From NCBI GenBank assembly GCA_024762925.1, contig JANTGM010000013.1, forward strand, positions 1 through 64,000: 64,000 nt of DNA, given 5' to 3'. The DNA comes from Kofleriaceae bacterium (lineage in GTDB: Bacteria > Myxococcota_A > Polyangia > Haliangiales > Haliangiaceae). Under the pieces are notes generated by a model. That model saw nothing but the letters and a program-made list of their open reading frames with translations. It searched no databases and was not told where the DNA came from. Positions 1 to 64,000 of this stretch are shown here, in pieces. The translations under genes and the position numbers were made by a program. Each line of letters starts with the position of its first letter. Position 1 is the first letter of the stretch.

Positions 1-37
1 CCGTCGCCAGGACATTTCTATTCCTCTGAGCCGCACA

Positions 38-3000
38 CTAGTTAAAGAGCACGCCGAGATTGAGATGGAAGCGCCCTCGCGGGTTGTCGCCAATCTTCAC
101 GTTCAGCGGTATCGCATATTCGATGGAGAATGAACCGACGGGAGAGACCCAGCGCACCAAGGCCACCCCCGCACCAAAGCTGAGCGCGCTCACATCCAAG
201 CCAACGAGGGAGTTTGTAACCATTCCCGTGTCTAAGAAGAGTGCTGAGGCGATGGGGAAGCCGGCCAAAGGATCTTTCCACACTTCGAGCTGCAAATCGA
301 TGTTGTGGATCAAGCGAATATTTCCGCTGGCCGGTACCACGCGAAATTGATCGATGGGGCCAACCGGGGCCAAGGGATTGTCGATTAGCTCGACTGCGAG
401 GTGGTCTTCTTCATAGCCGCGAACGGTCGTGTCTCCTCCGGCGAAGTAGCGCTCAACCTGTGGCAAGAGAGAGTCGCCGCCCAAAGGCACCCCGTGATCG
501 TAGCGAAGGCCAGTGCTCAGCGTGAGTTTGTCGCCCAATGTGGCAAAGGCTTGTCCCGCAAAGCCGACCTTGAAAAAACGATTCGATCCGAGTTTGTAGT
601 CTTCTGCAAAGAGCGCATCGAGTTCGACCCGATAGCCTTTTGCAGGGGTTAGCGGGTTGCGATTGCCCTGGCGATCACGGCGCTTGTCGATGATGAGTCG
701 AGGACCAACGGTACTGCTAATCGTTGTGACCTTGGTTTCCTGAATGTCGTTGTTGCCGGAGGGACGCACCAGCGGCACATCGTTGTTGCGTCTTCGAAAG
801 TCGTATCGCAATGAAACAATCCAACCGCGGAAGAAGCCACGTCGCGCCTCCTTACTGACCGCAAGACTCAGGCCGTAGGTTGTGAGTTTGCCGAAGCGCG
901 GGGTTTCATCTTCGCGATAGGTCCCTGTTGCATCCAGCGTCACCTCACCCCCGAGGTAGCGCTTCATCGCCCAGTGTGGCAAGCGGAAGGTGAGATTGCC
1001 CTGGCGGAGCTGTTGGCCAATGTGTGCTCGAATTCCGGCCTGCGCTCCAATGCCAAAAGTGTTTGGACTATTGCTGGCCGCTTCCACGAAGAAGAGACTG
1101 TCACTTGCGTAGCCAGTCGCCGCCGAGTAGCTAAGGCGGTAGTCGTGACGCTCTTCGACGCGAACAAGGACGTTCACAACCTCTTGCCGCGGGTTGTCCC
1201 TGCCGATGTACGTAATCTGCGTGGTTGCGAAGAGCCCACTTTGCCGAAGGTTCGCCTGCGCATTCTCGGCAGCTTTGAGCGTGAGTCTTTGCCCCTCTTT
1301 CAGTTTCATCTCATTGAGGATCACCCAATCGTGAGTCTTGAAATTTCCTCGAATGGCAATCTGGCCGATGTGGGCAGGGCTGTTTTCTCGAATTCGGTGC
1401 GAGACTTGAATCTGTGTTCCGTTGGTCTCAAACGAGGTCTTCACGGTCGCCCGCGGAAAGCCTTGTTGGTAGTAGTAGCGACGAAGCCGCTCGCCATCGG
1501 CACGAGCTACGTCCTCTAAGAAGCTGCCACCCGCGCGCAGCTTTGTGAGTTTTCGAAGGGTCTCTTCGGGAACCTGATGCTGACCATCGAAGCTAAGATT
1601 GATGGCATCGACGACACTGCGTGGGCCCTCGACGATGTGAAACGTTACCGTTAGGCCCCTTGCCGGCAGCCTAGCTGCGATGGCCGCTGCCAGTCCGGTG
1701 ACGCTGTTCTCCGTAGCGCCGCCGCGGCTCACCTCCAATCGCACGCGTGCTTCGCGAAATCCTGCCTCGCGGTATTGGGCAAGAATGCGCTCGGCATCTT
1801 GTTCGAGTTGTTGGTTGGTTGCATAGCCACCAGAGTCGCCAACGATGATGCGCTTGTAGATGCGCGTTCGCAGTTTCGATCGAAGAGCCTTTGCGGAGAT
1901 GGCAGTGTTGCCAACAATGTTGACCGAGCGGACCCGCAGCTTTGGCCCCTCGTCGATAAGAAAGAGAATGCGCTCGAAGTTGACCTCGGGAAAGAGCTCG
2001 CGCTCCCATGTTACCTGTGCCTCAAAGTACCCGAGGTCTTGGTAGTACGCGCGAATGGCATCAGCCGAGGTCTGCACTTCCACATCGTCGTAGCTCGCGA
2101 CGTCTGAGAGTGTGAGCTTCTTGATCAGATTCTCCCGCGGAAACGCCTCGCTGTTGCCATCGAATTCCACATTGATGAGTCGGCGTTCACGAACCTCAAT
2201 CCGCAGATTGACTGTCTTGTCACTGCGCCGAAAGCTGTGTCGCGGATCGAAGTCGTGACGGATGCGAACGCCGGGGTAGCCGCGCTTCTGATACAGATCA
2301 ACCAACCGCTGTACATCTTTTAGAAAGGTCTGGCGAGAGAAACGCGTTGTGAAAAAGCAGGCTTTGGGGGCCAGGCAGAGCCGCTTGTGCCGAAAGAGCT
2401 TCTCGATTTCGCTCGAGTCCAGAGCCAAGTTGCCATCCACTTGAAGGACACCAATGAAGTATGGGTCCCCCGGATCTACGGTAACCGTCACATGCGACTC
2501 AAACGGGCCATCGGCACGCTCACCAATGTTCACCACGGCATCGTAGAAGCCATCGTTGATGAGATAGAGGCGCAAGCGCTCGGCCTCCGTACGCAATTGC
2601 TCTTCGCGGTCTGCTTTGTCTGCAGCGAGTGGGGCACCGGGGCGCAAAGTCATCCGGCGGCCGATTTCGTCTGCGAAGATGGGCTGCTGCACGCGCTTGT
2701 AGATGTCGAAGAATCTGGTTCCCAGGTCAACTTCAACGTGTCGAACCAGGGTGATAGGAGTTAGGGTCAGCGTTGCTCGAATGCTGCCATCTGCGAGACT
2801 CTCGTTGGTGATGCGGCAGTGATAGCCAAGTTGAATCAACGACTCAATGACGCCGTTTTGGTCCTCTTCCGACCAGTTTTGGCTCTCCTGCATTGTCGGG
2901 CGCAGAAAGCCGCGCACCACCTCTTCATCGTCGACAAGCTCACCTTCGAGAAGCCATGTGCTGAGCGGAGCTGGGCGGAATCCTTGTGGAGCTGGCGCCA

Positions 3001-3175
3001 AGGTCTCTGCTGGGGCGTCGACGGCGGGCTCTTCTGGTGGCGGCGCATTGACTGGGGAAGGTTGCGCCTGGGCGGTGTTCATCATCATGACCACAAACAA
3101 CGGCACCAACGCAGCCAGCCCGCAGAAGCGGGGCGGCAGGAGCGATTGGGCAAAGGCGGGAAGGGCGACGGTCAT
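38..3175 (-). CDS. tamA: Omp85-family outer-membrane assembly factor (TamA-like, about seven POTRA domains)
   Basis: A 1045-residue Omp85 protein that should sit in the outer membrane and, with TamB, assist insertion of outer-membrane proteins or lipid traffic. Residues 1-37 form a signal peptide ending Ala-Gln-Ala. A Pro-rich linker follows, then about seven POTRA-like repeats (roughly 75-142, 143-235, 238-330, 331-408, 412-516, 517-597 and 601-674), and a C-terminal 16-strand-type barrel from about 675 that ends in Gly-Val-Leu-Phe-Asn. E. coli TamA has three POTRAs and 577 residues, so this protein is much larger. Its start overlaps the stop of the upstream tamB by 4 bp, which pairs the two genes. 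BamA is the alternative, but the tamB partner and lack of bam neighbours favour TamA. Confidence 0.88.
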   Translation of the reverse strand: MTVALPAFAQSLLPPRFCGLAALVPLFVVMMMNTAQAQPSPVNAPPPEEPAVDAPAETLAPAPQGFRPAPLSTWLLEGELVDDEEVVRGFLRPTMQESQNWSEEDQNGVIESLIQLGYHCRITNESLADGSIRATLTLTPITLVRHVEVDLGTRFFDIYKRVQQPIFADEIGRRMTLRPGAPLAADKADREEQLRTEAERLRLYLINDGFYDAVVNIGERADGPFESHVTVTVDPGDPYFIGVLQVDGNLALDSSEIEKLFRHKRLCLAPKACFFTTRFSRQTFLKDVQRLVDLYQKRGYPGVRIRHDFDPRHSFRRSDKTVNLRIEVRERRLINVEFDGNSEAFPRENLIKKLTLSDVASYDDVEVQTSADAIRAYYQDLGYFEAQVTWERELFPEVNFERILFLIDEGPKLRVRSVNIVGNTAISAKALRSKLRTRIYKRIIVGDSGGYATNQQLEQDAERILAQYREAGFREARVRLEVSRGGATENSVTGLAAAIAARLPARGLTVTFHIVEGPRSVVDAINLSFDGQHQVPEETLRKLTKLRAGGSFLEDVARADGERLRRYYYQQGFPRATVKTSFETNGTQIQVSHRIRENSPAHIGQIAIRGNFKTHDWVILNEMKLKEGQRLTLKAAENAQANLRQSGLFATTQITYIGRDNPRQEVVNVLVRVEERHDYRLSYSAATGYASDSLFFVEAASNSPNTFGIGAQAGIRAHIGQQLRQGNLTFRLPHWAMKRYLGGEVTLDATGTYREDETPRFGKLTTYGLSLAVSKEARRGFFRGWIVSLRYDFRRRNNDVPLVRPSGNNDIQETKVTTISSTVGPRLIIDKRRDRQGNRNPLTPAKGYRVELDALFAEDYKLGSNRFFKVGFAGQAFATLGDKLTLSTGLRYDHGVPLGGDSLLPQVERYFAGGDTTVRGYEEDHLAVELIDNPLAPVGPIDQFRVVPASGNIRLIHNIDLQLEVWKDPLAGFPIASALFLDTGMVTNSLVGLDVSALSFGAGVALVRWVSPVGSFSIEYAIPLNVKIGDNPRGRFHLNLGVLFN

Positions 3176-6100
3176 GGAATCCAGTAGTCGCGAAGCGTAG
3201 CTCGGATTCGCCCCTGAGTAATGTCGTCGTCAGCCTCTTCGTTGAAGTAGGTTTGCAGAATATCGCCACCAAAACTGATCTGATCGTCGAAGCGGTAGTC
3301 AGTGCGCAAGTCCCAGTTCCAGCCGTTGAGCGAGCGCTCGATTTGCCCGACGAATTTCCATGAGCGAGTGAAGATCTTCTCGCCGTAGAAGCCAATGCTA
3401 GCGGTGCCGACCTGCAGACGGGCAACATCGAGCTTGGTTGCCTGCCGAAGCCTGTCCCCGATGATCGAAGAGAAGTAGTCGCCAGCGATGTCTTTGGTGA
3501 CTTGGTCCAAGTAATCGAGGCTGTTGTCTGAGCCGCCTGTGGATTGGCTTGTGAACTCGCCTGGGCGTCCGCTCACAGCTTCGTCTCCAAGCAGGGAGCG
3601 CCGAACATCTTCTGGTGTGCGACCAACGAGAAGCAGCTGCATTGTCTGTTGCTTTGTGAGCCCGGCGCTTGTTCCCAAATCAAACTCCAGCTTGGAGATG
3701 GGGCCGCGAAGTCCAAGCTGCACAAGATGGTTTTGGCCATCGCTGCTCGTAAACTCGCCCTCGCTCTGAATGTCGATGTAGGGCGATTGGTAGGGAAACT
3801 CGAGGGCGGGAGAGAAGCTCACTGAGCCTGTGGTGTGTGTGAAGCGCACCCGAATCGCCTGGAACTTGAAGCTGCCCTGCGCCACGTTGATGACACCATC
3901 GATTCTCGGAGCCAGGGGTGTGCCCTCAATGCCCAGCTCGCCATTGAGCTCGATGTTCGCCACGTTGTTGTCCACGTAGAAGGCCCGACTCACCAATGCC
4001 AGCTTTAAGCTCGCATTGCCCAAGAGCGGCACGCTTTCAAAGATGGAAGTGTCGCTTCCGGTGGCGCGGGTGGGTTGCAGTGCGTCGAGTACCGGGTTGA
4101 AGCGCTGAATGTAACGCCCATCGGCAACCTCGATGCGGCCAGCAATCTCCAGGCCATCGGCGTCGCCCACCACTTCGAAACCGTTCAGATGCACCGCAAG
4201 CTCGAGCGTTTGTGGAATGCGAAACAGCAGGTCTCTTGTCGACACGCTTATGTCCACGTCTATCGGGGCCCATTCTTCAAGGCTGATGTTGCCCTTTAAC
4301 TCGGTGATTTGCCCTTCGCCATCAACCGTTCCCTCAATGTCTTCAAACTCAATGAGCTGGTCGGTAAACCGCAAGACGCCAGAATTGAGCGCAATCTCGC
4401 GATGCACAGCTCGGGGAGTGAGAGATAGGGTGTTTCGATCGTTGAACTCAATGGTCCCATCAATATCAGGAGTAGAGCCGGTGCCAAGGAGTGCAACCGA
4501 GATGTTGGCGGAGCCAGAGGCCGCTGAGAATACTTCTGGTGCGGCGGCAAGGAGCATTGTGCCAGCAAGCTGCCCCTCGATGCGCATCGCCCAAAAGTCT
4601 GGCGCGAAGTTGTCGAGCGCAAGACCACCAGAGACGTGCAGCTCGGAGACCTCGTCTGAGAATTGGTCTGAGACCTTGATTCGTAGCCCGGTGAGCGAGA
4701 GCTGGCTATTGCTGAAGTCGATCTTGCCAGTGGGGATGGTGATGATGGCGTCTTGACCCGCAAGCTTGAGGAAAATGTCGCGCAGGTCCAGCACGCCAAC
4801 GACTTTGGGGTCTTCAAACGTGCCCGCGAGCTTGATGCTGGCAGCCACCTGTCCATCCATCGCGTCGAATTGCTGACCAACAAAGGGCTCGAGTTGCTGC
4901 ACCGCGACAACTCCTTGCATCGCAAAGTTCAGCTCGCTTGCCGTCGCGTCACCGCTGAGTGTGAAATCGCCCGTGGGGCCCGAGATGATTGCCTCTTCGG
5001 TAAAGCGCAAGACATCGCCGTCAAAGTTGAGCGCGAGTGGCGTCTTGTTGCTCAGACGCACAGGAGATGGACGTCCGTCTTCATCTTCGCGTGCCACTAC
5101 GATGGCCGCTTCGCTGAGACTTGCCTGCATGGTGGGCTTGGTTTCCCCAAGCAAGTCTCCCTGAATGTCGATTTGCCCAGTAAACCAGCCCCGAACGCCG
5201 TGCTCTTCACTGAGCGTGGGCAGGAATCTATCAACTTCGAACCTGCGGACGTGGAGCGAAATCTCACTTTGATAGGGAGCCCGCGTGGTTAGAAGCCAGT
5301 CGAGGGTTACGCGTCCTTGCAGCACGTCGCCCGTAATGCGCACTTGCGATTCACCTACAGGCTCGATGGCGAGTTCCGTTGTGCCAAGGAAAGCCTTCTG
5401 AACCCACGATCGCAAGAGGGTCACTTGGCCGGTGATTGTTGGGGCGCTTGTGCTGCCACTCAGTTGAACTTCGGTGCTCAAAGCGCCACCTGCTGTGGTG
5501 CCGAGGCCGCTCCAACGAGCCAGCATGCTGTCGAGGGGTAAATCGCGCAGGCTAAAGATTCCTGAGAGATGTTCTGAACGATCGACGAGCGCTTCTAGGT
5601 GAAGGATGCCTCCCGCTTTGCGGGCGAGACTGCCCTCAATTCGCTTGTCGCCATTGCGTCGACTCTCGAAGACAATGGAGGTGTCGCTGTAGGGCTCTCC
5701 GGCCAAACTCCACTTGGATAGCTGGGCTTTGACCCGCAGTTCTGGGCGACGCACAGAGCCCGCGCCTGTGAGTTGTAGGTTGAGTCTGCCATCCAAGAAC
5801 GCACCCACGATGGGCAACTTCGAGAGGTCGAGTCGAATGGCGTTTGCTGTGACATCGCGAAGCACAGGGAAGCGCCCAGCCAAGTTGACGCTGCCACTCG
5901 CTTCGACTTGGCCACCCATGGTTGCGCTCTCGGCGTTGCGGATGACAAGTTGGCTGCCGGCGTATTTTAGGCCCATGCGCAGCTTGTCGATGAATGGAAG
6001 GCCTTTGGCAACCAGTGCAGGGGCAGTGACGGCAGGATCGTCCATCTGTCCGCGAACGGTCACCCGCCCATTCACCCCACTGAGCGGCAGCTTGACCTTG

Positions 6101-7737
6101 AAGAGCCGCAGGTACTTCTGGGCGCGCGAGAGAGCCAGGTCAAACACCAGATCAATGTCGTTCTCCGAAGGATCGAGTGAGCCGTGTACTTTGTTGAGTG
6201 CAAGCCCTGGCAGATTGACTGTGACCCCTGGCGACTCTGCGGTGATTCGTGTGCCCTCGCGATACGCTAGGCCGGATACCTTGGCCTCTCCCAAGGTTAG
6301 CTCCAGTTCTTCGAGGCGCTGAAGGACCTCATTTCCCGATGCGACCAGCCGTCCAGAGAGTTTGCTGCCGCCAGCGACGGCTAAGAAGTCTTCTGGCATG
6401 TATGGGGCGAGTTCGATCGCCTCGGGAATCTCGATGTCGAGATCAAAGTGCAGAGGTTTGACGCTAAACAGAGCCTTGAGTTCCATGCGGCCTTCACCGC
6501 CTTTGACATGGGCGACGACGTCGGTCATGGAACCTGTGTCGGTTGCGGTATCCCAGCTTGGAACCGCGCTGTCGATCTGCAGCTCGAGTCTCTCTCGGTC
6601 TTCGCCCATAGGAATGTAGACCTCGAGGTTCTTGACCTCGGCACGGCCTTTGGGGGCGAGCATCGGGCCAGACATCCGCAAGCTGAGGCTCAGGTCATTG
6701 CCACCTGCCAGACCATCAGAAGCATCGCTAGCAATCTTCCCGGCCTGGCGCACATCCATTGCCAGCTTGAGCTCACCGCCAAAGACATCGATCCATGAAT
6801 CGAGCATGGCGCCCTCAAGATCGAGCTCCATGCCGTCTTCGCCTTTCGCGCTGATCTTGTACAGAACATCGCGCGGCACAAGTTCTGCTGGCCATCGACT
6901 CGGTAGCTGACTGAGCTGATGGACTTCGATGTCGTGCAAGGCAATCGGCAACTCGTAGGCTGTCTCGCCAGCCTCATTTGTCGTCTTGTACCTTATGGTT
7001 GCGGACTTCGCTGTCGTCGCGATTCCCTCAACAGGAGCAAGGCTGTAGTAGAGCTTCGGCCCAAGTGGATCGGCGCCTCCGTGATACAGGTAACCGCTGC
7101 CAGTGATTCCATTGACCTCAATATGCGTATCTCCCTGGTCGAGAGTGAGGTCGACGCCTTCCGTAACTAAGAAGTTTTTTACATCGACAGTCGCTCGCGC
7201 AGCGGCGCTATAGCCTGTGCTAAAGCCTGGCGATCGCTTTGGGTAGAAAGCGGAGAGCAGGCTAATTACGTGCGTGTCGTATTCGTGAGCAGGGTAGGGC
7301 TCTCTGACTTGCACAAGAGTGACTGTGCCACCCTTGTCAAGAACCACATTGCGGAGCCGATAGTTGCCCGCGATCGCCGAGTGCACATTAATTTCCAGGG
7401 TGCCGCCCTTTGTATCGATGACTTTCGTCTCGTATTCGTCATACACTCGTAAGTCGTGTACATCCACCTTGATCCATCCGTCGCCAACGAGCGCGGTGAG
7501 CCCACCAAGGGGCCAATCGATCGATCCAACCTCAACGCGGCCACGAATGTTGCCCTCGAGTTTTCCCTCGACAAACTCGGCAAGTGCTGCACCATTGAAC
7601 TTCACACGCGCCACAACAACGGCAGCTGTGAGCAAGAGGGCACCAACCAGGCACACATAAACCCACTTGCGGCGGGGCTTCCTCGCAGCGTTGGCCTTTG
7701 GGCCTTCTTTGCCTTGGGATGTCACAGTCTTATTCAC
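3172..7737 (-). CDS. tamB: TamB-like translocation and assembly module protein (DUF490)
   Basis: A 1521-residue protein of the TamB/AsmA-like bridge family. A basic N-terminus is followed by one membrane anchor at about 25-43. The rest is long, repetitive beta-strand sequence typical of the periplasm-spanning groove, and the last 340 residues or so match the conserved TamB domain. It should be anchored in the inner membrane and reach TamA in the outer membrane, supporting barrel assembly or phospholipid transport. It is the first gene of a two-gene unit and overlaps tamA by 4 bp. It is somewhat longer than E. coli TamB (1259 residues). The 106 bp upstream separate it from a divergent PDZ-protein gene and presumably hold both promoters. 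Confidence 0.92.
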   Translation of the reverse strand: MNKTVTSQGKEGPKANAARKPRRKWVYVCLVGALLLTAAVVVARVKFNGAALAEFVEGKLEGNIRGRVEVGSIDWPLGGLTALVGDGWIKVDVHDLRVYDEYETKVIDTKGGTLEINVHSAIAGNYRLRNVVLDKGGTVTLVQVREPYPAHEYDTHVISLLSAFYPKRSPGFSTGYSAAARATVDVKNFLVTEGVDLTLDQGDTHIEVNGITGSGYLYHGGADPLGPKLYYSLAPVEGIATTAKSATIRYKTTNEAGETAYELPIALHDIEVHQLSQLPSRWPAELVPRDVLYKISAKGEDGMELDLEGAMLDSWIDVFGGELKLAMDVRQAGKIASDASDGLAGGNDLSLSLRMSGPMLAPKGRAEVKNLEVYIPMGEDRERLELQIDSAVPSWDTATDTGSMTDVVAHVKGGEGRMELKALFSVKPLHFDLDIEIPEAIELAPYMPEDFLAVAGGSKLSGRLVASGNEVLQRLEELELTLGEAKVSGLAYREGTRITAESPGVTVNLPGLALNKVHGSLDPSENDIDLVFDLALSRAQKYLRLFKVKLPLSGVNGRVTVRGQMDDPAVTAPALVAKGLPFIDKLRMGLKYAGSQLVIRNAESATMGGQVEASGSVNLAGRFPVLRDVTANAIRLDLSKLPIVGAFLDGRLNLQLTGAGSVRRPELRVKAQLSKWSLAGEPYSDTSIVFESRRNGDKRIEGSLARKAGGILHLEALVDRSEHLSGIFSLRDLPLDSMLARWSGLGTTAGGALSTEVQLSGSTSAPTITGQVTLLRSWVQKAFLGTTELAIEPVGESQVRITGDVLQGRVTLDWLLTTRAPYQSEISLHVRRFEVDRFLPTLSEEHGVRGWFTGQIDIQGDLLGETKPTMQASLSEAAIVVAREDEDGRPSPVRLSNKTPLALNFDGDVLRFTEEAIISGPTGDFTLSGDATASELNFAMQGVVAVQQLEPFVGQQFDAMDGQVAASIKLAGTFEDPKVVGVLDLRDIFLKLAGQDAIITIPTGKIDFSNSQLSLTGLRIKVSDQFSDEVSELHVSGGLALDNFAPDFWAMRIEGQLAGTMLLAAAPEVFSAASGSANISVALLGTGSTPDIDGTIEFNDRNTLSLTPRAVHREIALNSGVLRFTDQLIEFEDIEGTVDGEGQITELKGNISLEEWAPIDVDISVSTRDLLFRIPQTLELAVHLNGFEVVGDADGLEIAGRIEVADGRYIQRFNPVLDALQPTRATGSDTSIFESVPLLGNASLKLALVSRAFYVDNNVANIELNGELGIEGTPLAPRIDGVINVAQGSFKFQAIRVRFTHTTGSVSFSPALEFPYQSPYIDIQSEGEFTSSDGQNHLVQLGLRGPISKLEFDLGTSAGLTKQQTMQLLLVGRTPEDVRRSLLGDEAVSGRPGEFTSQSTGGSDNSLDYLDQVTKDIAGDYFSSIIGDRLRQATKLDVARLQVGTASIGFYGEKIFTRSWKFVGQIERSLNGWNWDLRTDYRFDDQISFGGDILQTYFNEEADDDITQGRIRATLRDYWIP

Positions 7738-7843
7738 TTCAAACTATCACGAGAGCGGCCCAGCGAAACGCTTTGAACCTTTGCTTTACCTTTGGGAATA
7801 CGAGCGAGCACACACCTGTTGAGACACATAGAAGGAGCGGAAC

Positions 7844-8404
7844 ATGCATTTTGACGACGAAACACCTAGCCAAAAATCAGACTCTCAAAGCGGTCGGGAG
7901 ATTGTGCCCTTGCGGCGCGAGGTGCCGATGATGGAGCGACAGCGCAATGCGCTCTTGGCGGGGGTGTTGAGTCTCGCTGGAGTGGCACTTGGTTTCGGAC
8001 TAGGGCAGTTCGCATCGGCGAATTCCAACTCGGCTCCGACTGTGATCGTGCACACCAGTCCATATGGCGGGGCGACCTCACACTGTGCACCAGACAATGA
8101 GATGGTGACATGGCTTGGTGTGGCTGTGGAGAGCTCTGAAGGTTCGGAAGGAGCACTCATAACTGCGGTCTTCCCTGGATCGCCAGCAGCAGCTGCAGGT
8201 CTTGAAGCGGGAATGCAGATTGTGAGTCTTGGTGATGCACCTGTGCCGGGGGCTAGAGAGCTTATCCGTGAGGTGCGCAGCCACCATGCAGGTGAGCGCC
8301 TAACGATTCGAGTCAACGGCGTTAGCGGACGGGAGGCCCGCACCGTGGTGCTAGGACAGCTCTCGCCCACAGAGCTAGCGTACATGATGCCACCTCGCCG
8401 CTAG
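7844..8404 (+). CDS. Membrane-anchored PDZ-domain protein
   Basis: A 186-residue protein with a hydrophilic N-terminal tail, one transmembrane segment at about 35-57 and a single PDZ domain at about 88-175 facing the periplasm (signature GSPAAAAGLEAGMQI and the following strand). No protease domain is present, so it is a stand-alone PDZ adaptor rather than a DegP/HtrA enzyme. A good ribosome-binding site (GAAGGAG) lies 8 bp before the ATG. It is transcribed divergently from tamBA. A role in envelope quality control is inference from context only. Confidence 0.8.
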   Translation: MHFDDETPSQKSDSQSGREIVPLRREVPMMERQRNALLAGVLSLAGVALGFGLGQFASANSNSAPTVIVHTSPYGGATSHCAPDNEMVTWLGVAVESSEGSEGALITAVFPGSPAAAAGLEAGMQIVSLGDAPVPGARELIREVRSHHAGERLTIRVNGVSGREARTVVLGQLSPTELAYMMPPRR

Positions 8405-8453
8405 GTGCATTGCTGTAGCTGGCGGTTGCCATTGGCAGGTCTATGGCTAGCTA

Positions 8454-8837
8454 CTACTGCTCACACTCAAGGCCAGAGTTCGACTGGCCGTCACGGATGG
8501 TGACACAGGTCGAGCCCAGCTGGGCGTCAGTCTCAAAGGTAATGACAATCTCGTCGCCCTCGATTGCGGGGAAGGGTGGAGTGTCCAGCACACTGCCATT
8601 ACTCTCCGCTGTCGTGATGATTCCCTCACCAGCATCGCGATTGAAGACGTAGACCACAGCATCTGCAAACGACGGATCTGGGCCATAACGGAAGGTAGCG
8701 AATCCCTCCTCAGCGTCGAGCGTGAAGAAGACCTTCTCTGGTGATGGAGGTGGAATGGGGACCGAGGGGGTGACACAGGCCAAGTACCCAATCGCCAGGG
8801 CGACTAGGAGCGAGAGTCTATGTAGCCAGCTTGTCAT
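8454..8837 (-). CDS. Small putative lipoprotein of unknown function
   Basis: A 127-residue protein with a hydrophobic N-terminal segment ending Tyr-Leu-Ala-Cys (Cys21), a relaxed lipobox, followed by a Pro-rich stretch. The mature part of about 105 residues is acidic and beta-rich, with two further Cys residues near the C-terminus that could form a disulfide. I do not recognise the family. It lies downstream of the two beta-barrel genes on the same strand, but 193 bp away and behind a likely terminator, so it is probably expressed separately. Confidence 0.65.
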   Translation of the reverse strand: MTSWLHRLSLLVALAIGYLACVTPSVPIPPPSPEKVFFTLDAEEGFATFRYGPDPSFADAVVYVFNRDAGEGIITTAESNGSVLDTPPFPAIEGDEIVITFETDAQLGSTCVTIRDGQSNSGLECEQ

Positions 8838-8979
8838 CTCAAGGTCTTCCTATTGCAGTCCACATGCCGGCCGTGTTGACCAACTTCTAAGTACTTAGCA
8901 TGGCAGTTTGCCAACTGAGTTGCCAGTTCGAATCGCGCGATGCCAACCAGGATGGCAGTTCTTTGTGTTCTTGCCCCGA

Positions 8980-9016
8980 AACGAAGAAAGGCCCAGCAGA
9001 TGCCGAGCCTCTCGTT
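8980..9016 (-). terminator. Probable terminator after the beta-barrel gene pair
   Basis: An imperfect stem pairs AACGA (8980-8984) and GAAAGGC (8986-8992) with the segment 9005-9016. On the minus strand it runs into a T-rich tract, and it starts shortly after the stop of the gene ending at 9031. The stem has a bulge and a G-T pair, so strength is uncertain. Confidence 0.5.
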
Positions 9017-9030
9017 GCTGCGCACAGAGG

Positions 9031-9963
9031 TTAGGGAGTGCGCTTGACCTCTGAAGGCAAGAGAAACGAGACACCAATCCCCATAAACAGGTGATTGAGG
9101 AATCGGTTGTCATCTTCGGTCACTGCCAGGTCGGCATCAAAGTCAAGGCCTGATGGATTGTCCGTGAAGAGGTAGTCGCGAACAGTTAGGTCGAGCGCAA
9201 TCCAATCGTTCAAGAACACGTGGATGCCGCCACCAAGGTAGAGTCCAGGCTTGAAGCCATCGTTGAGAACTGGGTCATCATTGGGGTTGTCATCAGGGAG
9301 GATGACCATTCCGTTGCTGTCCATGCCACCACTTGGCGTTGCGTCATTGCAAATCTGCGAGCTGCAATCACTTTTGAGTTGGGCAAATGAGATTCCGCCC
9401 TGGAAGTAGAAGTCAAAGTTCACAAAGAACTTTCCAAACGCAGCAAGCTTGCCATACCAAGGCGTCACTCCAACGTAGACCGCACCATGAAGGGGCATGC
9501 TGTTGAGGTGTGACTCAAACTCGCGCTTTGTGGGAGTTGGGTCCGCATCGGTGTTCATGGGGCTCGGATCATTCTCAGGCAGGTTGCTGAGGAGTTTGTC
9601 CGTGAGCCCCGTGTTGATGCTGGTTCCAAAGATGCCGACAGCACCGATGGAAAGCAGATCTGACATGTGATATTCGAGCTTCAGTCCGGCACCAAGGGTG
9701 TGACGGAAGTCGGAGTTGATCGTCGACTCGGAGGCCAAGCCAACTTCAAAGCGCTTCTTGACAAGAAGAAGTCGGTGGCGAACGGCTGGAACACCATCGA
9801 GGGCGCCCTTGCGCTCTGCATGTGCATCGGCCGGTGCCACTGCAGCGACGCCGGCGGCGAGGAGGGCACCAAGCCCAAATGTGCAGAGACGTCTTGCAGC
9901 ACTGCTGCCAGAGATAGCGGAGGTTTCGTTCTTCATAGCGTGACTCGTTGTTACGTTGCTCAT
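9031..9963 (-). CDS. Outer-membrane beta-barrel domain protein (myxobacterial type), second of a pair
   Basis: A 310-residue exported protein. The signal sequence ends Ala-His-Ala at residue 49, or is shorter if Met10 (9936) is the true start. The mature protein has alternating amphipathic strands and motifs shared with its upstream neighbour: an early KRFEVG strand, a [13 protein letters not shown] segment, and near the C-terminus a glycine-rich strand followed by [17 protein letters not shown]. This layout matches the myxobacterial outer-membrane beta-barrel domain family, whose function is not known. It follows the paralogous gene at 9972-10937 after only 8 bp, so the two are co-transcribed. 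A Cys pair at about 200-205 sits in a predicted loop. Confidence 0.8.
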
Positions 9964-9971
9964 GAGGCGCC

Positions 9972-10937
9972 CTAGCGGAAGGTTGTGTAGTCGAAGGACA
10001 TTGGGAACCAGATGCTCACACCGGCTTGAAACATGATGTTGTTAATGAGAGCAGTGTCTGCCTCTTCCATCGCAATGTCACCACTGGGCTCAGTGCGCCC
10101 AGCAGCTTCAAACTTGTCGACAAAGATGTAGTCGCGAATGCCGAGGTTGACCGTGATGAATCGGTTGAGGAAGAAGCGCATGCTCGCGCCCACGTTTGGT
10201 GTAATGAGGTTGTTCTTGAAGGGCTGCAACGCTGGGTCTCGAGGAAGCACTTCGGACTGCGTGAAGCCAACACCCGCTGTAAGCGCGGTCTCCCAAGAAA
10301 TGATGTGCTCATCGAGCACTGCGAACTTTCCGTAGATTGGGATGTAGTGGAAGTTGAGCGCCGCACCGAAGTTGTACTTGTTGACGGTGGGCAGGCGGCG
10401 AGCCTGACGTGCCACCAGGTCAAAGGGCTCGCGAAGGCTCTTTACGTAGTACTGACCTTCGAGACCGACGGCCAGAACATCCGTGAGGTAGTAGTTGAAG
10501 GCACCCGAGAAGGCGAAGTGACGAATGATGTTGTCATTCATGGTCACACCCCAGCTTGGGATCAATTCGAAGCGGTTGACCTTGAGGAATGGCTTCCGAA
10601 CCACAACCACGATGTCTTGCCACGAGACCTTCTCAACATCATCAGAAAGAACGTTGCCACCCTTGTTGGAATCACCATCAGGATCGAGCTCAGGCTCAGG
10701 CTCATCTGGCTCGGGTAGATCCGGCTCCGGTTCTTCGTCGCCGAGGTCTCCTTCGACTTCGCCCTCTTCGTCGAAGGTCATTTCCGGATCTTCGGCTTCT
10801 TCCTCATCGAAAGTCATCTCGGGCTCTTCATCAGGCTGTGCAAAGGCGACCTGTGAGGGCATCGAGATGGTGATCAATGCCGCAGCAAAGAGCGAGGAAA
10901 AAAGGGTTGATGACATCAGTGTATTGAAACGTCTCAT
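9972..10937 (-). CDS. Outer-membrane beta-barrel domain protein with acidic repeat linker, first of a pair
   Basis: A 321-residue protein with a signal peptide (cleavage after Ala-Phe-Ala, about residue 33). A strongly acidic linker at about 35-95 carries two copies of an EPEMTFDEE-like unit and a run of Glu-Pro/Asp-Pro pairs. A beta-barrel domain follows that is paralogous to the next gene (shared strands such as [15 protein letters not shown]). It heads a two-gene operon. An extended leader of about 130 nt separates it from a candidate promoter at 11077-11106. The acidic linker would lie at the periplasmic N-terminus, where it might bind cations or peptidoglycan partners; this is inference. 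Confidence 0.8.
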
Positions 10938-11076
10938 GCTAGATACTCCCGTATCGGGGCGGGCTCTGGAATTGTCGTAGAGAAACTGGCGAGTAAAATT
11001 GGCTGGCCTGAAAACCCGCCGCTTGGTAAAACTCTATAGATTCCGTGGAGTTATGCCTGTTTTGAGAGGCTCGCGG

Positions 11077-11106
11077 ACTATAGCACGGTGATTTGGGCCG
11101 CATCAA
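11077..11106 (-). promoter_or_regulatory. Candidate housekeeping promoter for the beta-barrel gene pair
   Basis: Read on the minus strand, TTGATG (11101-11106) and TATAGT (11077-11082) are separated by 18 bp. Both hexamers are close to the sigma-70 consensus. Transcription would run towards the gene starting at 10937, giving a leader of about 130 nt. Confidence 0.45.
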
Positions 11107-11153
11107 GGCACGGCAGGTAGCTTTCACATCCAGTCGTTTTCCGTGTAGCGGAT

Positions 11154-12356
11154 TCATGATCGTTGCTCCTCAGCCTTCGCATGAGGACTGTCTTGGTAGA
11201 GGGCGGCAACGAAGGTCTCAGGAGCAAAGGGACGAAGATCATCCACCTGCTCACCGATGCCAATGTAGCGAATTGGAACCCCCATCTCGTCAGAGATACC
11301 GAGCACCACTCCGCCCTTGGCAGTGCCATCGAGCTTGGTGAGCACGATGCCTGTGACATGCATAGCGGCCTTGAAGTGAACGGCCTGCTGAATGGCGTTT
11401 TGTCCTGTTGTGGAGTCAAGCACCAACCAGGTCTCGTGCGGGCAACCGGGCATGGCTTTCTCACAAACACGGCCGACCTTTTTGAGCTCTTCCATAAGCT
11501 CGACCTTGGTGTGAAGACGTCCTGCGGTATCGCAAATCACCACATCGTATTCGTCTTCACGGCCCCGCTTGATGGCCTCGAAAATCACCGAGGAAGGATC
11601 TTGGCCGTCCTTGCCTCGCACAACTGTGGCGCCAGCTCGCTCTCCCCAGACTTGGAGTTGTTCCACGGCGGCTGCGCGGAATGTGTCGCCAGCGGCGAGA
11701 AGGACTTTCTTGCCTTCTGATTGCAACTTGGCAGCGAGCTTGCCAATGGTGGTCGTTTTGCCCGCTCCATTGACGCCCAAGACAAGAAGCACGAAGGGGC
11801 TTTGGCTCGAGTAGTCGATCTCTGGCGCTTCGATGTCGAGAATCTTCACAGACTCTTCCTGGAGCATATTCCAAACGATGGATGGATCGTCAAGCTCGGT
11901 CTTTGTGAGCTCGCTCTTGATGGCGTCAAGAAGGCGATTGGCCGTCTTTGGACCGATATCTGCCGTGAAAAGCACTTCTTCTAATTCATCCAGAAGGGAA
12001 TCGTCGATCTTCTTGCGGGCAAAGAGCTTGCCCAGCCTGGAGACAAAGCCCGTTGAGCGCGTTTTGGCGAGACCTTCTCCAAGCCGCCGAGCCTCGTCAT
12101 TGTCGTCATCTTGCTCTTGCTCATCAGTGGTGTCGGACTTGTCATCCTGTTCACTGCCAGTGGCCGGCTCGTCAGCTTTCTGTGTGTGTGCGTCGGACTT
12201 TTCTGCAGATTCGCCTGAAGTGAGCTTGCGCCGCCCGCTGGTCTTGCCGTCTCCGAGAGCTGAGCGCATCGAGGCGCGGCGGATTCCAAAGACCACCAAG
12301 GCGGTGGCCGCGAACGCTATAAGTAGTGTGACGATTTCCTCGCCTGAGACCGGCAT
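11154..12356 (-). CDS. ftsY: Signal recognition particle receptor FtsY, membrane-anchored form
   Basis: A 400-residue SRP-receptor GTPase that docks ribosome-SRP complexes at the inner membrane. The NG domain is complete: P-loop GVNGAGKT at 194-201, DTAGR at 276-280 and TKLDG at 340-344. The N-terminus is a clear transmembrane helix (about 8-26) followed by an acidic, Gln/Asp-rich linker (about 60-90). E. coli FtsY has an acidic A-domain but no true transmembrane helix, so this one is permanently anchored. It lies 33 bp downstream of the 597-residue protein gene on the same strand and is probably co-transcribed with it. Confidence 0.97.
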
Positions 12357-12389
12357 CGGCGGAGTTATAGTCCGCTATCGCCCAAGGAT

Positions 12390-14183
12390 CTATGGGCTAA
12401 GGGGCCGGCCTGGCTGTTCTTTGATCAAGGGCAGGCGCTCTTCGACAACGTCGGGGCGCTGATTTGCGAAGGCCTGGACCAAGGTCCGAGCCGTCTCAAG
12501 CACCTCTTCATGGGGATTGCGCTGCGAAAAGAAGCTCTCCTCGACAAAATCTGTCAGTGCTGCCAGTTCTGTATTGGGGTTTGACCGGCGTACGTGATCC
12601 AGGATTTGTCTGGGTGTCCAGATCCCCCAAAGCTTGGGATCGGGGAGCCGGGGGCGCAGTGCGTCTTTGTAGAGCATGAAGATCTTCTCGCGGACAGGAA
12701 GAAGATCGATTGTGGTGTTGTGGTACTCGCCGCGATGGGGAATCTCCACCCGGAACTCCTCACTGACAAAGCCCTCAGCGGTGATGCGAACTTGGTGCTC
12801 TCCTGCCTTAAGGACCGCTGTTCGAAACTCGCCCTTGGCATTGGTTTGCGAAACCTGCGCGGGAGTTCCGCTAACCGCGATGTGCGCCAATGCGATGACT
12901 TCTTGGGTCATCACGTTTCGCACCTTGCCCTGGATATCTTGGTGGTGTGCCTTGCGCAAGGTGCTTGTCAGTTTTGAACGACTCGTCACCAGACCCGTTT
13001 TGGGCAAGGCTTCGACCATGTCATCGGGTTGGGGCTGGTCCATGTCATCACCCTTGTCCGACCGTCTCCAGCGCTCCCAAGGGCGCGCCCGTAAGCCGAT
13101 GAAGCTGAGGAGGCCGAGCCCAGTAATGGCAAAGGCGGCGAGGGCAAGCGACATGGAAATCGGTTTGCGCTCTCCGATTGCGATGGTGATCGGGGGCGAC
13201 TTTGTTGAAGCCTTCCAAGACTCTGTTGGTCGGTAGACCGCTTGTAGCGCAATTGCTGGCCCACTCCCGAGTTCCTCACTGTCAATGGTTAGGAGAAAGT
13301 CGCCACGTTCATCGGTCTTGGTGCTGCCGATTCGCTGGCTCTGGACTTCGAGGCTAATCACGGCTTGGGCAATGGGATCGCCCCGACCATTTTCTAGTCG
13401 CCCCGAGGTGCGCACCAACTCACCAAAGGAGAAATCACTTCCTTCCGACCGGAGACTCAAAGAGCTTGAAGAGGTGATCTGAAAGAGACTCTGGACCGTG
13501 GCAGCATCGTGATTCTGATCGCCTGCAAAGCGCACTTCGATTCGCTTGCGCCCCGCTTCGCCAAGCTGCTCTTGGGGGACAAGAACCACTGCTTCACCGC
13601 GGTTGGTCTGAGGGCGGCCGATGGAGCGCAATTCCTCGCCGATGTCGGCTAAGAAAACTTCTACCTGCAATCCATCGACAGGCCGCTCATCGCTTGTGGC
13701 GAGAATCTTGAGTTCGAGTTCCGTTGCTGTGTCGGGCAGGGTGACGGGCATATCGAGACGCAGCTCGAGGGGGCGCCTCTCAATGTCGAAGTCGGCCATC
13801 TCAAGATGGGCAGAGTCAAAGAACCGGCTTTCATCAACGTCGACGCTCAACACATGCTCACCCTCAGTGCCAGCAAAGCGTTGATAGAAATAGCCACTGC
13901 CATCGGTGAGCAGCGTGACCCAACGCTCGTCGTACTGCAGGCGCATGCTCAGGTAGGGAGCGCCCTCGCCGTCTGCGCGTTGGATGAGCCGTCCGCGGAT
14001 CTCGACGCTGGTCCCCACACGGCGAATCGGATCGAGCTGGATGTCGAGCCGATCCCGGAGGACAAGCTCTGGCGCCGCCTTGAGGGAACGGTGAGAAGTC
14101 ACCAGCATTAGTGCCAACAGGCAGAAAATACTCAGGACTCGCCTCACTCTGAGAGGTATAGCACGGGTTGTTTGTGCGCTCAT
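12390..14183 (-). CDS. Exported Ig-like / carboxypeptidase-regulatory-like protein with a DUF4129-like cytoplasmic tail
   Basis: A 597-residue membrane protein. A signal sequence or anchor (about 15-38) is followed by several beta-rich Ig-like domains in the periplasm (about 40-340), one transmembrane segment at about 347-367, a carboxypeptidase-regulatory-like beta domain (about 415-505) and a C-terminal helical region. In that region WTPRQILDHV and the following LAALTDFVEESFF resemble DUF4129 tails. DUF4129 proteins commonly accompany MoxR, DUF58 and DUF4350 genes. A cluster with exactly those partners lies 4.5 kb away across smc, so this may be its detached member. That link is inference. 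Confidence 0.65.
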   Translation of the reverse strand: MSAQTTRAIPLRVRRVLSIFCLLALMLVTSHRSLKAAPELVLRDRLDIQLDPIRRVGTSVEIRGRLIQRADGEGAPYLSMRLQYDERWVTLLTDGSGYFYQRFAGTEGEHVLSVDVDESRFFDSAHLEMADFDIERRPLELRLDMPVTLPDTATELELKILATSDERPVDGLQVEVFLADIGEELRSIGRPQTNRGEAVVLVPQEQLGEAGRKRIEVRFAGDQNHDAATVQSLFQITSSSSLSLRSEGSDFSFGELVRTSGRLENGRGDPIAQAVISLEVQSQRIGSTKTDERGDFLLTIDSEELGSGPAIALQAVYRPTESWKASTKSPPITIAIGERKPISMSLALAAFAITGLGLLSFIGLRARPWERWRRSDKGDDMDQPQPDDMVEALPKTGLVTSRSKLTSTLRKAHHQDIQGKVRNVMTQEVIALAHIAVSGTPAQVSQTNAKGEFRTAVLKAGEHQVRITAEGFVSEEFRVEIPHRGEYHNTTIDLLPVREKIFMLYKDALRPRLPDPKLWGIWTPRQILDHVRRSNPNTELAALTDFVEESFFSQRNPHEEVLETARTLVQAFANQRPDVVEERLPLIKEQPGRPLSP

Positions 14184-14290
14184 TGTCAGCCCGATCTGGC
14201 AAGGTGCTCCGGCCTTTAGGAAACGCGGGATCTCCGCAGCTGTGAGTCATGTTCAACTCTCACAGTCTAGCCAGCAGGCGCCACCAACTC

Positions 14291-17200
14291 ATGCGTATCA
14301 AACGAATCGAAGTCCTCGGGTTCAAGTCCTTCTGCGATCGCGCCGTGCTCAATTTCGGCGAGCCTATCGTTGGTGTCGTTGGGCCCAATGGTTGTGGCAA
14401 GTCCAACATCGTCGACGCCATCCGATGGTGCATGGGTGAGCAGTCGGCCAAGAACCTGCGCGGGCAGGCCATGGGCGATGTCATCTTCGCTGGCTCCGAT
14501 ACGCGCGGTCCGGCTGGCATGGCCGAAGTGAGCCTCACCTTTGAAGACGTTGGTTTCTCGCATGAGACGCTCAAGTCAGCGCTCGATGATGAAGAGGCAC
14601 TGGCGGATTCCACGTCCACGCCCGCAGATGAGGAAGTCGAAGCAGTCTCAGCGGATCCATCCTCCGAGGAGCGGAACACTGCGGCCGATGTTGCTGCCGA
14701 TAAGGCTGCGATGGCAAAGCTCGCCGAGCAGGCAGCACAGGCTCGTGAAGAGGCCGGCGAAACGCAAGCCGCCGCACAACCAACGGCTGATCCGAATTCT
14801 TCTGAAGTCATTGCTGAGGCTGGAGCCGACGAGACCGAGGCTTCAGAGCCTGCCAAGGAAGTGGATCCCTATCAGGCCACAAAGGATGCCGCTCGAATTC
14901 TGGCCGACAAGCCGCCAGTCATCGACTACGCAAAGTACAGCGAAGTCACAATCACGCGACGGCTCTTCCGCGATGGCACGTCAAGCTACTTTCTCAATAA
15001 GACGCCGTGCCGGCTTCGCGACATCACCGATTTCTTCCTCGGGTCAGGTGTGGGCACCAAGGCGTACTCGATTATCGAGCAGGGCCGCATTGGGATGATC
15101 GTCTCAGCCAGAGCGGGCGATCGCCGCCACATCATCGAAGAGGCAGCTGGCATCACCAAATTCAAAACCAAGAAGCGGGCCGCCGAGCGCAAACTTGATC
15201 AAACGCGACAAAACTTGCTGCGCGTCTCCGATATCGTCGCAGAACTCGCCAAGCGTCTCGGTTCTCTGCGAAGACAGGCGCAAAAGGCTGAGCGCTATCG
15301 CCGCTACAAAGGGGAAGTAAAGGACATCGAGCTCTGGATGGCCTCGCACCGCTTTCTCGAGTTGCGCTCCGTCGAGCAGGTTCTCCGTGAGGATCTTGCA
15401 GAACTCACCAAGACGCTCGAAGAAGTCCGCCTTGAGCTTGAGGCCAAGGATGCGAAAGTCATCTCAGAACGCTCTGAACTCTCGATTGAAGAGCGGCGCT
15501 TGACCGAGCTGCAAGAGAGGATCTTCGAAATCGAAAACCGCGTTCGCCTCTCCGAGAGCAAGATCGAATTTCAAACCCGCGAAGCTGGCCAGCTCGATGT
15601 TCGTTGCACGGCGGCCCGCGAGGAGATCGAGCGCCTCAAAGAGCAGAGTGCGATTGAGCGGAGCGACCTCGAAGCACAGCAGAAGGAATTTGCTGCCATC
15701 GAAGTCGAAGTGGCGTCAGAAGGCAGTGGTGCCGAGGAGCGGGAGCAGGCGCTACAAGAGGCGCGAGAGGGGGCAAATGAAGCGAAGCAAAAGCTCGATG
15801 ACGCTCGTGAAATGCTCAGCAAGGCGCGAGCAGATGTCGCTCGTTCTGAGAGCAGCCAGCAATCGATTGGCGGTCGTGTAAGTGATGCTCGTGGGAGGCT
15901 CGAGCGTTTGCTCGAAGAAACCCGAGGAATGGATGAGCGAGTTGCGGAGCGTGAAGCGACGAGCAAGGGGCTAAAGGAACAGCTCGCCACCCTCGTGCAG
16001 ACCCGGCTTGACCTCGGCAACAAATCAGAAGAGTTCGCAGCCCGCAAAGCCGATCTCGACGAGAAGGTCTGTCTCTGTGAAGCAGAAGTTGAGACTCTTC
16101 GCACCGAGGTTCATCGGCGCAAATCGCGCCTGCAAAGCCTCAAAGAAATTCACGACAAGTATGAGGGCTTTGCGCGCGGCACTCGAGCTGTCATGCAGCA
16201 CGCTGGCGATCTCGCACAGCCCGAGGAATATGAGATCCGCGGCCTTGTCGCCGATGTTGTCAACGCCCCCGAGAATCTCGAAATCGCCGTGGAGGCTGCG
16301 CTGGGTGACAAGCTCGGCGGCATCTTGGTGAACAAGGCCGAAGTGGGTGTTCGTGCGATTGAGTACCTCAAAGAGACCTCGGCTGGGCGTTCGGCGTTTG
16401 TGCCATTTATGGTGCCAGTTGCGGGCAACGGTGGCGGCATTGCCTACGAAGATCGCAGCGGGCAGCAAGCTGCGCTAAGCGGTGAGGGCGTGCTTGGCGC
16501 GATGGTCGACTTGGTGACCTTTGAAGACGACTACCGCGAGGTGGCGAGCAATCTCCTTGGGCAGATGACAGTTGTCGAGACGCTTTCAAAAGCTCTTGAG
16601 CTGCGTGCCCTTGGGGTGACCCAAACTCTCGTCACGCTCGATGGCGACATCGTCGATGCGCGTGGTGTGGTTGCTGGTGGCTCGCGGGATTCGCAAGGAG
16701 CCAGTGTTCTCGCCCAGAAGCGCGAGATTCGTGAGCTTGAAGAAATCGTCGAGTCTCTCGAGAGAGATCTCACTGAAGCTACTGCAACGTTTGTCTCGAC
16801 GAAGAGCGAGCTCACCAAGGTAACGAAGGCTATTGAAGGACTGCGTAACGATCGCCACGACGGTGAGCTGGCCATTACCGCTCGCGAGCGGGACCTTAGT
16901 GGAGCACAGACAGAGCTCGAAGGGCTTCGCGAGCGCCAGGCGCGGCTCAATAGCGAGCAGCTGGAGCTTGAAGATCGAGTGGGCGCATTGGAGCACGAGG
17001 CCCGTATCATGCTTGAGCTTCACCAGACCGCGAGTGCGGATATGGGGCGGCTTGAGAGTGAGCAGCTTGGGTATGTGGAGGAAGTCCAGAAGGCCCAAGA
17101 GCTTGTCGACGAACGAGCCATGATTGCCACCGAGGCACGGGTTCGAGTCGCGCAAATCGGCGAAAAGCGGGCATCCCTTGAAGCTGGGATTTTGCGACTG

Positions 17201-18271
17201 CAGAAGAGTCAGGAGGTTTTGGCAACGCGAGTTGCATCCCTCACCGAGGCAATTGACGCTGACAGCAAGCGCAGTGAAGAGCTGCGTGCGGAGAGTAACG
17301 TTCTTTCAGAAGAACTTGTAGGCCTTCGCGAGGAGCGCACTGTGGAGAGTGCAAGCCTTGATGAGGGCCGCCGCGAGTATGGCCGGCGCAACGCAGACAT
17401 CCAGAGCGATGAAGTCTTGGTGCGCGAGCTGCGAGCGCAGTCAGAGAAGCTCGCCAAGAGTTGCTCAGAACGCGACGTCAGTCTCGGCAACATCGGCAGC
17501 GACCGCCGGCATCTTGAAGAGAGCATCGAAGATCGCTATCACATTGGTCTGCCGAAGATTGTCACCGAGTACCACTTGCGCGCTCCCGTGACTGAGGACG
17601 ATGAAGAGCGTCTAACGCAGCGCAGACGGGTCATCGAACGTATGGGTTCGGATATCAATCTCACAGCAATCGAAGAGTTCCAAACCCTCTCCGAGCGGCA
17701 CGACTTTCTCGCGACGCAACAGGTCGACTTGGATAGCGCTGTGACCCAACTGGAAGACGCCATCCAAAAGATCAACAAGACTTCTCGTCGTCTGTTCAAG
17801 GAGACCTTTCACCTCATCAATAACAAGTTTATGGAGATGTTTCCGCAGCTCTTCCGCGGAGGACGTGCGCGTCTCCAGCTCACCGGAGGCGAGGATGTCG
17901 ATATTCTGGAAGCGGGCGTGGAGATTCACGCGCAGCCTCCGGGCAAGAAAAACACGACGGTCGATCAACTCTCTGGTGGCGAGAAGGCGCTCACCGCAGT
18001 GGCCTTGTTGTTCTCGATTTTCCTCATTAAGCCTTCACCGTTCTGCTTGCTCGACGAGGTCGACGCGCCGCTCGATGAAGCCAACGTGGATCGCTACAAC
18101 GAGATCTTGCGGGCCATGACTGACCATTCACAGTTCATTGTGATTACCCACAATAAGCGAACCATGTCAGTGGCAGATCGGCTCTATGGCGTCACCATGC
18201 AAGAGCCTGGCGTATCAAAACTGGTGACTGTGAACCTGCAAAAGGTCGACGACAAAATCCGCGCTGCGTAA
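14291..18271 (+). CDS. smc: Chromosome segregation ATPase SMC with an inserted low-complexity segment in the head
   Basis: A 1326-residue SMC protein that compacts and segregates chromosomes with ScpAB. I start it at the ATG giving MRIKRIEVLGFKSF, the usual SMC N-terminus; an upstream in-frame ATG at 14249 adds 14 residues. Walker A GPNGCGKS is at 31-38, two long coiled coils flank a hinge at about 621-798, the signature LSGGEK is near 1226, and Walker B with D-loop (FCLLDEVDAPLDEANV) is near 1250. Unusually, about 120 Ala/Glu-rich residues (about 88-210) are inserted between the VSLTFED strand and the TITRRLFRDG strand, which are nearly adjacent in other SMCs. Family length is usually about 1180-1200 residues. 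Confidence 0.97.
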   Translation: MRIKRIEVLGFKSFCDRAVLNFGEPIVGVVGPNGCGKSNIVDAIRWCMGEQSAKNLRGQAMGDVIFAGSDTRGPAGMAEVSLTFEDVGFSHETLKSALDDEEALADSTSTPADEEVEAVSADPSSEERNTAADVAADKAAMAKLAEQAAQAREEAGETQAAAQPTADPNSSEVIAEAGADETEASEPAKEVDPYQATKDAARILADKPPVIDYAKYSEVTITRRLFRDGTSSYFLNKTPCRLRDITDFFLGSGVGTKAYSIIEQGRIGMIVSARAGDRRHIIEEAAGITKFKTKKRAAERKLDQTRQNLLRVSDIVAELAKRLGSLRRQAQKAERYRRYKGEVKDIELWMASHRFLELRSVEQVLREDLAELTKTLEEVRLELEAKDAKVISERSELSIEERRLTELQERIFEIENRVRLSESKIEFQTREAGQLDVRCTAAREEIERLKEQSAIERSDLEAQQKEFAAIEVEVASEGSGAEEREQALQEAREGANEAKQKLDDAREMLSKARADVARSESSQQSIGGRVSDARGRLERLLEETRGMDERVAEREATSKGLKEQLATLVQTRLDLGNKSEEFAARKADLDEKVCLCEAEVETLRTEVHRRKSRLQSLKEIHDKYEGFARGTRAVMQHAGDLAQPEEYEIRGLVADVVNAPENLEIAVEAALGDKLGGILVNKAEVGVRAIEYLKETSAGRSAFVPFMVPVAGNGGGIAYEDRSGQQAALSGEGVLGAMVDLVTFEDDYREVASNLLGQMTVVETLSKALELRALGVTQTLVTLDGDIVDARGVVAGGSRDSQGASVLAQKREIRELEEIVESLERDLTEATATFVSTKSELTKVTKAIEGLRNDRHDGELAITARERDLSGAQTELEGLRERQARLNSEQLELEDRVGALEHEARIMLELHQTASADMGRLESEQLGYVEEVQKAQELVDERAMIATEARVRVAQIGEKRASLEAGILRLQKSQEVLATRVASLTEAIDADSKRSEELRAESNVLSEELVGLREERTVESASLDEGRREYGRRNADIQSDEVLVRELRAQSEKLAKSCSERDVSLGNIGSDRRHLEESIEDRYHIGLPKIVTEYHLRAPVTEDDEERLTQRRRVIERMGSDINLTAIEEFQTLSERHDFLATQQVDLDSAVTQLEDAIQKINKTSRRLFKETFHLINNKFMEMFPQLFRGGRARLQLTGGEDVDILEAGVEIHAQPPGKKNTTVDQLSGGEKALTAVALLFSIFLIKPSPFCLLDEVDAPLDEANVDRYNEILRAMTDHSQFIVITHNKRTMSVADRLYGVTMQEPGVSKLVTVNLQKVDDKIRAA

Positions 18272-18695
18272 TCGCATTCCTGGGCTCTTGCTGCAGGTCT
18301 CGCTCCGTAGACTAAGGGACTCAAGCCAAGACCTCCTATGGGGCAAGAATCACTTCGGCGCCTGAGGAACTACATGAGGCGGAAGCGCCCGTTGGCAAAG
18401 AGTCGCTCGACCTTCCAGCGTCGTTTGTGGCGTCGTAGAGAGCGCCGCTTCCCACATCGCCGCTTCCCACTGGGCATTCGTGAGCTTCATCCCAAACGTA
18501 GATCACGAATCGGCGCCTGCGTCGATCGTTTTACTGGAAAGCGATCGAATAACGCGAGGTTAGCTCGGCGGGGGTATGGGATAGGCTCTAGCTAATTTCT
18601 GGTGTGGAACACCAGACCACAGCGCCGAAGGCACGAAACACCACGCTTGCTCGCAAGCGTTAGCTAGTTTTTGTCCCTAGCGGGACGGAAACTAG
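18272..18695. other. Gene-free convergent region between smc and the DUF58 gene
   Basis: This 424-bp gap lies between two converging genes. The first 250 bp contain only an Arg-rich 85-codon reading frame that I do not believe is a gene, and a 13-bp direct repeat (CGCCGCTTCCCAC, near 18451-18480). The last 180 bp are packed with inverted repeats (hairpins from 18522 onward), described separately. Confidence 0.7.
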
Positions 18696-18702
18696 CTAGA
18701 GC
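18585..18702. repeat. 118-bp nested inverted-repeat element at the end of the DUF58 gene
   Basis: The outer arms GCTCTAGCTAATTTC (18585-18599) and GAAACTAGCTAGAGC (18688-18702) are inverted repeats matching at 14 of 15 positions. Between them lie three hairpins: CTGGTGT/ACACCAG (18599-18615), ACGCTTGC/GCAAGCGT (18643-18660), and a long one with a 10-bp outer and 5-bp inner stem (18661-18698). The right outer arm and the last hairpin compete for the same bases, so two folds exclude each other. The right arm also supplies the TAG stop of the DUF58 gene. It could be a bidirectional terminator or a small MITE-like element. Confidence 0.6.
18661..18698. terminator. Strong hairpin at the smc/DUF58 convergence, possible bidirectional terminator
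   Basis: TAGCTAGTTT (18661-18670) pairs perfectly with AAACTAGCTA (18689-18698). Inside, GTCCC (18673-18677) pairs with GGGAC (18682-18686) around a TAGC loop. It includes the TAG stop of the minus-strand gene. No clean T-run follows on either strand, so intrinsic termination is plausible but not certain. Confidence 0.5.
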
Positions 18703-20438
18703 TTGCCGCGGCGCAAGGTCGCGCGGGCCCGTGCAATCTTGGAGAGCACATGGGCAGGGCTCTCTTCCCGCCGCACGGCAATGAGCGGCACCCCGTTCAA
18801 GCGCAAGAGCTGCGTGGCTCGGGCGATTTGCAGCGACTGCTCTCGGTCCAAGACATCTTCGACCATCCACCGCGTCTGTTGCTTACCCGAGGTGGGGTGT
18901 GCTCGCTTTGACAACACTGGGGCCAGCGCGACAACTTGGCGACCACCTCGTCTCGCCCTGGTGAGTTCGCCCAGCTTTCGATTTGGGTCTTCCATCATGC
19001 CACCAAGGTCGGTGACAAGAATCGTACTATCGGCGCGCGGTCCGATTGCTACTTGGTGGATGGCAGAGGCGAGGCCTTCTGCCCTGCGCCCAACTTCGTG
19101 GTACCGCCGATACGGCAACTCCACGCCGCGAAGGCGCGCAAAGCGGCGCAGTTTGTCCATCAGCAGCATCGGACTCTTGGCCAGTTGCTTCTTCCATGGA
19201 AATGGGTCGACATGATGTTTGCTATTCGACTTGCGCGCTTTCGCGCGGGCTCTTGCCGTGCCTGCTTTGAGCATCGCTGTCACGACTCGGTCCAGGGCCT
19301 TTAAGTCATACAGCTCGCCCTTTGGGCCTGCCTGGATATGTTCCCAGGCAGGAGAATCGAGGGCAGGGGCTCGGCTTATGCGCATATCAACCGCCTCTTG
19401 GTGCAAGAGGTAGTTGGAAATTGCGGCGACCAGTTCCGAGTTGGTTAGGTCGGTGAGGTCTTCATCCACGATGCCATTGACCTCCACCAAGCGATCTGCG
19501 AGTTGCAAGAACTGTTGACGTCCCTCGCCAGGCGGAAGTTGTGAGTAGACCCGGGTATCAAACGTGACGAGCCCCACTCGGTCGCCAGCATCAAGGGCCG
19601 AGCGGGCAAGGCTGGCCACTAGGTCGATGCCATGATCGAGTTTCCGATGTCCCAAAGGCCCCTCGCGCATGTCGCCACCGATGTCGAGCAAGAACTGGTG
19701 TGTGAGCACAATCTCGCTCTCAAGGTCTCGCACCATGAGCTTGCGATGCTTCGCTGTGGCCTTCCAAGCGATGTTCTTGAATGGGTCGCCGTGCTGGTGC
19801 TCTCGAAGCTCTCGAAGCTCGCCTGCGAGACCGCGTCGCTTTACTTGGTGCAGGCCTTGTCGCTGATGCGATGCACCGCCTTGTCGTTGTTGGGTGCTCG
19901 CGGTTGCGAGCTGGCTGTGGCGAGGGAAGACCTTCAGCGGAAGTGGATTGGGAAAGTAGGCCTTGAGTGTGAAGAGACCGAGGATATCGCCGAAGTGCAG
20001 AGCCGCTCCGTGAAGTACGTGGTAGCCCGGTTCGCGGACGTGCAGGACTCCTTCAACATTGACTTGCATGCCAGCGGACATAAAGGCTTCCAGTCCCTCT
20101 GGTGGCTCGATCGCGCTGCCACAAAGCACTTCAATGCGAAGAACTCTTAGTCCGCGAGCACCGTGGTTGCGCAGGGCAATCTGCAGCGGAAGAGCTTGAT
20201 CAACGTTGAGCGCTCCCCCCGCGACCTCGTTGGTTGGCATCCACCAGCTAATCTCAACCTTGCGGCGCCTCAAGAGAATCGCCGCCGGATAGAACCAAAG
20301 GTAAGCGGAGAAGAAACTGGCGATGACGACGCCACCCATTGCAACGAGCGGTGCGGTGCCACTGAGGGCGCCAACCAACATGAAGGAGGCGGCACTGGCG
20401 AGGATGAGTTTTCCTCGTTTTGCAAGCGATGGGGTCAA
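18696..20438 (-). CDS. DUF58-domain membrane protein with degenerate VWA metal site
   Basis: A 580-residue protein with two N-terminal membrane helices (about 10-55), a beta-rich domain, and the DUF58 signature GDPFKNIAWKATAKHRKLMV at 218-237. A VWA-like fold follows. DUF58 proteins usually carry an Asp-x-Ser-x-Ser metal site right after this motif; here the equivalent reads Asp-Ile-Gly-Gly-Asp (252-256), so both Ser are lost. It works with MoxR ATPases in poorly understood envelope or metalloenzyme-maturation systems. It is the last gene of the minus-strand operon, 12 bp after moxR. Its stop codon lies inside an inverted repeat. Confidence 0.85.
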   Translation of the reverse strand: MTPSLAKRGKLILASAASFMLVGALSGTAPLVAMGGVVIASFFSAYLWFYPAAILLRRRKVEISWWMPTNEVAGGALNVDQALPLQIALRNHGARGLRVLRIEVLCGSAIEPPEGLEAFMSAGMQVNVEGVLHVREPGYHVLHGAALHFGDILGLFTLKAYFPNPLPLKVFPRHSQLATASTQQRQGGASHQRQGLHQVKRRGLAGELRELREHQHGDPFKNIAWKATAKHRKLMVRDLESEIVLTHQFLLDIGGDMREGPLGHRKLDHGIDLVASLARSALDAGDRVGLVTFDTRVYSQLPPGEGRQQFLQLADRLVEVNGIVDEDLTDLTNSELVAAISNYLLHQEAVDMRISRAPALDSPAWEHIQAGPKGELYDLKALDRVVTAMLKAGTARARAKARKSNSKHHVDPFPWKKQLAKSPMLLMDKLRRFARLRGVELPYRRYHEVGRRAEGLASAIHQVAIGPRADSTILVTDLGGMMEDPNRKLGELTRARRGGRQVVALAPVLSKRAHPTSGKQQTRWMVEDVLDREQSLQIARATQLLRLNGVPLIAVRREESPAHVLSKIARARATLRRGKL

Positions 20439-20450
20439 CGTCTTGAAAGA

Positions 20451-21425
20451 TTAGCGACGCACGTGTTTGTACGCCACGCGTTCGAGGGCTTCTGCAACCA
20501 CACCGGTGGCGTGAATGCCCTCGAGCTCGGCGTCTGGAGTAAGAATAATTCTGTGTCCAAGGACCATTGGTGCTAGCTCTTTGACATCGTCTGGCAGCAC
20601 GTAGTCACGGGCTTTGAGCAGTGCTAGGGCCTTGCTCGCTTTAAGCAGTGCGAGCGCTGCGCGAGGCGATGCTCCCAGGTACACCTGCTGGTGGTCCCGG
20701 CTAAAGTGACCTAGGGATAGGATGTAGTCGAAGATTTCCTCGGCAACGTGGACTTGGTCCGCCAGATCTTGAAGGCGTATGACGTCCTCGGGGCTCATGA
20801 CTGGATTTATGGGAGCAAGCGTCTGGTTGTAGGTTCCAAGCATGCGTCTCTCATTACTGGGGGAGGGGTAGTGCATGTGGAGCTTGAGGAGAAACCGGTC
20901 CACTTGGGCGTCGGGCAATGGATAGGTACCTTCGTGTTCGATCGGGTTTTGTGTCGCAAGCACCATGAAAGGGTTGCTCAGCGCGCGGGTCTCACCTTCG
21001 ATGGTTACCTGACCTTCCTGCATCGCTTCCAAGAGTGCACTCTGAGTCTTGGCTGGTGCCCGATTGATTTCATCGCCGAGCAAGATGTTCGTGAAGACCG
21101 GGCCCTCTCGCAGCTCAAACTGGTTTGTGCGCATGTCGAGAACGGTTGTTCCGGTGATGTCGGAGGGCAACAAGTCGGGAGTGAACTGCACACGCTTGTA
21201 GGAGCAGCCAAGAGTTGCGGCGAACGCCTTTACCAAGGTTGTCTTGGCGACACCGGGCACTCCCTCAATGAGCACGTGTCCACGTGCAACCAGCGCTGTC
21301 ATTAGAGATTGCACCAGCGCTGGGGGGCCGATGTACGCCTTGGCAACTTCGTCTTGCACAGTCTGGTGTATTTGACTCACCTGCGCGAGCAGGTTGCCGG
21401 GGATTTCTTGTTGTGTAGTTGCCAT
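20451..21425 (-). CDS. MoxR-family AAA+ ATPase
   Basis: A 324-residue AAA+ ATPase of the MoxR branch, thought to remodel or insert cofactors into partner proteins that carry VWA domains. Walker A GVPGVAKT is at 55-62 (MoxR proteins have a small residue in place of the middle Gly), Walker B ILLGDE is at 114-119, and sensor 1 LATQNP is near 157. The C-terminal lid domain is present, so length is normal. It lies 12 bp upstream of the DUF58 gene and 21 bp downstream of the DUF4350 gene, the classic MoxR-DUF58 arrangement. Confidence 0.95.
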   Translation of the reverse strand: MATTQQEIPGNLLAQVSQIHQTVQDEVAKAYIGPPALVQSLMTALVARGHVLIEGVPGVAKTTLVKAFAATLGCSYKRVQFTPDLLPSDITGTTVLDMRTNQFELREGPVFTNILLGDEINRAPAKTQSALLEAMQEGQVTIEGETRALSNPFMVLATQNPIEHEGTYPLPDAQVDRFLLKLHMHYPSPSNERRMLGTYNQTLAPINPVMSPEDVIRLQDLADQVHVAEEIFDYILSLGHFSRDHQQVYLGASPRAALALLKASKALALLKARDYVLPDDVKELAPMVLGHRIILTPDAELEGIHATGVVAEALERVAYKHVRR

Positions 21426-21446
21426 GGATACTCTTGGTTGGTGGGC

Positions 21447-22760
21447 TTAGCTTGGACGGTGCCCAAGGGTCTCAAAGAACGTTTCCGCTCGCTTGTGTAG
21501 CTGTTCGAATTCGCGCAGGCCGACAAAACGCGGTTGCCAATGCGCCGCAGCTTGCGCGCGTTGCGGAATGCTCCGCAGGCGCGGCAAGAGGTCGCCAAGG
21601 GCGCGGGATGCCCCCTCTCCACACTGGGCGAGGACCAGCGCTTTGAGGTCGGGCTCGGAGAGCAGGTAGAGCGGATCGGGTTCGCCGGTTGCGAGCTCTA
21701 GGGCTGCGTTTACGTTGTCTCTTGCGATGGCCGCCGGCAACAAGAAGCTGGTTCGCGCCCCCGCGTGAGAATAGTTCTCAACGATATCCGTAGGAGGTGC
21801 TGCGCTTGGCCCTGACGTTGCCCGTGTCCATGCACCATCGAGGGGCTTGTGGCGCGCTTGAGGCACAACAAAGAACACAAAGATGGCGAGAGCCAAGGCT
21901 GCAATTATGGTGGCGATACGCAGGCTCTGGGCCTTAAATACCCAGGTGTTCAAGTCGTCGAGCCAACCATTTGCGCGTGCGACGTTTGCTGATACCGAGC
22001 CCCGCAGAGTGCCATCGTCGTACCGATTTCGCGGCTCACCAGCCAGAGTCACAGCGCCGCTCAAAACGATAAGACGATCGCTTTCTCCCGGGCGAATGAG
22101 ATAGCGCAAAAGGTTAATGCCAAACTGCAGATTGCCTTCAAACTGCAGCATCCGGTTGATGAGAACGCTTGGGTCGGCCAGCGCCACATAGCGGCCAAGC
22201 CCAAGTTCGGCCGCTGCGACGACAGCTTCTCCGCTCGCAAACGAGAAGATGCTCTGCATGCCCTCCAGGTTCGAAAGTGCGGAAGGGTGATTTGTTGTGA
22301 GAGCCACGACTCCTGCGCTTAGTGGGTGCGTGCCCGATGGTGTCGCGATGGGAGTGAAAACCTGGTCGTCCTGATACTTCGCCGCGCGAAACTGCTGGCT
22401 GCGCCGACCACCGAGTTGGGACAGAATCTGGTCGCCGGTACCAAAATCGTCCGCGATGAGCACACGGCCACCGTTGCGGATAAAGGAGACCACTTTCACT
22501 GGGTCGACAAAGTTTGTTGGATAGATGAGAACGAGCACATCATTACTGTCGAGTTCTTCCCAATCTATCGAGTTGCGCTCTATGACGTTGAGCCCCTCGC
22601 CTGCGGCCAGCGCGGCCCACGTCGAGAGGCCGTTCCACGCCTTGCGTCCGGTGCTGTAGTCGCCTTCCTGTGTCAAATCCTCGGTGTCTGTCTGCGCCCA
22701 CGCGGCAGCAGGAATCACGACGCTCAAGAAGAGCAGAAGCATTGAAATGGTGTAGCGCAC
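21447..22760 (-). CDS. DUF4350-domain membrane protein
   Basis: A 437-residue protein starting with GTG directly after the roadblock gene's stop. A signal sequence (cleavage near residue 22) leads to a periplasmic DUF4350 domain, the GATase1-like fold seen in MoxR/DUF58 clusters, with the typical start around YSTGRKAWNGLSTW. A transmembrane helix near 276-297 is followed by a cytoplasmic tail of about 130 residues rich in Ala, Leu and Arg. An in-frame ATG seven codons downstream is an alternative start. Its partners in the operon are MoxR and DUF58; the job of the set is unknown. Confidence 0.82.
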   Translation of the reverse strand: MRYTISMLLLFLSVVIPAAAWAQTDTEDLTQEGDYSTGRKAWNGLSTWAALAAGEGLNVIERNSIDWEELDSNDVLVLIYPTNFVDPVKVVSFIRNGGRVLIADDFGTGDQILSQLGGRRSQQFRAAKYQDDQVFTPIATPSGTHPLSAGVVALTTNHPSALSNLEGMQSIFSFASGEAVVAAAELGLGRYVALADPSVLINRMLQFEGNLQFGINLLRYLIRPGESDRLIVLSGAVTLAGEPRNRYDDGTLRGSVSANVARANGWLDDLNTWVFKAQSLRIATIIAALALAIFVFFVVPQARHKPLDGAWTRATSGPSAAPPTDIVENYSHAGARTSFLLPAAIARDNVNAALELATGEPDPLYLLSEPDLKALVLAQCGEGASRALGDLLPRLRSIPQRAQAAAHWQPRFVGLREFEQLHKRAETFFETLGHRPS

Positions 22761-23126
22761 CTAGAACATCTCCTCTCGCAACTCGTGGGCAACCGAACGC
22801 AGAAGATCCGTGGTTGTGCCAAGATTGAGCGGAGGCTTGCAGGCCAAGAGCACAAAGTATTTGTCTCCGAGTTGTTCTGCTACCAGGTCCAGGCCGCCAT
22901 AGTGCATCGAGACCCATTGCACGTCACCGAAGTGGAACGTGTGCATCGCACTGCGCACATGGTTGACCAAGATTCCCACATGAGCGGTGAGGAACGCCCA
23001 GTCGTCCGAGTCCCACGCAGTCCATGCGTCGATGAGTTCGCCATCACCCGCGGCCAGTGCGCCACCAATCGCACCTGGAACCCCAGTGGCTGCCTGTCTA
23101 AGGATTTCTCTGAAGGGCGTTGACAC
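22761..23126 (-). CDS. Roadblock/LC7-domain protein
   Basis: A 121-residue single-domain protein with the roadblock/LC7 pattern: helix FREILRQAATGVPGAIG, a central helix carrying AHVGILVNHVRSA, and the end strand-helix GDKYFVLLACKPPLNLG followed by LLRSVAHELREEM. Such proteins dimerise and bind or regulate small Ras-like GTPases, as MglB does for MglA. No GTPase gene is present in this window. Its GTG start shares one base with the TAG stop of the preceding lipoprotein gene, and its stop abuts the DUF4350 start, so it is embedded in the operon. Confidence 0.8.
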   Translation of the reverse strand: MSTPFREILRQAATGVPGAIGGALAAGDGELIDAWTAWDSDDWAFLTAHVGILVNHVRSAMHTFHFGDVQWVSMHYGGLDLVAEQLGDKYFVLLACKPPLNLGTTTDLLRSVAHELREEMF

Positions 23127-24109
23127 TACTTTGGCGCTCCCAAAGGCAGTGGGGCGCTTCCAATCACAGGGGCGCTCTCGGGAATGCGCTCCGAGTGCGT
23201 GGTGATGGTTCTGGTCTTTGCAAACGGCTCGTACCAGTCCTCGAACATTGCGGTGCGGCTCGATTCGTAGATCGGGACTCGAAAGAGGGCATCGCGCAAC
23301 TCGGCCTCGGCCTCTTTGAACGTTGTCGACTTTGCAAGCGAGATCTGTGTGATGAGAATTAGGTCGAGACCAAACTGGCTGTACACCGGTGGCACTACAA
23401 GACCGGCTTCTTCGGGGCCAAAGACCGGTTCCTTGTACACATCAAGGTAGCCACTCTTGGGACGCATGGTAAAGGTGTTGAGCTTGAGCTTGTGCACACC
23501 TGCATTCACATAGTGCGGCTCCCAGCACAGCTCGAAGAGGTCGTTCTTCTCAAGTCCTCGCTGGTCTCGGAGTTTTTCGTAGACGCTTTGGAGAAAGGCA
23601 AGGCCAGTCTTGTACTCGTTGCTGTCGGGCCCCTGCTCAGCGGTGAGTGGTACGCGACAAAACACGATGTTTCGCAGCTCGGGGTGGTTGTATCGGGGGA
23701 CCTGCACTTGATCCCAAAGCCGCTTGACCAGGTCTTCGGGAATGTCTTCGGGGCCCCGGATGTTGTAGCGATCTTCGATGAAGGCCCGGACCATCTCTCG
23801 CTTTGCTGCACTTTGAACATCCTGATCCTTGTTGTAATCGGCGGCCCAGGCAGCCTGTGCTAGGAGCTCAAAATCGATGCATTCCTGGAGCGCTTTCTCG
23901 GCAGTCAGGCTGTGCCCCTCCGCTTGGATGCGCACGCAACTGGCAAACACTGGGCGGCCATTCACGGTGGCAACGACTTCATTGCCGGCAGCTTCCGCTA
24001 CCATGGCTTCAACGCGCCATTGTCGCGATGTTCGTTCTTGCGACGAATTGCTGTCAGAGCCACATCCCGCGGTAAGTACCGCAAGTGCGGCCCAAAGCGT
24101 ACAACGCAC
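23126..24109 (-). CDS. Lipoprotein resembling SurA/PpiC-type folding factors
   Basis: A 327-residue protein with a lipoprotein signal (Thr-Ala-Gly-Cys, Cys16). After a short linker the sequence VVATVNGRPVFASCVR and the helical stretch that follows resemble the N-terminal chaperone part of SurA/PrsA-type peptidyl-prolyl isomerases. The C-terminal half has some parvulin-like features (a late FGLDLILITQI strand) but no clear full isomerase signature. It likely acts as a periplasmic chaperone attached to a membrane. It lies 6 bp downstream of the small membrane-protein gene and overlaps the roadblock gene by 1 bp. Confidence 0.6.
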   Translation of the reverse strand: MRCTLWAALAVLTAGCGSDSNSSQERTSRQWRVEAMVAEAAGNEVVATVNGRPVFASCVRIQAEGHSLTAEKALQECIDFELLAQAAWAADYNKDQDVQSAAKREMVRAFIEDRYNIRGPEDIPEDLVKRLWDQVQVPRYNHPELRNIVFCRVPLTAEQGPDSNEYKTGLAFLQSVYEKLRDQRGLEKNDLFELCWEPHYVNAGVHKLKLNTFTMRPKSGYLDVYKEPVFGPEEAGLVVPPVYSQFGLDLILITQISLAKSTTFKEAEAELRDALFRVPIYESSRTAMFEDWYEPFAKTRTITTHSERIPESAPVIGSAPLPLGAPK

Positions 24110-24115
24110 CAGGGA

Positions 24116-24304
24116 CTAGTCCTTTTGTGCCAACGCCAGTCGGGCCATTTCCTTGCCCACGGCAATCACGGCCAAGCCGATGAACATGAGAATGAGTGAG
24201 GCCACGTAGTCACGACGCTTGAGGTAGTCAATGCACTCAAGGAAGAAGAGTAGGGACCCACCAATGAGCAGGATTGAAAGCACTTCGAAAAAGTAATTGC
24301 GCAC
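24116..24304 (-). CDS. Small two-helix membrane protein
   Basis: A 62-residue protein from a GTG start. It has two hydrophobic helices (about 4-23 and 34-54) separated by a short charged turn (YLKRRDY). I do not recognise a family. It is believable as a gene because it is only 6 bp from the downstream lipoprotein gene, sits in line with the operon and has clean membrane-protein composition. It might be a membrane subunit for the operon's products. Confidence 0.65.
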   Translation of the reverse strand: MRNYFFEVLSILLIGGSLLFFLECIDYLKRRDYVASLILMFIGLAVIAVGKEMARLALAQKD

Positions 24305-24355
24305 AGTTTTATAGGCTTGATCTGGATTTGTAGGCTTGATCTGGAGAAGAGAGTC

Positions 24356-25210
24356 TTAGCGGCTCCACACAAACCATAAGGCCATGAGGGCTAGGGCGAC
24401 GAGGCCGCAAAGGTAGAAGAGGAGTCTTGGGTGTTGGTGCTGAGCATGAGAGCGAACCTCCGAGAGTTCCCGTCGAAGTAGCTTGTCACCTCTGCGGTGG
24501 CCTTCGAGTGGAGCGACGAAGAAACGAGCCAGCATTAGAAGCCAGGTTGCCACGGCAAGTACATTGAGCAAGGTCGTGAACGTCGCGACCCGGCCTGAGT
24601 AACTCTCGCCAAGAGCCAAGGCTCCACTCTTGTCGAAGTTGATGTGATAGAGGAGCGCCAATGGGTAGACCAGGCTCAGGAGCGCGAGCATGGCGTAGAG
24701 GCGGTTGCGACGCTTCCACCTTGGCGCGATAGGATCTTGGGAGGACTTGAGTGGGCGGCGCGCCTTTGGGGCGGGTGGCTCTCGAAACGAGGTGAGGGTG
24801 GAGGCGCCAGCCAAGAATGCGACGAGCCCGATGGCGACGATGGCCATCCGAACCGGTCCGTAGAGTTGTTGGGATGCGATGCTTGGAGCCAGCGCAATTG
24901 GGACGAGCAAGGCGCTTGGGAAGGCAAAGAGGAGGATGGTCTCGTTACGAGTTCTTAGCCCAGCCAAGAGCAGCGGGAGCGGCAACAGCAGCGTGGCGAT
25001 GGCCAGTGGTGCGGATGCTGCCTGGCTTCCAAAGGCACCCACCACAAGGCCGGGAGCAAGAACGAGCGAAATCCACAGATTCACTCCAAGGGCGAGCGCG
25101 ATAGCCTGGGCAAAGGCATGCCACCGGTCGTACCTAACCCCAATCACCCTGCTAGCGTAGCGCGTTTGAGCGGTAAACGCAGGGCTTGGAGCTGGAGGCC
25201 TTTTGGACAT
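24356..25210 (-). CDS. Multi-pass membrane protein of unknown function
   Basis: A 284-residue protein when started at the ATG at 25210 (MSKRPPAPSP...). A longer frame upstream would run antisense into cmk and reads like noise, so I reject it. About seven hydrophobic helices are visible, with a basic cytoplasmic loop in the middle (around PPAPKARRPLKS) and one helix at the extreme C-terminus. No enzyme motif is seen. It is the first gene of the minus-strand MoxR/DUF58 operon and is divergent from cmk, with 58 bp between the starts. The following gene begins 51 bp further on. Confidence 0.7.
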   Translation of the reverse strand: MSKRPPAPSPAFTAQTRYASRVIGVRYDRWHAFAQAIALALGVNLWISLVLAPGLVVGAFGSQAASAPLAIATLLLPLPLLLAGLRTRNETILLFAFPSALLVPIALAPSIASQQLYGPVRMAIVAIGLVAFLAGASTLTSFREPPAPKARRPLKSSQDPIAPRWKRRNRLYAMLALLSLVYPLALLYHINFDKSGALALGESYSGRVATFTTLLNVLAVATWLLMLARFFVAPLEGHRRGDKLLRRELSEVRSHAQHQHPRLLFYLCGLVALALMALWFVWSR

Positions 25211-25268
25211 TGAGCAATGACGTCTTTTGAGGACATTTCGCGCCCCATCATGGTAAAGACCCGCTCCG

Positions 25269-25967
25269 ATGGCAGAAGTTGCAAGGCGTTCCTTAGTTGT
25301 AGCGATTGATGGCCCAGCGGGCGCAGGCAAGTCGACAGTTTCCAAACGCCTCACAGGAGCTTTGGGATACCGACTGCTTGACACGGGCGCGCTCTATCGC
25401 TGTGTGGCTCTTTTGGCGCAACGGAGCTCTGTGGAGTGGACAGATGAAGCCGCTTTGGCCAAACTGGCTGGCTCACTGAAGGTGAATTTTCGCCTTGAAG
25501 GGGAGATCAATCGGCTGGAGGTATCAGGGGAGGACCTCACGGATGCGATTCGCAAGCCCGACATCTCAACAGGTGCATCGATGGTCTCGTCGCTCCCCGA
25601 AGTGCGCCAGGCATTGCTCGACCTGCAGCGTGGGCTCGGTGCCGAGGGCGGAGTCGTTGTGGAGGGCCGCGATGTTGGCACGGTGGTCTTCCCGAACGCC
25701 GAGGCAAAGTTCTACCTGACGGCCTCGGACGAGGTTCGCGCGCAGCGGCGCTATGATGAGCTGTGCGCCAACGGTGAGACGGTGGATTTCGAGAGCACCC
25801 TTCGGGAGATGCAAGAACGCGATGAGCGCGATTCAAGTCGTGCTGTTGCACCCCTCACGCAGGCCGATGACGCAGTCCTGGTTGACTCCTCAGAGCGCTC
25901 GTTGGATGAGGTCGTCCAAGAGATGCTGGACGTTGTCCGAGATCGGGAATCACGTCCCGCGAGCTAG
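25269..25967 (+). CDS. cmk: Cytidylate kinase
   Basis: A 232-residue (d)CMP kinase that phosphorylates CMP and dCMP with ATP in pyrimidine salvage and supply. The P-loop GPAGAGKS is at 15-22, followed by the family sequence LDTGALYRCVAL. The VVEGRDVGTVVFPNAEAKFYLTA block and the Arg-rich lid (Glu-Arg-Asp-x-Arg-Asp) are intact. Length is normal. It lies upstream of rpsA, a neighbour pair conserved in many proteobacteria, but 142 bp and a set of hairpins separate them. Confidence 0.97.
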   Translation: MAEVARRSLVVAIDGPAGAGKSTVSKRLTGALGYRLLDTGALYRCVALLAQRSSVEWTDEAALAKLAGSLKVNFRLEGEINRLEVSGEDLTDAIRKPDISTGASMVSSLPEVRQALLDLQRGLGAEGGVVVEGRDVGTVVFPNAEAKFYLTASDEVRAQRRYDELCANGETVDFESTLREMQERDERDSSRAVAPLTQADDAVLVDSSERSLDEVVQEMLDVVRDRESRPAS

Positions 25968-26011
25968 CGTGCCATTTCGGAGCGCAATCTCTGCTGTGGC
26001 CTCGGAATTGG

Positions 26012-26041
26012 TTGACAAAGGCTTTGCCGCGGGTGTACCCG
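26012..26041 (+). promoter_or_regulatory. Candidate rpsA promoter and structured leader
   Basis: A perfect TTGACA (26012-26017) is followed 17-18 bp later by GTACCC/TACCCG (about 26035-26041), a weak -10. The same bases form a hairpin GCCGCGGGT-GT-ACCCGTGGC (about 26026-26045) and then CCCG-TAG-CGGG (26046-26056). This could be the end of the cmk transcript or an rpsA leader structure. Confidence 0.4.
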
Positions 26042-26109
26042 TGGCCCCGTAGCGGGATTCTCCGCCATTTTTCTTCAACACTTTAGCGCACAAGCAGTAG
26101 TAATTAAGG

Positions 26110-27843
26110 ATGACCACTATGGTTGATGTCGATGAACAAATGACTGGCGAAGATTCTTTCGCCGCGATGTTCGAAGAGTCTCTCAAAGGAGACGAAATTA
26201 AAGAGGGCGAAATTGTTCGCGGAACTGTCATTCAAATCGCAAAGGACTTTGCGATCGTAGACATCGGGTACAAGTCGGAGGGGCAAATCTCTCTGGACGA
26301 GTTCCGCCAAGCGGACGGCACCATTGTGGTTCAGGCCGGCGACACGATCGACGTGCTTCTCGAGGATCGTGAGAACGAAAACGGCATGTGCGTTCTCTCC
26401 AAAGAGAAAGCCGATCGTTTCAAAGTCTGGGATGAGATCAGCGCCGCTTGTGAGCGTGACGAGCTCATCGAAGGCACCATTACTACCCGCGTAAAAGGCG
26501 GCCTCAACGTAACCATCCGCGGTGGCGTCAAGGCGTTCCTTCCAGGCTCGCAAGTCGATCTTCGCCCTGTGCGCAACCTCGATGCCTTCCTTGGACAGAA
26601 GTTCCAATTCAAGGTCATTAAGTTCAACAAGCGTCGCGGAAACATCGTTCTCTCGCGTCGTGTACTTCTTGAGACCGAGCGTGCAGCGCTAAAAGAGAGC
26701 ACTCTCGAGCGTCTTCAAGAGGGCCAAGTGGTCGAGGGTATCGTCAAGAACCTCACTGAGTACGGTGCATTCATCGACCTCGGTGGTATCGACGGTCTTC
26801 TACACATCACCGACATGTCTTGGGGCCGGGTCAACCACCCATCAGAACTCTTCCAAGTTGGCGATCACGTTCGGGTCAAGGTTCTCAAGTTCAACGCTGA
26901 GACCGAGCGCGTCTCTCTAGGCCTCAAGCAGATCACCGACGACCCATGGTCAAAGGCACCCGAGACCTACGTCCCAGGTACCGTTGTTCGCGGCAAAGTG
27001 GTTTCTCTCAAGGACTACGGCGCATTCATCGAGCTCGAGGAGGGCATCGAAGGTCTTGTTCACGTATCCGAGATGTCGTGGACACGCCGCGTTAAGCATC
27101 CATCGAAGATGGTCGCAGTGGGCGATGTTGTCGAAGCTGTTGTCCTCGACGTCGACGTCACAGCAAACCGCATCTCTCTCGGTATGAAGCAGCTTGAGGC
27201 GAACCCCTACGAGCAACTTCACGAGAAGTACCCTCCGGGAACGGTCGTCAAAGGCAAAGTCCGCAACATTGCCGACTTCGGTATCTTCGTCGAAATCGAA
27301 GAGGGCATCGATGGTCTGGTTCACATCAGCGACATGTCCTGGACCCAGCGCGTCAAGCACCCATCCGAGCTCTACCAAAAGGGCGACGAGGTCGAGGCCG
27401 TGCTGGTCAACATCGACACCGATGATGGCGACAAGCCCAAAATCTCTCTGGGCATCAAGCAGCTCGTGGGCGACCCATGGGACCGCATCCCATCCGAGTA
27501 CCCCATCGGCAAGATCGTCGATGCCAAGGTCCTCAAGATTCTCGACTTCGGTGCATTCGTCGAAGTCGAGAAGGGTGTCGAAGGTCTGGTGCACGTCTCG
27601 GAAATCTCCGAAGAGCGCGTCGACGACCCCAACGAGGTCCTCACCGAGGGGCAGGACGTCAAAGTCCAGATCATCAGCATGGACCAGGCCGAGCGCAAGA
27701 TTGGTCTCTCCATCAAAGCCGCTGTCCGCTCGCAAGAGATGGCAGACGCACAGGGCTACACCATCAGCGACAACACTGGCGGAGCCACACTGGGCGACCT
27801 CATGCGAGAGAAGCTTGGCAACATCGGCGGTGACGAGGAGTAA
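26110..27843 (+). CDS. rpsA: 30S ribosomal protein S1
   Basis: A 577-residue S1 protein with six S1 (OB-fold RNA-binding) domains, at about 34-100, 116-180, 205-273, 290-360, 377-447 and 464-533. The third to sixth carry the repeated GAFI/GIFV...EGLVH motif. S1 binds mRNA near the ribosome-binding site and helps initiation. Codon use is strongly biased towards a small set, as expected for a highly expressed gene. A strong intrinsic terminator follows 50 bp after the stop. Unlike many proteobacteria, no ihfB gene lies between rpsA and lapA. Confidence 0.98.
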   Translation: MTTMVDVDEQMTGEDSFAAMFEESLKGDEIKEGEIVRGTVIQIAKDFAIVDIGYKSEGQISLDEFRQADGTIVVQAGDTIDVLLEDRENENGMCVLSKEKADRFKVWDEISAACERDELIEGTITTRVKGGLNVTIRGGVKAFLPGSQVDLRPVRNLDAFLGQKFQFKVIKFNKRRGNIVLSRRVLLETERAALKESTLERLQEGQVVEGIVKNLTEYGAFIDLGGIDGLLHITDMSWGRVNHPSELFQVGDHVRVKVLKFNAETERVSLGLKQITDDPWSKAPETYVPGTVVRGKVVSLKDYGAFIELEEGIEGLVHVSEMSWTRRVKHPSKMVAVGDVVEAVVLDVDVTANRISLGMKQLEANPYEQLHEKYPPGTVVKGKVRNIADFGIFVEIEEGIDGLVHISDMSWTQRVKHPSELYQKGDEVEAVLVNIDTDDGDKPKISLGIKQLVGDPWDRIPSEYPIGKIVDAKVLKILDFGAFVEVEKGVEGLVHVSEISEERVDDPNEVLTEGQDVKVQIISMDQAERKIGLSIKAAVRSQEMADAQGYTISDNTGGATLGDLMREKLGNIGGDEE

Positions 27844-27893
27844 TTCTCAACCGCTACTGTAGGTACTTCGGTGCCTGCTTGAATAAGCACTGG

Positions 27894-27932
27894 CGCCGGC
27901 TCTTTCTTCACGAGGGAGCCGGCGTTTTTTTT
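27894..27932 (+). terminator. Strong intrinsic terminator of rpsA
   Basis: CGCCGGCTC (27894-27902) pairs perfectly with GAGCCGGCG (27916-27924) and is followed by eight T residues (27925-27932). A second small hairpin, AGGTAC-TTCG-GTGCCT (27861-27876), with a UUCG loop, lies between it and the stop codon. Confidence 0.95.
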
Positions 27933-28003
27933 GCATTCGGTGTTTTTGCGTTCATCTGGTCAAGAACTAAGGCATCGCATTTTCGCGTTGTACAATTGTC
28001 CAA

Positions 28004-28429
28004 ATGGTTCGTTGGATGCGCGTTGCAGCCGCCGCCGCTCTGGTGGTCTCGCTGGTCGTCGTGGGGATAGGCATTGGTCTTTTCCTCGTGGCGAACAGTG
28101 GCTGGATCGCTGTGAGTGTGCCGCCGTGGCTCACCGGCATCTTTGGCAACCCCTCACTTGAACTCTGGCTCCCAGCCCTCATTGCCGGCTGGCTTGTCTC
28201 GGTGCTCACACTCGCCGCTCTCCTCGGTTGGAGCATGTACTACGTGTGGCGTCGTCGGCAGTATGAGAGCCTCATCGGACGCTTGGAGCGAGAGCTCACA
28301 GAGCTGCGAAACCTGCCATTCACAGCACCTGCGCCACTCGAAGATCTGCCTGAAGAGCCCAGCACCGAAACTGCTGCGATTCTCGCGTTTGCTGAGCTTG
28401 ATACTCGTCGTGCAAAGGCTGCGGAATGA
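28004..28429 (+). CDS. lapA: LapA-like inner-membrane protein (DUF1049)
   Basis: A 141-residue protein with two membrane helices (about 7-29 and 53-78). The pattern GLFLVANSGWIAVSVPPWL matches LapA/YciS family proteins, and a short coiled-coil tail (YESLIGRLERELTELRN) follows. In E. coli LapA works with LapB in controlling LpxC degradation and lipopolysaccharide levels. The stop codon overlaps the lapB start by 4 bp. The C-terminal 45 residues are Pro/Glu/Ala-rich and longer than in E. coli. Confidence 0.85.
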   Translation: MVRWMRVAAAAALVVSLVVVGIGIGLFLVANSGWIAVSVPPWLTGIFGNPSLELWLPALIAGWLVSVLTLAALLGWSMYYVWRRRQYESLIGRLERELTELRNLPFTAPAPLEDLPEEPSTETAAILAFAELDTRRAKAAE

Positions 28430-29856
28430 CCGCTGTACTGCTTCTCGCATTGGGATTGGGTGGGCTTGCGGCGGGCATTCTTGTGGGGCGCTACTACGTG
28501 CCCGACGATCGAGCTCTGCGGCGGACAGCAAGGCACGCACAGTCCTATATCAAAGCCATCAACATGCTCCTTGAGCGCGATCGGGATGGAGCCGTTGATG
28601 CCCTTGTGGAAGTCGTCGCAGAGAACGTCGATGACGTAGAACCGTACTTTGCGCTGGGAGCGCTGTTTCGCAATCGTGGCGAATGGGAGCGCGCGATTCG
28701 GGTGCATCAAGCCATCGAATTGCGAATGCAGGGCAACCGCAGCCTCTGTCAGCGGGCCCACTATCAACTCGCGCTCGACTTTCGTGCGGCTGGCATGCCC
28801 AGGCGTGCGACACGCGCTATGGAAGGCTGCCTGGAGGGAGACCCAAAGTCTGTCGATGCACTCCGAGCGCTTTGCAGTCTCTACGAGGAGCAAGGGCGAT
28901 TTGCCGAAGCTGCCGAGACCCTCAGTCGCCTGGCCAAGCTCGACGACAATAGTCACATGGATCGAGAGCATCATCTGCTCTGTGCTGCCGCCCAGCGCGC
29001 GATTGAGAATGACGACCTTGCGTCGGCAAAACGCTTTCTTAAGTCTGCTGAGGGAATCGTTGCAGACACTCCACACCTCTTGGTCGCATGGGCGGAACTG
29101 GCAGCGGCCAAGAGCAACTGGAAGGGCGCTAGCGCGCGATTGAAGCAAGCACTGAGTTTGCAGCCCGAAATCGTTTCCTACCTGGCAGGCCCGTTGAAAG
29201 CGGCGGAGATCGAATTGCGAGCGGGCAGTGAGTCGGCCCAACGAGACGCAACCGAAGGAGCGGCAAGTGCCCTGCTATCGGTTCACGACGATGTTGGGGG
29301 GGAGCCTTTGCTGGCTCTCGCATCAGCAGAACTCTTAGCTGAGGTGAATCGCGATGAGGCCACGGAACTCTTGCACAGGATTACCGATGACAATCCCGAA
29401 CTCTTGCCAGCGCGCGTAGCTGCTGCCCGTCTGGCGCTTGCATCCGGAAATGCCGAAGACGTTCAGCGTGAGTTGGCGGCTCTGGTTGGTGAGCAAGGAG
29501 TGCTTGAGTCTTCACTCGATGGTGTGTGGTGCTGCACCGCGTGTGGGCACCCAGCAGAGTTTTTCTCATGGCGATGTAGCGCGTGTCGTCACTGGGGGAG
29601 CCCGAGACTCGATCTTGGCTCTGTGATGCGTACCCCAGTAGCCTCTCGCCGAGAGCGCAGAAGCGAGCGCCGCTCTGGACACATGGGAACTGGCCGAGCG
29701 CTCCCCGAGGCCACCGTGGACTCCGGACTTTCCGAAGCGCAATTGCAGGTTGCGGGAAGCCGCTCATCGGCTCTCGGGCGCGCCGGCAAGTGGATGCGCG
29801 GCGCAATGGGCGTGGTACGAGGCACAAAAAAACGATCCTCCGATGACTCCGCGTAG
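28426..29856 (+). CDS. lapB: LapB-like tetratricopeptide protein with rubredoxin-like zinc site
   Basis: A 476-residue protein with an N-terminal membrane anchor (about 2-21), a series of TPR helices and a C-terminal rubredoxin-like metal site (Cys370, Cys373, Cys384, Cys387). This is the architecture of LapB/YciM, which couples lipopolysaccharide assembly to FtsH-mediated LpxC turnover. It is about 85 residues longer than E. coli LapB because of a basic, Ser/Arg-rich tail after the zinc site. It is translationally coupled to lapA by a 4-bp overlap. Confidence 0.9.
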   Translation: MTAVLLLALGLGGLAAGILVGRYYVPDDRALRRTARHAQSYIKAINMLLERDRDGAVDALVEVVAENVDDVEPYFALGALFRNRGEWERAIRVHQAIELRMQGNRSLCQRAHYQLALDFRAAGMPRRATRAMEGCLEGDPKSVDALRALCSLYEEQGRFAEAAETLSRLAKLDDNSHMDREHHLLCAAAQRAIENDDLASAKRFLKSAEGIVADTPHLLVAWAELAAAKSNWKGASARLKQALSLQPEIVSYLAGPLKAAEIELRAGSESAQRDATEGAASALLSVHDDVGGEPLLALASAELLAEVNRDEATELLHRITDDNPELLPARVAAARLALASGNAEDVQRELAALVGEQGVLESSLDGVWCCTACGHPAEFFSWRCSACRHWGSPRLDLGSVMRTPVASRRERRSERRSGHMGTGRALPEATVDSGLSEAQLQVAGSRSSALGRAGKWMRGAMGVVRGTKKRSSDDSA

Positions 29857-30000
29857 ACCATTGCGGGCTCTGCAGACAGCTTTGCTCTCATCTCAGTAGA
29901 GGCCCTGAAGCGACCCAGAGCAGGGCTTGCCTCAGAAGTCTCATAGAGCGTGCACAGCCACAGCCGCACCCGCGATTTCTGTGCTTAAATCTCCCGCAAG

Positions 30001-31392
30001 TTGGCAGACGAAACAGGCACTGTGGGTGGCGACGATGAGGGAGGCAAGGTCAATAAACCTGCGGCCGGTTGGCGGTCCGGCGGAAGCAAGGGGGGGGCTG
30101 GGGCCTGGTGGCAACGCACCGCAAAGCTCTGGGGCTTTTTGGGGTTCTGCATTTTCGTCTTGGTACTCGCTCGGGCTGTGGTGTTGCCATTCATCTTCGC
30201 CACTCTGCTTGCGTACATTCTAACGCCGGTCGTGCGCAGACTGGCCCATCGCAAAAACGGCTCGAAGCGAATGCCAGAAGGCGCCGCCGTCTTGATTTGC
30301 TACTTCGCACTTATCGGCTTCATTGCAGCATTTATGTTCCTGTTGCTTCCGCGTCTTTCAAAAGACGTGGCACGCATAGGCAAAGAGGCACCGGGGCTGT
30401 ACACCAAGCTAAACAACCAATGGGCACCGCAGGCGGCCGCGTGGTTAGAGAGCCGCTTTCCCTCGCTAAAATCCGCGGCTCCCGAAGCGCCTGTAGATGC
30501 TGTTGTCGCCGACGTGCCACTGCCCCCGGGAACGCAATTTGTCGTCACGCCCCTGCCTGATGGACGCCTTGCCGTGCAGCTTGAGCAAACCGGGCTGCAG
30601 GTCTCGCCATCAACCGATGGAGGCTTCACGCTAACTCCGCGAACGGAATTGCCAGAGGCGCAGAGCCTCGAGGACCGACTTCGCACTTGGGCGAAAACCA
30701 TGTTGGGAGGCATGCAAGGACAGCTTGGGGATGTCTTTCGAGCAGGTCAGAAGTTTGTTGCTGCTGTCATTAGCAGCATCTTCAAGTTCTTCCTCGTGCT
30801 CATGATCGCAGCGTTCATCATGCTGGACTTGCCAAAAATCCACAGCTTTGTTCGGGGGCTCTTTCCTTCTCGCTATCGAGACGACTACGACATCATCGTT
30901 GCCGGCATCGATAAGGGCCTCTCAGGAGTCATCCGCGGCCAGCTCATGATCTGCCTCGTCAACGGGGTGCTCACCTATATCGGTTTGGTCATCTTCTCCG
31001 TGAACTACGCGCTCATTCTCGCTGTGGTCGCTGCAGTCCTCAGTCTGATCCCAATATTCGGCTCGATCCTCTCTTCCATTCCCATGGTCTTGGTCGCGCT
31101 GGTTTCGGGAGAAGAGGGGCTGGATATTGCGAGGGCCGTCTTTATTTTGGCCTGGATCATTGGCATTCACTTTGTCGAGGCCAACCTGCTCAACCCGAAA
31201 ATCATCGGCAGTGCCGCCAAAATGCATCCTGTACTGGTGATTTTCGCCCTCGTTTTGGGGGAACACAGCTTTGGTCTCACGGGGGCGCTCTTGGCGGTTC
31301 CCACCGCATCCATCATCCAGGTTCTCTTCTTGTACTTCCGGCGCAAGGCCTGGAAAGTGGAAACTGGCGTAGTGCCGATCGTTTCTTCGTGA
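30001..31392 (+). CDS. AI-2E family (PerM-like) transporter with extra-cytoplasmic insertion
   Basis: A 463-residue multi-helix membrane protein of the AI-2E/PerM family, whose members export small molecules or act as antiporters; the substrate here cannot be told. The start is a TTG, since no better in-frame ATG precedes the first helix. Helices lie at about 42-75 and 95-115, with a large set from 250 to 430 including the family motif around GSILSSIPMVLVAL and LNPKIIGSAAKMHPVLVIFA. Between the second helix pair and the core, about 75 residues (155-228) rich in Pro and Thr are inserted; typical members have about 350 residues. Its stop overlaps a possible GTG start of the next gene. Confidence 0.88.
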   Translation: MADETGTVGGDDEGGKVNKPAAGWRSGGSKGGAGAWWQRTAKLWGFLGFCIFVLVLARAVVLPFIFATLLAYILTPVVRRLAHRKNGSKRMPEGAAVLICYFALIGFIAAFMFLLLPRLSKDVARIGKEAPGLYTKLNNQWAPQAAAWLESRFPSLKSAAPEAPVDAVVADVPLPPGTQFVVTPLPDGRLAVQLEQTGLQVSPSTDGGFTLTPRTELPEAQSLEDRLRTWAKTMLGGMQGQLGDVFRAGQKFVAAVISSIFKFFLVLMIAAFIMLDLPKIHSFVRGLFPSRYRDDYDIIVAGIDKGLSGVIRGQLMICLVNGVLTYIGLVIFSVNYALILAVVAAVLSLIPIFGSILSSIPMVLVALVSGEEGLDIARAVFILAWIIGIHFVEANLLNPKIIGSAAKMHPVLVIFALVLGEHSFGLTGALLAVPTASIIQVLFLYFRRKAWKVETGVVPIVSS

Positions 31393-31490
31393 GCTGGATC
31401 GCAAAGCATCTACCATGGGTGTGCGAGGCCGCATTGCGCCTCCGTGTGGCCTTTGGTACTCCTATGACTGTTCGTCGAGATAGCGATGAT

Positions 31491-32963
31491 ATGCGTCTAA
31501 GCAGAATGCGATTTAGTGCTCCGGCCCGCCGGCGGCGAGGTTCCGTCGTGTCGGCGGCCCTGGTTGCAAGTGGCATTGTTCTCGGTTTGTCACTCACCGG
31601 AGTGTCCACAACGTGGGCGCAATCCAAAGCGCTCTCAGAGCTGCCCGGTCCCCCATCGCCAGGAGCCATCGGCGAACAGGTCGCCACAGCGCTCTACAGT
31701 CGTGGCATGGCACTCTTTGAATTGGGCGACATCGCCAACGCCAAGAGACTCTTTGTCGAGTCGCTAGAGCGCAGCCCTGATGGCAGCCGAGCCGCAGATG
31801 CCCTTGGCATGCTTCGAAAGTGCAATGAGAAGCTCGGCATCCAAGACTTGGACGCAGGACGACCCGCAGCTGGTGGTGCGTCAAACATCCCAATCGACCC
31901 CTATGCAACCAACGGCGACACGCCTGTCGATCCATATGCCAATCCAGATGGCCCTGTCGATCCGTATGCGGTGGATCCCGGGCCTGGAGATCCGGGCGAC
32001 AACGTCGGAGGAGGCTTTATTGAGCCACCTGTTGGGCAACCTGTCGACGCAGCTGGCAGAGCGCACACCGAACTCATGGTCTCCGGTGGTGTCACGGGAT
32101 TCATCTTCGGGCTCGCACTCGCCGGGCCGCTAGACGAGGACTCTGAAGGCAATACTGGTGACATTACGGGGGCTGCCATTCCTGTCGCTCTTGCGGCTGC
32201 CGGTGGCGGCATTTACCTAGGAAGTTATCTTGCGAAAAAGTATGACCGCGCAGGTGGCAAGGCCCTGAGCTCTGGCGCAGTTTGGGGCATGTACAACTTT
32301 GCGCACATCGGCAATGTCTTTACCGGTGAAGACACCAATGGCAACGATATCTACCGAAGCATGGCTTTGGGGGGCCTTGCTGGTGGTGGCCTTGCTCACT
32401 TGTACGTGCGCAAGTTTGAGCCAACAGAAGGCGAAGTCTCAGTTGTGAATTCGGGCTCGCTCATCGGCACCGGTGTTGGGCTCATGCTTGGCGTCGCGAT
32501 GGATCCTCCGAGAGGCGACGCCTACTCACTCAATGCCACCCTGGGTTCTCTCGCAGGCATTGGCGCTGGCATTTACTTTCGCGATGACTTGGTGGCAACG
32601 CCAAAGCGCATGACCATCGTCAATCTCGGCGCTCTTGGTGGCGCGGTGGTGCCTTGGGTCCTTGTGTATCCACTGATGGATGGCCAAAATGGTGGTGACT
32701 ACCAAACCGCAGGCTTTCTCTCAGCCCTAACGATGGGTGGAGGCGCCTACCTGGCATGGCGTCTCACCAAAGACATGGTGCCTGTCAACAAGGACTCTCT
32801 TGAGCCAACGGCACTGTCAGAGGCGGCTCCTGCACTGCTGCAACGCAGTGAGAGTGGCCAGTGGAATCTGGCCTCCCCAGTGCCGAGGCCCATGCAGAAT
32901 CAGCGTTTAGCCCCCGCAACAGGGTTCAGCATGGGGGCCGACGTTCTAAGCGGCCGATTCTAA
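31491..32963 (+). CDS. Exported protein with a short TPR-like region, PVDPYA repeats and a Gly-rich hydrophobic domain
   Basis: A 490-residue protein if started at 31491, which gives a clean signal peptide (Arg-rich start, cleavage after Thr-Trp-Ala at 43). GTG 31389, overlapping the upstream stop by 4 bp, and ATG 31464 are alternatives. The mature protein begins with a helical, TPR-like stretch (ALYSRGMALFELGDIANAKR). Near-repeats of DPYA(x)n(P/V)VDPYA follow (about 31889-31980), then a long Gly/Ala-rich region with hydrophobic stretches that could be membrane-embedded or beta-barrel-like. I do not recognise the family. It lies between the transporter and the kinase gene and is likely co-transcribed. 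Confidence 0.65.
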   Translation: MRLSRMRFSAPARRRRGSVVSAALVASGIVLGLSLTGVSTTWAQSKALSELPGPPSPGAIGEQVATALYSRGMALFELGDIANAKRLFVESLERSPDGSRAADALGMLRKCNEKLGIQDLDAGRPAAGGASNIPIDPYATNGDTPVDPYANPDGPVDPYAVDPGPGDPGDNVGGGFIEPPVGQPVDAAGRAHTELMVSGGVTGFIFGLALAGPLDEDSEGNTGDITGAAIPVALAAAGGGIYLGSYLAKKYDRAGGKALSSGAVWGMYNFAHIGNVFTGEDTNGNDIYRSMALGGLAGGGLAHLYVRKFEPTEGEVSVVNSGSLIGTGVGLMLGVAMDPPRGDAYSLNATLGSLAGIGAGIYFRDDLVATPKRMTIVNLGALGGAVVPWVLVYPLMDGQNGGDYQTAGFLSALTMGGGAYLAWRLTKDMVPVNKDSLEPTALSEAAPALLQRSESGQWNLASPVPRPMQNQRLAPATGFSMGADVLSGRF

Positions 32964-32999
32964 ATATTTCCGCCTCCAGTGCGTCTATTTGGGACGCCA

Positions 33000-34541
33000 A
33001 TGCGCTCCTGTCCACATTGTTTCGGCCTGCAAGATGACGTCCTGGGCTTTTGCCCGGCGGATGGCTCTCCTCTTGGTGCCTCCGATCCGCTCTTGGGCAA
33101 GACCCTCGGCGGCCAGTTCGTGCTGCGCGAACGTATCGGGCAGGGCGGATGTGGCGATGTGTATCGTGCTCACCAGATCGGTGTCGAACGGCCTGTCGCT
33201 GTGAAGGTCTTGCATGCCACTGCTGCTCGCCAGGCGGAGTTTACGACCCGCTTTGCCCGTGAGGCCAGAGCGGCAGCACGACTCACGCACCCAAATATCG
33301 TCACGGTATTTCAGCTCGGGCAGAGCGAAGAGGGCATGCCCTACATCGCGATGGAGTGGGCCGACGCAGCTCCCATCGGTCGTGGCGCAGAGCCGCTGTG
33401 TCACGATGAGGTCTTGGATGCCGCCGAGCAAATCGCCTCGGCCCTGTGCGAAGCGCATGAGGTTGGCATTATTCACCGAGACCTGAAGCCAGAAAATGTC
33501 TTAGTAGGCCGCAGGGGTGGATCGGCTCACGTCACGCTAGTGGACTTCGGTATTGCAAAGATCGTCAACGCTGAACTCTTGCAGAGTGGGGAGACGCACC
33601 TCACGCGGCATGGGGTCGTCTACGGCACACCAAAGTACCTCTCGCCTGAGCAAGCGGGTGACCAACCGCTTGATGCTCGTGCCGACATCTATAGCTTTGG
33701 TGTCATGCTCTACGAGTTGTTCGCAGGGCAGTTGCCGTTCTCCTCGCACGGCATGGCATTGCTTGTAGACCACCTAAGCGCCAAGCCTAAGCACCTTGCT
33801 TGGCATGCACCCGACTTGGACCCTCGCATTGCCGCACTCGTCATGCGCATGCTTGAGAAGAATCCGAGCAAGCGGCCTGCAAGCGCCCGCGAGGTGTTGA
33901 GGGAACTGCGAGCTCTTCGAAGAGCTGCTCAGACGCCTGGTGTTCCCAATGCTCGCCCAATCCCGCGAAGCGCAAGCCGCGTTGGAACCCGCCTTGGGCT
34001 GATGGTGGCTCTACTGCTCTGGTTGGCGAACTCGGGATCACTTGCGCCAAAGAACGCCTCGGCAAAGATGGCGTTGCCTGTGCCGATGGCGAGCGTTGCT
34101 AGTCTCGAATCGGAGCGCACAGAAGATGCAGTGCCTGAGCCCACTGTCAGCGACCCACACGACCTTCTTCGAGATGAAGCCGAACTGGGCCGCACAATCT
34201 CGGTTCCACATCGCGCGCTCGTTGTCTCGTCCAGCAACTACACTCTGCGACTGCTCATGCCGGAATATGTTGGCGCCAATACTGAGCATGCACTGGCGGT
34301 AGAAGTCTGGGACAGCGGGGGCGAGCCTGTGCGTAACGATGCATTGGTCCTCGTCTTCACCGATGCCTCAGGTCACGAGCAAGGCGTTTCTGTGCCAGCG
34401 GGGGCCATAGCTGGACGATACGAAATCGCGCGCTCGTTCGAGCGAGAAGGAACCCACGCTGTGGCGGTTCTGCCAGACCGGGCAGGAGTCTCTCTGCGGG
34501 TGCACTTCGAAGTTGGGCCCGAAGCCACACCCAATACGTAG
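33000..34541 (+). CDS. Transmembrane Ser/Thr protein kinase with N-terminal zinc ribbon and exported C-terminal domain
   Basis: A 513-residue Hanks-type kinase started at ATG 33000, since a GTG at 32979 has no ribosome-binding site. The N-terminus has a Cys4-x2-Cys7...Cys18 zinc-ribbon-like turn. The kinase domain (about 39-300) is complete: Gly loop GQGGCG (47-52), Lys69, HRDLKPEN (159-166), DFG (182-184) and SPEQ. A transmembrane helix at about 330-347 leads to a C-terminal Ig-like beta domain of about 100 residues outside the cytoplasm, a possible ligand sensor. It should be active. It is followed by a methyltransferase and a pseudo-signalling protein, which may be targets or partners. Confidence 0.92.
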   Translation: MRSCPHCFGLQDDVLGFCPADGSPLGASDPLLGKTLGGQFVLRERIGQGGCGDVYRAHQIGVERPVAVKVLHATAARQAEFTTRFAREARAAARLTHPNIVTVFQLGQSEEGMPYIAMEWADAAPIGRGAEPLCHDEVLDAAEQIASALCEAHEVGIIHRDLKPENVLVGRRGGSAHVTLVDFGIAKIVNAELLQSGETHLTRHGVVYGTPKYLSPEQAGDQPLDARADIYSFGVMLYELFAGQLPFSSHGMALLVDHLSAKPKHLAWHAPDLDPRIAALVMRMLEKNPSKRPASAREVLRELRALRRAAQTPGVPNARPIPRSASRVGTRLGLMVALLLWLANSGSLAPKNASAKMALPVPMASVASLESERTEDAVPEPTVSDPHDLLRDEAELGRTISVPHRALVVSSSNYTLRLLMPEYVGANTEHALAVEVWDSGGEPVRNDALVLVFTDASGHEQGVSVPAGAIAGRYEIARSFEREGTHAVAVLPDRAGVSLRVHFEVGPEATPNT

Positions 34542-34589
34542 AGCACTGGGGCTAGCCCGAGGTCGGTGTGCGGCGATACAGTTCGGCTC

Positions 34590-35390
34590 ATGGATGTAGC
34601 CAGCCTGTTGCGCTGTCCCCAGTGCAAAGCAACCGAGCTTTCGGTTCAGAGCAAGCAGATGATTTGCGCCGAGTGCGGCTATTGCTGTCCTGGGCGTATG
34701 GGGTTCTACGATTTCATGGACCAGGCGATGAACAAACGCGTGGCCTCTACTGCCGAGCAACGCTTCATGGAGAGCGAACTCGTCGCACGAGTCTACGAGC
34801 GAGTCTGGCGGCCCAACTTCGTGCGTTTGATGGCGGGCAAGGGAGCCGAGGCACTCACAGGCGGCTTTGCCGGCGAGTTCTTCATTCATAAAAACTCGCT
34901 CAGCATGGACGAGCGCGATGGACCATGGCTTGATCTGAGTTGCGGACCGGGAATGTTCTCACGCGCAATGGCATCGGCCAGTCCCGGTAGCTGGGTCATC
35001 GGACTCGACATCGCTCGGTCAATGGTGGAGGTCGCTGCCTCTCGCGGCCGCGGCTATGACAACTTGGTTTTCATTCGCGGCGATGCCCATGAGTTGCCGA
35101 TAGATGATGGGTGCATCACAGGCGTCAACAACAGTGGTGCGTTACACGTCTACGACGATCCAGAAGCGGTCTTCACCGAGATTCTGCGCGTGCTCAAACC
35201 CGATGGCCTCTTTGTCGGTAGCACCTTTGCGCCCGCCAAGAGTTTGTTTGGGAGGCTCTCGTCTCAAGTTGCGGGCATTCGGCGGTTTGCCCCGTCGGAG
35301 CTTCGGGCTTGGCTCTCGCGAGTGGGCTTTGCCGACTACGAAGAAGTTCGGCTTGGGGATGCCTTCATCTTTCGAGTGCGCAAGCCGTGA
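34590..35390 (+). CDS. SAM-dependent methyltransferase with N-terminal zinc ribbon
   Basis: A 266-residue class I methyltransferase. I start it at ATG 34590 rather than the GTG at 34566. Residues 9-33 form a zinc ribbon (Cys9, Cys12, Cys26, Cys29). Motif I is DLSCGPG at 115-121, followed by GLDIARSMVE and the late motif RVLKPDGLFVGSTF. The combination with a VYERVWRPNFVRL block resembles the plant plastid-type methyltransferases and RlmA-like ribbons. The substrate is unknown. It overlaps the next gene by 4 bp (GTGA), so the two are translationally coupled. Confidence 0.85.
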   Translation: MDVASLLRCPQCKATELSVQSKQMICAECGYCCPGRMGFYDFMDQAMNKRVASTAEQRFMESELVARVYERVWRPNFVRLMAGKGAEALTGGFAGEFFIHKNSLSMDERDGPWLDLSCGPGMFSRAMASASPGSWVIGLDIARSMVEVAASRGRGYDNLVFIRGDAHELPIDDGCITGVNNSGALHVYDDPEAVFTEILRVLKPDGLFVGSTFAPAKSLFGRLSSQVAGIRRFAPSELRAWLSRVGFADYEEVRLGDAFIFRVRKP

Positions 35391-36655
35391 GTGAGGAGGC
35401 TGACCGGGCCACTGTTCTGCTCTACATGGTGGCCCCGGGGGAACGCGAAGCTCTGCAGTCTCGATTGGCTGCAAGCGGGGTGGAGGCGATCGCCATTTCC
35501 CATGCTGCGGACGCTGCCAAGAGCTTGCAAGCCAATTTGGTGTCGGCCTGTTTTGTGGAAGTGAAGGCGGGGGATGACGCCGGGCTCGCACTTATTGGGG
35601 ACCTTCGCGCGAGCATGCTGGGCAAATCGATTGTCGCGCTCACGTCGAACCGAGATATGGATTCGCGCAAAGCAGCACGAGACGCTGGGGCCAACGACTA
35701 CCTGGCAACGCCCATTCGCAATATCGACTTGGAAATGCGCTTGGCCCGATGCCTGGAGCAGACTGATGTCATCGCACCTCCGCAGAATCACGTCGAGCCC
35801 GAGCACTCACCAGATCCGGAGCAACCCCCAGCAGGCGAGTCGCTGGATTTTGGTGAGGATTCGGATCTTGTGGAGGCACTCGAGGATGCCCATCGGCAGA
35901 TTGCTGTTGCCCGCGCGCTCGCAGTCGATGCGCGAAAGCAGGCAGAAGCCGCCCAAGCGGAGGCGGAGATTGCCCGCAAGGACGCTGCTGCATCGCGGGC
36001 GCTAGCGGATCGCGCCGCCCGCGAGATGCTTGAGCGCGAAACACAGACCCGGCAGCTTCAGAGTCAAGCGCACACACTTATTGAGGTTGCCGAGGCGCGC
36101 AATGCTGCGATTCGTCGGGAGCCCATCATGGCTCCAACGGTTTCCGGTGAGTCTTACAAGTCGGATGTAGACGAACTAACCGGGCTGCTCGGCGAAGGGC
36201 CCTTGCAGGACCATCTCGATCGCGAATACGCCCGCTCGCGACGCTACGGCCATGCTCTCTCCGTTCTTCTTCTAGACGTCGACAAGCTCAGTCGATATTG
36301 CAAGCGCCACTCAAAGGCCGCAGGTGACGCTGCACTTTGTCTGATCGCCGACGTCTTGCGATCCGCACTTCGAAGTCCAGACATCGTGGCACGACTCGGT
36401 AGCGATGCCTTTGCCATTCTTGCAACCGACACCAGTGAGGATGAGGCCCTGTTGCTCGGCGATCGACTTCGCGCGGAATTGGCGAAAGAAAGCAAGCACG
36501 GCTCTTGGCCCCCCATCACTGTCTCGATAGGGATTGCGAGTGCACAGCGACTCTCTGTGGCGCGAGCCTTCGACCTTCTGAGGGCGGCCGAGAGAGCCAT
36601 GGCCGAGGCCAAGAGTGGTGGGCGTGACCGCTGCTGCGCCGCCATAGAAGGATAG
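35387..36655 (+). CDS. Receiver-like / coiled-coil / GGDEF-like protein, both domains apparently inactive
   Basis: A 422-residue protein from a GTG start that overlaps the methyltransferase stop. Residues 8-122 fold like a response-regulator receiver, but the acidic pocket is missing, the phospho-acceptor Asp is replaced by Glu58, and the conserved Lys by Thr108. An Ala/Glu/Arg-rich coiled coil spans about 157-245. Residues 260-418 match a GGDEF domain, but the signature reads Gly-Ser-Asp-Ala-Phe (338-342) and the metal/substrate block Asp-Val-Asp-Lys-Leu lacks the usual Phe-Lys and Asn-Asp. It is likely a constitutive scaffold or cyclic-di-GMP-pathway regulator rather than a cyclase. Confidence 0.85.
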   Translation: MSEEADRATVLLYMVAPGEREALQSRLAASGVEAIAISHAADAAKSLQANLVSACFVEVKAGDDAGLALIGDLRASMLGKSIVALTSNRDMDSRKAARDAGANDYLATPIRNIDLEMRLARCLEQTDVIAPPQNHVEPEHSPDPEQPPAGESLDFGEDSDLVEALEDAHRQIAVARALAVDARKQAEAAQAEAEIARKDAAASRALADRAAREMLERETQTRQLQSQAHTLIEVAEARNAAIRREPIMAPTVSGESYKSDVDELTGLLGEGPLQDHLDREYARSRRYGHALSVLLLDVDKLSRYCKRHSKAAGDAALCLIADVLRSALRSPDIVARLGSDAFAILATDTSEDEALLLGDRLRAELAKESKHGSWPPITVSIGIASAQRLSVARAFDLLRAAERAMAEAKSGGRDRCCAAIEG

Positions 36656-36678
36656 GTATGAGCGAGAAGCCCGATTGG

Positions 36679-37008
36679 CTACGCCTGGTCGTCGATTTCA
36701 GCACCAGGGGCGTTGGTCTTCACCGACGTGATGCCGTTTTCCATGGCACTGTTTGAGGAGTACATCTCGCTTGTGCCAATAACTTCACCGTTGGCCGCCT
36801 TGAGGACAAAGTACGGCTCATTGCTCTTGGACTCTTTTCGCTCAAATCTCGCATCGTCCTGAGAATTGTTCCGAACCGACTCGATGCCACCTGTGGCGCT
36901 TGCTTTTGCGGAGTAGCCTTGGGAAGCAAGAATGACTTGGCCGTTTCCCGCTTTCAGACGAAAGCGAAACTTCTCGGCGTTGTCTTTGTAGATCTCGAAT
37001 TTTGCCAT
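36679..37008 (-). CDS. YegP-family (DUF1508) protein, two tandem repeats
   Basis: A 109-residue protein made of two copies of the DUF1508 repeat: FRFRLKAGNGQVILASQGYSAKASATGGIESV, and PYFVLKAANGEVIGTSEMYSSNSAMENGITSV. These proteins are small, beta-rich and widespread, with no established function. Length and repeat number match E. coli YegP. It is convergent with the preceding plus-strand gene (23 bp apart) and lies downstream of a TetR gene, but a terminator between the two argues for separate transcription. Confidence 0.93.
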   Translation of the reverse strand: MAKFEIYKDNAEKFRFRLKAGNGQVILASQGYSAKASATGGIESVRNNSQDDARFERKESKSNEPYFVLKAANGEVIGTSEMYSSNSAMENGITSVKTNAPGAEIDDQA

Positions 37009-37063
37009 GCTTGGAAGCTACCACCGTTGGCTGTGCTTGTCGGCGCACGAGCTGAGCAGGGAC

Positions 37064-37098
37064 AAAAACGCCCGGCCACACATTGCGTGCACCGGGCG
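37064..37098 (-). terminator. Intrinsic terminator of the TetR gene
   Basis: On the minus strand, CGCCCGG (37092-37098, read in reverse) pairs with CCGGGCG (37069-37075) and is followed directly by five T residues (37064-37068). It lies 27 bp past the TetR stop codon. Confidence 0.9.
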
Positions 37099-37124
37099 AG
37101 ATCGCGTAGGCGTTGGCGTTTGCC

Positions 37125-37772
37125 TTAGTTGACGCTATGGCTGTTCAAGCTGCCTTCAATGGCGGTGAACGCATTTCGTGCCAGCTCGTTGAAGCTGCCG
37201 CCGGGCAGGTCCAGGTTGAGGCGAGCATCGTTGGTCTGCAGAACTCCAAGGAACAGTGCCCAGAAGAGATCGACAGTTGTGTCTGCGGCAGACTCACTCA
37301 CGACTACATCGAGGGATGCGCCTTCGCGAATCATGGCGGAGAGGTGCATACGGATTTGCGCGATGCCCTTACCAACCGTCTCGGCGACTTCGTCACTGAG
37401 TTGCTTGCGGATGTTTGGTTGAGAGACCAGGCGGAGAACACGAGTCGCCTCGATGTCGGCTCCAGCCCACTGCGTTAGAAAAGTCCAAGTGTGTCGCAGT
37501 TTGTCGTCGACCTTGAGGTCGGTTCGATTGCGAATCTGCGTCATCTCACCATCAAAGAGCTCAAGAGTCTCTTCGAGAAGTGAAACGTACAGGTCTTCCT
37601 TGGAGCGGAAGTAGAGGTAAATCGCGCCCACCGAGAGCGAAGCTTCGCGAGCGATTTGCTCGATAGAGGTCTTTGCGTACCCCTTCTCGGCAAAGACAGT
37701 GCGAGCTGCGCGCTGGATACGACGGCGACGTGCTTGTCGCTCTTGCTGTTTGCGTTCGTGAGCCGTAGTCAT
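37125..37772 (-). CDS. TetR/AcrR-family transcriptional regulator
   Basis: A 215-residue regulator started at ATG 37772 (MTTAHERKQQ...); a TTG at 37808 would add 12 residues. The N-terminal DNA-binding domain is typical (RIQRAARTVFAEKGYAKTSI, then the helix-turn-helix at about 36-57 ending GAIYLYFRSKEDLY). The C-terminal domain is a ligand-binding, dimerising helical bundle of unknown ligand. A 14-bp inverted repeat lies 40 bp upstream next to a candidate promoter, which suggests autoregulation. No obvious efflux pump or target gene adjoins it. Confidence 0.92.
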   Translation of the reverse strand: MTTAHERKQQERQARRRRIQRAARTVFAEKGYAKTSIEQIAREASLSVGAIYLYFRSKEDLYVSLLEETLELFDGEMTQIRNRTDLKVDDKLRHTWTFLTQWAGADIEATRVLRLVSQPNIRKQLSDEVAETVGKGIAQIRMHLSAMIREGASLDVVVSESAADTTVDLFWALFLGVLQTNDARLNLDLPGGSFNELARNAFTAIEGSLNSHSVN

Positions 37773-37779
37773 GAGGTGA

Positions 37780-37825
37780 TTGGTAGTCGGGTTGACGCAG
37801 AGGGTCAAGTAGGGAATGAATTCCC
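37780..37825 (-). promoter_or_regulatory. Candidate promoter and operator of the TetR gene
   Basis: On the minus strand, TTGACC (37803-37808) and TACCAA (37780-37785) are 17 bp apart, and the ATG at 37772 falls almost on the predicted transcription start. Immediately upstream is the inverted repeat GGGAAT-GA-ATTCCC (37812-37825), a size and position suited to a TetR dimer. Confidence 0.45.
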
Positions 37826-37874
37826 CACACCTTTTTTGCCTTTCCGATCGCCTGTGAACCCAATTTTCACGCAG

Positions 37875-37910
37875 AAAAGGCAGGCGGGCCTACACTTGAC
37901 CTCGCCTGCC
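37875..37910 (-). terminator. Intrinsic terminator of the VWA-protein gene
   Basis: On the minus strand, the arm at 37903-37910 (GGCAGGCG as read) pairs perfectly with the arm at 37879-37886 (CGCCTGCC as read), followed by four T residues (37875-37878). It lies about 60 bp past the stop of the gene ending at 37969. Confidence 0.8.
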
Positions 37911-37968
37911 GCACTTTAGTGCCGATTTTTTCTGAGGTGGCCAAGCCGCCCGGACTCGGTCGGCCCGC

Positions 37969-39375
37969 CTAGTACATCAGCTCGTAGGCATCCTTGCGAT
38001 TGCTCTTGCGAGCCTTCTTGCCGCGAGCCGATCGGGGGGCCGCCGGGGCTTTGGCGAAGTTGCTCTTCACACGCTTCTCGGTTGCCTTCATCTCTGCGGC
38101 GAAGACAGCATCATCAAGGTCGGCGGCAATCGCCTGACTCGTCTGTGCTCGGGTGGTCATCACTCGCTCGGCTTCTTCACGATTGCCCCGCTCGTAGAGT
38201 TCTGTGGCTTGCTGGATGGCCTTTGCGGTGAGAGCACGCTCGATGAGTCGGTTGGATTGCATGTCGCGACCGCTGTCGACCAGTGTTTGGTTCGTAGTGA
38301 TTTCTGCGCCCAAGCTGCGGCTGAGGTTAACCATCTCGGTGGATCCTGGCTCGAAGAAGGAAGCTTCGAGTGCTGCCAAGGACATCGAACCGTTGTTGGA
38401 GGTCTGAACCTCAAGAGCCACGATGACCTTGCGGGTCTCGCCAGCGTGCATATCGGCGACATTGACAAGAAGTTGGTTGCCGCTGCGGACTGTGTCGTAG
38501 CCAAGCACTTCTTGAACTTCTACGCCAGGCTTTGGCGCAATGCGAAGTTGAACGCGGGTAGCCACAGTGGCACCAAGACGGGAGAGTTCGGTGGAGAAGA
38601 GCTTGGCAAGCATATCGGCCGACTCTGCAAAGTAGTAGTTGCCGCGTCCAGAGACGGCGATGCGAGTTAGGGTCTGCTCGTCAAAATCGAGTCCCACACC
38701 AACGGTTGTGATGGACACGCCTTGTTGCGCTGATTGCGCAGCCAGCTCGGCAAGCTCGCCCTTGCCAATGATGCCCTCGTTGGCTTGCCCATCACTGATG
38801 AGAACGATGCGCTGGACCCGCTCGCTGGAAGCGCCCAAACTCAACAGCTGTGAGCGCCCAGCAACCAGGCCACCGCTCATGTTCGTGCCGCCATCAGTAT
38901 AAATCTGAGAAATGGTCATCAGAGCGGCTTGTTTTGCCTGCTCTGTCGCAGCCGTGCTTGGGAAGAGAACATCGACCTCGGTGCCATAGGCGGTGATTGA
39001 GAAGCGATCGTCCTTGTCGAGTCCCGCAATGAGTTGGCGGGCGGCAAGCTTTGCTTGTGAGAGTTTTTCTCCCTCCATCGATCCGCTGCGGTCAAAGACA
39101 ACAGCGAGATCCACATCAGGCCTGGCGAGTTGTTCTTGGTCGGGGGCTTCCAGCGTGACAGCCATGTAGGCTGTGTGTGTACCAGCGAGAAGGTGTGTGG
39201 ATGCGAGGGACGCACCGAGGTTAAGCGTGTTGCTCTGGGCTGATGTGACTGGGGGAGGGCCACCGGTGGCAACCGCAGGCTTGCGCTGCGTGAGTAAGAG
39301 GGCTGCAATCGAGACGGCGCCAGCGGTGGCGAGGATCGCAGAGGTCTTAAGAGCAGCGGAGTTCTTGCTAGGCAT
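37969..39375 (-). CDS. Exported or membrane-anchored VWA-domain protein
   Basis: A 468-residue protein with an N-terminal hydrophobic segment (about 11-29) that acts as a signal or anchor. The von Willebrand A domain (about 88-270) has a complete metal-ion-dependent adhesion site: Asp95-Arg-Ser97-Gly-Ser99, Thr164 and Asp195. A beta-rich domain follows, then a helical tail ending in a very basic stretch (ARGKKARKSNRK). Such proteins bind other proteins at the cell surface or in the periplasm. A good ribosome-binding site (TTGGAG) precedes the ATG. The next upstream gene, 60 bp away on the same strand, may be in the same transcript. Confidence 0.88.
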   Translation of the reverse strand: MPSKNSAALKTSAILATAGAVSIAALLLTQRKPAVATGGPPPVTSAQSNTLNLGASLASTHLLAGTHTAYMAVTLEAPDQEQLARPDVDLAVVFDRSGSMEGEKLSQAKLAARQLIAGLDKDDRFSITAYGTEVDVLFPSTAATEQAKQAALMTISQIYTDGGTNMSGGLVAGRSQLLSLGASSERVQRIVLISDGQANEGIIGKGELAELAAQSAQQGVSITTVGVGLDFDEQTLTRIAVSGRGNYYFAESADMLAKLFSTELSRLGATVATRVQLRIAPKPGVEVQEVLGYDTVRSGNQLLVNVADMHAGETRKVIVALEVQTSNNGSMSLAALEASFFEPGSTEMVNLSRSLGAEITTNQTLVDSGRDMQSNRLIERALTAKAIQQATELYERGNREEAERVMTTRAQTSQAIAADLDDAVFAAEMKATEKRVKSNFAKAPAAPRSARGKKARKSNRKDAYELMY

Positions 39376-39435
39376 GCAATCTCCAACGCGGAGAGCAGCC
39401 GTTCGATCTATTCCAATTGAGAAACTGCTGCAGAT

Positions 39436-40212
39436 TTAAAGCGGAACGATATCGGTGCTCAAGTCTCGGCTTATGCACAGAATTGATTGTGGAGGCAGCT
39501 CTTCGAATCCCTCGCCCAAGGCTGACTCTGCACTCACAACCAACACCGAGCGAAACTCGGTTTCTGGTCGCTTTGCATCCTCGATGTGCTTGAGTCGGCG
39601 CTGAAAAACTGGTCCCGCCAGACGTGCTGCGAGGGTCGATCGGGAATTGGAGACCATGATGTTACCCAACGCTCCCTTGAGCCCAGCATCGCTGCAAACC
39701 TTCTGGACAAGCGCCAAAGCAGTTCGAAGCGCAGCAGCACTGTGTTTGGGTTCGAGGTTGTGATCGTCGAGTTGACCTGCGTCGTGCAGAAGCGAGAGAA
39801 AGACGTGTAGGACATATTCTGCTGGACTCTTGCCCTTCACGCTGCGCTGCAAAAACCCTGGCAGATGTGCCTCCAGAGCTTCATGCACCTCAGGGAAATT
39901 CTCGATATCGCCTTGCATACCCAACATCCAGTGCTTGTAGCGGAATGGCTGGGTGTTGGCGTTTCCCTTGTAGGTTTCATCATCGGTTGCCACACCAATC
40001 ACGTAATCGGAACTCAGTGAGCCAAGCACCTCGAAGAAGTCGAACGGGCCTTTGACAGGCTTTGGGTGCCTAGAGAGCAAGACCTCGCCTGCTTGTACAT
40101 AACTGAGCCCCCAGCGAGTGATGTCCTTAGTGAGGAGCACCTCGCGCACCGGCTCAATGGCCGAGAGGAGCCTCTCTGGCTGATTGCAGACGCATGTAAA
40201 GAGGAGAGGCAT
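39436..40212 (-). CDS. Degenerate class II glutamine-amidotransferase-like protein
   Basis: A 258-residue protein that reads like the YafJ/EgtC-type class II amidotransferase fold: a start strand, a WGLSYV strand, a central VIGVATDDETYKGNANTQPF block (family: HVRxAT...NTHPF) and then GMQGDIENF (family: HNG). The catalytic N-terminal Cys is absent (Pro is residue 2; the nearest are Cys7 and Cys9), the conserved His-Val-Arg is lost, and NTHPF is NTQPF. It is therefore unlikely to hydrolyse glutamine. The fold assignment is moderate. It precedes the VWA gene by 60 bp and may be its operon partner. Confidence 0.55.
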   Translation of the reverse strand: MPLLFTCVCNQPERLLSAIEPVREVLLTKDITRWGLSYVQAGEVLLSRHPKPVKGPFDFFEVLGSLSSDYVIGVATDDETYKGNANTQPFRYKHWMLGMQGDIENFPEVHEALEAHLPGFLQRSVKGKSPAEYVLHVFLSLLHDAGQLDDHNLEPKHSAAALRTALALVQKVCSDAGLKGALGNIMVSNSRSTLAARLAGPVFQRRLKHIEDAKRPETEFRSVLVVSAESALGEGFEELPPQSILCISRDLSTDIVPL

Positions 40213-40287
40213 AGTCTCAGGCGAACATTCCCAGTATAGCCTGGGGGCCGAGTGGAGGCAATGAAGACTTGCGCTAAGCCTTTGGAG

Positions 40288-41142
40288 TTATTCGTGAAAC
40301 GTGGTCTTGCAAAACTCGATCATGAGATCGAATACCTTGGCCCGTTCAACCTCGTTGAATACCTCATGGCGCATCTCGGGAAACTCATGATAGCTCGACT
40401 TGGCCTTGACGGCATCATGAACCTTGCGCGTCTGTTGCGGGTTGGCGAGAGAGTCCGATCCTGCGACCAGCCAGAGCGTGGGGATTGCAATGCGATGCGC
40501 GAATTCCGCGACCCACTTCTGAGTCGCCACCGCTTCGGTGAACCAGCGGGCTGAGGCCACATCGTGCACCAAGGTGTCCTTGCTGTGCTCGCGCATCTTT
40601 TCCTCGTCATGGGTGAGTTCTTCACTCTTGATCTTGTTTGGCAGCGCCAGTTTGGGAAGGACCTTACTGGCTGCCTTCGCAAAGAGAATCTGCACTGGTG
40701 CTTTCTTCTTGAGCTCGAGAAAGGGGGAAGAAATGACTGCTGCCTTGATGCTGCTTGGGCACCGAAAGGGATCGGCTATGAGTCGCAATCCAACCAGGGC
40801 GCCATTGGAATGACCGACAAAGAGGACCGGGCGCTCGCCACACTCCGATGCCAGAGCGAGCAGCGCAGCCTCGAGATCCTCAAGGTAGTTCTCGAAGGAG
40901 CTGATGTATCCGCGATCACCATCAGACCTACCATGGCCGCGCAAGTCTGGACACAAGACCGAGAAGCCCTCGGCCCGCAACATCTCGGCGACTTCGGCGT
41001 AGCGACCACCATGATCTGCATAGCCATGCAGAACGAGAGCGTTTGCCTTTGCGTCGCGGGCCTCGTAGAGAGTGCCAAAGAGCTTGGTGCCATCTTTGGA
41101 GGAGAAGTGCAGGTCTCGGGGGCTCTCTTGGGCGGCGGGCAT
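40288..41142 (-). CDS. Alpha/beta hydrolase, monoacylglycerol-lipase-like
   Basis: A 284-residue serine hydrolase of the Hydrolase_4 group, which cleaves monoacylglycerols or lysophospholipids. Motifs are complete: the HGYADHGGRYAE oxyanion/loop region, LRGHGRSDGDRG, and a catalytic triad of Ser112 (in GHSNG), Asp230 and His259 (in MRHEVFNE). No signal peptide is seen, so it should be cytoplasmic. It is transcribed divergently from tgl, with about 150 bp between the starts. Confidence 0.92.
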   Translation of the reverse strand: MPAAQESPRDLHFSSKDGTKLFGTLYEARDAKANALVLHGYADHGGRYAEVAEMLRAEGFSVLCPDLRGHGRSDGDRGYISSFENYLEDLEAALLALASECGERPVLFVGHSNGALVGLRLIADPFRCPSSIKAAVISSPFLELKKKAPVQILFAKAASKVLPKLALPNKIKSEELTHDEEKMREHSKDTLVHDVASARWFTEAVATQKWVAEFAHRIAIPTLWLVAGSDSLANPQQTRKVHDAVKAKSSYHEFPEMRHEVFNEVERAKVFDLMIEFCKTTFHE

Positions 41143-41250
41143 GGAGCAAAGTCTCGCACTCTTGGCAGCAGAAATCCCTCTTCAAGGAGGTGGGTTGATG
41201 TGGGGGATCGGGAGAAGTGAATGACACTTTGTGAACAAGCCTCGTCGTGA

Positions 41251-41279
41251 TTGACATGATGCGTCGTCATTGCTAGTTT
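41251..41279 (+). promoter_or_regulatory. Candidate tgl operon promoter
   Basis: A perfect TTGACA (41251-41256) lies 17 bp before TAGTTT (41274-41279). Transcription would start about 11 nt before the tgl ATG at 41297, giving a very short leader. Confidence 0.5.
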
Positions 41280-41296
41280 GTGCGCCATCTCAGACT

Positions 41297-42130
41297 ATGC
41301 GAGCTAAGTTGCTTATATCGCAGGGTTTATTGGCCCTCCTACTGCTCTCTGGAGCGGGGCTTGGGTGCGGTACCCCATCGCAGAATCCCAAGAAGAGCAA
41401 CAATCGGCTGCAAATCGCCAAGGACTACCTCACGCGCTTCGAGCTCACCGCTGCCCGCAAAGAGGCACAGACAGCGGTGAAGTACAACGACAAGAACGCC
41501 GAGGCCTACCTGGTCCTGGGCTTGGTCGATTTTCTGGAGGCGCAAAACAACTACCGCCTGCTCGAAGTTGATGATTGCCTCACGGGGGTTGATGCAGAAG
41601 GCCTTCGCAGCGAACTACAGGCCCATGTTCGCAGTGCGATTGCCAGCTTTGCCAAAGCCGCTGACATCGATGGCGAGTACAGCGAGGCCATCGCAAACCA
41701 GGCCAAGTCACATGCACTCCTCGAGGAGTATGACGTAGCAATCGAGCTCTTCGAAAAGTCTCTCGAGGTTCCTCATCGTCTCATGCAACTTGGACTCACT
41801 CGCGCCGACCTTGGATGGGCGCGTTTTCACTCTGGCGATGATGCGGGAGCGGCAAAAGAGTTGCGTCAGGCGCTACAGTCAAACGCCAATATGTGCATCG
41901 CCAAGTATCGCTTGGGCAGGGTTTACTTTAAACGCGAAGAGTGGAATAAAGCGCTCAAGCAGTTTCAGGCAGTTGTGCTCGAGGACGACTGTCGGATGCA
42001 AGAAGCACATTTATATTTCGTGAAAACGATGAGCCAGCTTTCCATGACAAACGAGCTACCAGCAGCAATTGACCAATGCACTGCTCTAGCTCCGAACAGC
42101 TGTATCGCCGCGCAGTGCCAAGGGGTGTAA
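41297..42130 (+). CDS. tgl: TPR lipoprotein, Tgl/PilF-like type IV pilus pilotin
   Basis: A 277-residue lipoprotein started at ATG 41297. The signal peptide ends Gly-Leu-Gly-Cys (Cys24). The mature part is a chain of about six TPR helical pairs, beginning RLQIAKDYLTRFELTAARKEAQTAVKYNDKNAEAYLVLGLV. This matches Tgl/PilF pilotins, which sit in the outer membrane and are needed for assembly of the PilQ secretin of type IV pili, the engine of twitching or social motility. Two conserved-looking Cys pairs near the C-terminus may form disulfides. It is coupled to the RodZ-like gene by a TAATG overlap. Confidence 0.8.
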   Translation: MRAKLLISQGLLALLLLSGAGLGCGTPSQNPKKSNNRLQIAKDYLTRFELTAARKEAQTAVKYNDKNAEAYLVLGLVDFLEAQNNYRLLEVDDCLTGVDAEGLRSELQAHVRSAIASFAKAADIDGEYSEAIANQAKSHALLEEYDVAIELFEKSLEVPHRLMQLGLTRADLGWARFHSGDDAGAAKELRQALQSNANMCIAKYRLGRVYFKREEWNKALKQFQAVVLEDDCRMQEAHLYFVKTMSQLSMTNELPAAIDQCTALAPNSCIAAQCQGV

Positions 42131-43188
42131 TGGAGAAACGACAAGATACCGACCGTCTTGAAACCGATCGCATGACCGAACTCTCTCAGGCTGTAGTTTC
42201 TGCAAACTGCACCACCGAGGAATGCGATGTCGTTGACACCAACGACGCGGAAGATGTTCGTGAAGAAGACGCGGAAGATGTTCGTGAAGAAGACGCGGAA
42301 GATGTTCGTGAAGAAGAAGTTTTCACCGCCAAAGATCCCAACGATGCAGTTGAAGCCGTTGATGAGGCGGCTGAGCTGGGCGAGGACATCGAAGCGCTCG
42401 GCCCTCAACAACGTCTTGGCCGCTCTCTGCGGAACAAGCGAGACGAGCTCGAAATGGGGCTCGAAGAGATTGCTCGTACCACGAAAATTCCCAAGGCCTC
42501 ACTCTCGCACATCGAGGCTGGTCGTTTTGACAGCCTTCCAGGAGATGTCTTTGCTCGCGGCTTCCTCCGCTCCTACGCACGTTGCGTCGGAATGGATGGT
42601 GACGAGATTGTTCGCCGCTATGCCCAGTGCGGACTAAGTCCCGCACCGGTTTCATCCGACCTTGCAGATGCCGTATTGGGTGGACGACGGAAGCCAACTC
42701 AGCGACGTGCTCGAGGCACAGCTGGCAGCAAGCCAAAGACAACCGCCCCATCCGCATCATCGGAGGCGGGCAGCGCAGATGGCAATGCCGTGCGCAAGGT
42801 GCTTCGCGATGCATTCGACCTCGGTCAGCACGTGCGCAGCGGGTTGTCCCGAACTGCACCTAAGAAAAGTACTGGTGCACGCGAAGACGTTTCTGACGTT
42901 TCTGAGGTCGAAGCTGCTGAGTGCAAGTCGGTGGTTCGCGAGAAGCGCAACCGAACCTTTGTGCCGCCGAACTTCGACTATGAGAACGACATGACGCACC
43001 GTGGGCCACTAACCCTAGGCGTCATCATTCTCGTCATCGTTGCAACACTCACCATGAGCTACTTGCTCCGGCGTCCCGGAACGAGCACGGATGGCTTCAC
43101 GCAAAACGCACCGAGCATGCTGGACTCGCAAGAGGAGCGAGCAGCCCATCCATTCTCGCCAATGCCTTCCAACACCTTCCACGCATAA
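42130..43188 (+). CDS. RodZ-like helix-turn-helix membrane protein without the usual periplasmic domain
   Basis: A 352-residue protein from the ATG that overlaps the tgl stop. The order is an acidic N-terminal tail with three identical DAEDVREE units (39-62), a RodZ-type helix-turn-helix domain (about 94-165, LGRSLRNKRDELEMGLEEIAR and RGFLRSYARCVGM), a Lys/Arg/Ser-rich linker, and one transmembrane helix (about 297-316). RodZ links MreB to the cell wall, but its periplasmic DUF4115 domain is replaced here by about 35 low-complexity residues. It may act in cell shape or in placing the pilus machine. The following recO gene is 9 bp downstream. Confidence 0.82.
   Translation: MEKRQDTDRLETDRMTELSQAVVSANCTTEECDVVDTNDAEDVREEDAEDVREEDAEDVREEEVFTAKDPNDAVEAVDEAAELGEDIEALGPQQRLGRSLRNKRDELEMGLEEIARTTKIPKASLSHIEAGRFDSLPGDVFARGFLRSYARCVGMDGDEIVRRYAQCGLSPAPVSSDLADAVLGGRRKPTQRRARGTAGSKPKTTAPSASSEAGSADGNAVRKVLRDAFDLGQHVRSGLSRTAPKKSTGAREDVSDVSEVEAAECKSVVREKRNRTFVPPNFDYENDMTHRGPLTLGVIILVIVATLTMSYLLRRPGTSTDGFTQNAPSMLDSQEERAAHPFSPMPSNTFHA
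42244..42315 (+). repeat. Three perfect 24-bp tandem repeats in the RodZ-like gene
   Basis: The 24-bp unit beginning GACGCGGAAGATGTTCGTGA is present three times without a single mismatch (42244-42267, 42268-42291, 42292-42315). Each copy encodes Asp-Ala-Glu-Asp-Val-Arg-Glu-Glu, so gain or loss of units keeps the frame. Confidence 0.97.
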
Positions 43189-43197
43189 GCTCGGCTC

Positions 43198-43965
43198 TTG
43201 CGAACGATCGAGGACGAGCCTGCGCTGGTCCTTCGCCGCACCGAATATGGCGAATCCGATCTTGTCGTTGGGCTCTATGGCCGCTCACTTGGCAAGATCA
43301 CCGCCTTGGCGCGAGGCGCGAGGAAATCAAGAAAGCGATTTGCCGCTGGGTTAGGGCTCTTCACGGTGAGTGAATTGCAGTTGCAGACCCGGCCCAAAGC
43401 CAGCATGTGGACGCTTCTCGCAGCACAGCCAAAGCAGAGTTATGCGCAGTTGGCGCATGATGTGGCCGGCATGGCACACGGAAGCTATGGCACCGAGCTT
43501 GTGCGGGAACTGAGCGCGACCGAGCATGCGGACCCAGCATTGTTCGACCTGCTGGTTGCGCTGTACAAAGGCCTGGCCGATGTGGGGCCGAAAGTTGGAC
43601 GCTTGCGCGTTTTTGAGCTCCGACTCTTGTCTGCGCTGGGCGTTGCTCCTGTGTTGAGCGTATGTGGTGCCTGTGGGAACTCCGCAGGGGATCAGGGGAT
43701 GCATTGGGCCCCTGAGAAGGGTGGGGTCGTGTGTGAAAGGTGTGCAGCACATGAACTCACATCTGGGGTGAGGCCCATTTCAGCCGAGGCGATCGACTAC
43801 TTGATAACGGCTCAGGCACTGCTGCAGCTGGTGAGCGGTGATGCGCTTGATGCGTTGCCCGGCGCCGTTGAGGCGCGGCAGGCGATGTTGTCGCTGCTGT
43901 ATTGGCATGTGGGCAAGCCGCTCAAGTCGGTGGAGTTCATCGCGAAGCTGCGCAACAAGGAGTAA
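43198..43965 (+). CDS. recO: DNA repair protein RecO
   Basis: A 255-residue RecO that helps RecF/RecR load RecA onto SSB-coated single-stranded DNA. The N-terminal OB-fold (EDEPALVLRRTEYGESDLVVGLY...) is normal. A four-Cys zinc site follows in the C-terminal domain (CGACG, then CERC, about residues 160-183). The start is a TTG, 9 bp after the RodZ-like gene; no in-frame ATG exists before the OB-fold. Length matches the family. Confidence 0.93.
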   Translation: MRTIEDEPALVLRRTEYGESDLVVGLYGRSLGKITALARGARKSRKRFAAGLGLFTVSELQLQTRPKASMWTLLAAQPKQSYAQLAHDVAGMAHGSYGTELVRELSATEHADPALFDLLVALYKGLADVGPKVGRLRVFELRLLSALGVAPVLSVCGACGNSAGDQGMHWAPEKGGVVCERCAAHELTSGVRPISAEAIDYLITAQALLQLVSGDALDALPGAVEARQAMLSLLYWHVGKPLKSVEFIAKLRNKE

Positions 43966-43975
43966 ACTCTGAGTC

Positions 43976-44986
43976 ATGCCTCGTTGGCTCCGATTCAGTT
44001 TGCTCTCTGTTTGCAGCTTTCTCTGCCTCGCCTTGGTGTTGCCAAATGCCCACGCAGAGGACAAGGCGAAAGCTGTGAAGCTTCTTGCCAAGGGTGACAA
44101 GGCTTTGGCCAAAGGCGACCGCTACATGGAACAGAACAATCCCGAGAAAGGGATTGAGGCCTGGGAAGAGGCTCTAGCTCTCTACAACCAAGCCTATGAG
44201 GCCTACAACAGTCCCAAGATCTACTTTCCGATTGCCCGAGCAGAGCAGCGACTGGGGCACAACATGGAAGCCATGGACCACTATCAGATGATGCTCAAAG
44301 GCGCCGAGAATCCAAAGCCAGAATTGGTGGAGCAGGTTGATAAGGCAGTGGAAGAGGTGCGAAAGGAACTCATTGCTTTGGACTTGAACGTCGAGCAAAA
44401 CGGCGCGGTCGTGAGTCTCGATGGCAAGGATATTGGTCTCACACCTCTTGATGGCCCAATCTACATGCCACCGGGCGGGCACAAGTACACCGTGACGCTC
44501 GAGGGCTACTCGCCCCAAGAGGAAATGTTCGACCTAACTCGCGGACAGCGCACAAGCCGATCCATTCGCCTTGAGCCGCTCAAGGTCACGGTTGCCAAAA
44601 AGCCCAAGAAGCCCAAGAAGCCCAAGAAGAGTCGATCAACTGGGACTGTTAGCACCAAGCCACTCACCCTGAGTTTTGGGGTTGCCGGCGCGATGTTGCT
44701 GGGGGCTGGATTCACAGGAATCGCCGCAACTGCACGTCATGATCGATATCAAGATACAGGGCTCTCGGAAGAAGAGCGTATCAAGGCGCGCGATAGCGGC
44801 AAAACCTATCGATTGGCAACGGATGTCTTGCTTGCAGGGGGGGTTCTCGCCGCAGCCTATGGCACCTACTACTACTACTCCAAATACAAGGGGAGCAAAG
44901 AGAAAGCCAAGACTTCCTCCAACATGCGTGTGACTCCCTACGCCAGCAGCACAGGGGCAGGCGTGGCACTGGGGGCGACCTTCTGA
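43976..44986 (+). CDS. Exported PEGA-type protein with TPR-like start and two C-terminal membrane helices
   Basis: A 336-residue protein with a signal peptide (cleavage near Ala-His-Ala, about residue 24), a helical TPR-like part (KAVKLLAKGDKALAKGDRYM... up to about 110), and a PEGA-type beta domain (GAVVSLDGKDIGLTPLDGPIYMPPGGHKYTVTLEGY). A Lys-Pro-Lys repeat linker (three KKP units) and two hydrophobic segments near the C-terminus follow. PEGA domains are common surface modules in myxobacteria, with unknown ligands. It begins 10 bp after recO, so it is probably in the same transcript. The following gene has a related C-terminal domain. Confidence 0.75.
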   Translation: MPRWLRFSLLSVCSFLCLALVLPNAHAEDKAKAVKLLAKGDKALAKGDRYMEQNNPEKGIEAWEEALALYNQAYEAYNSPKIYFPIARAEQRLGHNMEAMDHYQMMLKGAENPKPELVEQVDKAVEEVRKELIALDLNVEQNGAVVSLDGKDIGLTPLDGPIYMPPGGHKYTVTLEGYSPQEEMFDLTRGQRTSRSIRLEPLKVTVAKKPKKPKKPKKSRSTGTVSTKPLTLSFGVAGAMLLGAGFTGIAATARHDRYQDTGLSEEERIKARDSGKTYRLATDVLLAGGVLAAAYGTYYYYSKYKGSKEKAKTSSNMRVTPYASSTGAGVALGATF

Positions 44987-45042
44987 TACCTTGATATGAC
45001 GCCTTGGCCTCGCTAGGCCTTTCAAGCAGGAGTCGTCCGTCG

Positions 45043-45780
45043 ATGAGCATGCAGCCCCCACCACAACAAGGTTATTCAGGTCCTCCATCGAGCATGGAGC
45101 AGCCAGCTCACGGTGGCGAGACAACAGGTGCACGACCAGCAGGCCCACAGTCAAATACGAAGTCAATGCCGCTTGGGTTCACAGCAGGGGGCGGCCTGCT
45201 TGTTGGCATCGTCGCTGGTCTCTTGTTGATCTCAGGTGGAGGTGATGCTCCCAAAGCAGAGGCCAAAGGGCCCGTTGTTGCCAAAGCCCCAACCACCTAC
45301 GGAGACCTCGTCGAGGAAGAGACTCCGCCAACTCCAACGGAGGGAGCGAACGCTGGCGATCCGGTGGTTCCAAAACCGCTCGCGGATCCTTCTGGCGAGG
45401 CTTCGGAGACCAAGACGGAAGCCGACAAACCTGTCGTGATACCTGAACCACCAAAGCCTGATCCTACCCCTGTTGAGCCTGAGCCTACTTCGGTTCAACT
45501 GCAGTTCGATATCACAGGGCTTGAGGAGGGCGTTGAGGCAACCATTACTCTCGACAATGACGTTGTCCCCGGAACATCGACTGGGTTCACGATTCCCGCT
45601 GGCAAGCAAAAACAGCGAGCGAAAGTTGTGGTGCGTGCGAAGGGATATCGCGCATTCAGAAAAACTCTGAATGTGACTGCCGACATGACGGTGGCCGTCG
45701 AGATGCGCAAAAAGCCGAGTGGCGGTAGCGGAGGCAAAAAGCCCGGCGGAACTGGTCCAGGCGGGCTCTTGGATCTATAA
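45043..45780 (+). CDS. Single-pass membrane protein with Pro-rich stalk and PEGA-like domain
   Basis: A 245-residue protein started at ATG 45043, which has an AGGAG ribosome-binding site; a longer frame from 45004 lacks one. A Pro/Gln-rich cytoplasmic tail is followed by one transmembrane helix (about 45-65). A Pro/Glu-rich periplasmic stalk then leads to a C-terminal beta domain (VQLQFDITGLEEGVEATITLDNDVVPG...) resembling PEGA, and a Gly/Lys-rich end. The design suggests a spacer that holds a small binding domain away from the inner membrane. No family name is certain. Confidence 0.7.
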   Translation: MSMQPPPQQGYSGPPSSMEQPAHGGETTGARPAGPQSNTKSMPLGFTAGGGLLVGIVAGLLLISGGGDAPKAEAKGPVVAKAPTTYGDLVEEETPPTPTEGANAGDPVVPKPLADPSGEASETKTEADKPVVIPEPPKPDPTPVEPEPTSVQLQFDITGLEEGVEATITLDNDVVPGTSTGFTIPAGKQKQRAKVVVRAKGYRAFRKTLNVTADMTVAVEMRKKPSGGSGGKKPGGTGPGGLLDL

Positions 45781-45889
45781 AGGTTCGGTTTTTGCCACGA
45801 GTCCAATCGCGGCTCGCAAGTTAGCATTGGGCGAGGTGACGACATCACCGAGAAGGGCGCCTGCCTACGCAGACCCCAGGTCCGAGCAT

Positions 45890-46480
45890 CTATGCCCCGA
45901 CGACCAGGTTCAACGTCAGATCGTAGTCAACCGTTGAATCACCCGTCGCGGAGAAGACCTCAATGCGATAGGTCCCAGCTGGGAGCTCATTGGTTTGCGC
46001 GGGGCCACGCACTATCTGCTCAGTCGCATCTGTACCGACAGCGGCAGCTACGACATCGTCGGCGGCATTGTAGAGCCGAAGGTTCAGATCGCTGCTGGAG
46101 TTGTCAAAGGAGAGGGTGATGGTGAGGTTCGTATTGCCCAACAGCGCAAACGAGTAGAAGTCACCATCGGCATCCGGGCAGATGGCCGCAGCCAGCGTTC
46201 CTGGATTGATGGCGATCGGCGTTTCCAACGTATCGTTTGGCTCAAACTCTTCACAGTTTGCAGCAGTCGCAGCATCCGCACTTGTGTCAGCATCGGGAAT
46301 GTTAGGCGCATCAAATTCTATTGCTGCATCGGACGCACCCGGCTCCAGCGGCTCGTCGAAGTCGAGCAAGAACGTACAGCCACCAAGACATGCGGCGAAG
46401 CCGATCACGGCCATAGCTGGGCGCCAAGGGCGCTTTGTCCAAGAGCTTCTCGAGCCCTGTTTCTCAGCCGGTCGGAGCAT
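45890..46480 (-). CDS. Lipoprotein with PPC (pre-peptidase C-terminal) domain
   Basis: A 196-residue lipoprotein. A long basic N-region is followed by a hydrophobic stretch ending Leu-Gly-Gly-Cys (Cys35); an ATG at 46414 is an alternative, closer start. An Asp/Ala-rich linker precedes a PPC-type beta domain (EEFEPNDTLETPIAI..., DADGDFYSFALLG, SSSDLNLRLYNAADD, LPAGTYRIEVFS). PPC domains usually occur on secreted proteases and may help export or substrate binding; here the domain stands alone. It is divergent from glyQ. Confidence 0.85.
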   Translation of the reverse strand: MLRPAEKQGSRSSWTKRPWRPAMAVIGFAACLGGCTFLLDFDEPLEPGASDAAIEFDAPNIPDADTSADAATAANCEEFEPNDTLETPIAINPGTLAAAICPDADGDFYSFALLGNTNLTITLSFDNSSSDLNLRLYNAADDVVAAAVGTDATEQIVRGPAQTNELPAGTYRIEVFSATGDSTVDYDLTLNLVVGA

Positions 46481-46486
46481 GATCTG

Positions 46487-46516
46487 AGCCTAGCGAATGC
46501 CTTAGATGAAGGTCAA
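46487..46516 (-). promoter_or_regulatory. Candidate promoter of the PPC lipoprotein gene
   Basis: Read on the minus strand, TTGACC (46511-46516) and TAGGCT (46487-46492) are 18 bp apart. The predicted start of transcription coincides with the ATG at 46480, so the message may be leaderless if this start and promoter are right. Confidence 0.35.
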
Positions 46517-46539
46517 GAGTTTCGAGTATCTAGCTCGTC

Positions 46540-46568
46540 TTGACCACCCCTGACCCAACTGCTAGGTT
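46540..46568 (+). promoter_or_regulatory. Candidate glyQ operon promoter
   Basis: TTGACC (46540-46545) and TAGGTT (46563-46568) are 17 bp apart, similar to the candidates before tgl and the TetR gene. It would give a leader of about 75 nt before glyQ. Confidence 0.45.
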
Positions 46569-46650
46569 GCCGCCCCAGCCGCCCTGTGGTCCCCGAAATC
46601 CTTCTGGGAACTAGACCCAAAGCGGGCGAGCCAAAGACCCACCAATCGCC

Positions 46651-47652
46651 ATGCATTTGCAGACTCTAATCCTCGAGCTTCAGCAGTTTTGGGCATCCCG
46701 CGGCTGTGTGATCCAGCAACCGATCGACGTCGAAGTCGGCGCTGGCACCTTCCATTCCGCGACGTTCCTGCGCTCTTTAGGCCCCGAACCCTACAAAGCT
46801 GCATTTGTGCAGCCATGCCGAAGACCTGTGGACGGTCGCTATGGGGAAAATCCCAATCGGGTCGGGGCCTACTACCAATTTCAAATCGGTTTAAAGCCCT
46901 CTCCTCTGGACGTGCAAGAGCTCTACATCGAGATGCTCAAGCACATCGGGCTCGATCCGCTGGCCCATGACATCCGTTTTGTGGAGGACGACTGGGAGTC
47001 GCCAACGCTCGGAGCGTGGGGCCTTGGATGGGAGGTCTGGGCCGATGGCATGGAAATCACGCAGTTCACATATTTCCAGCAGGCTGGCGGCATCGAGTTG
47101 ATGCCGGTTACAGCGGAACTCACCATTGGGCTTGAGCGCATTGCCATGTACCTGCAAAACGTTGACAACATCTTCGATTTGCAGTGGAACGAGACGACCA
47201 AGTACGGGGATGTGCATATGCAGAGCGAAGTGGAGTATTCTCACTTCAACTTCACGCACGCAGACGTGGCGTTGAACTTTGAGCTCTTCGATAAGTTTGA
47301 GGCCGAGTGCAAACGCCTGGTCAAAGCAGAACTGGCACTTCCGGCCTACGACTACTGCATGAAGGGCTCACACGTCTTCAACTTGCTCGATGCTCGAGGG
47401 GCGATTTCGGTGACTGAGCGACAGCGTTTTATCGGCCGTGTTCGCGCCCTCTCACGGGCGTGCGCCGAGGCGTATCTCATATCGCGCGCAAAACTGGGAT
47501 TCCCTCTTTTGGGCAAGGAGAAGGGCGAGCGCGCCAAAGAGGCGTTCTACGCCAACCTGGAATCGGGCGTCAACGCGGCTGCACTTGCCGCTGCTCGTGC
47601 AGGTTCGGCGTCCTCAAACGCAGCAAGGGCCGGTGCAGACAATGTCGCTTGA
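46651..47652 (+). CDS. glyQ: Glycine-tRNA ligase alpha subunit
   Basis: A 333-residue catalytic subunit of the alpha2beta2 glycyl-tRNA synthetase, which charges tRNA-Gly. Family landmarks are clear from the start: [46 protein letters not shown] and YYQFQ. It is about 30 residues longer than E. coli GlyQ (303) because of an Ala-rich C-terminal tail. The stop lies 11 bp inside the glyS start, so the subunits are translationally coupled. Confidence 0.97.
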
Positions 47653-49726
47653 ATTACTCCTGGAGTTAGGCACGGAAGAGATTCCCGCGGGCTACTTGGC
47701 AAAGGCCATGGTCGCGCTCAAAGACAATTGCGAGGCTGAGCTAGCGAAGCTGCGCCTAGGATTTGATTCTGTTCAGGTGTTGGGCACGCCTCGCAGGCTG
47801 ACGCTTTCCATCATTGGCCTTGCAGAAGGTCAGGACGACCTTGCAGAAGAGATGGTTGGCCCACCGGCCCGCGTGGCCTTTGGCGAAGATGGCACGCCGA
47901 CAAAGGCTGCCCTGGGCTTTGCAAAGCGCAACGGTGTTGCTGTGGCCGATCTTCGAAAGGGCCCAGCTGAGGGCAAGAAGGGCGAGTACCTCCTATGTAC
48001 ACGCAAGGAGGCCGGCAAGCGGACCAAAGATGTGCTGCCAGACGTCTTGGGTGGGCTTCTAAGAACTCTTCCATGGCCAAAGTCCATGCGCTGGCACGAG
48101 GGCGAAGAATCGTTTGTGCGTCCCGTACACTGGGTGGTCTGCCTGCTCGGAGGCGATGTCCTTCCGCTGAGTTTTGCCGGCATCGAGGCGGGCAATGCAA
48201 CCCGAGGTCATCGATTCCTTGCGCCAGGGCCTATCGAACTCGCCGGCGATTTGCAGAGCTACTCTCAGGCACTGCGTCAGGCGTTCGTGATTGTCGACCC
48301 AGAAACACGGCGCACCATGATTGCCGCTGAAATTGCTCGCATCGAGGGGGACGTGGAGGGCACGGTTCGGCCGGATCCAGCCTTGGTGGCCGAAGTCGCC
48401 AACCTCGTGGAGTACCCTGTCGGGGTTTGCGGCGAGTTCCCAGAAGAATACCTAGAGGTGCCCGAGCAAGTCATTGTCTCGGCCATGCGCTCCCATCAGC
48501 GGTACTTCGCAATGAGCCGCCCTGACGGCTCGCTCCTCAATCGATTCGTCACCATCGCGGGTACGGTTACCAAAGACCCCGCGCTGGTTCGTCGAGGCAA
48601 CGAACGAGTTCTCGCGGCTCGCTTGGCGGATGCACAGTTCTTCTTCCGCGAAGATCGTAAACACAGCCTCGAGCACTTTGCGTCCAAACTCGACTCGGTC
48701 GTCTTTCAGAAGAAACTCGGCAGCATTGGAGACAAAGTTACTCGACTCAGCGCTGGTGCCATTGCGCTGGCGAGTGATGTTGGAGTCTCGACCGAATCGG
48801 TGACTCGCGCCTGTGCACTTTGCAAAGCTGACCTCTGCTCGCAAATGGTCTCCGAGTTTCCCGAGTTGCAAGGCTCCATGGGGCGAAGGTATGCGACGCT
48901 GGCTGGTGAGGCGGACGACGTTAGCCTCGCCATCGAGGAGCACTACCTTCCGCGCGGCGCTAGTGATGACCTGCCGACAGGCGATGTTGGTGCTGTCATT
49001 GGCATTGCCGACAGGCTTGACACGATTGCTGGTTGCTTCAGCATTGGCGTTGTCCCAACCGGATCTGCGGACCCGTTTGGACTGCGTCGGGCAGCCCTCG
49101 GAATCCTCCGGCTCCTGGCGGAGCGAAGTTGGGTGGTTGATCTCAGTACTCTTGTCAACCGGGCTATTGAACAGGTGGTGCAGGGCCAAGCACTGACCAT
49201 CGACACAGCCAAAGTCAGCGCGGATGTGCTCGACTTCCTGCGGATTCGATTTCGCGGCCTTCTCACCGACGGCAAGTCTCTGCCAGGGGATTGCGTGGAT
49301 GCCGCGTTGGCTGTGGGCTTTCACAATCCGAGCGACGCTCGTGCCCGCGCCGAGGCGGTCTCGCAGTTGCGTGCAAGGGCTGACTTCGAACCACTGGCTG
49401 CGGCGTTCAAACGCGTTGCAAACATCCTGAAAGGCCAGAGCCCAGCCGGTACGCCCAATCCCGATGCGTTCGTGGAAGAGGGGGAACGCGGCCTGTGGAC
49501 CGCATATCAGGGAGTCCAAGAGCGGGTGGATACAAGCCTTGCTACGCAAAACTACGTCAAGGCACTGCAGGTCTTGAGCGAACTCAAAGGCCCCGTAGAC
49601 ACCTTCTTTGACGCAGTGCTTGTCATGGACAAAGACGAGGGGGTTCGTGACAACCGTCTCGCAATGCTCGGTCGCATCAACGATACATTCACCCGAATCG
49701 CGGACTTCCGGCAACTCGCGGTCTAA
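47642..49726 (+). CDS. glyS: Glycine-tRNA ligase beta subunit
   Basis: A 694-residue tRNA-binding subunit. The true start is the ATG at 47642 ([19 protein letters not shown]), which overlaps glyQ by 11 bp; the frame stays open further upstream only by chance. Conserved blocks include [32 protein letters not shown]-like [20 protein letters not shown] and [11 protein letters not shown]. The C-terminal anticodon-binding part ends in [17 protein letters not shown]. Length is normal (E. coli 689). Confidence 0.97.
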
Positions 49727-49738
49727 TCGAGAAAATCC

Positions 49739-52393
49739 ATGCCACGCTACGTATATCGATTTGGAGCCGGCGAAGCTGATGGCAACGCCGATCAGAAGGC
49801 TTTGCTTGGGGGCAAGGGGGCCAACCTCGCAGAAATGACATCGCTCGGCATTCCTGTTCCACCGGGCTTCACAATCACGACCGAGGTGTGCGCGTTGGCC
49901 GCGGATGGCGAGACCGATTTGCGAGAAGTTCTCGGAGCTCAGGTCGATGGCGCCCTCGAACGTGTCGCCGAGCTTTCCGAGTCCGCCTTTGGCGATCGCA
50001 ACAATCCGCTGCTCGTCTCGGTGCGTTCCGGCGCTCCAGTTTCGATGCCGGGCATGATGGATACCATCCTCAACCTCGGCCTCAACGATGAGACGGTGCA
50101 AGGGCTTGCCGAGCAGACTGGCGACGCCCGTTTTGCCTACGATTGCTATCGGCGATTCGTTGCGATGTATGGCGAAGTTGTCATGGGTGTGCGGGCCGAG
50201 AACGACGCCGACGAAAACCCATTTGCGGCGCTGCTGTCTCAGAAAAAGTCTGAGGTGGGGGTGCAGCTGGATTCGGAGCTCAGCGCGGACGACCTTCGCA
50301 GCTTGGTTACGGCGTACAAAATCGAAATCCTCAAGCAGGTGGAGCAACCATTCCCCGAAGATCCCATGGCACAGCTGTGGGGCGCAGTTCGCTCCGTCTT
50401 TGGCTCTTGGCAGAACAAGCGTGCGGTCTTTTACCGTCGCATGCACAACATCGATGGCAGCGTCGGAACCGCTGTCAATGTGCAGGCGATGGTCTTTGGC
50501 AATTTGGGCGACGACTGCGCGACAGGCGTTGCCTTCACGCGGAATCCTGCCACCGGAGACGCGGGGTTTTTCGGAGAGTTCCTGCTGAACGCACAGGGTG
50601 AGGACGTCGTCGCAGGCGTTCGGACCCCTCAAGACATCTCTACGCTTGGCGAGAGCATGCCCGAGGTGCACGAAGAGCTCTTGCGGGTAGCAGAACGCCT
50701 CGAGAAGCACTTTGGCGACATGCAGGATCTTGAGTTCACGATCCAACGAGAGCGGCTCTGGCTGCTGCAAACGCGAACCGGCAAACGAAGTGGAGCGGCC
50801 ATGGTCAAAGTCGCTGTCGACATGGTCGCTGAGGGGCTCATCGATGAGCGCACAGCCATCGCGCGGATGGATCCGGCCAAGCTCGACGAGATTCTGCATC
50901 CGACCATCGACCCCGAACGAAAGCCACCACTGATCGCCAAGGGCCTTCCCGCGTCGCCCGGCGCTGCGATTGGCCGCATTGTCTTTGGCGCCGACGAAGC
51001 CGAGGTATGGGCAAACCGAGGCGAGAGCGTGCTCCTGGTGCGCAACGATACATCGCCAGAAGACATCCATGGCATGAAGGCGGCAACCGGTGTGCTAACA
51101 GCGCGAGGCGGCATGACATCACATGCGGCGGTGGTTGCCCGAGGCATTGGCAAACCCTGCGTGACGGCGTGTCGCGCCCTCTCCATCGATGCCGTGAAAA
51201 AGGAACTCCGCATCGGCGAGCGCTGTTTTCAGCTGGGCGACCTTGTCACCATTGATGGGGCCACAGGCGAGGTCTTTGCGGGCCGAGCCGGTCTCGTGCC
51301 GGCATCGATTGGCGAGGAGTTTGGAACGCTGATGGGGTGGGTCGACGACGTGCGCCGCCTCAAGGTGCGAACCAATGCGGACACTGCTGTCGATGCTCGA
51401 ACTGCGATCGCGTTTGGCGCGGAGGGCATTGGTCTTTGCCGTACCGAGCACATGTTCTTTGCTCCGGAACGCATCTTGGCCGTTCGAGAAATGATCCTGG
51501 CGCAGAGTGATGAGTCTCGCCGAGAGGCGCTCGACAAGATCCTCCCCATGCAGCGAGAGGACTTCAAAGACATCTTCCGAATCATGCAGGGCATGCCTGT
51601 GACAGTGCGGCTACTAGATCCCCCTCTGCATGAATTCCTCCCGCATGCCGATACGGAAATCGCCGAAGTCGCAACAGCGACAGGGCGTACCACAACCCAA
51701 GTCAAAACCATGATCGCCGATCTCGCCGAGGTCAACCCCATGCTTGGCCATCGCGGTTGCCGATTGGCAGTGAGCTGGCCCGAAGTATACGAGGTGCAGG
51801 CCCGGGCCCTGGCCGAGGCTGCAGTTGCCGTCCTCGCTGAAGGGATCGCGGTTCGCCTTGAGATCATGATTCCGTTCGTCTCTCTTCCCAGGGAACTGGA
51901 AGCTCTTCGGCCGCTGATCTGCGATGTCGTTGATGACGTGCTCGCCGCAGCGGAGGTCGAACTGGCATATCTTGTCGGAACCATGATCGAACTGCCACGC
52001 GCATGTCTGGTCGCTGGGGAGATTGCCGAGAATGCCGACTTCTTCTCGTTTGGCACAAACGACCTCACACAAACCACCTACGGCTTGTCTAGAGATGATG
52101 CAGGGCGGTTTCTCCCCGAATATTTGGAGCGTGGTCTGCTTGATCACGATCCATTTGTGCGGCTCGACCGGGCAGGGGTTGGAGCGCTGATTCGTGTTGG
52201 GGTTGAGCAGGGCCGTGCTGTGAAAACCAAGCTCAAGGTCGGAATCTGCGGCGAACACGGTGGCGAGCCCTCATCGGTCGAATTCTGTCACCGCGAGGGC
52301 TTCGATTATGTGAGTTGCTCCCCATTTCGTGTCCCGATTGCTCGTGTTGCCGCCGCCCAGGCCGCTCTGCGAGGCGAGGCGAGGTCAAAGTAG
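49739..52393 (+). CDS. ppdK: Pyruvate, phosphate dikinase
   Basis: An 884-residue enzyme that interconverts pyruvate + ATP + phosphate and phosphoenolpyruvate + AMP + pyrophosphate. The N-terminal nucleotide domain begins with GGKGANLAEMTSLGIPVPPGF. The phospho-carrier His462 sits in GGMTSHAAVVARG, and the PEP domain has GICGEHGGEPSSV near the end. All three domains are intact and length matches the family. It starts 12 bp after glyS, so it is probably in the same operon. In this context it may serve gluconeogenesis or a reversible glycolysis. Confidence 0.97.
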   Translation: MPRYVYRFGAGEADGNADQKALLGGKGANLAEMTSLGIPVPPGFTITTEVCALAADGETDLREVLGAQVDGALERVAELSESAFGDRNNPLLVSVRSGAPVSMPGMMDTILNLGLNDETVQGLAEQTGDARFAYDCYRRFVAMYGEVVMGVRAENDADENPFAALLSQKKSEVGVQLDSELSADDLRSLVTAYKIEILKQVEQPFPEDPMAQLWGAVRSVFGSWQNKRAVFYRRMHNIDGSVGTAVNVQAMVFGNLGDDCATGVAFTRNPATGDAGFFGEFLLNAQGEDVVAGVRTPQDISTLGESMPEVHEELLRVAERLEKHFGDMQDLEFTIQRERLWLLQTRTGKRSGAAMVKVAVDMVAEGLIDERTAIARMDPAKLDEILHPTIDPERKPPLIAKGLPASPGAAIGRIVFGADEAEVWANRGESVLLVRNDTSPEDIHGMKAATGVLTARGGMTSHAAVVARGIGKPCVTACRALSIDAVKKELRIGERCFQLGDLVTIDGATGEVFAGRAGLVPASIGEEFGTLMGWVDDVRRLKVRTNADTAVDARTAIAFGAEGIGLCRTEHMFFAPERILAVREMILAQSDESRREALDKILPMQREDFKDIFRIMQGMPVTVRLLDPPLHEFLPHADTEIAEVATATGRTTTQVKTMIADLAEVNPMLGHRGCRLAVSWPEVYEVQARALAEAAVAVLAEGIAVRLEIMIPFVSLPRELEALRPLICDVVDDVLAAAEVELAYLVGTMIELPRACLVAGEIAENADFFSFGTNDLTQTTYGLSRDDAGRFLPEYLERGLLDHDPFVRLDRAGVGALIRVGVEQGRAVKTKLKVGICGEHGGEPSSVEFCHREGFDYVSCSPFRVPIARVAAAQAALRGEARSK

Positions 52394-52461
52394 ATGCAAA
52401 AGCCGTTCGCACCATGCAACCCCAACACCATGGCCCGAGTCTCAACCCAGGCACGATTCCG

Positions 52462-53802
52462 ATGAAAGCCCTGTATCAAACCATCACTCCCCTCGTCGCG
52501 CTCGCTCTGGCAGCGCTGACCGGCTGCCCCGCCACGAGTGACGAAGTTCGCCCACCAGACGATCAGTTCTTCTTCCCAACCGGCATGGCAATTGACGAAG
52601 GGCAGGGCTCGCTATTTGTCTCTAGTGCCAACTCCGATCTCCGCTACGACTCGGGCACCATCACCATTGTCAATCTTGATCGCGTCGAAGAACTCTTAGG
52701 CGGATGGTTGAGCGGTGGCCAGCTTCCTGCTGGAGCTGATTGCGAAGCTGATAACACCATTGCCACAACCCTTGTTTGCAACGAAGCCGAGGCGATTGTG
52801 GCGAGCTCCAGTGTTCGCATTGGCAACTTCGCCACCGAAATCGGAGTGCAGGCTCTCGACGATGGGACTGCGCGCTTGTTTGCCGCCGTTCGCGGTGATC
52901 CTTCACTAACCTGGATCGACTTTAATCCTGCCTCTCGGGAACTTGAGTGCGGTGGTAGCGGCTCGATGCCCCGCTGCGATCAGGACCACCGGCTAAATCG
53001 ACTACGCAATGATGAATCGGTTGGCAATCTACCACCAGAGCCGTTTGGCATCTACGTCGATAGTGCCGATGGTTTTGTCATCTTGACCCACCTCACACAG
53101 GGCGCGGTCTCGCTAACCGACGCACCAACCGATGGCAGCCCACCCGTTGTCGCAGATGCTATTGGTGGCGTCTTTGACGCCGACCCGCTCACCGGAGCAC
53201 GAAGCGCTCTTGGGGCTGCCGCACGGACTCCAGGTGGGCGCGTGTATGTGACATCGAGTTCAGAAGAGCGTGTTCAGATATTCACGGTTGCGCGAGCGGG
53301 CAATGCGCTTCCATCGCTGGTGCCCTCAGACTTTTTCTTTCTCCGCGATGTCCTACCATCCGATGACAGCCGAGGGATTCGCTTTGGTGGCGATGGCGAT
53401 GTCGCCTACATCCTCAATCGCTCGCCCGCGGTTCTCCAAGTTCTCGATACATCAATTCGCTCCACGGGACAGCCCAGCAATGCGCTTTCACAGGTTGTTG
53501 AAATCTGCCCAAATGCTTCCAACTTGGCAGTGGGCGATATGGGAGCTGGCGACCGTGTGTACGTGACCTGTTTTCGCGAAGGTCAGGTCTGGGTTCTCGA
53601 TCCGATTGGGGGGGGAGTCGATGCGATTATTGATGTTGGCCGAGGACCTCAAGCCCTCGCGATTTCCGAGGACAACCAGAAACTCTACGTGACGAACTTT
53701 CTTGAAGACACTGTGGCCGTCGTTGACCTGGAGGTCGCATCTCCGACCGAGAACAGAGTTGTTCTTAAGCTTGGCCGAACCCGGCAGTCGGGAGGAAAGT
53801 AA
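52462..53802 (+). CDS. Beta-propeller (YVTN-like) lipoprotein
   Basis: A 446-residue lipoprotein started at ATG 52462; upstream ATGs fall in the end of ppdK or lack a signal peptide. The lipobox is Leu-Thr-Gly-Cys (Cys22). The mature part is a beta-propeller of repeated blades, with YVTN-type strands such as GGRVYVTSSSEERVQIFTV, DRVYVTCFREGQVWVLDP and NQKLYVTNFLEDTVAVVDL. Four to six Cys residues may form disulfides. It should be at the cell surface or in the periplasm. Its stop overlaps the start of the next, larger lipoprotein (TAATG), so the two are made together and probably interact. Confidence 0.82.
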   Translation: MKALYQTITPLVALALAALTGCPATSDEVRPPDDQFFFPTGMAIDEGQGSLFVSSANSDLRYDSGTITIVNLDRVEELLGGWLSGGQLPAGADCEADNTIATTLVCNEAEAIVASSSVRIGNFATEIGVQALDDGTARLFAAVRGDPSLTWIDFNPASRELECGGSGSMPRCDQDHRLNRLRNDESVGNLPPEPFGIYVDSADGFVILTHLTQGAVSLTDAPTDGSPPVVADAIGGVFDADPLTGARSALGAAARTPGGRVYVTSSSEERVQIFTVARAGNALPSLVPSDFFFLRDVLPSDDSRGIRFGGDGDVAYILNRSPAVLQVLDTSIRSTGQPSNALSQVVEICPNASNLAVGDMGAGDRVYVTCFREGQVWVLDPIGGGVDAIIDVGRGPQALAISEDNQKLYVTNFLEDTVAVVDLEVASPTENRVVLKLGRTRQSGGK

Positions 53803-56800
53803 TGCGTAGTCGCAATCAAATCGCTACGGGGATTGCTACCCTTGGGCTCATCGCAGTTGCTTGTGGGCAAGACCCAAATCCGCCACCGTTGCGCAATCTC
53901 AACCGTCCTTCGGAAATTGCCTTCGCGTGCTTTGGTGACCTCAATGTCAATGGAACGGCGATTACCAGCGCCCAGCCGCTGAGTTCTTGCGCCGCACACT
54001 TTGCTGGCGAGCCGCCACCGGGCCAGGAAAACATCATTGCTCCTAGCTACTTTGCATTCGTGTTGCAACCAGCAGAGGGCACGGTCGCGGTCATCAATGT
54101 TGCCGCAGAAGGCATCCAAGACAACGATCTGTTCACACCTGGACTCAACGACATTCCCGTGGGCACCTTGCCTGTGGGAATGGCAGAAGACCGAACCGGC
54201 TGTTTTGTGATCACTGCCAACTCAGGTAGCTGCGACCTTGCTTCAATCGACATGACGAGCGCCCTGAATCTTGGTGATGTCGCGCAGGTCAATCGTGTTG
54301 CGATCACAACTCCTGCCGGCGATGAACTTCTCGCTCGTCCGCGGAGTATCACCGCGGGGCCGCAAACCGATGTCATCGGGGAGGCTTGTCCGCTAGAAGC
54401 GGAAGGGCTGGTCTACATCACCTATCCTGACTGCAATCTTGTCGCTGTCGCGGATGCCGCTACGGGCGAAGTGCAATCGGGTCTGGCGTTTCGCGAGACA
54501 GGAATCGTCGAGGCTGCAACGGATGCGGACTTTGCAGCCTGCCCGGTCCAGTGCACCGATGGTTCGCTTGCACTTGCTCACGGGACCGAACCCGAAACCT
54601 TCGTCGAGAAACCGGTTGCTGTCGAAGTGTCCCCCGATGGCTTGAGCCTCTACGTCACAAGCGAGACAAGTCCATTCTTTACGATCGTCGAACTTGATGC
54701 TGACGGTTTGCCCACGGCCAATGTTCGCCGAATTCGCGTCGCACCAGATAGCGATGGCAACGATATTGGGCTTCGGAACTTCGCGGTTTCCGACCGCATC
54801 GATATGGGCGGCGATATCTACAACAGCATCGCGCTACCCATCGGCGAGTTTCAATTTGCCTACGCAATCGCAACCGACTCCACAATTCGCGTGATCGATA
54901 TCGAGCACAGCCAAGAATGCGACACACAGGTGGACCCACGGTTTTTGGTGGATGAAACCGACGTCGAGTTTCTCTCGTGCATGCCAGTTGGTGACCTCCG
55001 AACGCCACCGCGGCGGGTTGGAGCCAAGGGACCTGGCATCGAGCTTCCCGGACGATTTGATGAAGGCCGCAATGGCACAAGTGACTTGGCAGTTCCCTTA
55101 GACATCGCCTTTAGCACCTCGGAAGCACCAGACATTGGCACTCGTCCCGAGCAGCCCGAGCCAGATTCGATGGCTGGCAGCTTTGCGTTTGTCACCGCGT
55201 CGACAGGTCGAATCTTCGTTATCAACGTGGATGACGATGCGTACGCAGATGTCTATGATCCGGCCCAGCCGCTCGCCACCCAGCTGCCACTGGCGCTGCC
55301 GCATCAGTTGCGCGACAACATGCTCGGCCGAGCTTCGCTGTCGGAAAACTGCGGAGGCGCTCCCAACAGCAACGGAGGAGCCCGCGTAAACGGAGCTCCC
55401 TCTCAGATCATCGACCTAGCCCACATCGCAAACAGCAAGGTGCACGAGATGCCCTTCTTTCGCGGTCAGCGCTGCGAAGGCATGGATAGTCTTGGCAACC
55501 CAGTCAATAGCATCGTGACCGAGTTCTCTTTTGCCGCTGATGTGGAAACCCGAGCCACTACATTCCCCGACATTCGAGCGGTTGAAGACCAGAACTGGTC
55601 AATCGCCTGGGAAGGGGCACTGTCAGCGGATGCGCGAGGTACCGCTATCGATGGACCGGTGGTTCGGAAGGGGGTTGTTGTCCGCGACGGTGCAAAGGCG
55701 CAGCTAACCGATGCTGGGGCGCCATTTTGCGGGTTGGGGGTTGAGCCCTTCGACATCGTCTCCTTCATAGGCTGCAATCCGCTACTGGATGATGCGCAAT
55801 GTGGAGTTGGCGAGAGTTGCTACGTTCACCCTGACACCACAGCTGCTGTTCAAACCGGTGTCTGTTTTGCGGAAGACCGGGTTGATGCACTCTCTGGACC
55901 GTGTCGGGAGTTTCTCACGTCCCGCCGTCGATATAGCGTCAGTACAAGCGCCGCTGGCGAACTCGGGCTCATCGAGCGCCGCCGAGTCTTACGCACCAGC
56001 CCACTTGACGGCTGCGAATCCGCCACTCAGTGCGAAGGGCTCGCAGAACTCGAGCCACTGCTAGCATCGGACGCGCACCCCATCGAAGCAGACTTGCTCG
56101 ATCCAGAGCGCGACTTTGATTGGGTATGTGAGGCGGATCCGAGCCGAGCACCTGGAGTTGATCGCTGTCAGATGGCATGTGAGAGCGCCGAGGATTGCGA
56201 AGATGGATTCACCTGTGCAGGTCAGCGCTGTGTGGAAGCTGCGCTGCCCCCCGCAGAGTGCGTCGCTGCCATTCAGCGCTATCAGGTTTCGGTCGGCGAT
56301 GCCTTTGTGGTCTTGGGAGAGGATGATGGGTATGAATCCGCTCTGGTGGCCGAGCCAGGCACCGGCGAGTGCGTTCGTCCCGCAGATGCCAATCCGCTCG
56401 TCGCTGCTCGCATTCCCTTGCGCCCAGAGCCTTGCGACGATGATGACGACCCCTTAACCGGTCCGAATCCGTGCTCGACTACCGTGGCTCACGACGAAGA
56501 CTACATTCCCTTTGTTGTGGAAGACGGCCGTTGCATTGCTTTGGATGTGGCGCAGCGAACTCGGCAAGCGCCTGCAGTTCGCTTTCAGAATGCCGCCCTA
56601 CAGTTCCACCTCGTGGATTCAGAGACGAGAGGGGACTTGGAATGCCGAGCAGATAAGGCCGGAGAGGGACCCGCATTTGGGACAACATTTGCCGGCTACC
56701 AATTGCTCTTTGAGATCACCAACGGCTTTGCGCCAAAGATTGTTGTCTTGGTGACTGCGCTGCCGAATCGCATCATTCCCGGGCCCTCGGGCAACCTCTG

Positions 56801-56903
56801 GATCGTCGATCAGGGCGATTCTTCATCGTTCGATCGAGGCAGGGTCATTCGAATCAATCCACGGGCCCCGGCTTCGGGCTTCGATCGCACGACGTTTCAA
56901 TAG
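53802..56903 (+). CDS. Giant surface lipoprotein with propeller-like and cysteine-rich parts
   Basis: A 1033-residue protein with lipobox Val-Ala-Cys (Cys21). The first 600 residues or so carry propeller-like repeats (TVAVINVAAEG..., LVAVADAATGEVQSG, GLSLYVTSETSPFFTIVELD). The C-terminal third is Cys-rich, with a small module CQMACESAEDCEDGFTCAG seen in many myxobacterial lipoproteins. It has more than 30 Cys in total, so extensive disulfides are expected. No enzyme motif is visible. It is coupled to the preceding propeller lipoprotein by a 1-bp overlap. Function is unknown; adhesion or surface binding is a guess. Confidence 0.75.
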   Translation: MRSRNQIATGIATLGLIAVACGQDPNPPPLRNLNRPSEIAFACFGDLNVNGTAITSAQPLSSCAAHFAGEPPPGQENIIAPSYFAFVLQPAEGTVAVINVAAEGIQDNDLFTPGLNDIPVGTLPVGMAEDRTGCFVITANSGSCDLASIDMTSALNLGDVAQVNRVAITTPAGDELLARPRSITAGPQTDVIGEACPLEAEGLVYITYPDCNLVAVADAATGEVQSGLAFRETGIVEAATDADFAACPVQCTDGSLALAHGTEPETFVEKPVAVEVSPDGLSLYVTSETSPFFTIVELDADGLPTANVRRIRVAPDSDGNDIGLRNFAVSDRIDMGGDIYNSIALPIGEFQFAYAIATDSTIRVIDIEHSQECDTQVDPRFLVDETDVEFLSCMPVGDLRTPPRRVGAKGPGIELPGRFDEGRNGTSDLAVPLDIAFSTSEAPDIGTRPEQPEPDSMAGSFAFVTASTGRIFVINVDDDAYADVYDPAQPLATQLPLALPHQLRDNMLGRASLSENCGGAPNSNGGARVNGAPSQIIDLAHIANSKVHEMPFFRGQRCEGMDSLGNPVNSIVTEFSFAADVETRATTFPDIRAVEDQNWSIAWEGALSADARGTAIDGPVVRKGVVVRDGAKAQLTDAGAPFCGLGVEPFDIVSFIGCNPLLDDAQCGVGESCYVHPDTTAAVQTGVCFAEDRVDALSGPCREFLTSRRRYSVSTSAAGELGLIERRRVLRTSPLDGCESATQCEGLAELEPLLASDAHPIEADLLDPERDFDWVCEADPSRAPGVDRCQMACESAEDCEDGFTCAGQRCVEAALPPAECVAAIQRYQVSVGDAFVVLGEDDGYESALVAEPGTGECVRPADANPLVAARIPLRPEPCDDDDDPLTGPNPCSTTVAHDEDYIPFVVEDGRCIALDVAQRTRQAPAVRFQNAALQFHLVDSETRGDLECRADKAGEGPAFGTTFAGYQLLFEITNGFAPKIVVLVTALPNRIIPGPSGNLWIVDQGDSSSFDRGRVIRINPRAPASGFDRTTFQ

Positions 56904-56906
56904 CCG

Positions 56907-56936
56907 ACGTTCCTGTACCCAACGTTCCTGTACCCA
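56907..56936 (+). repeat. Two tandem 15-bp repeats after the large lipoprotein gene
   Basis: ACGTTCCTGTACCCA occurs twice in a row (56907-56921, 56922-56936), followed by the partial copy ACGTTTCC. It starts 4 bp after the stop codon. Confidence 0.9.
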
Positions 56937-56948
56937 ACGTTTCCTCCC

Positions 56949-56973
56949 CTTGCCCGCCAAATGTGCGGGCAAG
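56949..56973 (+). terminator. Hairpin after the large lipoprotein gene, possible terminator
   Basis: CTTGCCCGC (56949-56957) pairs perfectly with GCGGGCAAG (56965-56973) around a 7-nt loop. A T-rich stretch comes 9 bp later, not directly, so efficiency is uncertain. Confidence 0.6.
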
Positions 56974-57020
56974 ACATTCCATTTTCTTGCCCACTCGCCC
57001 GCGCTGGGTGACAAGAGAGT

Positions 57021-57764
57021 GTGGCGAGTCACGAGAGCGATCTGTTTAAAGACAAAATCGAGGTGAAGCTCGACGAGCGTCAGGTTTTCTACCTCTTCTT
57101 TGGTGGCGCAGTCATTGCCACCCTGGTCTTTGTGCTTGGGGTGATGGTGGGTCGCCGCGTGGAGGCGCGTGCGGTTGCCACTGGAGGCACGACGGTCACC
57201 GACCCGCTAGCTGCACTCGATCGTCTTGAAGGCGGCGATGACTTGGCATTCCCGACGGCCCTTCGGGGGGATGAGGTGAGTCTTGGCGCTGTGGATGCCA
57301 ATCTTGCCAAGCGTCCAAAGCCGGCCGTTGGCGGGCCGCTTGTCGCGCCAGAAGCGAAGAAGCTCGCCCAACCTGCCAAGCCATTACCTGCTGCGGACGA
57401 TTCCAACACCGATGGTGCCGATGCTGAGCCAGAGGCTGCTCAACCGGCTAACCCCATGGGGGATGACTCCAAGCCCGATGAGGCTGTCGAAAAGCCCGCC
57501 AAGGAAAAGGCAACGAAGAACTCGCGCAAGCGCTTCACGCTGCAGGTCGGTTCATTTCAAGACAAAGATGAGGCCGACACGTTCTTCCGAACACTGCAAG
57601 GTGGCAGCTATGCGCCCTACATGGTGGAAGCGGAAGTGCCGGGCAAAGGCACGTACTTTCGCGTGCGAGTGGGTGGCTATGCGAGTTTCGATGAGGCGTT
57701 GGAAGCCAAGTCGACGTTTGAGGATAGCCAGCATGTCATCGCCTACGTGACTCGCCTGAAGTAG
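57021..57764 (+). CDS. SPOR-domain inner-membrane protein
   Basis: A 247-residue protein from a GTG start. A short cytoplasmic tail leads to one transmembrane helix (about 22-43), a long Pro/Ala/Asp/Lys-rich periplasmic linker and a C-terminal SPOR domain (about 170-247, [23 protein letters not shown]... [19 protein letters not shown]). SPOR domains bind denuded glycan strands at division sites, so a role at the septum is likely (FtsN/DedD-like). A hairpin right after the stop may end transcription before mutS. Confidence 0.93.
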
Positions 57765-57765
57765 C

Positions 57766-57784
57766 ACCGATCCGCGAGATCGGT
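57766..57784 (+). terminator. Hairpin after the SPOR gene, possible terminator
   Basis: ACCGATC (57766-57772) pairs perfectly with GATCGGT (57778-57784) around CGCGA, then TCTTCC. The T-tract is short, so this is a weak call. Confidence 0.45.
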
Positions 57785-57846
57785 TCTTCCGCGAACTGAG
57801 CGAATCGGCCATTTGCAGCGTCATACGGTCGGTATACAACCAGCCC

Positions 57847-60462
57847 ATGGCACGACGTGATCCGGCTGATACGCCTCTTATGCGGCAGTTTTTGCAGGTC
57901 AAAGCTGAGCATCCCACAGGCATCCTGTTCTTTCGGATGGGGGACTTCTACGAGATGTTCTTCGAGGATGCAGTCATCGCGGCCAAAGCTCTGGACCTCA
58001 CGCTCACAAGCCGCGACAAGGGCAAGCCAGACGCTGTGCCAATGTGTGGGCTTCCACATCACGCATCTCGTGGCTACATTGCAAGGCTCACGGAGCAGGG
58101 CTTCAAAGTTGTCATCTGCGAACAGGTCGAGGATCCAAAGACAGCCAAGGGGCTGGTGAAGCGTGACGTTGTGCAGATTGTGACGCCGGGCGTTGTCGTC
58201 GATGATGAGGTGCTCGATCCCAAGAGCGCACGCTATCTAGCCTCGGTGGTGCCTCAATCTCGGGGCCCGCTTTGGGGGCTTGCCTACGTCGATGTCTCGA
58301 CTGGCGAATTTCGCGCTACAGAAGTGGATTCGTTGGCAGAGCTTGCCGCCGAGCTCACCCGCGTCGCTCCAAGAGAAATCCTGGTCTCGGAAAAGGAGCT
58401 GGCCGGCGCTTCGATCAAAAAGCTCAGCGAGCGCTTCAAAGTCGCCTACACAAGCATCGAACGTCGTGACAAGAGCTCCGTGAAGTCGCTGCTGGAAACC
58501 AGCTTTGCGGGAACTCTGTCCTCGCTCGGGCTTGAAGACAAACCTCTGGCCGCCCAAGCTGCGGCCGACGCATTGCAGTACGCACGGGCGACGCAGCCAA
58601 CCGGAACCTTGCCGCTCACGCGACTGCAGCTCTATCAGCCCGGGCACAGTGTGGTGCTTGACGAGGCGGCCGTCGCAAATCTCGAACTCACCCAAACTCT
58701 TGTCGGCGGAAAGAAAGCTGGCTCTCTGCTCTCCGTTCTCGATCGGACAAAGACGGCAACCGGTGGGCGCATGCTTCGCCGCTGGCTTTTGTATCCACTC
58801 CTTGACGTTGATGCGATTTCTGCGCGCCATGACGCAGTTGAATACCTTGTGCAGCACGCGAGTTTGCGAGGTCTGCTTCGCGAAGAGCTCGGATCGGTCT
58901 ACGACATCGAGCGGCTGGCAGGAAGGCTCTCACTAGGGGTTGCCAATCCTCGTGATATGGGGCGGCTGCGTTCATCGCTGGAGAGCTTGCCAGGGCTGGC
59001 AAAACTGCTTGGCAAAGGGGCGGGCAAAGGCAAGACCACACCGGCACTTCTCGAGCTGGATGCAAAACTCCTAAAAACTCTTACGCAGGTCGCCAAGAAA
59101 CTCTCAGACGCACTTGTGGACGAACCGCCCATCGTAACCAAGGATGGCGGCATAATCCGCGATGGCTTTTGCCCCCTCGTCGATGAAAACCGCACACTGG
59201 CCACCGGTGGCAAGGACGCGATCTTGGCGATTGAAGAGCGCGAGCGCGAAGCGACTGGCATTTCCAAGTTGCGCGTCAAATACAACCGCGTCTTTGGTTA
59301 CTACTTGGAAGTTGGCCGCGCTTTCTCAGACAAAGTCCCCGAGCACTACGTTCGCAAGCAGACGGTCGCCACAGCCGAGCGCTATGTAACAAGTGAGCTT
59401 GCAGAGCTCGAGACCAAGATTCTCACAGCCCAAGATGCACTGGTCACTCGCGAGCTTGAGCTCTTCAAGAAGCTCTGTTCTGAAGCGGCGGCTTGCATTG
59501 ATGAGATCTTGAAGGCGGGTGCTGCCGTCGCAAGCATCGATACGCTCGCTTCGCTTGCAGAGGTCGCACACGATTTGGGCTACACACGCCCCGTTGTGGA
59601 CGAGAGTGAAGTCCTCGATATCGTCGATGGCCGGCACCCAGTCGTGGAAATGCACGTAGGGCAGGGGGAGTTCATTCCGAACTCCTGTCATATTGATACA
59701 GCGAACGAGCAGCTACTTCTTATCACCGGGCCCAATATGGCAGGCAAGTCGACCTACATGCGGCAGGTTGCTCACATTGTGCTGATGGCGCAAATGGGTG
59801 GGTTTGTGCCCGCTGCCAAGGCGCGCGTAGGTGTTGTCGATAGGGTCTTTACTCGAGTTGGTGCGGCAGACAATCTCGCCAGTGGCGATTCAACATTCAT
59901 GGTCGAGATGCGCGAGACTGCCGCAATTCTCAGCGGCGCCACCCGACGCTCGCTCGTGGTGCTCGATGAGGTGGGCCGCGGGACCTCGACCTTTGATGGT
60001 GTGTCGATTGCGTGGGCTGTGTCCGAGTACTTGCACGATGCGATTGGAGCCCGGACGCTCTTCGCCACCCATTACCACGAACTCACACGACTCTCCGTGA
60101 CTCGTCCCCGGGTTGCCAACTACAGCGTGGCGGTCAAAGAGGTCAACGGCAAGATCGTTTTCTTGCGCCAAGTCGTGCCGGGGGGAGCAAACCGCAGTTA
60201 TGGCGTGGACGTGGCGCGGCTTGCAGGATTGCCGCGCTCGGTGATAGCACGCTCGCGACAGATCCTGGCCGAACTCGACCGCGGGGAGCTACATGGGGAA
60301 AGTTCTCAACTTACCCTCTTTGCGGCCGTCGCTCAGGCTCCTGCGGCCACACCGGACGACACCGCTGCCCTATGTGAGCGGCTCGATTCCATTGACCCAC
60401 ATGCCATTACCCCAATCGAAGCCATCGCGATCTTGGCCGAACTGAAGCAGCTTTCAAACTAG
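57847..60462 (+). CDS. mutS: DNA mismatch repair protein MutS
   Basis: An 871-residue mismatch-recognition ATPase. The mismatch-binding Phe34 and Glu36 lie in GDFYEMF. The connector, lever and clamp domains follow, then the ABC-type ATPase with Walker A GPNMAGKS (628-635), Walker [17 protein letters not shown] and the THYHEL motif. The short C-terminal tail is near normal for MutS1 (E. coli 853). No mutL lies nearby. It is likely transcribed alone. Confidence 0.98.
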
Positions 60463-60562
60463 GCTCAGAAGTTGGGGGGGCGAGCACCCTTGCAAAATAT
60501 GCCGTACGGGGGCGCGTAGCCTCAACTCTCTGGAGACCTCCTGAAATCAAAAGAGAATTAGC

Positions 60563-60578
60563 TGGCATTATCCTTGCT
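60563..60578 (+). promoter_or_regulatory. Strong candidate sigma-54 (-24/-12) promoter
   Basis: TGGCATTATCCTTGCT matches the sigma-54 consensus, with the invariant GG (60564-60565) and GC (60576-60577) exactly 12 bp apart. Transcription should start near 60589, just before the ribosome-binding site of the HzsA-related gene. Confidence 0.7.
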
Positions 60579-60604
60579 CTATAGGGGGGGCAGGAGGAGC
60601 CAGT

Positions 60605-62803
60605 TTGAAGAACACAACATACAGAATCGCATTTTCTGCACTGCTCGGTCTCGCAGGTACAAGCCTAGCGGCCTGCGGCAGCGGCAGTACACAAGGTCCA
60701 TTGGATGAGGTCGACTCGATCGTCTTCATCGAACGGCAAAGCCGAATGGGGGGCATGGGAGACATCTTCCAATACGACTCCTATGAAGCTGGCGCCAAAC
60801 TCGTGAAGCTCTCACCACCCACTGCGGATGGCGAGCGGATCGTAATCTGCTGCGACCAGGATCCTGAGTACGCAGACCTCGACATCATCGACTACGACCT
60901 TTCGTATGACGCCAAGACGATTGTCCTATCGGGCCGTCTGTCGCAGGACCAAAAATATGGTCTTTTCACTCTGGACGTCGATAGCGGCGACATCGAGCAG
61001 CTACCAACGGATCCAGATTCTCACTACGTCTACCCAACCATTCTTCCTGGTGACCGCGTTCTTTTCGCAACCACAGCAGTTGTTGAAGAAGGTGCACCGC
61101 AATTCCGCGACGAGTATGAGCGAGGAACCACCCTTCAGCTGGGAAGCATCGCCATGGACGGTAGCGACGAGAAGCTCTTCTCTCGAAACCTCTCTCACCG
61201 CATCACAACCACCGTGTTGTCCACCGGTGAAGTTCTCGTCACACAGTGGGACCACTTGAACACGATGAACGCTGGTCTTCTCCTCAGGATGAATCCAGAC
61301 GGAACTCGCGTACGAGAGGCCTTCGGCAAGCAGGGGACTGGAGCAACGAACTCGTACTACAAGACGGTCGAGATTTCTCCGGGCCGCGTTGTTGCCATCG
61401 GTAGCTCACGCTCACGTACCTTCCAATCCGGCGCCATTCTCGACATTCGCCTTGGCGAGACCTACGAGACAGAAGACGGCGAGATTTGGGCCGATCAGAA
61501 GATGTCTGAGGCAAACGCTTCGGCGAAGATTCTTACCGCTCAGGTCCCTCTTGGACGCGAGCCTTCCTCCAACACGGTTGGTCGCTACTACAACGCCTAC
61601 CCATTGGACGCTACCGAGTACCCCAACTTTCTTGTGAGCTGGGCTGATGGTCCTGTTCAGTCCGAAGTCAACGGTGCTGCTGGCATCGCTCCAGACTTCG
61701 GCATCTACCTTTACGACTCGGAGAAGGGCAGCCGCCTTCCCATCTACGACAAAGAGGGAACGTGGGAAATCAACCCAATGCCACTTGTTGCTCGTGAAGC
61801 TCCACCTACCATCGCTGCAACCGGTGCAAACCAGTTCTCTGATGAGAAGGTTCTTCTCGGTGCCATGGACGTCTACGACTCCTCGGTTCAAGACTTCGAC
61901 CCAGGCAGTATCTACGGTGTTCGCATCGTAGAAGGCTTCTCTGGTGAAGAAGGCGTTGGCATGGACTTTGGTCTATCGATGGCTGAAGGTGCTCAGACTC
62001 TGGGTATCGCTCCAATTCGCGAAGACGGTTCTTGGGCTGCTCTGATTCCCGCAAACATCCCAGTTCGCCAAATTGCTATCGACAAGTTTGGTATGGGGCT
62101 TCGCCACGAGCCAGTATGGATTTCTGGTAACCCTGGCGAGTCGATGTTTTGCGGTGGTTGTCACGAGAGCCGCTCCGAGACCACAACCATTCAGCCTGGT
62201 CTCACCGAGGCTGTCGCAATCGGGCCTGTCGATCTGCTCAGCGATGTTGGTCGTTTCGAGCGCCAAACCACTGGCAACTTTGCAGACGCCAACATTGGTG
62301 TCCCCTGGGACCTCGCTCTTCAGCCCATCTTCGACGCCAAGTGCGTAGCTTGTCACGATGGTGACCCCAACAAGCCAGGCAACCCTTCAATGACGATCAC
62401 CGATGATGAGGGTAACTCTCAAACCATCGTCTTCAACCTCAGCGGCGACGAAGTCTTCTACGGAAACGGCGAAGAGATGGTCTCTGGTTACAGCGCTTCA
62501 CACCTCTCTCTTCTCGGTCCAGACATGGAAGATGTCGAAGACCTAGGTCTCACAATCGAAGGAGACATGCCTATCTACGTCGAGCCTGAGAACGCGGTTG
62601 GATCAATCCTCATCCAGAAGCTGAACCCACCTGTCCAGTACCCAACACCAAACCTAAACGAGCGAGCATTCCCAACGGTTTCTCACCCAGCGGATGTCGG
62701 TGGCACCCCACTCACCGCTGGCGAGTACCGCCTCCTTATCGAGATGGCCGACAACGGTGGCCAATTCTACTCTCGTGAAAATGCTCCTGGTCAAAACCCA
62801 TAA
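60605..62803 (+). CDS. HzsA-related di-haem c-type cytochrome lipoprotein
   Basis: A 732-residue lipoprotein from a TTG start that has a strong ribosome-binding site (AGGAGG 8 bp upstream). The lipobox is Leu-Ala-Ala-Cys (Cys24). The first 450 residues or so look like a TolB-type beta-propeller. The middle part (IPANIPVRQIAIDKFGMG... NPGESMFCGGCHE) matches the domain shared with hydrazine synthase alpha subunits. There are two haem-c motifs, CGGCH (516-520) and CVACH (580-584). True hydrazine synthase needs partner subunits that are absent here, so it is more likely a surface or periplasmic electron-transfer or binding protein. Codon use becomes strongly biased, suggesting high expression. 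A HEAT protein follows 16 bp later. Confidence 0.82.
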   Translation: MKNTTYRIAFSALLGLAGTSLAACGSGSTQGPLDEVDSIVFIERQSRMGGMGDIFQYDSYEAGAKLVKLSPPTADGERIVICCDQDPEYADLDIIDYDLSYDAKTIVLSGRLSQDQKYGLFTLDVDSGDIEQLPTDPDSHYVYPTILPGDRVLFATTAVVEEGAPQFRDEYERGTTLQLGSIAMDGSDEKLFSRNLSHRITTTVLSTGEVLVTQWDHLNTMNAGLLLRMNPDGTRVREAFGKQGTGATNSYYKTVEISPGRVVAIGSSRSRTFQSGAILDIRLGETYETEDGEIWADQKMSEANASAKILTAQVPLGREPSSNTVGRYYNAYPLDATEYPNFLVSWADGPVQSEVNGAAGIAPDFGIYLYDSEKGSRLPIYDKEGTWEINPMPLVAREAPPTIAATGANQFSDEKVLLGAMDVYDSSVQDFDPGSIYGVRIVEGFSGEEGVGMDFGLSMAEGAQTLGIAPIREDGSWAALIPANIPVRQIAIDKFGMGLRHEPVWISGNPGESMFCGGCHESRSETTTIQPGLTEAVAIGPVDLLSDVGRFERQTTGNFADANIGVPWDLALQPIFDAKCVACHDGDPNKPGNPSMTITDDEGNSQTIVFNLSGDEVFYGNGEEMVSGYSASHLSLLGPDMEDVEDLGLTIEGDMPIYVEPENAVGSILIQKLNPPVQYPTPNLNERAFPTVSHPADVGGTPLTAGEYRLLIEMADNGGQFYSRENAPGQNP

Positions 62804-62819
62804 GAAAGGAACGACGACA

Positions 62820-63674
62820 ATGTTAGGAACAAAAATGATTCGTAATGCTCTTATCGCTGCCGCTTGTACCTTCACGGTTCTCGGCGCAATTCCCGAGGCC
62901 AACGCTGGACGAGGCGGTTCTCCTGGAACCATCCGCTCCGCTATCCGAAGCAACAATGCAGATGCCATCGTCGCTGCTCTTGAGCAGGCTGAGAACATTC
63001 CCTGCAACAGTGATTGCATGGGAATGGTAATGGACCTTCTCGACAATGACGACTACCGAGTTCGTCAGGTCGCATCTTGGTGGTTCGCTCGTCGCCCCGC
63101 GCAGATGAAAGAAGTTGCAGAACTGGCAACGGCTTGGCTCACAACGGGCTCTTCAACAGATGCACGCAATGGTGCAGACATCCTTGGAACGTTTGGCTAC
63201 GCCAAGCACATCGCAACGTTGACAACGGCTTCTCAGAAGAGTGGTTTGGATGCACCTGCACGGGCAGCGATTGTCAAAGCTCTAGGCGACATTGCCAACA
63301 AATCGGCCAATGCGACTGTTGCAACTGCGATGACTGATTCGGATGCAAGTGTTCGTCTGAGTGCGGTGACGGCTTGGAAGAACATGCTAAAGCAGAACAG
63401 TGCTGAGCCGGTTGTCGCTCTTGTGAGTGATAGTGATGTTCAAGTGCGCCGCGCTGCGATCTCTACAGTCGGCAAGTTCCGATCGGCAGATGCACGAGTC
63501 GCTCTTGAGGCCGCCCTTGCAAGTGATGCCGACTCTGCGGTGCGGCGAAATGCCGCTTGGGCGCTTGGGCGAATTGGAGATGCTGCTAGTCGTGAAGTGC
63601 TTCGCGCCGCTATCGATGACCCATCATCTCTTGTGCGAACGACTGCCAAAGTGGCTATGGGCAAGCTCCGCTAG
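62820..63674 (+). CDS. Exported HEAT-repeat protein
   Basis: A 284-residue protein started at ATG 62820, with ribosome-binding site AAGGA; a longer frame overlapping the upstream gene is noise. The signal peptide ends Ala-Asn-Ala (residue 29). The mature part is six or so HEAT/PBS-lyase-type helical repeats (DSDASVRLSAVTAWK, DSDVQVRRAAISTVGKF, DADSAVRRNAAWALGRIGD, DPSSLVRTTAKVAMGKL), a protein-binding scaffold. One Cys pair near residue 62 could form a disulfide. It lies 16 bp after the HzsA-related gene and probably interacts with it. Confidence 0.88.
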   Translation: MLGTKMIRNALIAAACTFTVLGAIPEANAGRGGSPGTIRSAIRSNNADAIVAALEQAENIPCNSDCMGMVMDLLDNDDYRVRQVASWWFARRPAQMKEVAELATAWLTTGSSTDARNGADILGTFGYAKHIATLTTASQKSGLDAPARAAIVKALGDIANKSANATVATAMTDSDASVRLSAVTAWKNMLKQNSAEPVVALVSDSDVQVRRAAISTVGKFRSADARVALEAALASDADSAVRRNAAWALGRIGDAASREVLRAAIDDPSSLVRTTAKVAMGKLR

Positions 63675-63697
63675 CGCTCACGCTCTCTCCTCCTAAC

Positions 63698-63732
63698 GGG
63701 CGGCTTGTGGACATCATGTCTGCAAGTCGCCC
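63698..63732 (+). terminator. Long hairpin after the HEAT gene, possible terminator
   Basis: GGGCGGCTTG (63698-63707) pairs with CAAGTCGCCC (63723-63732), nine Watson-Crick pairs and one G-T, and GACA/TGTC extend the stem inside. No T-run follows, so it may be a processing site or attenuator instead. Confidence 0.5.
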
Positions 63733-63778
63733 TCCGGCGTTTGAAAGCGCTTCCCAACAGAAGCAGCTTTTGAGACCT

Positions 63779-63807
63779 TTGTTACTACGCTCTTGCTACG
63801 CTATGAC
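63779..63807 (+). promoter_or_regulatory. Candidate promoter of the lipoprotein gene at the window end
   Basis: TTGTTA (63779-63784) and TATGAC (63802-63807) are 17 bp apart, about 26 bp before the ATG at 63833. This is a weak match. Confidence 0.3.
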
Positions 63808-63832
63808 CTAACATTGCCAATGGGGTATCGAT

Positions 63833-64000
63833 ATGGCTGCAAAATTTAGAACTACGTTTGTTCTTAGCTCGTGTGCACTTGGTGCAACTCTTATCGGCGC
63901 GTGTGGCTCCGATGCACCTAGGCAGACCTACTACGAACGGGAGATTGAGCCAATCTTAGTTGCATCCTGTTCGGGCAACACGGGTGGCTGTCACATTGTT
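63833..64000 (+). CDS. Lipoprotein with a Cys...CysHis motif, cut by the window end
   Basis: The first 56 residues of a lipoprotein (ATG 63833, open to the last base). The signal peptide ends Leu-Ile-Gly-Ala-Cys (Cys24). The mature part begins with YYEREIEPILVASCSGNTGGCH, the style of planctomycete-type cytochrome c domains, where a Cys and a CysHis pair bind haem. Here six residues separate the two Cys, so the motif is non-standard. It continues the theme of the two preceding genes. Total length and further domains cannot be seen. Confidence 0.7.
   Translation, partial: MAAKFRTTFVLSSCALGATLIGACGSDAPRQTYYEREIEPILVASCSGNTGGCHIV

Follow-up and report, generated by a model that had tools for sequence, protein, structure and literature searches.

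Two HzsA-family lipoproteins and an exported HEAT-repeat protein are encoded by a conserved gene triad in Myxococcota

Results

Genes at the right-hand edge of the window

The window (the whole stretch of 64,000 nucleotides that was analysed) ends in three genes on the plus strand, which we refer to as A, H and B. Gene A (60605..62803) starts with a TTG codon, with the ribosome-binding site GGAGGAG just 5' of it, and encodes a 732-aa lipoprotein of the HzsA fold whose lipobox is LAAC (Cys24). Gene H (62820..63674) starts 16 bp past the stop codon of A and encodes a 284-aa HEAT-repeat protein (HEAT_2, 84.7 bits) that carries a Sec-type signal peptide for export. Gene B, encoding a 987-aa lipoprotein, occupies 63833..64000 of the window and continues to its stop at contig position 66796 (L004:3834-6797), which was read in the window's own contig. 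The lipobox cysteine is kept in 39 of the 42 A sequences and in all 35 B sequences; lipoprotein anchoring of both proteins is supported, and a position at the cell surface beyond that is a candidate assignment.

A sequence-only reading of this region had described a 732-residue lipoprotein with a propeller, the HzsA middle domain and two CxxCH sites, an exported HEAT-repeat protein 16 bp behind it and a third lipoprotein opening with a cytochrome-like motif. All three lie where it placed them, as indicated by PF18582, fold and lipobox for the first protein, by the HEAT_2 match and signal peptide for the second, and by the motif SCSGNTGGCH near the start of the third. Its expectation that the module runs past the edge and holds more beyond it was also borne out, the third gene encoding another member of the HzsA family, which has four putative haem sites.

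Architecture and conserved residues of A and H

In a single chain, A combines a six-bladed propeller, an HZS_alpha middle domain and a C-terminal cytochrome c domain. The Pfam model PF18582 (HZS_alpha) matches residues 453-521 (61961..62167) with an E-value of 1e-10 and 42.5 bits, above the curated cut-off of 26.6 bits, so that the search for the HzsA domain proposed in the earlier reading gave a positive result for A; a PSCyt domain, the other family proposed there, was reported for none of the three proteins. The AlphaFold model of A (pLDDT 82) aligns with HzsA of Kuenenia stuttgartiensis (PDB 5C2V, chain 5c2v_A) at Z 31.1 and rmsd 4.8 over 574 residues, from 21-729 of the model against 33-802 of the chain, and the profile of A matches HzsA with an E-value of 1.5e-20. 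TolB propellers match the model at Z ~24, and the N-terminal propeller of A is thus supported by fold.

Exactly two CxxCH motifs are present in A. The haem I motif, C516GGCH520 (62150..62164), lies at the end of the HZS_alpha domain and is invariant in 42 relatives; in the haem II motif, C580VACH584 (62342..62356), the two cysteines and the histidine are invariant in the same 42, the spacing being CX2CH in 39 and CX4CH in three. In the profile alignment, His694 (62684..62686; invariant in 42) falls opposite the histidine of LLHNK in HzsA (chain position 745 + 27 = 772), which makes it the counterpart of alpha-His772, which serves haem alpha-II as distal ligand. The propeller motif NLSHR...TQWDHLG (61196..61255) contains His198 and His217, both invariant in the 42 relatives, and is a candidate source of the axial ligand of haem I; all further A genes also have His217, and one of them (L153) is without His198. 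Asp169, Glu170 and Tyr171 are likewise invariant in the 42 relatives, and the strongly conserved propeller residues as a whole are D169, E170, Y171, H198, W215, H217 and R269. The invariant His198, Asp169, Glu170 and Tyr171 exceed what simple electron wiring would need.

The HEAT protein has only one conserved cysteine pair among 32 relatives, Cys62 and Cys66 (63003..63017). Both residues are invariant, and they are spaced as CX2C in 30 sequences and as CX3C in two; the copy studied here is of the CX3C type.

B as a second HzsA-family protein

B consists of three tandem C-X4-8-CH...HxGG cytochrome domains followed by an HzsA-type propeller and middle domain, with four C...CH sites (putative haem sites) altogether. 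The first of them, C46-SGNTGG-C53-H54 (63968..63994), is the only one inside the window; its two cysteines and histidine are invariant in 35 relatives, and its spacing is CX6CH in 23 of these, as here, and CX8CH in 12. Both are unusual haem motifs and could represent disulfides or other metal sites. The three N-terminal domains are mutually homologous (E 2.4e-13 for the second and third, 8.1e-8 for the first and third, 2.5e-5 for the first and second), and their HxGG histidines line up in the longer alignments, namely those of the third domain with the first and the second. Besides the four C...CH sites, B has exactly four other invariant histidines (126, 259, 378 and 650 in the numbering of the L086 copy).

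The HZS_alpha score of B is borderline, at 26.9 bits in the genome search and 23.7 bits in the protein scan with the cut-off of 26.6. This score is backed by the predicted fold: residues 324-995 of a same-genus B model (the L086 copy) align with 5c2v_D at Z 32.7 and rmsd 3.8 over 473 residues. The profiles of A and B match each other with an E-value of 2.7e-29. Judged by this modelled fold, B is a second HzsA-family protein.

Could the C...CH motifs have nothing to do with haem, A and B being PD40 propeller lipoproteins with structural disulfides and a role in binding or adhesion? TolB-like propellers match the models of both proteins well (Z ~24-27), B has several further invariant or near-invariant cysteines of disulfide-like appearance, and the spacing of its first site varies. 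However, all six motifs keep their C-terminal histidine in every relative, the two A sites align with the two haem sites of HzsA, with the distal His772 also matched, and haem I occupies the corresponding domain in the two proteins, so we regard this explanation as very improbable. Covalent haem attachment at the CXnCH motifs of A and B is instead suggested by the invariance of the motifs and by the presence of assembly genes, with PF01578 (cytochrome c assembly) found on three contigs of the genome.

Gene order and distribution

Of 45 Myxococcota loci that could be tested, 43 have the order A-HEAT-B on one strand, down to ~30% identity, which agrees with the adjacency that the sequence-only reading had proposed to look for in relatives; the two exceptions have two B genes elsewhere in the genome. 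The HEAT gene adjoins A in all 52 loci with room for it, and the two stay paired where B has moved off. Among 237 sampled genomes, A, HEAT and full-length B were each found in an identical set of 19, and the remaining 218 have none of them. The 19 carriers span six families, in two of which other members are without the triad, and the co-occurrence is inflated by co-inheritance, the six families belonging to one phylum. The sites described above for A and B are all invariant over 35-42 relatives and the gene order is conserved, which together indicate conservation above chance. The carriers include some soil and water Myxococcota.

Neighbouring genes were considered as further members. A 311-aa gene downstream (L004:6862-7797) often follows the triad and has no family match in family-model searches; it was rejected as a fourth member, since several relatives have it at a displaced position or in the opposite orientation. 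The upstream MutS and SPOR genes were rejected as partners, since the triad adjoins other genes in Polyangiaceae loci. Porin-cytochrome conduits of the MtrCAB type have a large outer-membrane barrel whose gene accompanies those of the cytochromes; among the neighbours at the loci compared, no barrel gene was constantly linked to the triad. A promoter scan of the locus gave fewer matches than shuffled sequences.

The same distribution bears on the role of the HEAT protein, for which the earlier reading proposed a scaffold. This remains a candidate role, and the invariant CxxC opens another: instead of being a structural subunit, HEAT could be a dedicated factor for maturation, a chaperone of the exported helical-repeat type whose CxxC would keep the cysteines of the CX4-8CH motifs of B reduced or present them to haem lyase, on the model of CcmH/CcmI, NrfF/NrfG and SirG. 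Such a role would leave room for A and B to transfer electrons. It would fit the invariant pair (CxxC in 30 of 32, CxxxC in two) formed by the sole conserved cysteines of the protein, the position of the gene between two cytochrome genes, and the need of atypical haem motifs in other bacteria for dedicated factors, among them CXXC proteins and chaperones built of helical repeats (PMC6976685, PMC3601427). On the other hand, HEAT is tied more closely to A than to B, and the motifs of A are mostly of the ordinary CxxCH kind; extra B copies stand alone, with neither A nor HEAT beside them, although action in trans is possible. Nor is any special factor known to be needed at CX4CH sites. On balance, we consider a pure maturation role unlikely, though it is the alternative to which we give the most weight.

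Comparison with hydrazine synthase

Hydrazine synthase is the enzyme with which anammox bacteria make hydrazine. The whole A chain has the fold of its alpha subunit, K. stuttgartiensis HzsA, and so does the stretch 324-995 of B (numbering of the L086 copy). Both haem positions and a counterpart of the distal His772 are present in A, whereas B is without the C-terminal haem domain and carries three N-terminal haem domains instead. HzsA is soluble, while A and B are lipoproteins.

The residues specific to hydrazine synthesis are a different matter. In the profile alignment, CGGCH----ExR of A stands opposite CSGCHYGSYRGR of HzsA, with a gap at YGSY after CSGCH, so that the counterpart of Ser590/Tyr591 (Tyr591 being the iron ligand of haem alpha-I) is absent after the haem I motif of A; it is also absent in B, which reads CGGCHGSVSG. 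For Cys303, the zinc ligand in the HzsA propeller, no cysteine of the A propeller is conserved in at least 70% of the 42 sequences, and a search of the PDB with a propeller-only profile to place this residue gave repeat-protein noise only. Cys303 is not universal even among anammox bacteria (PMC12758564). Against the NCBIfam HzsA equivalog model NF052339 (cut-off 800), A scores 28.9 bits and B 23.6 bits. No CCP_MauG (gamma-like) match is present on the window's contig, with nine elsewhere in the genome, and no beta-like gene was recognised among the triad neighbours. B was also considered as a beta-gamma equivalent and rejected, as it matches HzsA and not a CCP by both sequence and fold.

The HzsA fold and domain are what would speak for an unrecognised hydrazine synthase. 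Since the catalytic tyrosine and the zinc-ligand cysteine are missing, the equivalog score of A is far below the cut-off and a CCP/MauG-type gene is absent from the contig, despite the nine matches elsewhere, hydrazine synthase proper was rejected and its probability is close to nil. Almost certainly, then, the triad makes no hydrazine, and the earlier conclusion that the family is not hydrazine synthase holds for the residues, the model score and the neighbouring genes alike.

Another activity of A is a separate question. Haem I of A, which would lie between propeller and middle domain as it does in HzsA, might have a small nitrogen or oxygen species such as NO, hydroxylamine or peroxide as substrate, with B as electron partner in the way that gamma serves alpha in hydrazine synthase. 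The whole-chain HzsA fold, the conserved propeller residues listed above and haem alpha-II with its conserved distal histidine would suit such an enzyme. The counterparts of Tyr591/Ser590 and Cys303 are absent, however, homologues outside anammox without these residues were judged unable to make hydrazine (PMC12758564), and a closed site is favoured by the invariant spare histidine available to haem I. We therefore rate an enzymatic A as unlikely, slightly more so than a pure maturation role of HEAT.

Discussion

The hydrazine-synthase catalytic arrangement is gone and an invariant candidate sixth ligand is available for each of six haems, and for these reasons we favour, at roughly an even chance, the interpretation that the triad is an envelope electron-transfer complex rather than a hydrazine-making enzyme. 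The number of invariant histidines matches that of the haem motifs, with four for the four sites of B and with His694 and His217 for the two of A, and this invariance suggests bis-His ligation in both proteins. A, HEAT and B, each of them obligate, would form a single multi-haem c-type cytochrome complex bound to the envelope, in which the alpha architecture of hydrazine synthase occurs in two diverged copies. A (two putative haems) and B (four) would be anchored as lipoproteins, and the HEAT alpha-solenoid would bind between or around them. Electrons may enter or leave through the three N-terminal haems of B, move on to the B haem where HZS_alpha and propeller meet, and from there be exchanged with the haem pair of A; the complex would be placed at the envelope, probably at the outer membrane.

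HzsA homologues outside anammox bacteria are already known, so the module is less unexplored than the sequence-only reading had claimed: clades I-IV have been published from Planctomycetota, Syntrophobacter fumaroxidans and Paludibaculum, also lack the hydrazine-synthase residues and were judged unable to make hydrazine (PMC12758564). The text of that paper makes no mention of Myxococcota, our literature searches gave no paper on HzsA-related proteins in this phylum, and the A-HEAT-B triad was found in no paper searched. The published clades belong to the same family as A and B and lack the same residues, and in clades I-II a repeat-protein gene likewise separates two genes for haem proteins (in the order alpha, FG-GAP, beta-gamma). 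Three differences set the triad apart: the partner here, B, is of the alpha type again rather than a beta-gamma protein (propeller plus CCP-like), its spacer gene encodes HEAT repeats with a CxxC rather than FG-GAP, and A keeps in 42 of 42 sequences the counterpart of the distal His772, a residue missing from the published homologues.

With regard to the origin of hydrazine synthase and the function of its relatives outside anammox, the triad offers an obligate, sharply delimited three-protein system that holds the alpha architecture twice, retains a distal haem ligand absent from the published non-anammox homologues and makes the role of non-hydrazine HzsA-type proteins approachable through three genes. 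In addition, the invariant CxxC of HEAT beside CX4-8CH motifs is a lead to a haem-attachment or complex-assembly factor. The fullest version of this idea is an undescribed envelope redox complex in which two alpha-type cytochromes would form a hetero-dimer with six haems, accompanied by HEAT as a CxxC factor that would install or protect haem at the CX4/6/8CH sites. This is a long shot; if true, HEAT would add a new class to the known cytochrome maturation proteins. Like HEAT, the CcmH/CcmI, NrfF/NrfG and SirG proteins are exported, are helical or built of helical repeats and serve cytochromes, with a CXXC in the CcmH type, whereas they have TPR or a three-helix bundle in place of HEAT repeats; no sequence relation between them and the HEAT protein was found. 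TolB/PD40 propeller proteins have the propeller fold in common with A and B; TolB is without haem domains, whereas A and B have their propeller fused to one.

Gene content of the triad

In the Kofleriaceae window, the HzsA-like lipoprotein gene A (60605-62803, forward strand) starts with TTG, has a GGAGGAG ribosome-binding site and codes for 732 aa including a lipobox; its sole Pfam domain above the cut-off is HZS_alpha (PF18582; residues 453-521, 42.5 bits, cut-off 26.6). Sixteen bases separate its stop from the start of the HEAT gene (62820-63674, forward strand), which encodes an exported protein of 284 aa (HEAT family match, 84.7 bits). The sequence-only reading, which had described a lipoprotein with the HzsA middle domain followed within 16 bp by an exported HEAT protein in a module extending past the window edge, is confirmed and extended: the third gene, B, starts at 63833, is cut by the edge after 56 codons and, as read from the 85-kb contig G000:C13, ends at 66796 (L004:3834-6797), encoding 987 aa. 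B, too, is a lipoprotein. It has a PD40 propeller, and its own HZS_alpha match is borderline (26.9 bits in the genome search, 23.7 bits in the protein scan; cut-off 26.6). Lipobox position +2 is mostly Gly or Ser among A copies and more variable among B copies, a pattern that does not discriminate between the membranes and gives no pointer to surface exposure.

A 311-aa exported protein without a family match (L004:6862-7797) frequently follows B in relatives, and its gene is displaced or on the opposite strand in several of them. A second exported HEAT-repeat protein (L004:18848-19681, 67.5 bits) lies about 12 kb past the end of B. Upstream of SPOR and mutS genes, a 1033-aa cysteine-rich lipoprotein (window 53802-56903) occupies the same place in some relatives (L071, L073).

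Conservation and co-occurrence

The order A-HEAT-B on one strand was found in 20/20 neighbourhoods of related genomes. A wider scan with one genome per GTDB species yielded 55 loci, all metagenome-derived and nearly all labelled Myxococcota or Deltaproteobacteria. HEAT lies downstream of A on the same strand in 52 of them, the remaining three ending before HEAT, and B is next in order in 43 of the 45 loci with room, at identities as low as about 30%; the genomes of the two loci without an adjoining B carry two B genes elsewhere. In an even draw of 237 genomes from the phylum Myxococcota, A, HEAT and full-length B share one distribution: each is present in 19 genomes, the same for all three, and absent from the other 218 (combinatorial chance about 2e-28, a figure that is not a probability, as the genomes are kin). 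The 19 carriers, with A and HEAT in single copy, fall in six families, two of which (f14 and f16) include members lacking all three genes. The triad has clearly been gained or lost as a unit. Its neighbours vary by family, with mutS at Kofleriaceae-type loci and different genes at Polyangiaceae loci, which leaves the three genes themselves as the unit, a real and obligate module.

Extra full-length B genes without A or HEAT nearby are present in other genomes (L141, L142, L143, L144, L145, L147, L148 and L149), so a duplicated B can persist separately from the triad.

Predicted folds and conserved residues

Built from 42 sequences (mean pLDDT 82), the AlphaFold model of A matched HzsA of the Kuenenia hydrazine synthase (Foldseek E 5.4e-27) over the whole chain (VIA-align, model 21-729 versus chain 33-802: Z 31.1, rmsd 4.8 Å, 574 residues); the second-ranking fold, TolB, is well below (Z 24). 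B, modelled through the same-genus L086 copy (77% identical, mean pLDDT 83.6), matched HzsA 30-622 with residues 324-995 (Z 32.7, rmsd 3.8, 473 residues), so that in this model comparison its HzsA-like part comprises the propeller and the middle domain but not the C-terminal haem domain. Profile comparison also shows A and B to be homologous (E 2.7e-29). B's N-terminal third is made up of three mutually homologous domains (D2-D3 E 2.4e-13, D1-D3 8.1e-8, D1-D2 2.5e-5), each bearing C-X4..8-C-H and, downstream, HxGG.

Site conservation was scored over 42 A, 35 B and 32 HEAT sequences. None of the six C...CH motifs in A and B varies in its C, C or H; the spacings are CX2CH in 42/42 for haem I of A, CX2CH in 39 and CX4CH in 3 for haem II, CX6CH in 23 and CX8CH in 12 for motif 1 of B, CX4CH in 35/35 for motifs 2 and 3, and CX2CH for motif 4. 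Further invariant histidines agree in number with the motifs: B has four (126, 259, 378 and 650, L086 numbering), and A has His694, His217 and, within the 42-sequence set, His198; in A genes of additional genomes His217 is kept (W-D/E-H), and Asn replaces His198 in one (L153).

In the profile alignment of A with HzsA (E 1.5e-20), His694 aligns with His772, which in HzsA serves haem alpha-II as its distal ligand (roles of His587, Tyr591, Cys303 and His772 according to PMC12758564 and PMC12607021). A Tyr591 counterpart was not found in A, where the alignment has a gap (CSGCHYGSYRGR versus CGGCH----ExR), and a Cys303 counterpart is absent because no propeller cysteine is conserved across the 42 sequences. 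Alternatively, A may act as an enzyme whose site is haem I; the invariant propeller residues are compatible with this, but the absence of the Tyr and Cys counterparts and the presence of a spare His argue against it. Within the limits of sequence evidence, hydrazine synthesis is excluded: as the sequence-only reading had held, the triad is not hydrazine synthase, since the Tyr591 and Cys303 counterparts are missing, A scores 28.9 bits against the NCBIfam HzsA equivalog (cut-off 800) and contig G000:C13 carries no CCP-type gene.

Exactly two cysteines of the HEAT protein are conserved. Neither varies in the 32 sequences, and their spacing is CX2C in 30 and CX3C in 2, one of these two being the window's copy. 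This CxxC is reminiscent of CcmH, and dedicated factors accompany atypical haem motifs elsewhere (PMC6976685, PMC3601427); HEAT could be a maturation factor instead of a subunit, although it remains with A even at loci where B moved. Its top NCBIfam matches are the bilin-handling HEAT proteins NblB (53.2 bits) and CpcE (33.7 bits), likewise tetrapyrrole-handling, both far under cut-off; the likeness probably reflects shared repeats only.

Proposed working and relation to known homologues

Because each of A, HEAT and B is found in a genome only together with the other two, the two lipoprotein cytochromes and the exported alpha-solenoid most likely form one envelope complex. The six putative haems would be low-spin carriers, given the invariant candidate sixth ligand at each haem site and the loss of the hydrazine-synthase ligands. 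Three would follow one another in B; B and A would each have one where propeller and middle domain meet, and the last would sit in the C-terminal domain of A. Cytochrome c assembly genes (PF01578) are present on three contigs of the genome.

Distant HZS-alpha homologues, with >600 structural hits, have been reported from Planctomycetota and Desulfobacterota, with co-localised beta-gamma genes, an FG-GAP gene in between in clades I-II, and Tyr591, Cys303 and His772 lost (PMC12758564). The Myxococcota triad similarly is without the catalytic residues and places a repeat protein between two haem proteins; however, the second of these haem proteins is again of the alpha type, extended by three cytochrome domains, its repeat partner is a HEAT protein with CxxC, and its A retains the His772 counterpart. 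The triad is a new variant among HzsA-related cytochromes; our search of non-subscription literature turned up PF18582 in only two papers and found no paper on these Myxococcota genes.

The same genome encodes a third HZS_alpha protein (L005:7803-10097 on G000:C104; 764 aa, 29.6 bits). It contains a WDHL motif and just one CxxCH (CAACH), and its gene adjoins an apparent penicillin-acylase-type gene on the opposite strand.
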